From contig DWXO01000038.1 of the NCBI GenBank assembly GCA_019119165.1, forward strand, positions 1 through 34,964: a DNA stretch of 34,964 nucleotides, read 5' to 3'. A program made the translations under genes and the position numbers. The stretch's first letter is position 1. Every line of letters starts with the position of its first letter. Shown piece after piece: positions 1 to 34,964 of the stretch. This DNA is from Candidatus Flavonifractor intestinigallinarum (lineage in GTDB: Bacteria; Bacillota; Clostridia; Oscillospirales; Oscillospiraceae). The notes under the pieces are model-generated. The model had not been told where the DNA came from. It ran no database searches and saw nothing but the letters and a program-made list of their open reading frames with translations.

Positions 1-273
1 AGTGCCTGCTGTTGAGCCGGTAGCCACAGAGAAATAAATATTGCCAATCTGGGTTGTTTGGTTATTTTATCTGAGCTCAAATTGGCGATTTCTGTTGCAC
101 CCAAAAGGGTTTTTTCTACTGAGCGCTAACAATATTTTTTGCTGTGAGCGGAATAATTCTGAAAACAACGGCGGAAAACGGGGGAACAACTGCCGGAATT
201 TAGTTCAAGTCCTCACCAATGGGGGGATGCCTGAAAAGATATCTTTTTTTGCGCAGTCAAAATTGGATGCGAA
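1..273. other. No gene recognised in the left edge
   Basis: This AT-rich stretch shows no convincing coding sequence. Open frames that cross it run into the tRNA genes and have no protein-like composition. It may be the upstream region of a gene lying left of the window. Nothing further can be supported. Confidence 0.5.
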
Positions 274-306
274 AAAACCCCGAAACCGTTGTGGCTTCGG
301 GGTTTT
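272..306 (-). terminator. Terminator of the tRNA-Leu/tRNA-fMet transcript
   Basis: Arms AAAACCCCGAA (274-284) and TTCGGGGTTTT (296-306) form an 11-bp hairpin. On the minus strand it is followed by a T run (277-272). It lies 32 bases downstream of tRNA-fMet and is the expected intrinsic terminator of the tRNA pair. A smaller GTGCGA/TCGCAC hairpin lies between it and the tRNA. Confidence 0.8.
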
Positions 307-337
307 CCGGTGCGATATCTTTTTTGGTCGCACAATG

Positions 338-414
<77 letters not shown>

Positions 415-417
415 ATA

Positions 418-504
418 TGGTGCCGGAGACCGGGGTCGAACCGGCACGGGATTACTCCCACGGGATTTTAAGTCCCGGGCGTCTGCCAATTCCGCCACTC
501 CGGC
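418..504 (-). tRNA. tRNA-Leu (anticodon TAA)
   Basis: An 87-nt class II tRNA on the minus strand with a long variable arm and encoded CCA. The acceptor GCCGGAG pairs with CTCCGGC. The anticodon stem CGGGA/TCCCG encloses loop CTTAAAA, giving anticodon TAA. It is the first gene of a two-tRNA transcript. Confidence 0.95.
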
Positions 505-543
505 GTGGAGGGCTCCAGTCTCACGTTTTCTGAGTGCCTAAAT

Positions 544-572
544 AGAATACCACAGAGGCATCGGTATGTCAA
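544..572 (-). promoter_or_regulatory. Promoter of the tRNA-Leu/tRNA-fMet transcript
   Basis: On the minus strand a perfect -35 TTGACA (572-567) is followed after 17 bases by -10 TATTCT (549-544), about 40 bases upstream of tRNA-Leu. This is a standard strong sigma-A promoter. Confidence 0.8.
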
Positions 573-642
573 GCCCTGATTTTAAAAAAGCAGAAAAGAA
601 AAAACGAGGCCATTCGACAAAAAGAGACCGGAGGAAAAGAAG

Positions 643-670
643 AGGTCCGCATCCCGAGGGATGCGGACCT
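643..670 (-). terminator. Hairpin, probably the original tRNA-Arg terminator now 9.5 kb away
   Basis: Perfect 12-bp arms AGGTCCGCATCC (643-654) and GGATGCGGACCT (659-670) with a 4-base loop, followed on the minus strand by the pyrimidine-rich tract CTTCTTTTCC. It abuts the left TGTG core of the integrated element. If the element is removed in silence of its sequence, the hairpin falls directly after the CCA end of tRNA-Arg(ACG), where a tRNA terminator is expected. The assignment is inferred from that reconstruction. Confidence 0.7.
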
Positions 671-673
671 GTG

Positions 674-698
674 TTAGGACGTCATTTATGGATATCGC
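674..698 (+). repeat. Left terminal inverted repeat (putative attL half-site)
   Basis: TTAGGACGTCATTTATGGATATCGC-type 25-base arm, matching the reverse complement of 10179-10203 at 22 of 25 positions. It contains the palindromes GACGTC and GATATC. It lies directly inside the left TGTG. Confidence 0.8.
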
Positions 699-720
699 TA
701 GCCCTATTTTTATCATTATT

Positions 721-785
721 GGTGCGTTTGACACGCTTGCACCAATTTTCTCTAATAGTAATACGTATAATTAGATTTGCACCAA
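721..785 (-). repeat. Left subterminal repeats
   Basis: TTGCACCAA occurs at 737-745 and 777-785, exactly 40 bases apart, and GGTGCGTTTGACACG lies at 721-735. Read on the minus strand, the unit (AATTATACGTATTAC, a spacer, then TTGGTGCAA) resembles the right-end unit at 9964-9997. The same unit is therefore present at both ends, each reading outward. They may be accessory binding sites for a recombinase or directionality factor; this is inference. Confidence 0.55.
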
Positions 786-929
786 TATTCCCAATAAGAT
801 ATCAAGGTACGCTTTATATAGAGAGTCTGGAGGGTAACAAAAGCAAAATGAAAAGACAAAAGGCTCCTCTTTTTTGGCTTCAAGCCTCTTTTGGCCTCTT
901 CAATTTACTTTCAACTCATCTCTCTAATA

Positions 930-2867
930 CTAACTCACTATTTCATAGGCTATTTGCATTTTTGTTTGCGCAACGAAAGATGCGATAGCGGTTTCTATTG
1001 TATCAGAGGAACATCCGGTTTTAATATGGATATACAAGTCCTCCTTAGCACGGCTACACGCAACATAATACATTCTCGTAAACTCATCTGATGGAGTCTC
1101 ATCAATTAGTTGAGGACGGCTGAATAGGGCAGAAAGTTTGATTTTATCAAACTTATTCGGGGTCACGCTTACGATAACCTTGTCCCATTCTAGCCCTTTA
1201 GCCTGATGGACCGTCATATATTTGCTGTCTTCCGAAAATACCTCGGTAAATAACTTATGCGAAGTTCCCCAATGTAGGCCATTAATTAAGTCCCTACGTG
1301 AATCGTCGTATTCGTCGAATAAAGGAATTTCAAAATCATCATCAAATACAGCTTTCCTTAAATCGATATACTCTTGTTCTTTGATTTTTGAGTTAAATGC
1401 CTCAATTATCGAAACCGTACAGGTGTCATCACCTATGGTAGAGAATATATCTTTGGATATTTTTCCAATTTGATATATAACTTTGGGAGTAATCTTTTGA
1501 GGGTCTATACTTCCATACAACTGCAGCGAGCGCAGTATATCTATAAATGAACCATTAAGGTAGCCTTCCCAAAGCATGAAGATAAATCGAAATGCTCGAA
1601 CCCAAGTCACATTGTTGTGCTCTACGATTTCGTCCCTTAGTTGAATTGGAGATGGTCTATAGGAACTATAGATGCTTTTAAGTAGCTCGCTTTGCTCATC
1701 GTCTATATCGCGTATATAATCAAATGCTGCCGCCCATGCGCGGGTGAGCACCACGCCCCCGTCCTGAATAACAGCCTGGATAATGCCCTGGACATTTTGG
1801 GAAGAGCCAATCAAAAAATGGATCTTTTTTGCTTCTGCTTTAGCTTTTTCATCTTCAGAATTGTACGCTCGTTTGCTGACTTGTTTTACTTTGTTATCGG
1901 ATTGTCTTAAAAAATTACAGAGATTAACTATATTTGCGGTAGAGCGTCGATTCCTGTTGATAACATATTCCTCTATAGGGCGCTGCCCTTCAATGGAGAA
2001 AGTGCCAAAATCTGTCGGACGAGCCCCTTGAAAGCTATAGATTGACTGCGCAATGTCACCAATTACACCAACAATAGTTGAACGTTGTCCAATTAACTTT
2101 ATCAGTAATGTTTGGATTGGATTTGTATCTTGGAATTCGTCAACAAAAATAAATGGGAACTTTACTCTTATCGCATATAGGGCAGTGGGGTTTGTTTCTA
2201 AAATCCTGTAGCCAAAATAGAGAACTTCGTCATGAGTTAACTTTCTCACCACAGACCATACATATTGCTTAAGCGGGATGATATGGCACTCAGCGATTTT
2301 GGAAGGAGCTTTTAGTTTTACTTGCCGGGTTTCTCCTTTGATTACAGAGTCTGCAAAACTATTGTTATCGGTTTGAATTTCCCCCATTGCCTTTTTGCTA
2401 TAATCAAAAACGTCGCTCGAAAATTCCGAAGGATTTAATTTCTTAACGTATTCGTATATTTCGTTTTTATCGATACCATGAAGAATGCCTAATCCTTCAA
2501 TTTGAGAAGTAATTTTGCCTTTCGCTCGTACGGAAATTCCAAAGTCAGATTCCATAAGCGATATCAAATCTTGTTGGAAAGGCTGAATAATGTGCTCTAT
2601 GATAAAGCCATGAATTGTACAGACGTCTACACAGTCTGTAAATTTATCAAGGCGCTTTTTGATTTCGTCAACTGCAGCGTTTGTATATGTGACGCATAAG
2701 ACTTTTCTGGATCGGCTCTCTACGATAGCTGAGTTCTGAGTGACAATATTTTTAACATTTTCAACTAGGAAGTGCGTTTTTCCAGCCCCCGGCCCTGCAT
2801 AGATTTTAAAATGGCTTTTCAGCTTTTCTGGGGTAAATATGTCTTCGGAGGTTATTTCAATAGCCAT
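930..2867 (-). CDS. gajB: GajB-like UvrD/PcrA-family helicase of a Gabija defence system
   Basis: 645-residue superfamily 1 helicase. Visible motifs are Walker A GPGAGKTH (about 25-32), motif Ia with TYTNAA (60-65), motif II DEFQD (243-247), motif III GDIAQSIYSFQGARP (270-284), motif V TVHQAKGLEWD (552-562) and motif VI YYVACSRAKEDL (600-611). The start is an ATG preceded by GAGGAGGG at good spacing. It overlaps the 3' end of gajA by 16 bases, which implies translational coupling. In Gabija, GajB is a DNA-dependent ATPase that assembles with the GajA nuclease and is thought to sense nucleotide depletion and DNA ends during phage replication. It is longer than the roughly 500-residue founding GajB, with an insertion between motifs III and V. 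Family assignment is firm; the system name rests on the gajA neighbour. Confidence 0.88.
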   Translation of the reverse strand: MAIEITSEDIFTPEKLKSHFKIYAGPGAGKTHFLVENVKNIVTQNSAIVESRSRKVLCVTYTNAAVDEIKKRLDKFTDCVDVCTIHGFIIEHIIQPFQQDLISLMESDFGISVRAKGKITSQIEGLGILHGIDKNEIYEYVKKLNPSEFSSDVFDYSKKAMGEIQTDNNSFADSVIKGETRQVKLKAPSKIAECHIIPLKQYVWSVVRKLTHDEVLYFGYRILETNPTALYAIRVKFPFIFVDEFQDTNPIQTLLIKLIGQRSTIVGVIGDIAQSIYSFQGARPTDFGTFSIEGQRPIEEYVINRNRRSTANIVNLCNFLRQSDNKVKQVSKRAYNSEDEKAKAEAKKIHFLIGSSQNVQGIIQAVIQDGGVVLTRAWAAAFDYIRDIDDEQSELLKSIYSSYRPSPIQLRDEIVEHNNVTWVRAFRFIFMLWEGYLNGSFIDILRSLQLYGSIDPQKITPKVIYQIGKISKDIFSTIGDDTCTVSIIEAFNSKIKEQEYIDLRKAVFDDDFEIPLFDEYDDSRRDLINGLHWGTSHKLFTEVFSEDSKYMTVHQAKGLEWDKVIVSVTPNKFDKIKLSALFSRPQLIDETPSDEFTRMYYVACSRAKEDLYIHIKTGCSSDTIETAIASFVAQTKMQIAYEIVS

Positions 2868-4522
2868 TGTAATCCCTCCTCAATGTATTTTGGAACAACA
2901 ATTTTTGATGATCCGTCTTTATTAATCAATTCTTTGTTGGTTAACACATCTAGTGCGAAATCTCCTTTTTTATTCTTAACATAGTCGGCATAACTTCTTA
3001 GCTTGCCGTCCTCATCAAAATCAATCCACTTAAAATCGTTGTCAGTAATACAGAGGACTTTTTTCTTAACAGCGTTACCATTAAACAATTCTACAAAATA
3101 GCCGAAGTGTTTGCCGCCAATTTCGACAATTGAGATGTGTTCATCTTCATATGGGCACCCGCATAATTCCATAAAAAGCGGCATTAATAACTTTTCAGCA
3201 ATGCCTTCTACTAGGATGATTTTATCTGCAAATAACATATCTGAGCGAGTGACATCCAAAAACTTCGTGAGATGCGCTTTCGCTTCAGCTTTAACAGTAG
3301 TCTGATCATCTTTATCCTTAAACTGTTCAAAAAGGCTTTGCTGCTGACAATCAGCATTTTCTCCATCGCGATCATACGCTAACATAAACATGTTATCGAT
3401 TCCTGCAACGGCAGATATATTGCTTGAATGTGTAGTGACAAATATTTGCTGGTTCAGCTCATCAGTTTCATCAAGTTTCTTTAGGTATTTAAACAATTTA
3501 TATTGCATTGCTGGATGCAAATGAGCCTCTGGTTCTTCCAGACACAGTATCCTGAAGTCCTTGCCTTTCTGTATTTCGGACAGTTTGATTAGCATATAAA
3601 TATTTATGAGATTATTATACCCAAGACCATTATTTTGCAGTGGCAATGTGTATCCTGTTTTTGTATCTTGGACTTCGGTGATGTATGCATCGGCTGGAGA
3701 AATGTTTGCTTTTACGGTCGAAGAAATTGAAACATTCCCTTTTTCTAGTCCAATTGAATTTTTCTCATTCTCAAATAGCGTGGTAAGTCTAGTAATTGGC
3801 GGGGATAGAATTTTCCCTAAATCCTCTGATGCTTTATGCCTGAATTTATCAAATTCCGCAGCGTTCTCCGCAGCCTTTGCAAAAACCTCTATCTCGTGTC
3901 TTATCTCCTTACGTACTTCTTCGCTAGTTCTCTCAGCTCCTATAAAGCGAATATCGAAAACGTCAGTTGCGGCTTTCTGCTCTACCTTTGTATCACTAAC
4001 CCCATTGGTATAGCTCCAAGAATAATGACTAGTGACAAAACGTTTCAATACGGTCAAATAGCTATTAAGATCTTCCGCTTCTGCCGCTACTGCTTTCTTA
4101 TAATCACCTAAAAACCTAACATCCAGTGCGTAGGTAGCTCGGATCTGAGCTTCAAGGTTATACTCAGCGACATCACCGTTCACCTGTCGATTTTCTTCAA
4201 ATCCCTTAATCCCTAAAAATGGTAGTAACTTTATAATGCTTTCATCACTTGTGTCATCCTCAGAGATTCTATGCTGAATGCTATATTCGATAACAATGCT
4301 TGGCGCTACTTCCGTGTACAGCTCTTGATATTTCTGTAAGTTATTTTTGTTAAAGTCATCAACTGAGACGTCGGAAGGAGATCTCAATAGATTTATCGCA
4401 TAAAGAAGGCCGGTCTTTCCAGAATTATTTGCGCCTATGATAACATTCAGGCCTTGATGAAAATCCATAGTAAAATCGCTAAAATTGCAATAATTCTGAA
4501 TGTGAATTTTATTTATATACAC
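2852..4522 (-). CDS. gajA: GajA-like OLD-family ATPase/TOPRIM nuclease of a Gabija defence system
   Basis: About 556 residues. The N-terminal ABC-type ATPase has Walker A GANNSGKT (about residues 30-37), signature/Walker B LCLEEPEAHLHP (about 326-337) and switch histidine VTTHSS (about 362-367). The C-terminal TOPRIM nuclease has ILVEG (about 436-440) and TDND (about 493-496), the acidic metal ligands. Length and order match GajA, a site-specific DNA nickase/nuclease inhibited by normal nucleotide levels and freed when phage replication depletes them. The chosen start is GTG at 4522, preceded by GGAGGG (4535-4530) at 7 bases. A GTG five codons upstream (4537) is also possible but overlaps that ribosome binding site. 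It is the first gene of the gajAB operon and no key residue is missing. Confidence 0.88.
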   Translation of the reverse strand: MYINKIHIQNYCNFSDFTMDFHQGLNVIIGANNSGKTGLLYAINLLRSPSDVSVDDFNKNNLQKYQELYTEVAPSIVIEYSIQHRISEDDTSDESIIKLLPFLGIKGFEENRQVNGDVAEYNLEAQIRATYALDVRFLGDYKKAVAAEAEDLNSYLTVLKRFVTSHYSWSYTNGVSDTKVEQKAATDVFDIRFIGAERTSEEVRKEIRHEIEVFAKAAENAAEFDKFRHKASEDLGKILSPPITRLTTLFENEKNSIGLEKGNVSISSTVKANISPADAYITEVQDTKTGYTLPLQNNGLGYNNLINIYMLIKLSEIQKGKDFRILCLEEPEAHLHPAMQYKLFKYLKKLDETDELNQQIFVTTHSSNISAVAGIDNMFMLAYDRDGENADCQQQSLFEQFKDKDDQTTVKAEAKAHLTKFLDVTRSDMLFADKIILVEGIAEKLLMPLFMELCGCPYEDEHISIVEIGGKHFGYFVELFNGNAVKKKVLCITDNDFKWIDFDEDGKLRSYADYVKNKKGDFALDVLTNKELINKDGSSKIVVPKYIEEGLQWLLK

Positions 4523-4561
4523 ATCTGCTCCCTCCACATTACCTGATTTTGTCCTATTGAA

Positions 4562-4590
4562 ATTGTAACACTATTTCCGGTCTCCCCCAA
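4562..4590 (-). promoter_or_regulatory. Possible gajAB promoter
   Basis: On the minus strand TTGGGG (4590-4585), 17 bases, then TACAAT (4567-4562), about 40 bases upstream of the gajA start. The -10 is good and the -35 is weak. This is the best candidate between gajA and the hsdR remnant. Confidence 0.4.
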
Positions 4591-4701
4591 TTAAACCGCA
4601 TTGATGCATGAATACATCACTTCTCTCAATGCATTGTTGGGGTTGCTATTTTCGCCTGAGCGGTAGACTTTTTAGCCCGTAAAGGTTCGAATAATCCCAG
4701 T

Positions 4702-4736
4702 CTGTTGGGAAAGCTCTTTGCTGTCTTTCCCGACAG
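4702..4736. other. Strong hairpin between the hsdR remnant and gajA
   Basis: Arms CTGTTGGGAAAG (4702-4713) and CTTTCCCGACAG (4725-4736) pair over 12 positions, with one G-T pair and an 11-base loop. It lies just after the hsdR stop on the minus strand. It has no adjacent T run, so it is not a classical terminator. It may isolate gajAB from upstream transcription or be a leftover of the hsd locus. Confidence 0.55.
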
Positions 4737-4767
4737 GCTGCACTATGGTCGCCTCCCGATTCCCGCT

Positions 4768-5490
4768 TTACCCCACATCGAATCCGCCGCTTAAAATAAA
4801 CTGTCTGAGAATGGTGTCGATCTTGGCTGGGATGCGGAATGTCTTGATCGGCTTACCCTCAGTGCGCCCAAAGTAGCCCCGCGCAATGTCGCGATCCACG
4901 GTATTCTTTAGCTTATCAAAAAGGCCAAATTCGTTGATATTTCCTGTTGTAACGTGGCGGTTCATGAAATCCCGCAGTTGCTTTTCGTCCACACCTATGA
5001 CCAGCGCGAAGCGATGAATCCGGTCGTTGCGCGCTTCCGCCTGATATTCGGTGATATAGTCCGAAAGTGTTTTATTATCTTCCATGGGTTTATTGCCTCG
5101 CTGGACATCAAGCAAAAACATGTGCGCATATTTTTGTTCTTCTTGGGACAAAACCGCAAAGGATTTGTGCAGCTCATTCAGGACATCGGCAGTTTCCATG
5201 CCATCCTGCAGTGCCTTAAGGAATTTCTTGAAACGGGAGTTCATGTACGCCTTGTCGATTGCGCCGGTATTGATTTCAGTGAGGTAGGGATCGATCTCAT
5301 ACGGCACGTCTTCCATTCCACCGCTTCCACCGTCACGAAACAGTTCTTTGTAGCGCATGGCCAGCACAAGGTAGGCGGTCTCATCGAAGTGCATCTTGAC
5401 GCTATGCTTGCCCGACTCTGTCTTGAATTCGTACTCCGGCTGCCCCCAGGTGAATCCCTGTACCTGAGCCGCCTCCAGATAATCGCTCAC
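4768..5490 (-). pseudogene. hsdR: 3' fragment of a type I restriction endonuclease R subunit (hsdR)
   Basis: 240 residues resembling only the C-terminal helical domain of type I HsdR, the part that docks on the methyltransferase. The start FTWGQPEYEF...HFDETAYLVLAMRYKELF and the later LSDYITEYQ segment are typical of that region. Full HsdR proteins are about 1000 residues, so the translocase and nuclease domains (roughly 75%) are absent. The only start is a GTG (5490) placed directly after an in-frame TAA, and there is no ribosome binding site. The break therefore falls at about 5490, where an unrelated gene remnant joins. No hsdS or hsdM is present nearby. The fragment cannot restrict DNA by itself. 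Recognition of the family is from remembered motifs. Confidence 0.75.
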
Positions 5491-5788
5491 TTAAAATTAG
5501 TGACTTAGTCATCGTGACCTTAAAGTTTTTCAAGAACTTTTTGGGAATCGGAGGATCCTGATTTGATGTCAGACCCTACCTCGGCGTTAAAGAGTTTCAA
5601 AAGCTTTATCTCCATTTTGCTTGCACTTCAGCATCAACAGTATCGCCTTGATTTGTCTCAATGGTCTCATCATTTTTGATGACATTGCTTAACATCATTT
5701 TTATTTCATATACTTTTGAAAAGTTCAAGTAATAAACATTAAAATAACACGGTGTTTCTTCACTTCCTTTGTGCTTTCTTGATCTATA
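5491..5788 (-). pseudogene. Frameshifted remnant of an unrecognised gene
   Basis: Three minus-strand frames join into one protein-like stretch of about 100 residues. The first runs from 5788 to the stop at 5606-5608 (60 codons, containing FNVYYLNFSKVYEIKMMLSN). The second runs from 5615 to the stop at 5520-5522 (MEIKLLKLFNAEVGSDIKSG and onward). The third runs from about 5518 to 5491 (KVTMTKSLILSE). A missing A in the AAAA tract near 5614-5617 and an extra T near 5520 would fuse all three. The 5' end overlaps the stop of the methyltransferase remnant, and the 3' end is cut by the hsdR fragment. The family is not recognised. The alternative is that these are chance frames, but the amino-acid composition is coding-like throughout. 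Confidence 0.5.
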
Positions 5789-6686
5789 CTAATAACTTCG
5801 CTAAACGTGGGCACTTAACATAAGATAGTTCTTTAGGCTCGATTTTTTTCAAACCTCCACCATACACTCGGCCTTCGCTTTCAAGATCATTAGCAGTAAT
5901 GTTATTCAAAGCGTTCCAAACCTCATATAGTATGTCGGGGGTCCGAGCAATTGTTTCTTGGAGAGTAGCTTTAGGATATAACATCAAATAAGAATTGGTG
6001 GCAATTGCGCTTGTGTGGTTCAAAATGAAACGAAAAGGCGTAGCGTGTTCGTCATTTCTTCTGCCCATATAAGAACATAAGAATGGCGTCGCCGATCTAT
6101 TTTCTTGGTAATACCAAACCTTACGATTTTTACACAGATACTTCTGTGCAGTAGTATCAATGCCGCTACTCAAGTAATTCCAGATGGACGGATGATTCTT
6201 TTTCACTTCCTCTTCTGGGAGCGTACAGTTAAGCAAGAAATACTGCGTGTCTAAGCAGGGATTTCCGTATTTATCACTAAACACTTCATTGCATTTTAAA
6301 TAACGAGGGCTTGGTAGAATTGGCGTAAAGAAATTCATGTCGAGATTTAGTTCTTCAATTTTTTCTTTAGACAAAATAAAGAAATCGTTGTCTCCAGTTG
6401 CCAATCCACGTTTAATCGTGAAAAAATCACCCAAAGTCGGAGCATGAGCGCTCAGAAGATTCCCATAATTGGTTGGAAAACGAGTCCATTTTCTACTTTT
6501 TACCAAAGTGTTCCTATCCACGTTTCGGCTGACTTCTGGTTTTTCAAGTGTTCCGCCATAAGAAAATTCGACATCATAATTGTTTTCCATGATCTCGTTT
6601 TTAAACCAAACCACACAGGAAGATACCAAAGCATCATCAAATTTACAGTTCTCAGGATTATATCTATGCACTCTAGTAGAGTTCAT
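5784..6686 (-). pseudogene. C-terminal half of an Eco57I-type adenine DNA methyltransferase
   Basis: 300 residues. The opening HRYNPENCKFDDALVSSCVV and the later FFTIKRGLATGDNDFFIL and PSPRYL segments are characteristic of the region after the catalytic domain and of the target-recognition domain of Eco57I/type IIG-like N6-adenine methyltransferases. The SAM-binding motif and the catalytic NPPY motif, normally in the first 200-250 residues, are absent. In-frame stops appear within seven codons upstream of the first ATG, and the region beyond shows no methylase-like frame. The gene is therefore 5'-truncated and should be inactive. It sits with the hsdR fragment in a decayed restriction-modification zone. 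A short free-standing specificity protein is a less likely alternative. Confidence 0.65.
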
Positions 6687-7306
6687 TCTAAATCCTATCA
6701 GACTTTATGCTTTAAGACACAGGTCAGCCCTGTGGCATTTTTCATGCTCAAAGCCAAATCCCAAAACCGTGTCCTATGCCCCAAGGCAATAAGCCCCTTC
6801 TGGCGGCACTAAACCGCCAAGGTCGGCTCGTTTGGTCGGTCTCGAGGGTTTACCCGCCCTGCGGTGCTTGGCCCGTGTAAGGGCCAGAAATACCATTACC
6901 ACGCCATAACTTGTAAAAATTACAACAACGGATTTTCCTGTGCCTTATTCGCCCTTCTACCACTGTTAAGGCATTACTTATCGGTCTAAATTGGGAATAA
7001 AATTCTCCTTTTAAAATCTGCAGAAATAAGTTATTGTCCGGAGGAAAACCAGATTTTACCGGCTTGTCAAGTTAGATAGATAGGCAAGCGACGAGCAATA
7101 CCGGTCAAGCTCAGCGGATTGCCAATTAGGGGTCGAGATAAAACTGGTTTTAATGAAATCAAAAAGGGGGAAAGTGTCCATTAGTAAATTAGAGGGACAA
7201 AAGTCGGCAAGAACTACAGTCAGGATATAAGCCGCTGGAAGACACGCGAAATTAAGCGTTGACTCTTTCCGGCCAGCAAGTGATGAATGTCGTTAGGAGG
7301 TAAATT
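6687..7306. other. Gene-free, hairpin-rich stretch upstream of the recombinases
   Basis: No convincing coding sequence is seen across 620 bases. Several short hairpins occur in 6715-6900: CACAGG/CCTGTG, GGCGG/CCGCC and TGGCCC/GGGCCA. A long-range pairing, AAAACCAGATTTTA (7045-7058) with TAAAACTGGTTTT (7139-7151), encloses about 80 bases. The recombinase ribosome binding site AGGAGG precedes 7307. The region may be the truncation scar of the methylase locus followed by the recombinase leader. Confidence 0.5.
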
Positions 7307-8632
7307 ATGTTACAGATCGAAGAAATACCGGCAAAGCCAAAAGAGCAAAAGACCATTCGCGTAGCGGCCTATGCCCGCGTTTCGTCCGAAAAGGATGCCG
7401 CTTTCCACTCATTGGAGGCGCAGACGGAATACTATCGCAACTATGTATCGGCACATTCGGATTGGGAACTGGTTTCAATTTATTCGGACAACGGGATTTC
7501 CGGGACAACGATCCATCGCCCAGAGTTTCAGCGGATGCTCCAGGATTGCCGGGATGGGAAAATTGACCTTGTAGTCACAAAATCGGTGACCCGCTTTGCG
7601 CGAAATACCGTAATTTTGCTAGAGACGATTCGGGAGTTAAAAAGGCTGGGCATAGACTGCTATTTCGAGAAAGAAGATATGCACAGCATCAGCCCGGACG
7701 GAGAGCTTTTGCTGACACTTCTGGCGATGTATGCCGAAGAAGAAGCACGCTCTGCTAGTGAAAACCAGAGATGGCGCATACAGAAGAAGTTTCAGAATGG
7801 TGAACCGTGGGTAGGTAAAATGCTAGGTTACCGTTTTAAGGATGGTAATCTGGTGGTCATTCCTGAAGAAGCTGCGATCGTACGTCAAATCTTTACAGAC
7901 TACCTTTCGGGTATGGGGCAGCACACGATTGCGAAAAAACTGTTCCTGCAAGGCGTCCGACCGGATAATGGCAATGCATGGTCAGGATCATCAATCCGAA
8001 GGATACTCACAAATGAAGCGTACACCGGAAATCTGGTATTACAAAAAACTTTCTGCCCAGATTTTCGCACTAAGAGGAGCCAAATAAATCGCGGAGAAAG
8101 AGCAATTTACCATGTCAGCAACAGCCATGAGGCAATTATTGATCAGGAAAGCTTTGATGCGGTTCAGACTGAACTGCAAGCAAGAGCGACCTTAAGGAGC
8201 AGTAACAGTGCGAAAACTATTAAGCCGTATCACCTGTTTCACGGACTGATCTACTGTGGTTATTGTGGGCGGTCATATGGGCACCATCGCACGAATGCGA
8301 AGAAGTACGACAAATCCGTCTGGGCATGTCCAACTCTTTATGCCATGGGTAAGGATATTTGCCCCTCACAGAGAATCCCCGAAGACATCTTGATCGAGAA
8401 AACGAAAGAAGTATTGGCCGTGGATGAGTTGGATCGGGATACTCTACTTACTAAGGTTCAGCAAATTATTGTTCCCGCTCATAACCGTCTGCAGTATCTT
8501 TTGGCGGACGGGACAGTGGTTGATGCGGAATGGCGACATCGATCCCGTAGCGAAAGCTGGACGGAAGAAATGCGTGAAGCTGCACGGCAAAAGACGATAG
8601 AGCGACAGAGAAAGGGGAGAAAAAATGAATAA
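7307..8632 (+). CDS. Large-type serine recombinase A
   Basis: 441 residues. The N-terminal resolvase/invertase domain contains RVAAYARVSS with the catalytic serine at about 26, and KSVTRFARNT with the catalytic arginines. A recombinase domain follows (about 160-260, with IRRILTNEAYTG). A zinc ribbon follows that, with ligands CGYC and a later C...C pair (about 325-360), then a basic C-terminus. The start follows AGGAGG at 7 bases. It overlaps recombinase B by 8 bases, so the two are made together. It is shorter than phage integrases (450-600 residues) and resembles paired Ccr-type recombinases. Inferred role: excision and integration of the surrounding element at tRNA-Arg, in concert with recombinase B. 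Confidence 0.92.
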   Translation: MLQIEEIPAKPKEQKTIRVAAYARVSSEKDAAFHSLEAQTEYYRNYVSAHSDWELVSIYSDNGISGTTIHRPEFQRMLQDCRDGKIDLVVTKSVTRFARNTVILLETIRELKRLGIDCYFEKEDMHSISPDGELLLTLLAMYAEEEARSASENQRWRIQKKFQNGEPWVGKMLGYRFKDGNLVVIPEEAAIVRQIFTDYLSGMGQHTIAKKLFLQGVRPDNGNAWSGSSIRRILTNEAYTGNLVLQKTFCPDFRTKRSQINRGERAIYHVSNSHEAIIDQESFDAVQTELQARATLRSSNSAKTIKPYHLFHGLIYCGYCGRSYGHHRTNAKKYDKSVWACPTLYAMGKDICPSQRIPEDILIEKTKEVLAVDELDRDTLLTKVQQIIVPAHNRLQYLLADGTVVDAEWRHRSRSESWTEEMREAARQKTIERQRKGRKNE

Positions 8633-9905
8633 AGAGCGCAAGATCACGATCATTGAACCAGTACGGCAGAAAATAGAGATAACGGCCACCGAGATACCTG
8701 AGAAGCTGCGTGTTGCCGCCTATGCTCGTGTTTCCACAGAGCAGGACGAACAGCAATCCAGCTACGAGGCACAGGTGGATTTCTACACCCGCTACATTCA
8801 GAGCAACCCGAATTGGGAATTTGTGGCTGTGTTTGCTGACGAAGGTATCACTGGTACGAATACTAGAAAACGTGATGGCTTTAACCTAATGATCCAGAAA
8901 GCCATGAATGGCGAAATAGATCTAATACTCACTAAATCCATCTCCCGCTTTGCCCGGAATACGGTGGATACGCTGCAAACCGTGCGCAAGTTAAAGGCTA
9001 TTGGTGTAGAGGTGATCTTTGAGAAAGAGAACCTACATACTCTGGATCCCAAGAGCGAGGTAATGCTTACTATTATGAGTTCCCTGGCGCAGGAGGAAAG
9101 CCGGTCTATCAGCGAAAATGTCCGCTGGGGCAAGCAGAAAAGCATGCGGGATGGCAAAGTCTCGCTGGCGTACTCCCGTTTCCTTGGTTACAAAAAGGGG
9201 CCTGACGGCAGACCGGAGATCGTGGAGGAAGAGGCAGTTATAGTCCGAGATATCTATAATTATTTTCTGTCCGGCAAGACGCTCAATGAGATTGCTGCGC
9301 TCCTGACGAGGATGGGCATTCCAACGCCCGCAGGCAAGAACAAATGGAGCGTCAGCACTATCCGTAGCATCCTCAGCAATGAAAAATACAAGGGCGAAGC
9401 ACTGCTTCAGAAGACCTATACCGTGGATTATCTCACCAAAGAGGTCAGAAAGAATAACGGCGAAGTGGCATCTATCCTCGTCCGCCATTCCCATGAGGCG
9501 ATCATAGAGCCGGAAGTATTTGATCTGGTGCAGGAGATGCTGGCAGATAACATCAAGCGCCGATCCAAAGTGCGCACCAAGCATCCGTTTGCCGGCAAAA
9601 TCGTCTGTGGCGATTGCGGCGGTTTCTATGGTCACAAGGTCTGGCGGCTACGCAGCACAGGGGAACGCTACGATGTCTGGTACTGCAACCACAAGTACGA
9701 TGGCGATGAGATATGTGACTCTCCAAGGCTTCGGGAGACCGAAATCAGAGATGCATTTGAAAAAGTGCTGCAAGAATGCGGTGATCCGAATCCTGTCTAC
9801 ACCGATGAGCGGTGGAACGAGCTGGTTCAATCCGTCGCAGTTTATAGGGGTAATTACCTTATCTTCACCTTAGTAAATGGCGAGACAGTGAAGATTACCC
9901 TCTAA
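8625..9905 (+). CDS. Large-type serine recombinase B
   Basis: 426 residues with the same architecture as its neighbour: RVAAYARVST with the catalytic serine at about 37, KSISRFARNT, a recombinase domain with IRSILSNEKYKG, and a zinc ribbon CGDC...C...C (about 330-370). The ATG lies inside the end of recombinase A, and GGGGAG upstream serves as the ribosome binding site. The sequence has clearly diverged from A although motifs align throughout. A heteromeric pair acting on the two different half-sites is possible; this is inference. A good terminator follows 19 bases after the stop. Confidence 0.92.
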   Translation: MNKERKITIIEPVRQKIEITATEIPEKLRVAAYARVSTEQDEQQSSYEAQVDFYTRYIQSNPNWEFVAVFADEGITGTNTRKRDGFNLMIQKAMNGEIDLILTKSISRFARNTVDTLQTVRKLKAIGVEVIFEKENLHTLDPKSEVMLTIMSSLAQEESRSISENVRWGKQKSMRDGKVSLAYSRFLGYKKGPDGRPEIVEEEAVIVRDIYNYFLSGKTLNEIAALLTRMGIPTPAGKNKWSVSTIRSILSNEKYKGEALLQKTYTVDYLTKEVRKNNGEVASILVRHSHEAIIEPEVFDLVQEMLADNIKRRSKVRTKHPFAGKIVCGDCGGFYGHKVWRLRSTGERYDVWYCNHKYDGDEICDSPRLRETEIRDAFEKVLQECGDPNPVYTDERWNELVQSVAVYRGNYLIFTLVNGETVKITL

Positions 9906-9924
9906 GCCATAGCACATTACAAGC

Positions 9925-9953
9925 AACGCCGCAGGACAGCCTGCGGCGTTTTT
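9925..9953 (+). terminator. Terminator of the recombinase operon
   Basis: Arms AACGCCGCAGG (9925-9935) and CCTGCGGCGTT (9940-9950) with loop ACAG, continuing into a T5 tract. A perfect 11-bp stem placed just after recombinase B. Confidence 0.9.
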
Positions 9954-9963
9954 CTATCGTAAA

Positions 9964-10078
9964 AATTATCCGTATCACTTTTGAAAAAAGTGGTGCAAAA
10001 ATAATTATCCGTATCAAAAGTGGTGCATTTGATACGCCAAAAAAATTATCCTTTTTAATCCGGTTTCAAAACTGGTGC
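9964..10078 (+). repeat. Right subterminal direct repeats
   Basis: AATTATCCGTATCA occurs perfectly at 9964-9977 and 10003-10016, with a shorter AATTATCC at 10044-10051. Each is followed by a TGGTGCA (9991-9997, 10021-10027, 10073-10079). The unit is about 40 bases and is imperfectly repeated three times. A diverged copy lies in inverted orientation at the left end of the element. Confidence 0.7.
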
Positions 10079-10121
10079 ATCCTGTTCCTTGACGAGAGCA
10101 CAAATGATTAAAAAAGGACAC

Positions 10122-10161
10122 AAAAAAGTGGGTCATCCCCGCGATTAACAGGGATGACCCA
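10122..10161 (-). terminator. Element-borne terminator now serving tRNA-Arg
   Basis: Arms TGGGTCATCCC (10129-10139) and GGGATGACCCA (10151-10161). On the minus strand a T6 tract follows (10127-10122). It lies 45 bases downstream of the tRNA-Arg CCA end but inside the element, so it appears to replace the terminator displaced to 643-670. Confidence 0.8.
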
Positions 10162-10178
10162 TGATTTTGCGTCGTTAT

Positions 10179-10203
10179 GCGATATCCATAGACGACGTCT
10201 TAA
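10179..10203 (-). repeat. Right terminal inverted repeat (putative attR half-site)
   Basis: The 25-base arm matches the left arm at 674-698 in inverted orientation with three mismatches. It lies directly inside the right TGTG (10204-10207), which overlaps the tRNA-Arg 3' end. Confidence 0.8.
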
Positions 10204-10205
10204 TG

Positions 10206-10282
10206 TGGTACGGCTGAAGGGATTCGAACCCCCGACCTTTTGGTTCGTAGCCAAACACTCTATCCAACTGAGCTACAGCCGC
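10206..10282 (-). tRNA. tRNA-Arg (anticodon ACG), integration target
   Basis: A 77-nt cloverleaf with encoded CCA on the minus strand. The acceptor GCGGCTG pairs with CAGCCGT, including a terminal G-T pair. The anticodon loop CTACGAA gives ACG, the wobble-inosine arginine tRNA. The element joins within CCACA at its 3' end, and the tRNA sequence is intact after integration. Confidence 0.95.
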
Positions 10283-10322
10283 ATATCAGCTTAAGCGTTT
10301 ATCTCTCGCTGATAGCTTAGTT

Positions 10323-10351
10323 ATATTAGCACAGCTTCAGACAGAATGCAA
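10323..10351 (-). promoter_or_regulatory. Promoter of tRNA-Arg
   Basis: On the minus strand TTGCAT (10351-10346), 17 bases, TAATAT (10328-10323), ending 40 bases upstream of the tRNA. Confidence 0.7.
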
Positions 10352-10388
10352 GAGTTTTTTAAAATTTTTTCAAAAAATTTCAGAGGAC

Positions 10389-10541
10389 TTATTTCTTGCC
10401 CTCTTCCGCGATGATGCGCTCCAGGCAGCCCATCAGATCGGCCATGGTTTCCAGCCGGACGCCCATATTGAGGATATGCTCCCGCAGGTGGGGCGGCATG
10501 GAATCAAACTGGGGCCGGATCGCCGGATCTATATACGCCAT
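10389..10541 (-). CDS. Small 50-residue protein of unknown function
   Basis: Begins MAYIDPAIRPQF and ends ERIIAEEGKK. An excellent ribosome binding site GGAGGTGAT lies 4 bases before the ATG. The protein is soluble, slightly acidic and probably helical (LREHILNMGVRLETMADLMG), with no membrane segment or zinc motif. It sits between the amidase terminators and the tRNA-Arg promoter as a single gene. I do not recognise the family. The start signal and composition argue that it is real. Confidence 0.65.
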   Translation of the reverse strand: MAYIDPAIRPQFDSMPPHLREHILNMGVRLETMADLMGCLERIIAEEGKK

Positions 10542-10613
10542 CGTATCACCTCCCGCCGGTTGGCCTGCATAGTTAGTATAGCCGGTAAAGGGAAAAAGGA
10601 TACAGCGGGCATC

Positions 10614-10697
10614 AAAAAACGCGCCCCTGAGACAGAGGCGCGGGAGTTTTGGTCTGTCCCCACCGCAGGGAGCGATTGCCGCCCTGCGGTGGGACAG
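10614..10697 (-). terminator. Tandem hairpins ending the amidase transcript
   Basis: The first hairpin on the minus strand has 16-bp arms, CTGTCCCCACCGCAGGG (10654-10670, one bulge) with CCCTGCGGTGGGACAG (10682-10697). The second has CGCGCCCCTG (10620-10629) and CAGAGGCGCG (10633-10642) with a 3-base loop, followed by T6 (10619-10614). A further 9-bp inverted repeat, TCTGGTATC/GATACCAGA, lies nearer the gene at 10752-10783. Confidence 0.75.
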
Positions 10698-10848
10698 TGG
10701 GTAGTGCGTTGAAAAGAGAGAGAAGAGAGGAGGAGTGATGTCATTGTTATCTCTGGTATCCTGACGCTCTTTATGATACCAGATTCCCCGCCAAAGTGGT
10801 GAACCGTTTCGGAACTTATTGTGAATGAATTATGAACGCATAAGTTTG

Positions 10849-11589
10849 TTACAGCAGCGTGATAAATTGGCTGCTGGCCCAGCCCACCATACCGTCCAGC
10901 CGGACCACATACCAGTCCTCCCACTGGTTGAGGACGGTGAGGCGGGTGCCGTCGTAGGCCTTGGCCAGCACGGCGGCGGTGGGGGAGGGCTTATCCCGGA
11001 TATTCAGGTAGCCCCAGGAGACGTCCACCACGGCGGGGCGGGAGGCTTGGGGATCCAGGAAGGGCAGGCCGAAGTATTCCGTCAGGGAGAGGACAATGTT
11101 GCGGGCAATGGCGTCCAGATTGTTCTGCACCCAGGCGGCGTCGTCCGGGTTGTCGTGATAGCCCAGCTCCAGGAACACCGAGGGGGCCCGCACCCGCCGC
11201 ACCTCGCCGATGGCGGTGGTGGATTCCGCCCGGACCTTGTTGGGCAGGGGGTAGATGGTTTTCAGGCCGTTGGCAATGAGCTGGGCGGCCCGCTTGCCCT
11301 CTGTGGAGCCGGGGTAGTTATAGACCAGGACGCCCCGGGCCTGGCCGTATTGCTCCTCTGGGGCGGCGTTGGAGTGGAGGGCCAGGTGGAGATTGTAGTT
11401 TCCGGCGTTGGAGGCCCGGATGGAGGACAGGGCGGTCATGTCCGGCGTGTTGCGGGAGAAGCGGATGCCGGCGGCGGTAAGGTAGGGCTCCATGGCGTCT
11501 GCCAGGCGGTTCATCCACTCCTCTTCCGTGCCGCCGTTGACGTACAGATTGTTCTCCTGGGTAGAGGGGGAGAGATAGATGATGGGCAT
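10849..11589 (-). CDS. N-acetylmuramoyl-L-alanine amidase with C-terminal SH3 domain
   Basis: 246 residues. Residues 1-175 form an Amidase_3 fold that cleaves the amide bond between muramic acid and the peptide stem. Visible elements are HLALHSNA (68-75, zinc histidine), VFLELGYHDNPDDA (138-151, catalytic Glu 141) and acidic residues TEEEW (21-25, likely zinc Glu). An SH3b-type domain follows (about 185-246, with YLNIRDKPSPTA and GMVGWASSQFI) and would bind the wall. The usual DPGHGG opening is replaced by YLSPSTQENN, so the first zinc histidine is not in its usual place. No signal peptide is seen, which suggests release by lysis or action during sporulation. The ribosome binding site AGGAGGT precedes the ATG. 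It lies downstream of pckA but behind a hairpin. Confidence 0.82.
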   Translation of the reverse strand: MPIIYLSPSTQENNLYVNGGTEEEWMNRLADAMEPYLTAAGIRFSRNTPDMTALSSIRASNAGNYNLHLALHSNAAPEEQYGQARGVLVYNYPGSTEGKRAAQLIANGLKTIYPLPNKVRAESTTAIGEVRRVRAPSVFLELGYHDNPDDAAWVQNNLDAIARNIVLSLTEYFGLPFLDPQASRPAVVDVSWGYLNIRDKPSPTAAVLAKAYDGTRLTVLNQWEDWYVVRLDGMVGWASSQFITLL

Positions 11590-11663
11590 AAAAATGACCT
11601 CCTTTTCTCCATGCTATGCGGAAAAGAAGGGTTATGCCCATGTGGAAGCACCCGGTAAACGAA

Positions 11664-11697
11664 CCGGTCCCGGTGCGCTGACGCACACCGGGACCGG
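11664..11697 (-). terminator. Hairpin after pckA
   Basis: Arms CCGGTCCCGGTG (11664-11675) and CACCGGGACCGG (11686-11697), a perfect 12-bp stem 22 bases after the pckA stop. The following bases on the minus strand are only moderately T-rich, so termination may be partial. Confidence 0.6.
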
Positions 11698-11719
11698 CAG
11701 GGTTATGTAATTCAGGCGC

Positions 11720-13327
11720 TCAGTCCACCTTGGGACCGGCGGCCACCAGAGCCTTACCGGCGTCGTTGGTGGCGTACTTGGCAAAGTTCTTCACGAAGCG
11801 GGCGGCCAGATCCTTGGCCTTGGCGTCCCACTCGGTGGGATCGGCGTAGGTGTTGCGGGGGTCCAGGATGTTGGTATCCACGCCGGGCAGAGCGGTGGGA
11901 ACGGCCAGGTTGAAGTAGGGGATGGTCTTGGTCTCAGCCTTCAGGATGGAGCCGTCCAGAATGGCGTCGATGATGCCCCTGGTGTCCTTGATGGAGATCC
12001 GCTTGCCGGTGCCGTTCCAGCCGGTGTTGACCAGGTAGGCCTTGGCCCCCGACTTGGCCATCTTCTTCACCAGCTCCTCGCCGTACTTGGTGGGGTGGAG
12101 CTCCAGGAAGGCCTGGCCGAAGCAGGCGGAGAAGGTGGGGGTGGGCTCGGTGATGCCCCGCTCGGTGCCGGCCAGCTTGGAGGTAAAGCCGGACAGGAAG
12201 TAGTATTCGGTCTGCTCCGGGGTCAGGATGGACACGGGGGGCAGCACGCCGAAGGCGTCGGCGGACAGGAAGATGACGTTTTTGGCGTCAGGGCCGGCGG
12301 ACACGGGCCGGACGATCTTCTCGATGTGGTCGATGGGGTAGGAGACACGGGTGTTCTCGGTAACCGAGTCGTCATTGAAGTCGCAGCGGCCGCTCTCGTC
12401 CACGGTGACGTTCTCCAGCAGGGCGTTGCGCTTGATGGCGTTGTAGATATCGGGCTCGGACTCCTTATCCAGGTTGATGACTTTGGCATAGCAGCCGCCC
12501 TCAAAGTTGAAGATGCCGTTGTCGTCCCAGCCGTGCTCGTCATCGCCGATGAGCAGGCGCTTGGGGTCGGTGGACAGGGTGGTCTTGCCGGTGCCGGACA
12601 GGCCGAAGAACAGGGCGGTGTTCTCGCCGTTCATGTCGGTGTTGGCGGAGCAGTGCATGGAGGCCATGCCCTTGAGGGGCAGGAAGTAGTTCATCATGGA
12701 GAACATACCCTTCTTCATCTCACCGCCGTACCAGGTATTCAGGATGACCTGCTCCCGGGAGGTAAGATTAAAGACCACAGCAGTCTCGGAGTTGAGGCCC
12801 AGCTCCTTGTAGTTTTCCACCTTGGCCTTGGAGGCGTTGTAGCAGACGAAATCAGGGGTAAAGTGCTCCAGTTCCTCAGCGGTGGGCTGGATGAACATAT
12901 TTTTCACGAAGTGAGCCTGCCAGGCTACCTCCATAATGAAGCGGATAGCCATACGGGTGTCGGCGTTGGCGCCGCAGAACACATCCATGACGTACAGCTT
13001 CTTGCCGGAAAGCTCCTGGATGGCCAGCTGCTTGCAGGTATCCCAGGCCTGCTGGGAGGCGGGCTTGTTGTCGTTCTTAAAGGTATCGGAGGTCCACCAT
13101 ACGGTGTCCCGGGAGGTATCGTCCATGACGATAAACTTATCCTTGGGGGAACGGCCGGTATAGATGCCGGTCATGACGTTGACGGCGCCCAGCTCGGTGA
13201 CCTGACCCTTGTCGTAGCCCTCCAGGTCGGGGCGGGTCTCCTCCTGAAACAGGACTTCGTAGGAGGGATTGTGGAGGATCTCAGTGACGCCGGTGATGCC
13301 ATATTGATTCAAATCAATGTTTGCCAT
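11720..13327 (-). CDS. pckA: Phosphoenolpyruvate carboxykinase (ATP)
   Basis: 535 residues, the usual length of ATP-dependent PEPCK. It interconverts oxaloacetate + ATP with PEP + CO2 + ADP. In fermenting anaerobes it often runs towards CO2 fixation and ATP gain. Visible motifs are [10 protein letters not shown] (56-65, substrate loop), SMHCSANTD (223-231, metal ligand His 225), P-loop GLSGTGKTT (242-250) and the [22 protein letters not shown] region (from 261). The start at 13327 has AGAGGT upstream; the longer open frame to 13459 runs across the promoter and is not used. It has its own promoter at 13412-13440 and a GC-rich hairpin in its leader (13361-13387). Confidence 0.97.
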
Positions 13328-13360
13328 AATCCATGACCTCTTTCCCATATTGATCTCTCT

Positions 13361-13440
13361 GGGGCGTCCACAAGGCGGACAAGCCCCGGAACTAACAAAA
13401 GCCATGCACTTATCATACACAGATTTGGGCATAATGTCAA
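13361..13440 (-). promoter_or_regulatory. pckA promoter and structured leader
   Basis: On the minus strand a perfect -35 TTGACA (13440-13435), 17 bases, then -10 TATGAT (13417-13412). The transcript leader of about 75 bases contains a hairpin, GGGGC-(TT)-GTCC with GGAC-GCCCC (13387-13361), ending about 34 bases before the start codon. Confidence 0.8.
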
Positions 13441-13513
13441 TTCCTGTGTGTGGGTGCATTTTGCAATTTTGCCTTTTGCCAGTTTCAATCTGCCCTCCGG
13501 CGTACTGGAAACA

Positions 13514-14377
13514 TCAGGCTCCCAGGGCTTGAAGGGCCTGGGCCAGGGCAGCAAATTCCGGGATGCCCAGCTTCTCGCCCCGAACCCCCTCGGGCAGTCC
13601 GGCGTCGGCGATGGCCTGCCGCAGCTGATCCTTGCCCAGCTTGTCGCCGAAGGCGGCAGACAGGCCGTTGAGCAGGGTCTTGCGGCGCTGGGCGAAGGAG
13701 GCGCGGACCACCCGGAAGAAGAAGGCGTCCTCCACCAGGGTCTGGGCCGGCTCCGCCCGAGGCACCATGCGGATTACCGCCGAGGTCACCTTGGGGGCGG
13801 GCAGGAAGCACTCCGGGGGCACCTCAAAGAGGTATTCCGGCGTGGTGTAATACTGACAGAACAGGGAGAAGGCGCCGTAATCACTGGTGCCCGGCCCGGC
13901 GCAGATCCGTTTGGCCACCTCCCGCTGGATCATCACCGTGATGGAGGCAAAGCAGCCAGCCTCGATGAGGGCGGTGATGACGGGGGTGGTGATGTTGTAG
14001 GGCAGGTTGGCGCAGGCCAGGGGGGTGAGGCCGGGGAATTGTTCCGCAGCCAGGGCAGCCAGATCCAGCTTCATGGCGTCACCGGGAATGACGGTCACAT
14101 TGTCAAAGGGGGAGAGGGTCTCCGCCAGAATGGGCAGCAGGTCCCGGTCCAGCTCCACGGCGGATACCTTGCCCGCCCGCTGGGCCAGCTGTACGGTGAG
14201 GGGGCCGATGCCCGGGCCGATTTCCAGCACGCCGCAGCTCTGGTCGGCGCCGGAGGAATCGGCAATGTCCCGGGGCACCCAGCCCTGAATGAGAAAGTTC
14301 TGGCCCATGCTCTTGGAAAAGCGGAAGCCGTGGCGGCCCAGCAGGGCCTTGATGTCGTTGCTGTTGCAGAGATCCAT
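13514..14377 (-). CDS. rsmA: 16S rRNA A1518/A1519 N6-dimethyltransferase
   Basis: 287 residues (KsgA/RsmA family). It dimethylates two adjacent adenines in helix 45 of 16S rRNA during late 30S assembly. The opening KSMGQNFLI (22-30) is diagnostic. Motif I LEIGPGIGPLT (51-61) binds SAM, AVELDRDL (73-80) contacts the ribose, and NLPYNIT (124-130) is the catalytic motif IV. A C-terminal helical domain with FAQRRKTLLNGL contacts rRNA. The ribosome binding site GGAGGTGG precedes the ATG, and it has its own promoter just upstream. It lies between the kinase gene and pckA, with no obvious terminator on either side. Confidence 0.95.
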   Translation of the reverse strand: MDLCNSNDIKALLGRHGFRFSKSMGQNFLIQGWVPRDIADSSGADQSCGVLEIGPGIGPLTVQLAQRAGKVSAVELDRDLLPILAETLSPFDNVTVIPGDAMKLDLAALAAEQFPGLTPLACANLPYNITTPVITALIEAGCFASITVMIQREVAKRICAGPGTSDYGAFSLFCQYYTTPEYLFEVPPECFLPAPKVTSAVIRMVPRAEPAQTLVEDAFFFRVVRASFAQRRKTLLNGLSAAFGDKLGKDQLRQAIADAGLPEGVRGEKLGIPEFAALAQALQALGA

Positions 14378-14403
14378 ACTCCACCTCCGGTCGTAGTGGC
14401 ATC

Positions 14404-14432
14404 AGTATACGGCAATCCCAGGGAAAATACAA
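14404..14432 (-). promoter_or_regulatory. rsmA promoter
   Basis: TTGTAT (14432-14427), 17 bases, TATACT (14409-14404) on the minus strand, in the 57-base gap after the histidine kinase stop. Confidence 0.6.
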
Positions 14433-14434
14433 GC

Positions 14435-15691
14435 CTACCGCCGGGGAAGCAGGACGGTGAAGGTGGTGCCGCTGTCCGGGGTACTGGTCACGGAAATCCT
14501 GCCCCGGTGGGTCTCGGTGATGCTTTTGGCAATGGCCAGCCCCAGGCCGTAGCCGCCCTGGGCCCGGTCCCGGGCGGCGTCCGCCCGGTAGAACCGCTCA
14601 AACAGGTGGGGCAGGTGCTCCGGCGGAATGGGGTCGCCGGTGTTGTGGACGGTGAGGCGCAGCTTATCCTGCTGCCGGGTCAGGGCCACCCGGACGGCCG
14701 GGTGGGGGGGACCGGCGTATTTCACCGCGTTGTCCAGCAGGATACGCACCAGCCGCCGCAGCTGCCCCTCGTCCCCGGTGAGGGTCAGGCCGGGATCAAT
14801 GTGGGACTCCAGGGCCACCCCCGCCTCAAAGGCCACCGGCTCAAAGGGGAGCAGACAGCCCTGGACCAACTGGCTCAGATCCACCTGAGCGGGATGGGTG
14901 GGCAGCCGGGCGCTGTCCGACTTGGCCAGGAACAGCAGGTCCTCCACCAGCCCCTTCATCTGCCGGGCCTCCTCCTGGGTGTAGCCCAGCCACTTGGACT
15001 GGCTGTCCACCGTGTCCGAGGGGTGGGCCAGCACAATGCCGGTGTTGGCCAGGATCACCGTAAGGGGCGTTTTCAGCTCATGGGAGGCGTCGGCGATGAA
15101 CTGGCGCTGCTGCTTCCAGGCCTTTTCCACCGGCCGGAGGGCCAGGGAGGCCAGAAACAGACTGACGAAGAAAAAGGCGGCCATGGCCAGCAGCCAGATG
15201 AGCAGACAGGTGAGGAAGAGGGTGCGCAGGGTACTGCGCTCCCAGGACAGATCGGCAAAGGCGATGCGGATGGTGCCGTCAGGCTTCTCCTCCATCAGAA
15301 AGCGCAGGCCCAGATCGGACAGCACGCCGCTGTCCTGTTCCGCGTCCATAGCCTCCTGGGCGGCCTGGGCGGCGGTCTCCTCCGACACGTCCACATGGCC
15401 GCCGTCGTTGATGGACACCACCGTCCCATCCTCCACGGTGACGGAAAAGACGGGGATCATGGAGGCATTGGAGTCCCCGTAGCGGTTCTCCTGCTCCGGC
15501 GGCGCGCCGATCTCAAACCGGGGCGGCAGCTCGTCGTCCCCCCGGTTCAGCGCCATATGGAGGGCGGCGGAGCCCTGGTCGGCCAGCCGCCGGGCGTTGG
15601 AGGTGAGCAGCAGAACAAAGACCACCGTCAGTACCAGCCCCACCAGCAGCAGGTTGATGAGGATGAATTTCCACCGCAGCCGCCGGATCAT
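14435..15691 (-). CDS. Membrane sensor histidine kinase
   Basis: 418 residues. Transmembrane segments lie at about 9-30 and 157-183 and enclose an extracytoplasmic sensor domain of about 125 residues rich in acidic residues. The cytoplasmic part has H-box DASHELKTPL (phospho-acceptor His 204), N-box LLDNAVKYAG (318-327), NTGDPIPP (350-357) and GYGLGLAIAK (380-389). No separate HAMP motif is obvious. The start codon overlaps the response regulator stop by four bases (ATGA), so the two are coupled. The divergent exporter operon sharing matching promoter boxes suggests that the signal is a cell-envelope or antimicrobial stress handled by that exporter; this is inference. Confidence 0.92.
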   Translation of the reverse strand: MIRRLRWKFILINLLLVGLVLTVVFVLLLTSNARRLADQGSAALHMALNRGDDELPPRFEIGAPPEQENRYGDSNASMIPVFSVTVEDGTVVSINDGGHVDVSEETAAQAAQEAMDAEQDSGVLSDLGLRFLMEEKPDGTIRIAFADLSWERSTLRTLFLTCLLIWLLAMAAFFFVSLFLASLALRPVEKAWKQQRQFIADASHELKTPLTVILANTGIVLAHPSDTVDSQSKWLGYTQEEARQMKGLVEDLLFLAKSDSARLPTHPAQVDLSQLVQGCLLPFEPVAFEAGVALESHIDPGLTLTGDEGQLRRLVRILLDNAVKYAGPPHPAVRVALTRQQDKLRLTVHNTGDPIPPEHLPHLFERFYRADAARDRAQGGYGLGLAIAKSITETHRGRISVTSTPDSGTTFTVLLPRR

Positions 15692-16365
15692 GACGCGGGC
15701 ACCTCCAGGTAATAGCCCACCTTGCGGACGGTGCCGATGCTTACATTGGACTCCAGGAAGAGCAGCTTCTTCCGAAGAAAGGAGATGTACACCTCCACAT
15801 TGTTGTCCTCCGCATCAGATTCCAGCCCCCATACCCGGGCGATGATGTCCTCCTTGGGCACCACGGCCCGGGGGTGGACCATCAGCTGCCGCAGCACGTC
15901 AAATTCCTTGAAGCCCAGCCGCACCGACTTGTCCCCCCGCCGCAGGCAGCGGGTGGACAGCTCCAGAGTCAGGTCTCCGGCGGTAAGCTGTTCGCCGATG
16001 ACCTCCCCCTGCCGCCGGGACAGGGCCCGTACCCGGGCCAGCAGCTCCCCGATGTCAAAGGGCTTGGTCATGTAGTCGTCGGCGCCGTGGTCCAGACCGG
16101 CGATCTTGTCGGGCATCTCGTCCCGGGCGGTGAGCATGAGGATGGGGGTGGACACATGGGCGTGGCGCAGCCGGCTGGCCACCTCGAAGCCGTCCAGCTT
16201 GGGCAGCATCACGTCCAGCACGATCACGTCGTACTGCTCCGTTAGAGCGTAGTCCAGCCCGTCGGCGCCATCGTAAACCACGTCGGCCTGGTAGCGCTGC
16301 TCCGCCATGATCTGGCCCAGGGCCTCCGCCAGACGGCGCTCGTCTTCCACAATCAAAACTCTCAT
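15688..16365 (-). CDS. OmpR-family response regulator
   Basis: 225 residues. Receiver domain 1-120 has the acidic pocket at residues 7-9, phospho-acceptor Asp 51 (VLDVMLP), Thr 79 and Lys 101 (TKPF). The C-terminal winged-helix domain (about 128-222) contains LGFKEFDVLRQLM and VEVYISFLRKKL, typical of OmpR/PhoB proteins that bind tandem direct repeats. It is the first gene of the regulator-kinase operon. Its promoter carries a TTTCAG-N5-TTTCAG pair identical in layout to that of the divergent exporter operon, pointing to autoregulation. Confidence 0.95.
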   Translation of the reverse strand: MRVLIVEDERRLAEALGQIMAEQRYQADVVYDGADGLDYALTEQYDVIVLDVMLPKLDGFEVASRLRHAHVSTPILMLTARDEMPDKIAGLDHGADDYMTKPFDIGELLARVRALSRRQGEVIGEQLTAGDLTLELSTRCLRRGDKSVRLGFKEFDVLRQLMVHPRAVVPKEDIIARVWGLESDAEDNNVEVYISFLRKKLLFLESNVSIGTVRKVGYYLEVPAS

Positions 16366-16408
16366 AGGTAGGTTCCTTTCCTGTTTGGTATGCGTATTTG
16401 CTGAGCCA

Positions 16409-16441
16409 AGGATACCGTTCCATCCTGAAATTTATCTGAAA
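16409..16441 (-). promoter_or_regulatory. Regulator promoter with paired TTTCAG boxes
   Basis: Reading the minus strand: TTTCAG (16441-16436), 5 bases, TTTCAG (16430-16425), 10 bases, -10 TATCCT (16414-16409). Hexamers at an 11-base pitch overlapping the -35 zone are the classical layout for activation by OmpR/PhoB-type regulators. Confidence 0.65.
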
Positions 16442-16504
16442 ACATTATAAGAAACCGAAAGAAAAAAAGGATTTACAGAGTGTTAACAACTCCAGCGCTG
16501 GATT

Positions 16505-16537
16505 TTTCAGGGTAATTTCAGATTGACCAACTATACT
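16505..16537 (+). promoter_or_regulatory. Exporter promoter with paired TTTCAG boxes
   Basis: TTTCAG (16505-16510), 5 bases, TTTCAG (16516-16521), 10 bases, -10 TATACT (16532-16537), followed 34 bases later by the adaptor start. Box order and spacings are the same as in the divergent regulator promoter. No consensus -35 is present, as expected of an activator-dependent promoter. Confidence 0.68.
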
Positions 16538-16571
16538 GGCCCGGAATCCGGAACAGACGGGAGGACCCACC

Positions 16572-18365
16572 ATGGAATGTGCAGAAATCATGCCCCAGGA
16601 GACCCCTCAGGTCCCCAAAAAGATCCGCCGCAAGTTTCCCATCAAGCGGGCCGTGGCCCTGGTCGTGGCTGCGGCGGTGGTCGTTGGGGGAGGCTTTGGC
16701 ATCAAGACCCTTTTCTTTCAGAATGAGACCCAGACGGCTCTGACCGAGACCACCACCTACGGCAGCCTGTCCACGGTCATTGAAGGCACCGGCACCACCA
16801 TGCCCGCCGACAGCGTTACTTATACCACGGCCTCCACCACGGAGATCACCGGGGTTTACGTGTCCGCCGGCGACACGGTGGAGGCGGGAGACCTGCTCTA
16901 TATCCAGGACGACTCCGAGCTGGACGAGGAGATCGAGGAATATCAGGATGAGCTGACCGAGCTGCAAAACACCCTGTCCGACGCCTCCGACCAGCTGTCT
17001 GAGTTGAATGAGCGGCTGGCCGACCTGAAGGTGACCGCCCCCTTCTCCGGCCGGATCACCGATGTGACCGTCTGGACTGGGGATACCGTGGGCTCCGGCA
17101 CCAAGCTGGCCACCCTGGTGGACGACAGCAAAATGACCCTCACCCAGTATTTCAGCTATGCCTATGAGGACCAGGTCTATGTGGGCATGAAGGCGGGGGT
17201 GTCCATCGCCAGCCTTATGACCACCCTGGATGGCACGGTCACCGAGATCAAGAAGGTGGACCGGGTCACCGCTGAGGGCACCCGCTGCTTTGCGGTGACG
17301 GTGACGCTGGACAATCCGGGAGCCCTCACCGAGGGAATGTCCGGCGCGGGCTACCTGCTGACCGATGGCGGAGAGAAGCTCTACCCCGCTGTGGAGGGCA
17401 CCCTGGAGCCCTACGCCAGCGAGGACATCACCGCCACCGAGAGCGGCAAGCTGACGGCGGTCAATGTGGACGACTATGAGACGGTCACCGCCGGGACCAC
17501 CCTCTTTGTCATTGACGGCTCCGATCTGGAGGACCAGGTGGAGACCACCCAGCGGAGCATCACCCAGACCCAGGAGAAAATCACCCAGACCCAGGAGAAG
17601 ATCACCGAGGCCGAGGAAAAGCGCTCCGACTACCAGGTGACGGCGGAGATCAGCGGCAAGATCATCATGGTGGGGGTGCAGGAGGGGGAGGCCCCCCGGC
17701 AGGCGGGTCAGACCGCGGTGACCCTCTATAATCTGGACGCCATGACCATCACCGCCAACATTGACGAGCTGGACATCGACAACATCACCATGGGCATGGA
17801 GGTGGACATCACCCAGTCCGGGGCGGAGAGCGACACCCACTATACCGGTACGGTGACCGCCATCAGCTATGAGGCCACCAACACCAACGGCGTGGCCTAC
17901 TTCCCCATCACCATCACCATTCCCAGCGAAGGAGCCCTGTCCGCCGGCGTCAACGTGTCCTACACCATCACCGTGGGCGACGAGTCGGAGGGCGTGCTGG
18001 CACCCATCGCGGCGCTGAAGAGCACCAGCGAGGGCACCTGCCTCTTTGTGAAGGCGGACACCAGACCGGACAACGCGGTGGATCTGGAGGACGGCGTGGT
18101 GCCCGACGGCTTCTACGCCGTGCCGGTGGAGACCGGGGTGTCCAACAGCCAGTATGTCCGCATCCTCTCCGGCGTGGAGGAGGGGGTGGAGGTATTCACC
18201 CGCTATCAGCAGGCGGCCCCCTCCGGCGGAGATACCACCAGCGAGAGCGGTGAGGAGCAGGAATTTCAGGGCATGGGCGACTTTTCCGGCGGCCGGCCCA
18301 GCGGTATGGAGCAGGGCGGCGGCATGATGCCCGGCGGCAATATGGGCGGCGGCCCCATGGGCTAG
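16572..18365 (+). CDS. HlyD/MacA-type adaptor with two sandwich/coiled-coil modules
   Basis: 597 residues, against about 370-400 for MacA or YknX. One N-terminal transmembrane segment (about 25-45) anchors it. Module 1 has a barrel-sandwich half (about 55-110), a coiled coil (about 113-153, EEYQDELTELQNTLSDA...) and the return strand VTAPFSGRITDV. Module 2 repeats this plan from about 275: a lipoyl-like half, a coiled coil with three 7-residue repeats (ITQTQEK, ITQTQEK, ITEAEEK, about 332-352), then VTAEISGKI. A beta-barrel and membrane-proximal domain follow. The tail is Gly/Met-rich and disordered. It is the first gene of an exporter operon, 11 bases before the ATPase. It presumably assists extrusion across the thick cell wall; the substrate is unknown. 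Confidence 0.88.
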   Translation: MECAEIMPQETPQVPKKIRRKFPIKRAVALVVAAAVVVGGGFGIKTLFFQNETQTALTETTTYGSLSTVIEGTGTTMPADSVTYTTASTTEITGVYVSAGDTVEAGDLLYIQDDSELDEEIEEYQDELTELQNTLSDASDQLSELNERLADLKVTAPFSGRITDVTVWTGDTVGSGTKLATLVDDSKMTLTQYFSYAYEDQVYVGMKAGVSIASLMTTLDGTVTEIKKVDRVTAEGTRCFAVTVTLDNPGALTEGMSGAGYLLTDGGEKLYPAVEGTLEPYASEDITATESGKLTAVNVDDYETVTAGTTLFVIDGSDLEDQVETTQRSITQTQEKITQTQEKITEAEEKRSDYQVTAEISGKIIMVGVQEGEAPRQAGQTAVTLYNLDAMTITANIDELDIDNITMGMEVDITQSGAESDTHYTGTVTAISYEATNTNGVAYFPITITIPSEGALSAGVNVSYTITVGDESEGVLAPIAALKSTSEGTCLFVKADTRPDNAVDLEDGVVPDGFYAVPVETGVSNSQYVRILSGVEEGVEVFTRYQQAAPSGGDTTSESGEEQEFQGMGDFSGGRPSGMEQGGGMMPGGNMGGGPMG

Positions 18366-18376
18366 GAGGCGGCGAA

Positions 18377-19108
18377 ATGAGTTTGATCCGATTGGACAAC
18401 GTTTATAAGATCTATGGCGAGGGCCGGGAAAATCAGGTCAATGCCCTGGACGGCGTGACCCTGGAGATCAACCAGGGAGAGTTTGTGGCCATCATCGGCA
18501 CCTCCGGCTCGGGCAAGTCCACCATGATGAACATTCTGGGCTGCCTGGATGTGCCCACCCGGGGGGAGTACTATCTGGACGGCATCCCCATCAGCCAGCG
18601 GGGGCGGCGGGAGCTGGAGCTCATCCGCTCCCGGAAGATCGCCTTCATCTTTCAGGGCTATAACCTGATCCCCTCCCTCAGTGTCTGGCAGAATGTGGCA
18701 CTGCCCATGCTCTACCAGAAGGTGCCCCTGGCTCAGCGGAAGGCCCGGGCCATGGAGGCCCTGGAGCGAGTGGAGATCGCGGCCAAGGCGGACTACCGGC
18801 CCGGCCAGCTCTCCGGCGGCCAGCAGCAGCGGGTGGCCATCGCCCGGGCTATTGCTGCCCAGTCTCCCGTGCTGATGGCCGACGAGCCCACCGGCGCCCT
18901 GGACTCCAAGACCGGCGCCCAGGTGCTGGCTCTCATGCGGGAAATGAACCGGACGGGCACCACCGTCATCCTCATTACCCACGACAACGGCATTGCCGCC
19001 CAGGCCGACCGGACGGTGCGGGTGAAGGACGGGAAGATCGTCCACGACAGCCTGTGGGACGGGGTGCTGGTGGATCTGGATGTGCCGGCAAGGCGGGTGG
19101 CGCCGTGA
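18377..19108 (+). CDS. ABC transporter ATPase, MacB/LolD type
   Basis: 243 residues. Walker A GTSGSGKST (41-49), Q-loop FQGYNL, signature LSGGQQQR (about 140-147), Walker B VLMADEPTGALD and switch THD are all intact. The MNILGCLDVPTRGEYYLDG segment is typical of the MacB/LolD/FtsE-like exporter branch. It powers the permease encoded next, whose GTG start overlaps its stop (GTGA). Confidence 0.95.
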   Translation: MSLIRLDNVYKIYGEGRENQVNALDGVTLEINQGEFVAIIGTSGSGKSTMMNILGCLDVPTRGEYYLDGIPISQRGRRELELIRSRKIAFIFQGYNLIPSLSVWQNVALPMLYQKVPLAQRKARAMEALERVEIAAKADYRPGQLSGGQQQRVAIARAIAAQSPVLMADEPTGALDSKTGAQVLALMREMNRTGTTVILITHDNGIAAQADRTVRVKDGKIVHDSLWDGVLVDLDVPARRVAP

Positions 19109-20286
19109 ACGCACTGGGTATGGCCCTGGAGTCCATCCGGGAGAAGAAAGGGCGCTCCTTCCTCACCATGCTGGGCATCATCATCGGCGTCACCGCCGTT
19201 CTGGTGCTGGTGGCTCTGGTGTCGGGCTACAACGCCGACATCACCGCCTACTATGAGAAGCTGGGCGTCAATAAGGTCAATGTCACTGTGACCTGGTACG
19301 ACACCAGCCGCAGCGTGGATGTGATGAGCGCCCTGTATGACTACTGCGATGAGGAACTGAGCGATATGGTGGAGGGGGTGAGCCCCGATGTGTCCACCTC
19401 GCTGCCTATGAAGTACCGCACCACCACCCTGGACAGCAGCACCGTGTATCTGGGCAGCGACGAATACGCCGCCTGCAACAACTACACCCTGGAGAGCGGC
19501 CGGGACATCAACACATTTGACATTGAACAGCGCAACCGGGTGTGCGTGCTGGGGTCCTATGTGGCGGACAGCCTGTTCCAGTACGCCGACCCCATTGGGG
19601 AGACGGTGTACCTGGGGGGCGAGCCCTTTACCGTGGTGGGCACCTACTACCAGAAGGACGGGGGCACCGAGGGGTCCATGGACGATATGGCGGTGATCCC
19701 CTACTCCCTGGACCGGGCCATCCTCCAGACCGACTACCTCACGGCCTTTACCGTGAAGGTGGATAAGTCGGACAACATGGAGGCAGTGATGGCCGATCTG
19801 GAGGTCTTTCTGGCCGACACCATCTCCTCCACCGTGGGGGAGTATGAGCTGGAAAACGGCAACGCCGCCATGACCGAGTCCACCGAGGAGATGACCTCCA
19901 TGAGCGTGGTGCTGGGCGGCATCGCCGGTATCGCCCTGCTGGTGGGCGGCATCGGCATCATGAACATCATGCTGGTCACCGTCACCGAGCGCACCCGGGA
20001 GATCGGCATTAAAAAGTCCATCGGTGCGCCCCGGGGGGAGATCATCGGCCAGTTCCTGGTGGAGGCCGCAATCCTCAGCGGCATGGGCGGCGTCATCGGC
20101 ATTTTGCTGGGCTACGGCCTGAGCCTGATCCTGGGCAAGGCCATGTACGACCTGATCCTCTTCCCGGACAGTCTGGTGACGGCGGGGGCCTTTGCCTTCT
20201 CGGTGATCATCGGCATTGTGTTCGGCATCTACCCGGCGGTGAAGGCCTCCAACCTCCAGCCGGTGGACGCCCTCCGGGCGGATTGA
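19105..20286 (+). CDS. ABC transporter permease, MacB/FtsX type
   Basis: About 393 residues starting at GTG 19105. An N-terminal membrane helix (ALESIREKKGRSFLTMLGII...) is followed by a MacB-type extracytoplasmic core domain (about 50-270). Three C-terminal helices follow (FtsX domain), with MLVTVTERTREIGIKKSIGAP, the coupling motif to the ATPase. The GTG overlaps the ATPase stop by three bases; an ATG at 19120 is an alternative. With its neighbours it forms a mechanotransmission-type exporter for peptides, toxins or lipids. The substrate is not evident. Confidence 0.92.
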   Translation: MNALGMALESIREKKGRSFLTMLGIIIGVTAVLVLVALVSGYNADITAYYEKLGVNKVNVTVTWYDTSRSVDVMSALYDYCDEELSDMVEGVSPDVSTSLPMKYRTTTLDSSTVYLGSDEYAACNNYTLESGRDINTFDIEQRNRVCVLGSYVADSLFQYADPIGETVYLGGEPFTVVGTYYQKDGGTEGSMDDMAVIPYSLDRAILQTDYLTAFTVKVDKSDNMEAVMADLEVFLADTISSTVGEYELENGNAAMTESTEEMTSMSVVLGGIAGIALLVGGIGIMNIMLVTVTERTREIGIKKSIGAPRGEIIGQFLVEAAILSGMGGVIGILLGYGLSLILGKAMYDLILFPDSLVTAGAFAFSVIIGIVFGIYPAVKASNLQPVDALRAD

Positions 20287-20305
20287 ACAGAAGGAGGAGA
20301 TTCCA

Positions 20306-22315
20306 ATGAAACGCAAACTCTTGTCCCTGCTGACCGCGGCGGGGCTGTGCCTGGGGCTGACCGGCTATGCCGGGGCGGCCTCCTTCCCCGACGTGAGCGA
20401 CGCCGACACCGCCCTGGCGGTGGAGGTGCTGTCCGGCCTGGGCATCGTCTCCGGCGGCTCCGACGGCAATTACTACCCGGATCAGGGGCTGACCCGGGCT
20501 CAGTTCTGCAAGCTGGCGGTGCTGGCCGAGGGCCACGGGGATCAGGTAAGCGGCAGCGCCTACCGCACCCTCTTTTCCGATGTGTCGGGGAGCCACTGGG
20601 CGGCCTCCTACATCAACCTGGCCTGTGAGGAGGGGCTGGTGTCCGGCTACGGCAACGGCACCTTCGGCCCTGACGACCCGGTGACGGTGGGCCAGGCGGT
20701 GACGGTGGTGCTGCGGCTGCTGGGCTATACCACCGATCAGGTGGGGCCCTTCTGGCCGGAGGACTACATGGCCCTGGGAGAGCAGCTGGGGCTGCTGGAG
20801 GGGGTGTCCCGTGACCCGGATCACGCCCTGACCCGGGGGGAGGCGGCCCTGATGCTCTACGCCCTGCTGGGCCAGAGCGACAGCACCGGCAAGGACTACA
20901 TTGACAACCTGTGCGCCTCCAAGGTGGAAAACGCCGTCCTGCTGGACGCTGACGCACAGAGCGGCGACGGAACCGAGGGCATAGTAGAGGTGTACGCCAA
21001 CCAGAACCTGTCCTGGTATGAGCCGGCGGCGGAGCTGGAGGGCCTGACGGGCAGCCGGGGCACCCTGCTGCTGGACCAGAGCGGACGAGTCACTGGTTTT
21101 CTGCCCGACGACACGGTGCGCTATACCCTCATCCCGGAGAGCGTCACCGCCAACCGCATCAATGGCAGCTATGCCGTCAGCAGCACCACGCCGGTGGTGG
21201 TGGGAGATACCCTGACCACCTTTGGGGACTGCTGGTATGACCTGGAAAGCTGTTTTCAGCTGACCCTCTACTACAACCAGTCGGGCAATCTGGAGCTGGT
21301 AGCGGCCACGGAGAGGACCACTTATGAGGGGGTGGTCCTCTCCGGGTACTATGAGGACGCCAGCCCCAACACCTCCACCCCCGAAACCATTACCCTGCTG
21401 GGCATGGAGCTGGAGGTGGAGGAGAGCGCCGTCAGCAGCCTGAGCGCCTTTTCGGTGGGGGATAAGATCACCGTTGCCCTGGATGGGGACGGCGCGGTGA
21501 TCTCCGCCGCCGCGGGTGGGCAGACCACCCTGTACGGCGTGCTGGGGGAGGGACAGGTGGAGCTGACCTGCGGACTCACCGCCAAGGGTACGGTCAGCGG
21601 CTCCGCCGGCGCGGGGGACCTGGTGAAGGTCACCTCCAGCGGCGTGGGCAAGCTGTCGGTGTCCCAGGTGTCCGGCGGCAGCAGCCTGGATCTCAGCGTG
21701 TCCGAGGAGACCCTGGGCTCCGTCCCTCTGGCGGACAACGTACGCATCTACGAGCGGGCGGGGACCAGCGTGGTCACTGAGATCGATCTGGAGGACATTC
21801 AGACCGCCACCGTGCAGGCCGCCGATATCGACTTCTACGCCACCGACAGCAATGGCCTTGTCAGTGTGCTGCTGCTGGATAACGTGACGGGGAACGCCTA
21901 TACCTACGGCCTTCTTACCGTGGGCAGCAAAACCGAGAGCAGCAGCGGCATGAGCTATACCAACCGCACCGTAAGCGTGGAAAACGGCGACGGGACCACC
22001 CAGGAGTATATCACCGGACAGTCCGCCAGCGACGGCGCCATGGGGGGCATCGCCGTGTCCTCCGAGGGGAAGGCGGTGTCCGTCGTCACCCTGGGCGAGG
22101 CGGATCACATAAGCCAGAGCGCCTTTGAAAGCCTGGACGCGGTGGTGATCGGCGGCGTGCGGGTGCCCATCAGCGACGCCGCCCAGGGCTATAACAGCGA
22201 TACCGAGCGGTGGGTCACCCTGTCCCAGGCCAGAGCCTACAGCGATACCTTTACCGTGTACTACAGCGGTACTTTGGGCGTGGACGCCGTGGTTCGGGTA
22301 CTTGCAACCGAATAA
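20306..22315 (+). CDS. Secreted S-layer-homology (SLH) domain protein
   Basis: 669 residues. The signal peptide (1-24) ends in AGAA. Three SLH domains span about 25-200; FPDVSDADTA..., FSDVSGSHWAASYINLACEEGLVSGYGNGTFGPDDPV and a third with RGEAALMLYALLG are visible. They bind pyruvylated wall polymer. The rest (about 210-669) is a Ser/Gly/Asp-rich, beta-strand-like extracellular region I do not recognise. It follows the permease by 19 bases with GGAGGAGA as ribosome binding site and precedes the operon terminator. It is therefore the fourth gene of the two-component-controlled exporter operon. It may be a surface partner of the exporter or a stress-induced wall protein; that is inference. Confidence 0.88.
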   Translation: MKRKLLSLLTAAGLCLGLTGYAGAASFPDVSDADTALAVEVLSGLGIVSGGSDGNYYPDQGLTRAQFCKLAVLAEGHGDQVSGSAYRTLFSDVSGSHWAASYINLACEEGLVSGYGNGTFGPDDPVTVGQAVTVVLRLLGYTTDQVGPFWPEDYMALGEQLGLLEGVSRDPDHALTRGEAALMLYALLGQSDSTGKDYIDNLCASKVENAVLLDADAQSGDGTEGIVEVYANQNLSWYEPAAELEGLTGSRGTLLLDQSGRVTGFLPDDTVRYTLIPESVTANRINGSYAVSSTTPVVVGDTLTTFGDCWYDLESCFQLTLYYNQSGNLELVAATERTTYEGVVLSGYYEDASPNTSTPETITLLGMELEVEESAVSSLSAFSVGDKITVALDGDGAVISAAAGGQTTLYGVLGEGQVELTCGLTAKGTVSGSAGAGDLVKVTSSGVGKLSVSQVSGGSSLDLSVSEETLGSVPLADNVRIYERAGTSVVTEIDLEDIQTATVQAADIDFYATDSNGLVSVLLLDNVTGNAYTYGLLTVGSKTESSSGMSYTNRTVSVENGDGTTQEYITGQSASDGAMGGIAVSSEGKAVSVVTLGEADHISQSAFESLDAVVIGGVRVPISDAAQGYNSDTERWVTLSQARAYSDTFTVYYSGTLGVDAVVRVLATE

Positions 22316-22322
22316 CAGGAGA

Positions 22323-22354
22323 AGAGCGTACCGGAAACGGCCCGCTCTTTTTTT
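22323..22354 (+). terminator. Terminator of the exporter/SLH operon
   Basis: AGAGCG (22323-22328) pairs with CGCTCT (22343-22348) around an inner CCG/CGG stem, followed by a T run to 22354. Confidence 0.8.
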
Positions 22355-22361
22355 CGCCCTC

Positions 22362-22398
22362 TTGACAATCTGATATTTGAGTGATATTATTTTGATAT
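22362..22398 (+). promoter_or_regulatory. SPFH operon promoter with three phased TGATAT repeats
   Basis: TTGACA (22362-22367), 17 bases, TATTAT (22385-22390). TGATAT occurs at 22371, 22382 and 22393, each exactly 11 bases apart, covering the spacer, the -10 and the start region. A repressor bound along one DNA face would block this otherwise strong promoter; this is inference. Confidence 0.7.
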
Positions 22399-22423
22399 CA
22401 AAAAGAGAGCGGGAGGTGCTCTT

Positions 22424-23434
22424 ATGGAAGAGAAGATTTTAACCGGCAAGAAAAAGGGTATGCCCATGCTGCTGCTCATTCTGGCCCTGTATGTGCTGGC
22501 GGTTGTGGGTATCGTGTGGGCCGCCGTCCAGGATGAGACCGGCGGCATGGATGTGGCGGCGGTGGTCATTTTGATCGTGAGCATCGTCTGGGCGTGTCTG
22601 GGCTGGATCTTCCTGTGCGGCCTGAAGGTGCTCAAGCCCCAGGAGGCCCTGGTGCTCACCCTGTTCGGCAAGTACATCGGAACCCTGAAGGGGGAGGGCT
22701 TCTACTACGTCAACCCCTTCTGCTCCGGGGTGAACCCGGCGGCCCAGACCAAGCTGAACCAGAGCGGCGACGTGGACGGCGGCAGCAAGGCGGAGAAGAA
22801 GGCGGAGGCCCAGTCGGCCGGCAAGAAGATCTCCCTGAAGATCATGACCCTGAACAACAACCGCCAGAAGATTAACGACTGCCTGGGCAACCCGGTGGAG
22901 ATCGGCATCGCCGTCATGTGGCGGGTGGTGGACACCGCCAAGGCGGTGTTCGACGTGGACAACTACAAGGAGTATCTGTCCCTCCAGTGTGACAGCGCCC
23001 TGCGGAACATTGTGCGTATCTACCCCTACGACGTGGCCCCCAACGTGGACACCACCGGCGACGGTATTGCCGACGAGGGCAGCCTGCGGGGGTCCAGCGA
23101 GGTGGTGGCCTCCCGCATCAAGGACGAGATCCAGAGCAAGGTGGCCCAGGCCGGTCTGGAGATCATCGAGGCCCGCATTACCTATCTGGCCTACGCCCCT
23201 GAGATCGCCGCGGTGATGCTCCAGCGGCAGCAGGCCTCCGCCATCATCGACGCCCGCAAGATGATTGTGGATGGGGCGGTTGGCATGGTGGAGATGGCCC
23301 TGGAGCGGCTCAGCGAGAAGCAGGTGGTGGAGCTGGACGAGGAGCGGAAGGCCGCCATGGTGTCCAACCTGCTGGTGGTGCTCTGCGGCAACCGGGACGC
23401 TCAGCCGGTGGTCAACTCCGGCAGCCTGTACTGA
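22424..23434 (+). CDS. SPFH/Band 7 domain membrane protein
   Basis: 336 residues. Two hydrophobic helices (about 14-36 and 43-66) precede a stomatin/flotillin-like SPFH domain (about 70-290). Its start, [30 protein letters not shown], and its later IVRIYPYD...[41 protein letters not shown] segment are characteristic. A C-terminal amphipathic helix follows. Such proteins form oligomeric membrane scaffolds in microdomains. The insertion [18 protein letters not shown] is charged and probably a loop. The ribosome binding site GGGAGGTG precedes the ATG. It is followed one base later by a ribbon-helix-helix-like gene, a recurring pair in Firmicutes. Confidence 0.9.
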
Positions 23435-23435
23435 T

Positions 23436-23639
23436 ATGGCGGGCGATGGCAAGAAGCAGGTGCCTCTGCGCCTGTCCCCCAAGCTGTATGCCGCCATCGC
23501 GGCCTGGGCGGAGGACGATTTCCGCTCGGTAAACGGACAGATCGAGTACCTGCTCACTGAGTGCGTCCGGCAGCGGAAAAAGAACGGGAAGTATGTGTCC
23601 GATGAGATCGACGTGCCTCCGGAATTGGATATCGAATGA
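23436..23639 (+). CDS. Small ribbon-helix-helix (Arc-like) protein
   Basis: 67 residues. [20 protein letters not shown] (9-28) followed by [17 protein letters not shown] (31-47) matches the strand-helix-helix plan of Arc/MetJ-type DNA-binding proteins; the C-terminus is acidic. The ATG lies one base after the SPFH stop and has no clear ribosome binding site of its own, so translation is probably coupled. It could be the autoregulator that binds the TGATAT repeats of this operon. That is a hypothesis. Confidence 0.78.
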
Positions 23640-23640
23640 A

Positions 23641-23678
23641 AAAGAGGACGCGCTGCATGGCAGCGCGTCCTCTTTTTC
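23641..23678. terminator. Bidirectional terminator between the RHH gene and marR
   Basis: AAAGAGGACGCGCTGC (23641-23656) pairs with GCAGCGCGTCCTCTTT (23660-23675), with T runs on both strands. It ends the SPFH operon on the plus strand and the fatty-acid operon/marR on the minus strand. Confidence 0.92.
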
Positions 23679-23682
23679 TGTG

Positions 23683-24135
23683 TCAGGCTTCGGCGGAGCC
23701 CAGCCGGACCTCCGGCATCAGCTCCTTGCTGATGATGGTGAGCATTTCCTCCAGCTTGGCGCACTCGTCGGGGGTGAACCGCTCTCTCATCCGCTCGGTG
23801 ACCACATGGACATAGTCGTTGCTGATGTTGTAGTACTCTTTGTACTTCTGGGTCACCTGCAGGTGGTACTCCCGCTTGTCGTGCTCCGACTGGATCTTCT
23901 GGATATAGCCTTTGCGGATCAGGCTGTTGATCTTGTAGGCCGCGTTGGGCGGCGAGATCCGCATGAAGGAGGCAAACTCGTTGATGGTGGGGGACCCCAG
24001 GGCCTGGATGGTCTCCATGGCGAAGGTCTCCACCGTGGTCAGGCTGGCCTCCCGATTCTGGAACCGCTCGAAGATCTCCTGATAAAAGTGAAGTTTAAAT
24101 TTCGTATACACTATTTCAAATTTCTCTTCCAGCAT
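23683..24135 (-). CDS. MarR-family regulator, probably FabT-like
   Basis: 150 residues. The winged helix at about 48-98 contains INEFASFMRISPPNAAYKINSLIRKGYIQKI followed by the wing SEHDKREYHL. Flanking helices (ERFQNREASLTTVETFAME at the front, ERMRERFTPDECAKLEEMLTIIS at the end) form the dimer interface, as in MarR proteins. It is the last gene of the fatty-acid block, 62 bases after fabZ, and has its own promoter. By position it matches FabT, which represses fab genes when bound to long-chain acyl-ACP. Function is inferred from the family and place; likely operators lie upstream of acpP. Confidence 0.82.
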   Translation of the reverse strand: MLEEKFEIVYTKFKLHFYQEIFERFQNREASLTTVETFAMETIQALGSPTINEFASFMRISPPNAAYKINSLIRKGYIQKIQSEHDKREYHLQVTQKYKEYYNISNDYVHVVTERMRERFTPDECAKLEEMLTIISKELMPEVRLGSAEA

Positions 24136-24168
24136 ACCCGTGCCTCCGCATTTTTTGGTCTTTTTTCT

Positions 24169-24197
24169 ATTATAACAAACGGCGGAGGGGAGGGCAA
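24169..24197 (-). promoter_or_regulatory. marR promoter
   Basis: TTGCCC (24197-24192), 17 bases, TATAAT (24174-24169) on the minus strand, just after the fabZ stop. It lets the regulator be expressed apart from the fab operon. Confidence 0.65.
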
Positions 24198-24632
24198 TCA
24201 GGAATCCTTACCCAGGGCAAAGGTGAGCTCCGCCGTGGCCGCCACCTGTCCGTTGACAGTGGCCTTGGCCTCCCCGATGCCCACCGGCCCTTTCTGCTTG
24301 GTGAGGGTACATTCCAGCTCCAGCACGTCGCCGGGGGTCACCTGGCGGCGGAACCGGGCGTTCTTGATGCCGCCGAAGAAGGCGATCTTGCCCCGGTTCT
24401 CCGGCAGAGACAGCAGGGCCACCGCGCCCACCTGGGCCAGGGCCTCCAGAATGAGGACGCCGGGCATGACGTGGTACTGGGGGAAGTGGCCCTGGAAGAA
24501 GGGCTCGTTGACGCTGACGCACTTGATGCCCTTGGCCCACTTGCCCGCCTCGCCGTCCACGATGCGGTCTACCAGGGCGAAGGGGTAGCGGTGGGGCAGG
24601 ATCTCAGCGATCTGATTGGAGTTGAGTTCCAT
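24198..24632 (-). CDS. fabZ: 3-hydroxyacyl-ACP dehydratase
   Basis: 144 residues, a hot-dog fold enzyme that removes water from 3-hydroxyacyl-ACP. The catalytic His 49 lies in FFQGHFP and Glu 63 in [22 protein letters not shown] (11-24) is the family opening. No second dehydratase or isomerase (FabA/FabM/FabN) is present in the window, so the origin of unsaturated acids is not explained here. It starts three bases after the fabF stop. Confidence 0.96.
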
Positions 24633-24635
24633 GGC

Positions 24636-25877
24636 TTAACCCTCCCACTTCTTGAACAGCACGCAGGCGTTGTGACCGCCAAAGCCCAGGGAGTTGGACA
24701 GGGCGTACTGTACGTCGGCATTCCGGCCCTGGTTGGGCACATAGTCCAGGTCGCAGGCCGGGTCGGCCTCCTGGTAGTTGATGGTGGCGGGCAGATACCC
24801 GTCCTTCAGGGCTAAGGCGGAGAAGATGGCCTCCACCGCACCGGCGGCCCCCAGCATATGGCCGGTCATGGACTTGGTGGAGCTGACCGCCAGCTGGTAG
24901 GCGTGGTCGCCGAACACCGTCTTGATGGCGTCGGTCTCGCCGGAGTCGTTGAGGGGGGTGGAGGTGCCGTGGGCGTTGATGTAGCCCACCTGCTCGGGGG
25001 CCACGCCGCCGTCGGCCAGGGCCTGGGCCATGGCCCGGGCGCCGCCCTCTCCGTGAGGCGCGGGGGCGGTCATGTGGTAGGCGTCGCAGGTGGCGCCGTA
25101 GCCCACCACCTCGGCGTACACCTTGGCCCCCCGGGCCTTGGCGTGCTCATACTCCTCCAGCACCAGAATGCCGGCGCCCTCGCCCATAACGAAGCCGGAG
25201 CGCTGGGCGTCGAAGGGGATGGAGGCCCGGTTGGGGTCGTCTCCCACATGGAGGGCCCGCATGGTGGTGAAGCCGCCGATGGACAGGGGGGTAATGGCGG
25301 ACTCGGCGCCGCCGCACAGCATCACCTCGGCATAGCCGTCCCGGATGTGGCGGAAGGCGTCGCCCACGGCGTTGGAGCCGCCGGCGCAGGCGGTGACGGG
25401 GCAGGTACACATACCCTGGAAGCCGAAGGCGATGGCGATGAGGCCGGCTCCCATGTTGGCGATGGTGGAGGGGATGTAAAAGGGAGAGGCCCGGTCAAAG
25501 CCCTTCTCAGAGCAGCGCATCTGCTCGGCCTCGGTGTTGCCGATGCCGCCGATGCCGCTGGAGACGATAACGCCGCAGCGGGTGCGGTCAATGGACTCCA
25601 GATCCAGGCCGCTGTCGGCCACCGCCTCCTTGGCGGAGGCCATGGCCAGCTGGGAGTAGCGGGCCATGTGGCGCACTTCCTTCTTGTCCAGCACGGAGGT
25701 GGGGTCCCAGTCCTTCACCTCGGCGGCCAGATGAACCTTCTGGGGGGCGGCGTCGTACTGGGTGATGGGGGCAATGCCGCACACGCCGTTACGGACGGCC
25801 TGCCAGGTATCGGCCACATTGTGGCCCAGGGGATTCACAGTCCCCATGCCGGTAATGACGACTCTGCGTTTTTCCAT
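24636..25877 (-). CDS. fabF: 3-oxoacyl-ACP synthase II
   Basis: 413 residues, the elongating ketoacyl synthase. The Cys-His-His triad is visible: Cys 164 in TACAGGSN, His 303 in NAHGTSTPLND, and His 340 in TKSMTGHMLGAAG. The gatekeeper region GFGGHNACVLF closes the protein. It condenses malonyl-ACP with acyl-ACP. It is the only elongating KAS gene in the cluster and lies 18 bases after fabG. Confidence 0.97.
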   Translation of the reverse strand: MEKRRVVITGMGTVNPLGHNVADTWQAVRNGVCGIAPITQYDAAPQKVHLAAEVKDWDPTSVLDKKEVRHMARYSQLAMASAKEAVADSGLDLESIDRTRCGVIVSSGIGGIGNTEAEQMRCSEKGFDRASPFYIPSTIANMGAGLIAIAFGFQGMCTCPVTACAGGSNAVGDAFRHIRDGYAEVMLCGGAESAITPLSIGGFTTMRALHVGDDPNRASIPFDAQRSGFVMGEGAGILVLEEYEHAKARGAKVYAEVVGYGATCDAYHMTAPAPHGEGGARAMAQALADGGVAPEQVGYINAHGTSTPLNDSGETDAIKTVFGDHAYQLAVSSTKSMTGHMLGAAGAVEAIFSALALKDGYLPATINYQEADPACDLDYVPNQGRNADVQYALSNSLGFGGHNACVLFKKWEG

Positions 25878-25895
25878 AATTGATCTTGTTCCTCC

Positions 25896-26639
25896 TCACA
25901 TACCCATACCGCCGTCGACGGAAAGGACCTGTCCGGTGATGTAGGCCGCCTCATCGGAGGCCAGGAAGGCCACAGCGGCGGCCACGTCCTCGGGGGTGCC
26001 GGCCCGGCCAGCGGGGATGGTGGACAGCATGGCCTCCCGGGCGGCGTCGGGGAGGGCGGCGGTCATGTCGGTGGCGATGTAGCCGGGGGCCACCGCGTTG
26101 ACGGTGATCCCACGTCCGCCCAGCTCCTTGGCCAGGGACTTGGTCATGCCGATAACCCCCGCCTTGCTGGCGCAGTAGTTGATCTGGCCCGGATTGCCCC
26201 GGAGGGCCACCACCGAGCTGAGGTTGATGATGCGGCCAAATTTTGCCTTCATCATGGGCCGGGCGGCGGCCTTCATGCACAGGAAGGCCCCCTTCAGGTT
26301 GGTCTCAATGACCGCGTCGAAGTCCTCCTCCTTCAGCATCATGGCCAGATTGTCCCGGGTGATGCCGGCGTTGTTCACCAGGATGTGGAGGCCGCCCAGC
26401 TCCTTCACGGCGGTATCCATCAGGGTCTTCACGGCGGCGGGGTCGGCCACGCTGCCCTGGACGGCCCGGGCCTCCACCCCCAGCTCCTTGAGGGCGGCCA
26501 GAGTCTCCTCGGCGGCGGCGGTATTGCCGGCGTAGGAGAACACCACATTGGCCCCACGGCGGGCCAGCTCCAGGCAGATGGCCTTGCCGATGCCCCGGCT
26601 GCCGCCGGTGACCACGGCGATTTTTCCATTCATGCTCAT
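25896..26639 (-). CDS. fabG: 3-oxoacyl-ACP reductase
   Basis: 247 residues, a short-chain dehydrogenase. NADPH-binding TGGSRGIG (11-18), NNAG (89-92) and the catalytic set Asn 114, Ser 142, Tyr 155 and Lys 159 (YCASK) are intact. It reduces 3-oxoacyl-ACP. It starts four bases after the fabD stop. Confidence 0.97.
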   Translation of the reverse strand: MSMNGKIAVVTGGSRGIGKAICLELARRGANVVFSYAGNTAAAEETLAALKELGVEARAVQGSVADPAAVKTLMDTAVKELGGLHILVNNAGITRDNLAMMLKEEDFDAVIETNLKGAFLCMKAAARPMMKAKFGRIINLSSVVALRGNPGQINYCASKAGVIGMTKSLAKELGGRGITVNAVAPGYIATDMTAALPDAAREAMLSTIPAGRAGTPEDVAAAVAFLASDEAAYITGQVLSVDGGMGM

Positions 26640-26643
26640 ACAG

Positions 26644-27570
26644 TTATCCTTTCAAAGCGGCGGAGAGGGCGTCCAGGTCGGCGCAGGTCTCCACGGCGTA
26701 GGTCTTGATGGAGGGGGCGGTCTTTTTCACAAAGCCGCTGAGGGCCTTGCCGGGGCCGATCTCCACGATGGTGTCCACACCCAGCGCCTCCAGGCGGCGG
26801 AGGGTGTCCTCCATGTAGACGGAGGACTGGACCTGACGCTCCAGCAGGGCGGGGATGGTGTCGTTCTCGCCCATCTCATGGCCCAGGCAGTTGAAGAGCA
26901 CCGGGAAGGCCATTTCGCCAAAAGTGACGCTCTGGAACTTCTCCCGCAGGGCGTCGCCGGCGGGAGCCAGCAGGGAGGTGTGGAAGGGGCCGCTGACCTT
27001 CAGAGGCAGGCAGCGCTTGGCTCCCAGCTCCTTGGCGATGGAAGCGGCCTTGTTCACCGCCTCCTGAGCGCCGCCGATGACCAGCTGGCCGGGGCAGTTG
27101 TAGTTGGCGATCTCCACCACGCCCGCGTCGGCGGCCTGATCGCAGGCCTGCTGCAGCTTCTCCCGGTCCAGACCCAGCACGGCGGTCATGCCGCAGGGGA
27201 CACCGGCAGCGGCGGAGGCCATGGCCTTGCCCCGGAAAGCGGCCAGGGAGATGGCCTGGGCGGGGGTGAACACCCCGGCGGCCTGGAGGGCGGAATACTC
27301 GCCCAGGCTGAGACCGGCGGCGTAGTCGGGCCGGATGCCCATCTCATACAGAATGGCGGTCATACCGGCGGCAAAGGCCACCATGCAGGGCTGGGTATAC
27401 TCCGTCTGGTTCAGCACCCCATCGGGGTCGGTAAAGGAGACGGTTTTCAGGTCAAAGTCCACATCGGCGCTGTCCAGCACGGCTTTGAATACGGGATAGG
27501 CCTCATAGAGGTCGGCACCCATGCCGGGGTGCTGGCTGCCCTGTCCGGCGTACAGAAATGCGAGGCTCAT
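26644..27570 (-). CDS. fabD: Malonyl-CoA:ACP transacylase
   Basis: 308 residues. The opening AFLYAGQGSQHPGMG is diagnostic. The nucleophile Ser 88 is in GLSLGEYSAL and the catalytic His 197 in SGPFHTSLL. It transfers malonyl from CoA to ACP, providing extender units. Its ATG overlaps the fabK stop (ATGA), so translation is coupled. Confidence 0.97.
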   Translation of the reverse strand: MSLAFLYAGQGSQHPGMGADLYEAYPVFKAVLDSADVDFDLKTVSFTDPDGVLNQTEYTQPCMVAFAAGMTAILYEMGIRPDYAAGLSLGEYSALQAAGVFTPAQAISLAAFRGKAMASAAAGVPCGMTAVLGLDREKLQQACDQAADAGVVEIANYNCPGQLVIGGAQEAVNKAASIAKELGAKRCLPLKVSGPFHTSLLAPAGDALREKFQSVTFGEMAFPVLFNCLGHEMGENDTIPALLERQVQSSVYMEDTLRRLEALGVDTIVEIGPGKALSGFVKKTAPSIKTYAVETCADLDALSAALKG

Positions 27571-28493
27571 ACGTTCAGTCCTTTCACAACGGCCTGACAG
27601 CCGCTCATCATGTCCTCAAAGATGGTCCGCAGGGGGCGGATTTCCTTTACCATACCGGCCACCTGGCCGGCCATAAAGCTGCCGGTGTCCAGGTCGCCGT
27701 CAAATACGGCACGACGGAGGGAGCCCAGGGTCAGCTTCTCCATCTCCTCCAGAGGCAGGTTCTGCTTCTCCATGCGCAGATACTCCCGGGCCATCTTGTT
27801 CTTGAGCACCCGGACGGGAGCGCCGCCAGTGCGGCCGGTGACGGTGGTGTCGTTGGCGCCCGCCTTCACCACGGCCTGCTTGTAGTTGTCGTGGATGGGG
27901 CACTCCTCACTGGCCAGCAGGCAGGTGCCCACCTGCACGCCGCAGGCGCCCAGGGCAAAGGCGGCGGCCATCTGGCGGCCGTCGGCGATGCCGCCGGCGG
28001 CAATGACGGGCACGCTCACCGCATCCACCACCTGGGGCACCAGGGCCATGGTGGTCATCTCGCCCACATGGCCGCCGCTCTCGGTGCCCTCGGCGATGAC
28101 GCCGTCAATGCCGTACCGCTCCAGACGCTTGGCCAGGATGGGAGCGGCCACCACGGGGAACACCTTGATGCCGGCCGCCTTCCAGGCGGGGACGTACTTG
28201 CCGGGGTTGCCGGCGCCGGTGGTCACCACCTGGACGCCCTCCTCCACCACCACGCGGGCCAGATCCTCGATGTGGGGATTCATCAGCATCAGGTTGACGC
28301 CGAAGGGCTTGTCAGTGGAGGACTTGGCAACCTGAATCTCATGGCGCAGGGCGTCGGCGTCCATGCCGCCGGAGCCGATGAGACCCAGTGCGCCGGCATT
28401 GGACACAGCGGCGGCAAAAGCGCCGGTGGCCACGTTGGCCATGCCGCCCTGGATAATGGGGAATTCAATTCCCAACAGTTCGTTCAGTTTCAT
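27567..28493 (-). CDS. fabK: Enoyl-ACP reductase II (flavin-dependent)
   Basis: 308 residues, an FMN TIM-barrel of the nitronate monooxygenase-like superfamily. PIIQGGMANVATG (12-24), GTESGGHVGEMTT (136-148, catalytic His 142) and VIAAGGIADGRQMAAAFALGA are the FabK signatures. It carries out the last reduction of each cycle and replaces FabI, which is absent here; FabK enzymes are insensitive to triclosan. The start at 28493 has AAGGAG upstream; a longer frame to 28532 lacks support. Two palindromes separate it from fabH. Confidence 0.95.
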   Translation of the reverse strand: MKLNELLGIEFPIIQGGMANVATGAFAAAVSNAGALGLIGSGGMDADALRHEIQVAKSSTDKPFGVNLMLMNPHIEDLARVVVEEGVQVVTTGAGNPGKYVPAWKAAGIKVFPVVAAPILAKRLERYGIDGVIAEGTESGGHVGEMTTMALVPQVVDAVSVPVIAAGGIADGRQMAAAFALGACGVQVGTCLLASEECPIHDNYKQAVVKAGANDTTVTGRTGGAPVRVLKNKMAREYLRMEKQNLPLEEMEKLTLGSLRRAVFDGDLDTGSFMAGQVAGMVKEIRPLRTIFEDMMSGCQAVVKGLNV

Positions 28494-28516
28494 GACAGAC
28501 TCCTTATCAAAGAGAC

Positions 28517-28577
28517 GGGCGGATGAGGGCATCCGCCCCTACATGGGATTCGTAGGGGGCGATGTCCACATCGCCCC
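28517..28577. repeat. Two adjacent palindromes between fabH and fabK
   Basis: GGGCGGATG/CATCCGCCC (28517-28525, 28530-28538) and GGGGCGATGT/ACATCGCCCC (28556-28565, 28568-28577). The two share the pattern GTAGGGG-CGATG and face each other through CCCCTAC...GTAGGGGG. They look like a REP/BIP-type interspersed repeat unit lodged inside the operon. They may also stabilise or separate mRNA segments. Confidence 0.7.
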
Positions 28578-28583
28578 GCCATT

Positions 28584-29534
28584 TTACACCAATTCCAAAA
28601 GCGCGCCCGCCCAGGTCAGGCCTCCGCCGAAGCCCACGCACAGGGCCTTCTGGCCGGAGGTCAGCTGGCCGGTGGTGACCAGTTCATCCAGCAGCAGGGG
28701 CACGCTGGCGGCGGAGGTGTTGCCGGTGTGGGCGATGTTGCCGGTACATTTGGCCGGGTCCACCCCCAGCTTCTTCACCGCAAAGTTGATGATACGCTGG
28801 TTGGCCTGGTGGAACACAAAGCGGTCCACGTCCTCCAGGGTGAGGCCCGCCTTTTTGACCACCTCTTTGGCGCAGCGGGGCAGGGCCTCCACGGCGAAGC
28901 GGAACACCGCCTTGCCGTCCATGTGGATGTAGGAGGGATCGGCGCTGTTGGCCCCGGGGACGTACAGGGCCTCCTGATTGCCCCGGCAGCCCAGCACCCC
29001 GCAGAGGGAGGGATAGTCCGCCCGCCACTCCACCACGGCGGCTCCCGCACCGTCCCCGAAGAGAACGCAGGTGGAGCGGTCGGTGAAGTCGGTGATGCGG
29101 CTGAGGGCCTCCACCCCCACCACGAGGCCGTACTTCCGCTGGGCGGCGGAGAGCAGGCACTCCGCTGTATGGAGGCCGTACACGAAGCCGGAACAGGCGG
29201 CGTTCAGGTCAAAGCACACCGTATCCTCCGGGAAGCCCAGATCCCGCTGGAGGATGCAGGCGGCGGCGGGGGTCAGATAGTCCTGGGACAGGGTGGCTAC
29301 GATGCACACCCCGATCTGCTCCGGCCCGATGCCGGAGCGCTCCAGAGCCTGTTTGGCGGCGGCCAGACACAGGGAGGTGTGGCTCTCCCCCTCGGTGCAG
29401 TGGTAGCGGCTGCGGATACCGGTGCGGGTGGCGATCCACTCGTCGTTGGTGTCCACGATCTTGGCCATATCGTCGTTGGTCACCGCCCGCCGGGGCAGGG
29501 CGGAGCCGGTGCTCAGAAGTTTGATTCCGTTCAT
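28584..29534 (-). CDS. fabH: 3-oxoacyl-ACP synthase III
   Basis: 316 residues. The triad is Cys 114 (NAACSGFVYG), His 242 (FHQANQRI) and Asn 272 (AHTGNTSAAS). It condenses acetyl- or branched acyl-CoA with malonyl-ACP to start each chain. Its start overlaps the accA stop by four bases. The C-terminal GFGGGLTWAGALL matches the family. Confidence 0.97.
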   Translation of the reverse strand: MNGIKLLSTGSALPRRAVTNDDMAKIVDTNDEWIATRTGIRSRYHCTEGESHTSLCLAAAKQALERSGIGPEQIGVCIVATLSQDYLTPAAACILQRDLGFPEDTVCFDLNAACSGFVYGLHTAECLLSAAQRKYGLVVGVEALSRITDFTDRSTCVLFGDGAGAAVVEWRADYPSLCGVLGCRGNQEALYVPGANSADPSYIHMDGKAVFRFAVEALPRCAKEVVKKAGLTLEDVDRFVFHQANQRIINFAVKKLGVDPAKCTGNIAHTGNTSAASVPLLLDELVTTGQLTSGQKALCVGFGGGLTWAGALLELV

Positions 29535-30352
29535 GGGCGCTCCTTTCTCAGGGCTTTGCTGCCCATTAAGCGGAATTTTTTATAGCGCTGGGTGGCCAAA
29601 GCCTGGCCGTTCAGCTTGTTCAGGGCCGCCAGCTCCTTCACCAGGACGGCGTCCAGGGCGCGGCAGACCGCATGGAGGTCGGTGTGGGCTCCCTGAGCGG
29701 GCTCGGGGATCACGGCGTCGATGACTCCCAGCTCCAGCAGGTCGGCGGCGGTGAGCTTCATCACGTCGCAGGCCTCGTCGCTGCGGGAGGAGTCCTTCCA
29801 CAGAATGGCGGCAAAGCCCTCGGGGGAGAGGACGGAGTAGACCGCATTCTCCAGCATGAGCACGCGGTTGCCCACGCCCAGGGCCAATGCGCCGCCGCTG
29901 CCCCCCTCGCCGGTGACCACCGAGATCACCGGGACGGTGAGGGCGGAGGAGAGAGCCAGGGTGCGGGCGATGGCCTCCCCCTGGCCTCGGGCCTCGGCCT
30001 CCAGACCGGGGTAGGCGCCGGGGGTGTCGATGAAGGTGATGACGGGGCGGCGGAACTTCTCCGCCTGCTCCATCAGCCGCTGGGCCTTGCGGTAGCCCTC
30101 GGGGGAGGGCATACCGAAATGGTAGGCCAGGTGTTCCTCCAGGGTGCGGCCCTTCCGGTGGCCGATGACGGTGACCGGCTGGCCGTGGAAGAGGGCCACG
30201 CCCCCCAGGATGCTGCCGTCGTCGGAACACAGGCGGTCGCCCCGCTGCTCAAAGAAATCGGTGAAGAGGGCGGCGATGAAGTCGGCGGTGCCCGGCCGGT
30301 CCTGATGGCGAGCCAGAGCCACCCGCTGGGCGGGGGTAAGATGGTCAGCCAC
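29531..30352 (-). CDS. accA: Acetyl-CoA carboxylase carboxyltransferase, alpha subunit
   Basis: 273 residues of the crotonase-type carboxyltransferase fold. FIDTPGAYPGLEAEARGQGEAIA and VTGEGGSGGALALGVGNRVLMLENAVYSVLSPEG are the AccA core. It forms a heterotetramer with AccD that moves the carboxyl group from biotin to acetyl-CoA. It lacks most of the N-terminal helical extension seen in the longer E. coli protein (about 319 residues), as is usual for Clostridia. It overlaps accD by 8 bases. Confidence 0.96.
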   Translation of the reverse strand: MADHLTPAQRVALARHQDRPGTADFIAALFTDFFEQRGDRLCSDDGSILGGVALFHGQPVTVIGHRKGRTLEEHLAYHFGMPSPEGYRKAQRLMEQAEKFRRPVITFIDTPGAYPGLEAEARGQGEAIARTLALSSALTVPVISVVTGEGGSGGALALGVGNRVLMLENAVYSVLSPEGFAAILWKDSSRSDEACDVMKLTAADLLELGVIDAVIPEPAQGAHTDLHAVCRALDAVLVKELAALNKLNGQALATQRYKKFRLMGSKALRKERP

Positions 30353-31204
30353 GGTCGCTCCCTCCTTTCCCGTGCAGTTTCAGCAGCTGGATCAGGGTAT
30401 CCCGCAGCTGGGTCCGGGGCACGATGGCGTCCAGGAAGCCGTGCTCCAGCAGGTACTCGGCGCTCTGGAAGCCCTCGGGCAGCTTCTCGCCGATGGTCTG
30501 TTCAATGACTCGGGGCCCGGCAAAGCCGATGAGGGCGCCGGGCTCGGCCAGCATGATGTCGCCCAGGCTGGCAAAGCTGGCGGTGACCCCGCCGGTGGTG
30601 GGGTGGGTGAGTACCGAGATGTATAGCCCGCCCTTGCGGGAGAACCGCTCCAGGGCGGCGGAGGTCTTGGCCATCTGCATCAGGGACAGAATGCCCTCCT
30701 GCATCCGGGCTCCGCCGCTGGCGGAGAAGAGGATGAGGGGCAGCTTATATTTTTCAGCGTACTCCACCAGCCGGGTGACCTTCTCGCCCAGGGCAGCGCT
30801 CATGCTGCCCATGAAGAACCGGCTATCCAGAGCGCCGATGGCCACCTTCTGGCCGTTGATACGGCCGGTGGCGGCCACCACGCCCTCGTTCATGCCGGTG
30901 CGGCGGCGGGCCCCCTCCAGCTTGGCGGCGTAGCCGGGGAAGGACAGGGGATCGTTGGAGGACAGATTGGCGTCCAGCTCCCGGAAGGTGCCCTTGTCCA
31001 GCACCAGGCTGAGCCGGTAATAGGCCCCCACGGGGTAGTGGTGGCCGCACAGGGGGCAGACGTACCGGGCGGCCACCAGGTCACGGCGGCGCACCGCACC
31101 GCCGCAAGAGGGACAGGCTTCCTCGGTGTGGGCGGGGGCGGGGGAGGAGCCCCGGAGGGCTTTCAGAGAGAGCAGCTTCTGACGCCGCTGGGCAAAGACG
31201 TTGC

Positions 31205-31208
<4 letters not shown>
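30345..31208 (-). CDS. accD: Acetyl-CoA carboxylase carboxyltransferase, beta subunit
   Basis: 287 residues. The N-terminal zinc ribbon has Cys 32, 35, 51 and 54 (CPSCG...CPLCGHH). The carboxyltransferase domain contains FSASGGARMQEGILSLMQM and LTHPTTGGVTASFASLGD. It partners AccA. Its start overlaps the accC stop by four bases. Confidence 0.96.
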
Positions 31209-32590
<1,382 letters not shown>

Positions 32591-32594
32591 GGAA

Positions 32595-33017
32595 TCACCC
32601 TTCCCGGTAACGAATGAGGGGGTCCCCAAAGGACACCAGAGCCCCGTCCTCCTGGAGAATGGCCTCGATGGTGCAGTCACAGGGGGCGTGGACCTCGTTC
32701 ATCATCTTCATGGCCTCCATGAGGCAGACGGTCTGGCCCTTCTTCACCTTGTCGCCCACCTTGACGAAGGGCTCGGCGTCGGGGGCGGAGGCGGCGTAGA
32801 AGGTGCCCACCAGGGGAGCGGTGATGCAGGGACCCTCGGGCTGAGCCGCAGGGGCGGGGGCGGCGGCAGGCGCGGAGACGGCTGCCGGCGCGGTAGGAAC
32901 GGCAGCGCTGCCGCCCTTGCCCAGCTCCAGGGTGAAGTCCTTGGTATTCAGCTTGAAGGTGGTGATGCCGCTCTGGTCAAAGCGGGCCATCAGCTCAAAA
33001 ATCTCTTGGTTGGTCAT
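32595..33017 (-). CDS. accB: Biotin carboxyl carrier protein
   Basis: 140 residues. The N-terminal dimerisation region is followed by an Ala/Pro-rich flexible linker (about 37-60) and the biotinyl domain. The biotinylated Lys 104 is in MEAMKMMNEV. The start at 33017 is preceded by AAAGGAGC. It is separated from acpP by a terminator-like hairpin. Confidence 0.96.
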   Translation of the reverse strand: MTNQEIFELMARFDQSGITTFKLNTKDFTLELGKGGSAAVPTAPAAVSAPAAAPAPAAQPEGPCITAPLVGTFYAASAPDAEPFVKVGDKVKKGQTVCLMEAMKMMNEVHAPCDCTIEAILQEDGALVSFGDPLIRYREG

Positions 33018-33032
33018 AGCGGCTCCTTTCGG

Positions 33033-33060
33033 AAAAAAGGCATCGGTTTGCACCGATGCC
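33033..33060 (-). terminator. Internal terminator-like hairpin between acpP and accB
   Basis: GGCATCGGT (33039-33047) and ACCGATGCC (33052-33060) with a 4-base loop. On the minus strand a T6 tract follows (33038-33033). It sits 14 bases after the acpP stop and 15 bases before the accB start, so it should reduce read-through and make acpP mRNA more abundant than the rest of the operon. Confidence 0.8.
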
Positions 33061-33073
33061 CGTTTTCTTCCTC

Positions 33074-33304
33074 TTACTCAGCGTGATCCTCGATGTACTT
33101 CATCAGGTCGCCCACGGTCTTCATGTTGGGCAGGTCCTCGTCGGCGATGGTCACGCCGAAGGCCTCCTCCAGAGCCATGGACAGCTCCACGGCGGCCAGG
33201 GAATCGGCCTCCAGGTCCTCGGCCAGGCGGGCGTCGGGGGTCACCTTGTCGGCGTCGCAGCTCAGGGTCTCCACAATGATATCCTTAATCTTCTCGAAAT
33301 CCAT
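33074..33304 (-). CDS. acpP: Acyl carrier protein
   Basis: 76 acidic residues. The phosphopantetheine-bearing Ser 35 lies in EADSLAAVEL. Four-helix ACP signatures such as DLEADSLA and FGVTIADEDLPNM are present. It carries all intermediates of the cycle encoded downstream. The start at 33304 has GAGGAG upstream. It is the first gene of the operon. Confidence 0.97.
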   Translation of the reverse strand: MDFEKIKDIIVETLSCDADKVTPDARLAEDLEADSLAAVELSMALEEAFGVTIADEDLPNMKTVGDLMKYIEDHAE

Positions 33305-33338
33305 GGTAATGCTCCTCACAAAACAATTCAAAAATTTT

Positions 33339-33382
33339 AGTTAAATCATTTTACTTAAAAATTTTTAAATAAAATAATTTAA
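33339..33382. promoter_or_regulatory. AT-rich dyads, possible FabT-like operators
   Basis: Three consecutive dyads lie in the acpP leader: AGTTAAATCATTTTACT (33339-33355, arms differing at one pair), TTAAAAATTTTTAA (33355-33368, perfect) and TTAAAT-N6-ATTTAA (33365-33382). They start about 5 bases downstream of the -10. MarR proteins bind such AT-rich palindromes, so binding by the regulator at the end of the operon is plausible but not shown. Confidence 0.5.
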
Positions 33383-33386
33383 GCAT

Positions 33387-33414
33387 ATTTTAGCAGGCGG
33401 AACTGATTTGTCAA
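33387..33414 (-). promoter_or_regulatory. Promoter of the fatty-acid operon
   Basis: Perfect TTGACA (33414-33409), 16 bases, TAAAAT (33392-33387) on the minus strand, about 80 bases before acpP. Confidence 0.75.
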
Positions 33415-33475
33415 GACTTTTTTTGGAAACTGCAAAGGACAATCTTCAGAACTGTTCAAATTCACAAAAGCAGAA

Positions 33476-33508
33476 TAAAAAAACGCCCTGCGATTGGATC
33501 GCAGGGCG
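33476..33508 (-). terminator. Terminator after the Cys-rich small gene
   Basis: CGCCCTGCGAT (33484-33494) pairs with ATCGCAGGGCG (33498-33508) around a 3-base loop, followed on the minus strand by T7. Confidence 0.9.
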
Positions 33509-33550
33509 AAGATTGGGGGTAAGTAGCCGCCCGGGAGGGCGGCGCAGGGT

Positions 33551-33754
33551 TCAGCAGCAGCGGCAGCCGCAGGAGGTATCCTCCTCCTGATCGGCGGCCC
33601 ACAGGAAGGCCGGGATGGTGAGATAGACCTGACGGCCGCCGGCAGCGGTGCCGGACAGGTCGGACAGGTTCAGGTTGGAGAACAGGCCGTTGGAAGCGGT
33701 CCCGTTGTTCTCGGAGGAGTTGCAGCAGCAGCGATTCCAGTTGTTACAACACAT
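33551..33754 (-). CDS. Cysteine-rich small protein, 67 residues, unknown function
   Basis: Begins MCCNNWNRCCCNSSENN and ends EEDTSCGCRCC. Nine cysteines are clustered at the two ends around a hydrophobic centre (VYLTIPAFLWAA). The terminal CC and CxCxCC arrangement suggests metal binding or disulfide-rich coat material. The start ATG follows GGGGGT, and a strong terminator lies 43 bases after the stop, which supports a real single gene. The family is not recognised. An upstream extension would run through tRNA-Gln and is rejected. Confidence 0.65.
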   Translation of the reverse strand: MCCNNWNRCCCNSSENNGTASNGLFSNLNLSDLSGTAAGGRQVYLTIPAFLWAADQEEDTSCGCRCC

Positions 33755-33841
33755 AATGAAGTACCCCCAATCAAAATCGTGGCGGGCCTTTGCCCCCCAC
33801 AGCCCAGTATACGCGGGGTGGGGACGGGAGGTACCAAAAAA

Positions 33842-33872
33842 GAAAAAAGCGAGACAACCGAAGTTGTCTCGC
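33842..33872 (-). terminator. Terminator of tRNA-Gln
   Basis: GCGAGACAAC (33849-33858) and GTTGTCTCGC (33863-33872) with a UUCG loop on the transcript, followed by a T-rich tract. It begins three bases after the tRNA CCA. Confidence 0.92.
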
Positions 33873-33874
33873 TT

Positions 33875-33948
33875 TGGCAGCGGGAGAAGGATTCGAACCC
33901 TCACATACAGAGTCAGAGTCTGCTGTGCTACCCTTACACAATCCCGCT
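33875..33948 (-). tRNA. tRNA-Gln (anticodon CTG)
   Basis: A 74-nt cloverleaf with encoded CCA on the minus strand. The acceptor AGCGGGA pairs with TCCCGCT; anticodon stem GCAGA/TCTGT encloses loop CTCTGAC, giving CTG; the discriminator is G. It has its own promoter and terminator. Confidence 0.93.
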
Positions 33949-33981
33949 ATTTGTTTGCCGCTCTCGCTGAGCGCAGGTGTT

Positions 33982-34009
33982 ATTATAGCAAACTACAGAG
34001 AAATGTCAA
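33982..34009 (-). promoter_or_regulatory. tRNA-Gln promoter
   Basis: TTGACA (34009-34004), 16 bases, TATAAT (33987-33982) on the minus strand, both hexamers perfect. Confidence 0.85.
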
Positions 34010-34024
34010 TAGGAAAATTGAAAA

Positions 34025-34059
34025 AAATAAAAAATTGTGGGCCGGAGTTTCCGGCCCAC
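34025..34059 (-). terminator. Terminator of the 42-residue gene
   Basis: GTGGGCCGGA (34037-34046) and TCCGGCCCAC (34050-34059) with a GTT loop, followed on the minus strand by AATTTTTTATTTTTTT. It lies 10 bases after the stop of the small minus-strand gene. Confidence 0.9.
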
Positions 34060-34069
34060 GGGAAAGGGG

Positions 34070-34198
34070 TCAATGGCGGTTGGGATCGCCGGTCTTATCC
34101 TGGGGCTGCTCCTGCTTCTTGCTCTGGGAATGCTTGCAGTCCTGGGGAGCGGGATTCTGGTTTCTGGATTTCTTCTGCTCGTTGTGCTGGTTCTGCAT
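34070..34198 (-). CDS. Small hydrophilic Gln/Lys-rich protein, 42 residues
   Basis: MQNQHNEQKKSRNQNPAPQD opens the protein; it is rich in Q, N, K and P and has no hydrophobic core, so it is probably disordered. AGGTGA lies six bases before the ATG, and a strong terminator follows the stop, which together argue for a real gene. Composition resembles small spore-associated proteins of Firmicutes, but no family is recognised. A hydrophobic plus-strand frame over the same bases (34037-34267) ends without its own terminator and is considered a shadow. Confidence 0.6.
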   Translation of the reverse strand: MQNQHNEQKKSRNQNPAPQDCKHSQSKKQEQPQDKTGDPNRH

Positions 34199-34296
34199 GG
34201 TGCTCACCTCGCTTTCACCATCCCTAGCTTGCCCCGGGGCTTCCGAATTTATACAAAAACTTTCTGATTTCAGGGATACCAACGGGGGACAAAGTA

Positions 34297-34305
34297 TGGT
34301 ATAAT
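34297..34305 (+). promoter_or_regulatory. Extended -10 of nrdR
   Basis: TGGTATAAT, an extended -10 without a clear -35, about 70 bases upstream of nrdR. No NrdR box pair was recognised at this site. Confidence 0.55.
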
Positions 34306-34376
34306 AACACGACCATAGCTACTACATTTTGCCCGGGCCCAGGCCTGGGGCTGTGTTTCAGAGGAGGTCTGTCGCC

Positions 34377-34832
34377 ATGAGATGTCCTTTTTGCGCCCAC
34401 CCGGAGAGCAAGGTTGTGGATTCCCGTCCGTCCGACGAGGGGTCCAGCATCCGCCGCCGCCGGGAATGTCTGGCCTGCCATAAGCGCTTCACCACCTATG
34501 AGACGATGGAGAGTCTGCCCCTGATGGTGATTAAAAAGGACGGCAGCCGTCAGACCTTTGACAAGACCAAGCTGCTCAACGGCATGATCCGGGCCTGTGA
34601 GAAGCGTCCGGTGGCCTTTGCCACCCTGGAGGAGATTGCCAACGAGATCGAGCAGGTCCTGCAAAATGAGATGGACCGGGAGATCCCCTCCGCCCGCATC
34701 GGCGAGCTGGTGATGGAACGGTTGAAAACGGTGGACGAGGTGGCCTATGTCCGCTTTGCCTCGGTCTACCGGCAGTTTAAGGATATCAGCACCTTTATGG
34801 AGGAACTGAACAAGCTCCTGGCAGAGAAGTGA
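34377..34832 (+). CDS. nrdR: Transcriptional repressor NrdR
   Basis: 151 residues. The zinc ribbon has Cys 3, 6, 31 and 34 (MRCPFC...CLAC), with [17 protein letters not shown] typical of NrdR. An ATP-cone domain follows (about 47-137, [20 protein letters not shown]), which senses ATP/dATP. It represses ribonucleotide reductase genes when deoxynucleotides are sufficient. The start at 34377 has GAGGAGG upstream. It is single, with a terminator downstream. Confidence 0.97.
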
Positions 34833-34889
34833 TTGACCTAATCCCCTGAAAAACGGCGGCTTGTCCGCCAAGTTTGACCCCAAACATGA

Positions 34890-34932
34890 GCGAGAGTGCG
34901 TTGGAAAAACTCCGACGCACCCTCGCTTTTTT
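34890..34932 (+). terminator. Terminator after nrdR
   Basis: GCGAGAGTGCGT (34890-34901) pairs with ACGCACCCTCGC (34915-34926) with one mismatch, then a T6 tract. Confidence 0.85.
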
Positions 34933-34964
34933 CATCCCCTGATGCCGCAGAGCTGTTTCTGAAA

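Follow-up and report, generated by a model that had tools for sequence, protein, structure and literature searches.

In this work, we describe a 9.5-kb island with anti-phage (Gabija) genes at the 3' end of a tRNA-Arg gene of Candidatus Flavonifractor intestinigallinarum, in a window of 34,964 nucleotides (the whole stretch of DNA that was analysed). The island is very probably an integrated cassette of a family of twin large serine recombinases that use the 3' ends of tRNA and tmRNA genes as attB. Sequence comparison, on which this reading rests, establishes the island edges, the empty sites of relatives, a 2-bp core in the window's clade, many targets in the family and terminator-like hairpins.

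Island edges, attachment arms and overlap

The island is bounded by inverted arms at 674-698 and 10179-10203, in which 22 of 25 positions pair (88%) against a chance expectation of about 0.0045 for such ungapped arm pairs (base composition, 10.7-kb region), with TGTG beside both arms (670-673 and 10204-10207); these repeats are as the preliminary description had reported them. A search for 21 bases of the arm, allowing up to three mismatches, hit exactly two places in the assembly containing the window (2.29 Mb, 105 contigs, 85.6% complete), and both are island arms. The right arm lies at the CCA end of tRNA-Arg(ACG), a placement which ARAGORN and Rfam calls likewise support. This target tRNA (10206..10282, minus strand) is left complete; its end falls at 10206 according to ARAGORN (CCA = 10206-10208) and at 10209 according to Rfam, which excludes the CCA. 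The Rfam scan returned four tRNAs and nothing else.

An island with dyad att arms at a tRNA 3' end, as first proposed, therefore stands, with one correction: the predicted overlap is not TGTG but TG, at 670-671 and 10206-10207. The left copy (670..671), which is also the left edge of the element, was placed by the ends of a block shared between two elements, by the empty sites of Blautia relatives and by other mapped ends. The right copy (10206..10207) is the CA of the tRNA CCA end, read on the tRNA strand (positions 75-76). The left attachment arm comprises TG and the 25-base inverted arm (672..698, plus strand) and the right, tRNA-side arm lies at 10179..10205 (minus strand), both being defined by arm pairing and by arm matches in other elements. 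TGTG is found also at other mapped ends corresponding to the window's left end (L038, L039, L040, L043, L045, L056), and the right end of other elements reads TN-TG rather than TGTG. These right ends, the shared block spanning TG to TG and the empty sites of An81 relatives rule out a 4-bp TGTG core, and as judged from sequence the overlap in the window's clade is TG, 2 bp. Left ends, and hence the 2-bp core, were mapped in this clade only; in the L219/L220 pair the left end could not be placed, and the 2-bp core is therefore not extended to the second (GATACAAT) arm group.

Comparison with related genomes without the island, proposed as a check at the outset, turned out in its favour: relatives in the genus carry an uninterrupted tRNA-Arg site, and three of them have the same left flank, at 94.5-96.3% identity. 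One 8.3-kb element, at 95.1% identity, occupies a tRNA-Ser gene of Blautia An81 and a tRNA-Pro gene of Faecalicoccus, and it is this element that provides the shared block. The empty sites of six An81 relatives read CCG(T/C)CA-GAAnAT, beside CCGTCA-GAAAAC in the reconstructed An81 site, and fit the putative 2-bp core, not a 4-bp one. Among relatives of the Faecalicoccus carrier the tRNA-Pro flanks are unrelated, so that no clean empty site was obtained there. Four tRNA-Ser rows from An81 relatives stayed outside this comparison, the match having stopped before the tRNA 3' end; at the CCA position they have GTA (L273), TTT (L277) and CTG (L275, L276), hence CA is not universal in the tRNA-Ser genes of those relatives.

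Since the direct repeat is 2 bp, the circle junction would be arm-TGTGTG-arm, 56 bases; the 54-base arm-TGTG-arm junction predicted earlier rested on a 4-bp direct repeat and is 2 bp short. The predicted attP has about 50 bp, its inverted arms enclosing an overlap of 2 bp that is common to attB, as is characteristic of serine integrases. An excision product or circle, searched for as attP-junction patterns in viral contigs, was not seen: there were 0 matches in both registers, and the left arm alone also gave 0. The arm matches of L067 (6 mismatches) and L119 (3 mismatches) stand apart from any tRNA or element and are apparently fortuitous.

The recombinase pair, its cargo and its targets

Two plus-strand ORFs, overlapping by 8 bases, encode large serine recombinases of 441 aa (7307..8632) and 426 aa (8625..9905). 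In each of them a Pfam Resolvase domain is followed by Recombinase and zinc-ribbon domains (Zn_ribbon_recom in the first), and the YARVS motif of the catalytic serine was aligned to PDB 3g13. No tyrosine integrase (Phage_integrase) was found in the six large window ORFs scanned, and the twins, as the sole integrases among those ORFs, are the probable recombinases of the island. Their earlier designation as Ccr-like holds for the architecture of the gene pair and fails for the identity of the proteins: CcrB is the best NCBIfam match for both, at 150 and 123.5 bits versus a cut-off of 900, the CcrA scores are 56.6 and 60.3 bits versus 700, and neither protein qualifies as a CcrA or CcrB equivalog.

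On its minus strand the island carries adjacent genes for a GajB-like UvrD helicase (930..2867; Pfam PF00580; PADLOC GajB PDLC00119, 1.1e-99) and a GajA-like AAA ATPase with an OLD-like TOPRIM domain (2852..4537; Pfam PF13175, PF20469; PADLOC GajA PDLC00069, 9.8e-94), which together correspond to Gabija and have a predicted role in defence. The same strand holds C-terminal remnants of a type I restriction R subunit (4768..5490; Pfam EcoR124_C, 5.9e-20, profile positions 54-260, 240 aa only) and of a type II-like methyltransferase (5784..6686; PADLOC MTase_II, 4.7e-77, from profile position 212; Pfam M_Eco57I_C match under its cut-off). The scan of the six large window ORFs turned up neither a relaxase nor a capsid gene.

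A Ccr-like pair acting at a tRNA end had been called unusual, which is correct but understated, tRNA/tmRNA 3' ends being recurrent targets of this recombinase group. A related recombinase followed by no less than 1 kb of sequence was available at 97 loci. At 30 of them a tRNA/tmRNA 3' end faces recombinase 2 within 1 kb, compared with 0/83 for the mirror side, and the corresponding counts for 5 kb are 31/78 and 1/23. Most of the related loci, 67/97 (1 kb) and 47/78 (5 kb), have no facing tRNA in the retrieved DNA, as is the case for 6 of the 20 rows of the window's clade (L042, L043, L044, L046, L047, and L038, which has a tRNA-Leu at its other end). The wider flanks of L044, L046, L042, L105 and L111 yielded one armless tRNA (in L130) and no other.

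Across 39 loci the targets comprise 19 anticodons and tmRNA, the latter facing the recombinase in L055 and L069 (ARAGORN). The tRNA ends in CA at 41/41 junctions, and both arm motifs are missing at four of these (L050, L075, L217, L243). The window's arm is present in other genera: L039, L056 and L040 have it at both ends, L037, L038 and L043 at one. The suggested search for the arm beside similar recombinase pairs found the two recurring together across genera. Close relatives have different targets (tRNA-Arg in the window versus tRNA-Ser in L037, at 86% aa identity; Ser in L039 versus Pro in L056). Sister elements sit at different isotypes in 6 of 8 pairs compared, one such pair, in tRNA-Ser and tRNA-Leu, being housed by a single genome. 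Candidate ends of a sister group (L202, L235, L110) lie in non-tRNA sequence, and non-tRNA DNA also adjoins L040 at its right end, as it does one right arm of An169. The left end of An169 (L038) adjoins a tRNA-Leu with TTG at the CCA position, which places TG at 75-76 of the tRNA strand with the element reversed; one further arm turned up, on a separate contig at non-tRNA DNA, and we therefore treat this single case as suggestive.

The displaced host terminator hairpin of tRNA-Arg (643..670, minus strand, 12-bp stem) comes directly after the CCA in the reconstructed empty site, and in 12 of the 14 same-genus tRNA-Arg copies tested the hairpin starts 0-1 nt past the CCA. Some 45 nt in from the tRNA-side end, the element bears a terminator hairpin of its own (10129..10161, minus strand), in which CTTTTTT follows a 14-bp stem. 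In the family, a terminator-like hairpin with a T-run was detected within the first 120 nt at 36/41 junctions, the same detector giving 3/41 in a deeper stretch and 12/410 in shuffles; it replaced an initial detector which missed the obvious window hairpin (22/41 versus 24/123 shuffles, 11/41 deeper). The left end of the window island also has a weak hairpin inside (score 20.5, threshold 20). Displaced host flanks score as terminators in 3/5 cases (L056 and L045 fail), and what stands at L217 and L243 could simply be a native terminator.

Alternative explanations and known systems

SCC elements insert at rlmH. A member of this (CcrAB) type with one fixed site, here tRNA-Arg, would account for the twin adjacent recombinase genes, the variable cargo and CcrB as the best NCBIfam match; it is highly unlikely in view of the distance of both scores from the CcrB cut-off, of a near-identical element in two isotypes, which contradicts a fixed site barring assembly errors, and of the Arg/Ser (window, L037) and Ser/Pro (L039, L056) differences. 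Tn4451-like elements have low target specificity, and were the island one of them, its tRNA neighbourhood would reflect coincidence or insertion tolerance. The majority of related loci without a nearby tRNA, as well as the non-tRNA DNA at the right end of L040 and at one An169 arm, point this way, but the asymmetry between the facing and the mirror side (30/97 versus 0/83) and the position of the element directly after CA at the very tRNA end, at all 41 tRNA-side junctions, make such an explanation improbable.

Placement by a lost tyrosine integrase, with the serine recombinases as passengers, has in its favour that reports of integration at tRNA genes normally concern tyrosine integrases (PMC4383910). 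We consider it extremely unlikely, as the six large window ORFs scanned include no such enzyme, the left end has 2 bp in common with the target and no displaced tRNA fragment, and across genera these arms are found again together with the recombinase pair. The island, though of the right kind and with correct limits, could also be an immobile relic in this genome, which is compatible with the twin-recombinase cassette that we favour. Two cargo genes reduced to C-terminal remnants and arms differing at 3/25 bases speak for this, while both recombinase ORFs are unbroken, with all three domains and the catalytic-serine motif, and neither an arm nor a TG copy is missing; on balance a relic seems possible, though rather unlikely.

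The island resembles SCC in having two adjacent large serine recombinases, interchangeable cargo and insertion at a gene 3' end; it differs in its location at the tRNA-Arg 3' end, in the many tRNA genes used by the family and in far lower Ccr scores. The Dehalococcoides ssrA islands, whose DsiB/DsiA serine recombinases have been likened to CcrB/CcrA (McMurdie 2011, PMC3146451), also combine a serine recombinase pair and variable cargo with a tRNA-like target, the tmRNA gene, entered at its 3' end. As described there, ssrA is their one target, the direct repeat measures 20 bp and dsiB overlaps the att site, whereas the window's family has many isotypes, a core of 2 bp and recombinases that lie within the element, a distinction drawn by description. 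The phiRSM phage and mycobacterial AICEs share the location of a serine recombinase at a tRNA gene (tRNA-Ser and tRNA-Leu; PMC4471427; Ghinet 2011, PMC3218068), with one tRNA gene each, and the relevant passages mention neither an enzyme pair nor many isotypes; the tRNA-Ser site is 5' in the text and 3' in the table of PMC4471427. Tyrosine-integrase tDNA islands (Islander, PMC4383910) use the same kind of target, keep the gene functional and carry a tRNA fragment rebuilding the split gene, whereas the window island joins at the last two bases, rebuilds nothing and supplies a terminator-like hairpin. The combination of integrase and far-end tRNA fragment typical of such islands was not found in the six large ORFs scanned and at the left end, which shares TG only. 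Multi-targeting large serine recombinases (Durrant 2022, PMC10083194) are similar in that close relatives have several targets; these were grouped by disrupted gene clusters at the protein level, and the main text has no word beginning with tRNA.

Proposed mechanism and its meaning

The recombinases would bind two sites, the dyad attP carried by the excised circle and a tRNA 3' end. Cuts placed around the CA dinucleotide that closes CCA (tRNA positions 75-76) would be followed by rejoining, which would leave the tRNA whole and limit duplication to 2 bp. Integration parts the tRNA and its native terminator, and for this reason most elements would supply a substitute just inside the tRNA-side end. 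Both enzymes presumably cut and both may be needed, and we infer excision and the reading of some part of the tRNA as well. The overlap dinucleotide sets orientation in serine integrases. Since the targets share the tRNA 3' half and CA at a fixed place (TG in one tentative case), one recombinase type could enter many tRNA genes. We give an even chance to the broader idea that paired serine recombinases of a widespread group evolved to recognise the tRNA gene 3' end as a class, not one gene, by common tRNA features plus CA (or reversed TG) at 75-76, with their own terminator repairing the damage. When attP was compared by position weights for a mirrored T-arm motif, at the offset known from other serine integrases, the signal did not rise above the reversed control.

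Integration into tRNA genes has been assigned to tyrosine integrases, serine recombinases there being considered rare (PMC3218068) or not known (PMC4383910), and the Islander search was limited to tyrosine integrases (PMC4383910). Among the papers listed by searches of open-access PMC, none had a title or abstract opening on a paired serine-recombinase family with many tRNA genes. If true, a serine-recombinase family entering many tRNA genes without damaging them would alter island annotation, would put integrases with many predictable, harmless sites on offer, and would be one route by which defence cassettes like the Gabija island move among gut Firmicutes. It also makes testable the question of which tRNA-gene feature a serine recombinase reads; if recognition of the class is true, tRNA genes would form a general gene-sparing set, with dozens of landing sites in most bacteria.

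The island and its empty site

The island in the window is bounded by inverted arms (674-698 and 10179-10203, with 22 of the 25 bases paired) with TGTG copies at 670-673 and 10204-10207, and its right edge lies at tRNA-Arg(ACG), the CCA end of which is at 10206-10208. The chance expectation for such an arm pair in the region is 0.0045, a value which ignores the requirement that the arms stand at the two island edges. With arms, TGTG copies and tRNA all confirmed, the preliminary description of a real and well-delimited island holds. A 21-base arm piece, allowing up to 3 mismatches, had no further copy in the window's 2.29-Mb assembly (85.6% complete).

The leftmost cargo is a Gabija pair, a GajB-like helicase and a GajA-like ATPase (930-4537), followed by two C-terminal remnants (4768-6686), one from a type I restriction subunit and one from a methyltransferase. 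The Gabija pair is uninterrupted, and the island seems to be a defence cassette whose older cargo has decayed. The rightmost genes, 7307-8632 and 8625-9905 on the + strand, are adjacent, overlap by 8 bases and each encode a large serine recombinase (441 and 426 aa), in agreement with the earlier proposal of twin serine recombinases as the island enzymes. A solved recombinase domain aligns with both through the YARVS motif, and CcrB is the top NCBIfam match for both, with a score far under its cut-off. No tyrosine integrase was noticed among the six large window ORFs scanned.

Twenty genomes of the genus were searched, counting that of the window. We compared 17 junction rows from 16 other genomes (L017 and L029 being the same junction), 15 of them with sequence past the tRNA. 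The island follows the tRNA-Arg CCA end in none of the 17, and the arm scan over the fetched loci gave no arm in these junctions. The proposed check against relatives lacking the island thus revealed an uninterrupted tRNA-Arg site, and three of these relatives (L008, L009, L014) share the window's left flank at 94.5-96.3% identity over 236-304 bases. Of 14 tRNA-Arg copies tested, 12 have a terminator hairpin that begins 0-1 nt past CCA; a comparable hairpin lies in the window at 643-670, on the island's far side from the tRNA, and therefore the island sits between tRNA-Arg and its terminator. The two exceptions, L012 and L019, have no strong hairpin past CCA and carry instead mutually similar sequence (CGAACACATTGT...TTTTCGTAAACGGTTTTTTCGG), possibly another element end or a relic at the same tRNA.

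Related elements and their tRNA genes

Relatives were present in 16 of 300 genomes sampled from the family (recombinase 1 query, E <=1e-100), 29 of 394 from the order and 23 of 391 from the class (recombinase 2 query, E <=1e-120), the window genome being counted each time. Forty-three loci with a recombinase 2 relative were fetched from named genomes, and the suggested search for the arm near similar recombinases yielded recognisable copies in six of them (L037, L038, L039, L040, L043 and L056); a seventh match, in L067, looks like chance. Among those in which the tRNA-side end was readable, it directly follows tRNA-Ser in L037 (Flavonifractor) and L039 (Blautia), tRNA-Pro in L056 (Faecalicoccus) and tRNA-Leu in L113 (Anaerobutyricum), as it follows tRNA-Arg in the window, while distant members are placed after Glu, Pro, Leu, Cys, Lys, Ser, Met, Ala and Arg tRNAs and tmRNA. 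The right end of L040 and a right arm on a second contig of genome An169 adjoin non-tRNA DNA. In the An169 element L038/L128, the left end lies at tRNA-Leu(TAG) with TTG in place of CCA, and the element orientation is reversed, as expected if a non-palindromic overlap sets direction; its sole other arm was found on a separate contig. Two related loci, L043 and L075 (the latter facing tRNA-Leu), come from assemblies labelled Saccharibacteria, which could reflect wide transfer or misbinning.

Of 110 loci examined, 97 had at least 1 kb of sequence beyond recombinase 2, and in 30 of these a tRNA or tmRNA gene lies within that distance with its 3' end towards recombinase 2, against 0/83 for the mirror arrangement upstream of recombinase 1; within 5 kb the counts are 31/78 and 1/23. 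These are not counts of independent events, since the set includes near copies and loci from shared genomes (L051/L072, L208/L214, L219/L220). ARAGORN identified the facing gene in 39 loci overall, with 19 anticodons plus tmRNA, and two junctions added by hand (L049, a tmRNA-like end reached via an arm scan, and L129) brought the set to 41. The last two tRNA positions are CA in all 41 (39 CCA, 2 TCA). An ACGTC-like and/or GATA motif stands at the expected place in 37 (ACGTC-like only 7, GATA only 21, both 9) and neither in L050, L075, L217 and L243, the last two of which may be native sites that hold no element.

Most related loci have no facing tRNA (67/97 within 1 kb, 47/78 within 5 kb); some of these elements may extend past the fetched sequence, and others seem to have different targets. 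Candidate ends of L202, L235 and L110 lie in non-tRNA sequence about 260-710 bp past recombinase 2, with GATACAA-type arms, a hairpin-like stretch and TGGCAAA before, so the sister recombinase group seemingly has other targets too.

Close relatives often occupy different tRNA genes. L039 and L056 have 8,291 bp in common at 95.1% identity, at tRNA-Ser and tRNA-Pro, in host genomes of different families, and a single genome (G669) holds two sister elements at tRNA-Ser and tRNA-Leu with recombinase 2 93.6% identical. Including these, the isotype differs in 6 of 8 close pairs compared (the others being Ser/Pro 91.0%, Pro/Leu 90.7%, Arg/Ser 86.2% for window/L037, and Pro/Leu 79.7%); Met/Met (95.7%) and Leu/Leu (91.0%) are the same-isotype pairs. 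When 103 recombinases are placed on a tree, those with the tRNA label cluster (20 changes vs 30.7 when shuffled) but occur on both main branches. The window's 20-row clade has 13 rows at tRNA/tmRNA, one too short and six labelled none, of which L038 has its other end against tRNA-Leu. Comparison of T-arms for a recognised tRNA feature gave no signal. From these sequence comparisons, we conclude that a family of twin serine-recombinase elements probably inserts into many tRNA genes, at the CA with which CCA ends.

In the parts consulted, Islander (PMC4383910) states tyrosine integrases to be the only enzymes known to target tDNAs, and an IME review gives tyrosine-type enzymes at tRNA 3' ends. 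Ghinet 2011 (PMC3218068), as far as consulted, regards tRNA genes as a rare target of serine-recombinase integration, with phiRSM as its example, and describes mycobacterial elements in one tRNA-Leu; a passage of McMurdie 2011 (PMC3146451) places the CcrB-like DsiB at tmRNA. The main text of Durrant 2022 (PMC10083194) has no word beginning with tRNA. We found no description of a twin serine-recombinase family at many tRNA genes among the open-access papers listed in our literature searches.

Cargo varies between elements: the window element carries Gabija, L056 a nitroreductase, MatE transporters and an acetyltransferase, L040 a MerR regulator with an ABC transporter, and L045 a flavin reductase, an HxlR regulator and a ferredoxin-type protein. 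In L037 (left end unmapped), an ORF to the left of the recombinases weakly matches a conjugative coupling-protein domain. In the Faecalicoccus copy, recombinase 2 (L056:10061-11187) is split across two frames (a 361-aa ORF, then another), and therefore this copy may not be self-mobile. Phage and plasmid records also hold related recombinases (143 and 85 records, respectively, at E <=1e-60), every one below 60% identity; the ten gut-phage records listed, PV036433 and PV036413 among them, have two to four related recombinase places apiece.

Register of the core

The TGTG att register proposed earlier has to be corrected by 2 bp. On the right, L037, L039, L056 and L040 all have TN-TG, and the opposite side has TG-TG where mapped (window, L038, L039, L040, L045, L056). 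The segment common to L039 and L056 runs from TG to TG (start TG-TGTTGTG, end TAATC-TG), and once aligned about this TG the arms fall in symmetric register. Among relatives of An81, the Blautia carrier of L039, 27 of 31 gave a match; six loci have a match that extends as far as the 3' end of tRNA-Ser, and in these the empty site is CTCCG(T/C)CA-GAAnAT. Joining the two An81 flanks yields CTCCGTCA-GAAAAC with a 2-bp core and CTCCGTCACAGAAAAC with a 4-bp core. In four further relatives tRNA-Ser lacks CA at that place. On this evidence, the TGTG outside both window arms is a coincidence, due to the two bases with which the right arm itself begins. By analogy with these elements, the window element would be 672-10205 plus one TG, with arm-TGTGTG-arm as the predicted attP. 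Viral contigs searched for excision-product or circle-junction patterns contained none.

Terminators at the element ends

At 36 of 41 junctions, a hairpin followed by a T-run lies within the element's first 120 nt, compared with 3/41 for a deeper stretch and 12/410 for shuffles; an earlier hairpin detector performed badly and was rejected. At the other end, displaced host flanks score as terminators in three of five elements (window, L039 and L040; not L056 or L045), while inside the left end one of the five, the window, does so, weakly (20.5 at a threshold of 20). We infer that on insertion these elements would replace the terminator which they displace.
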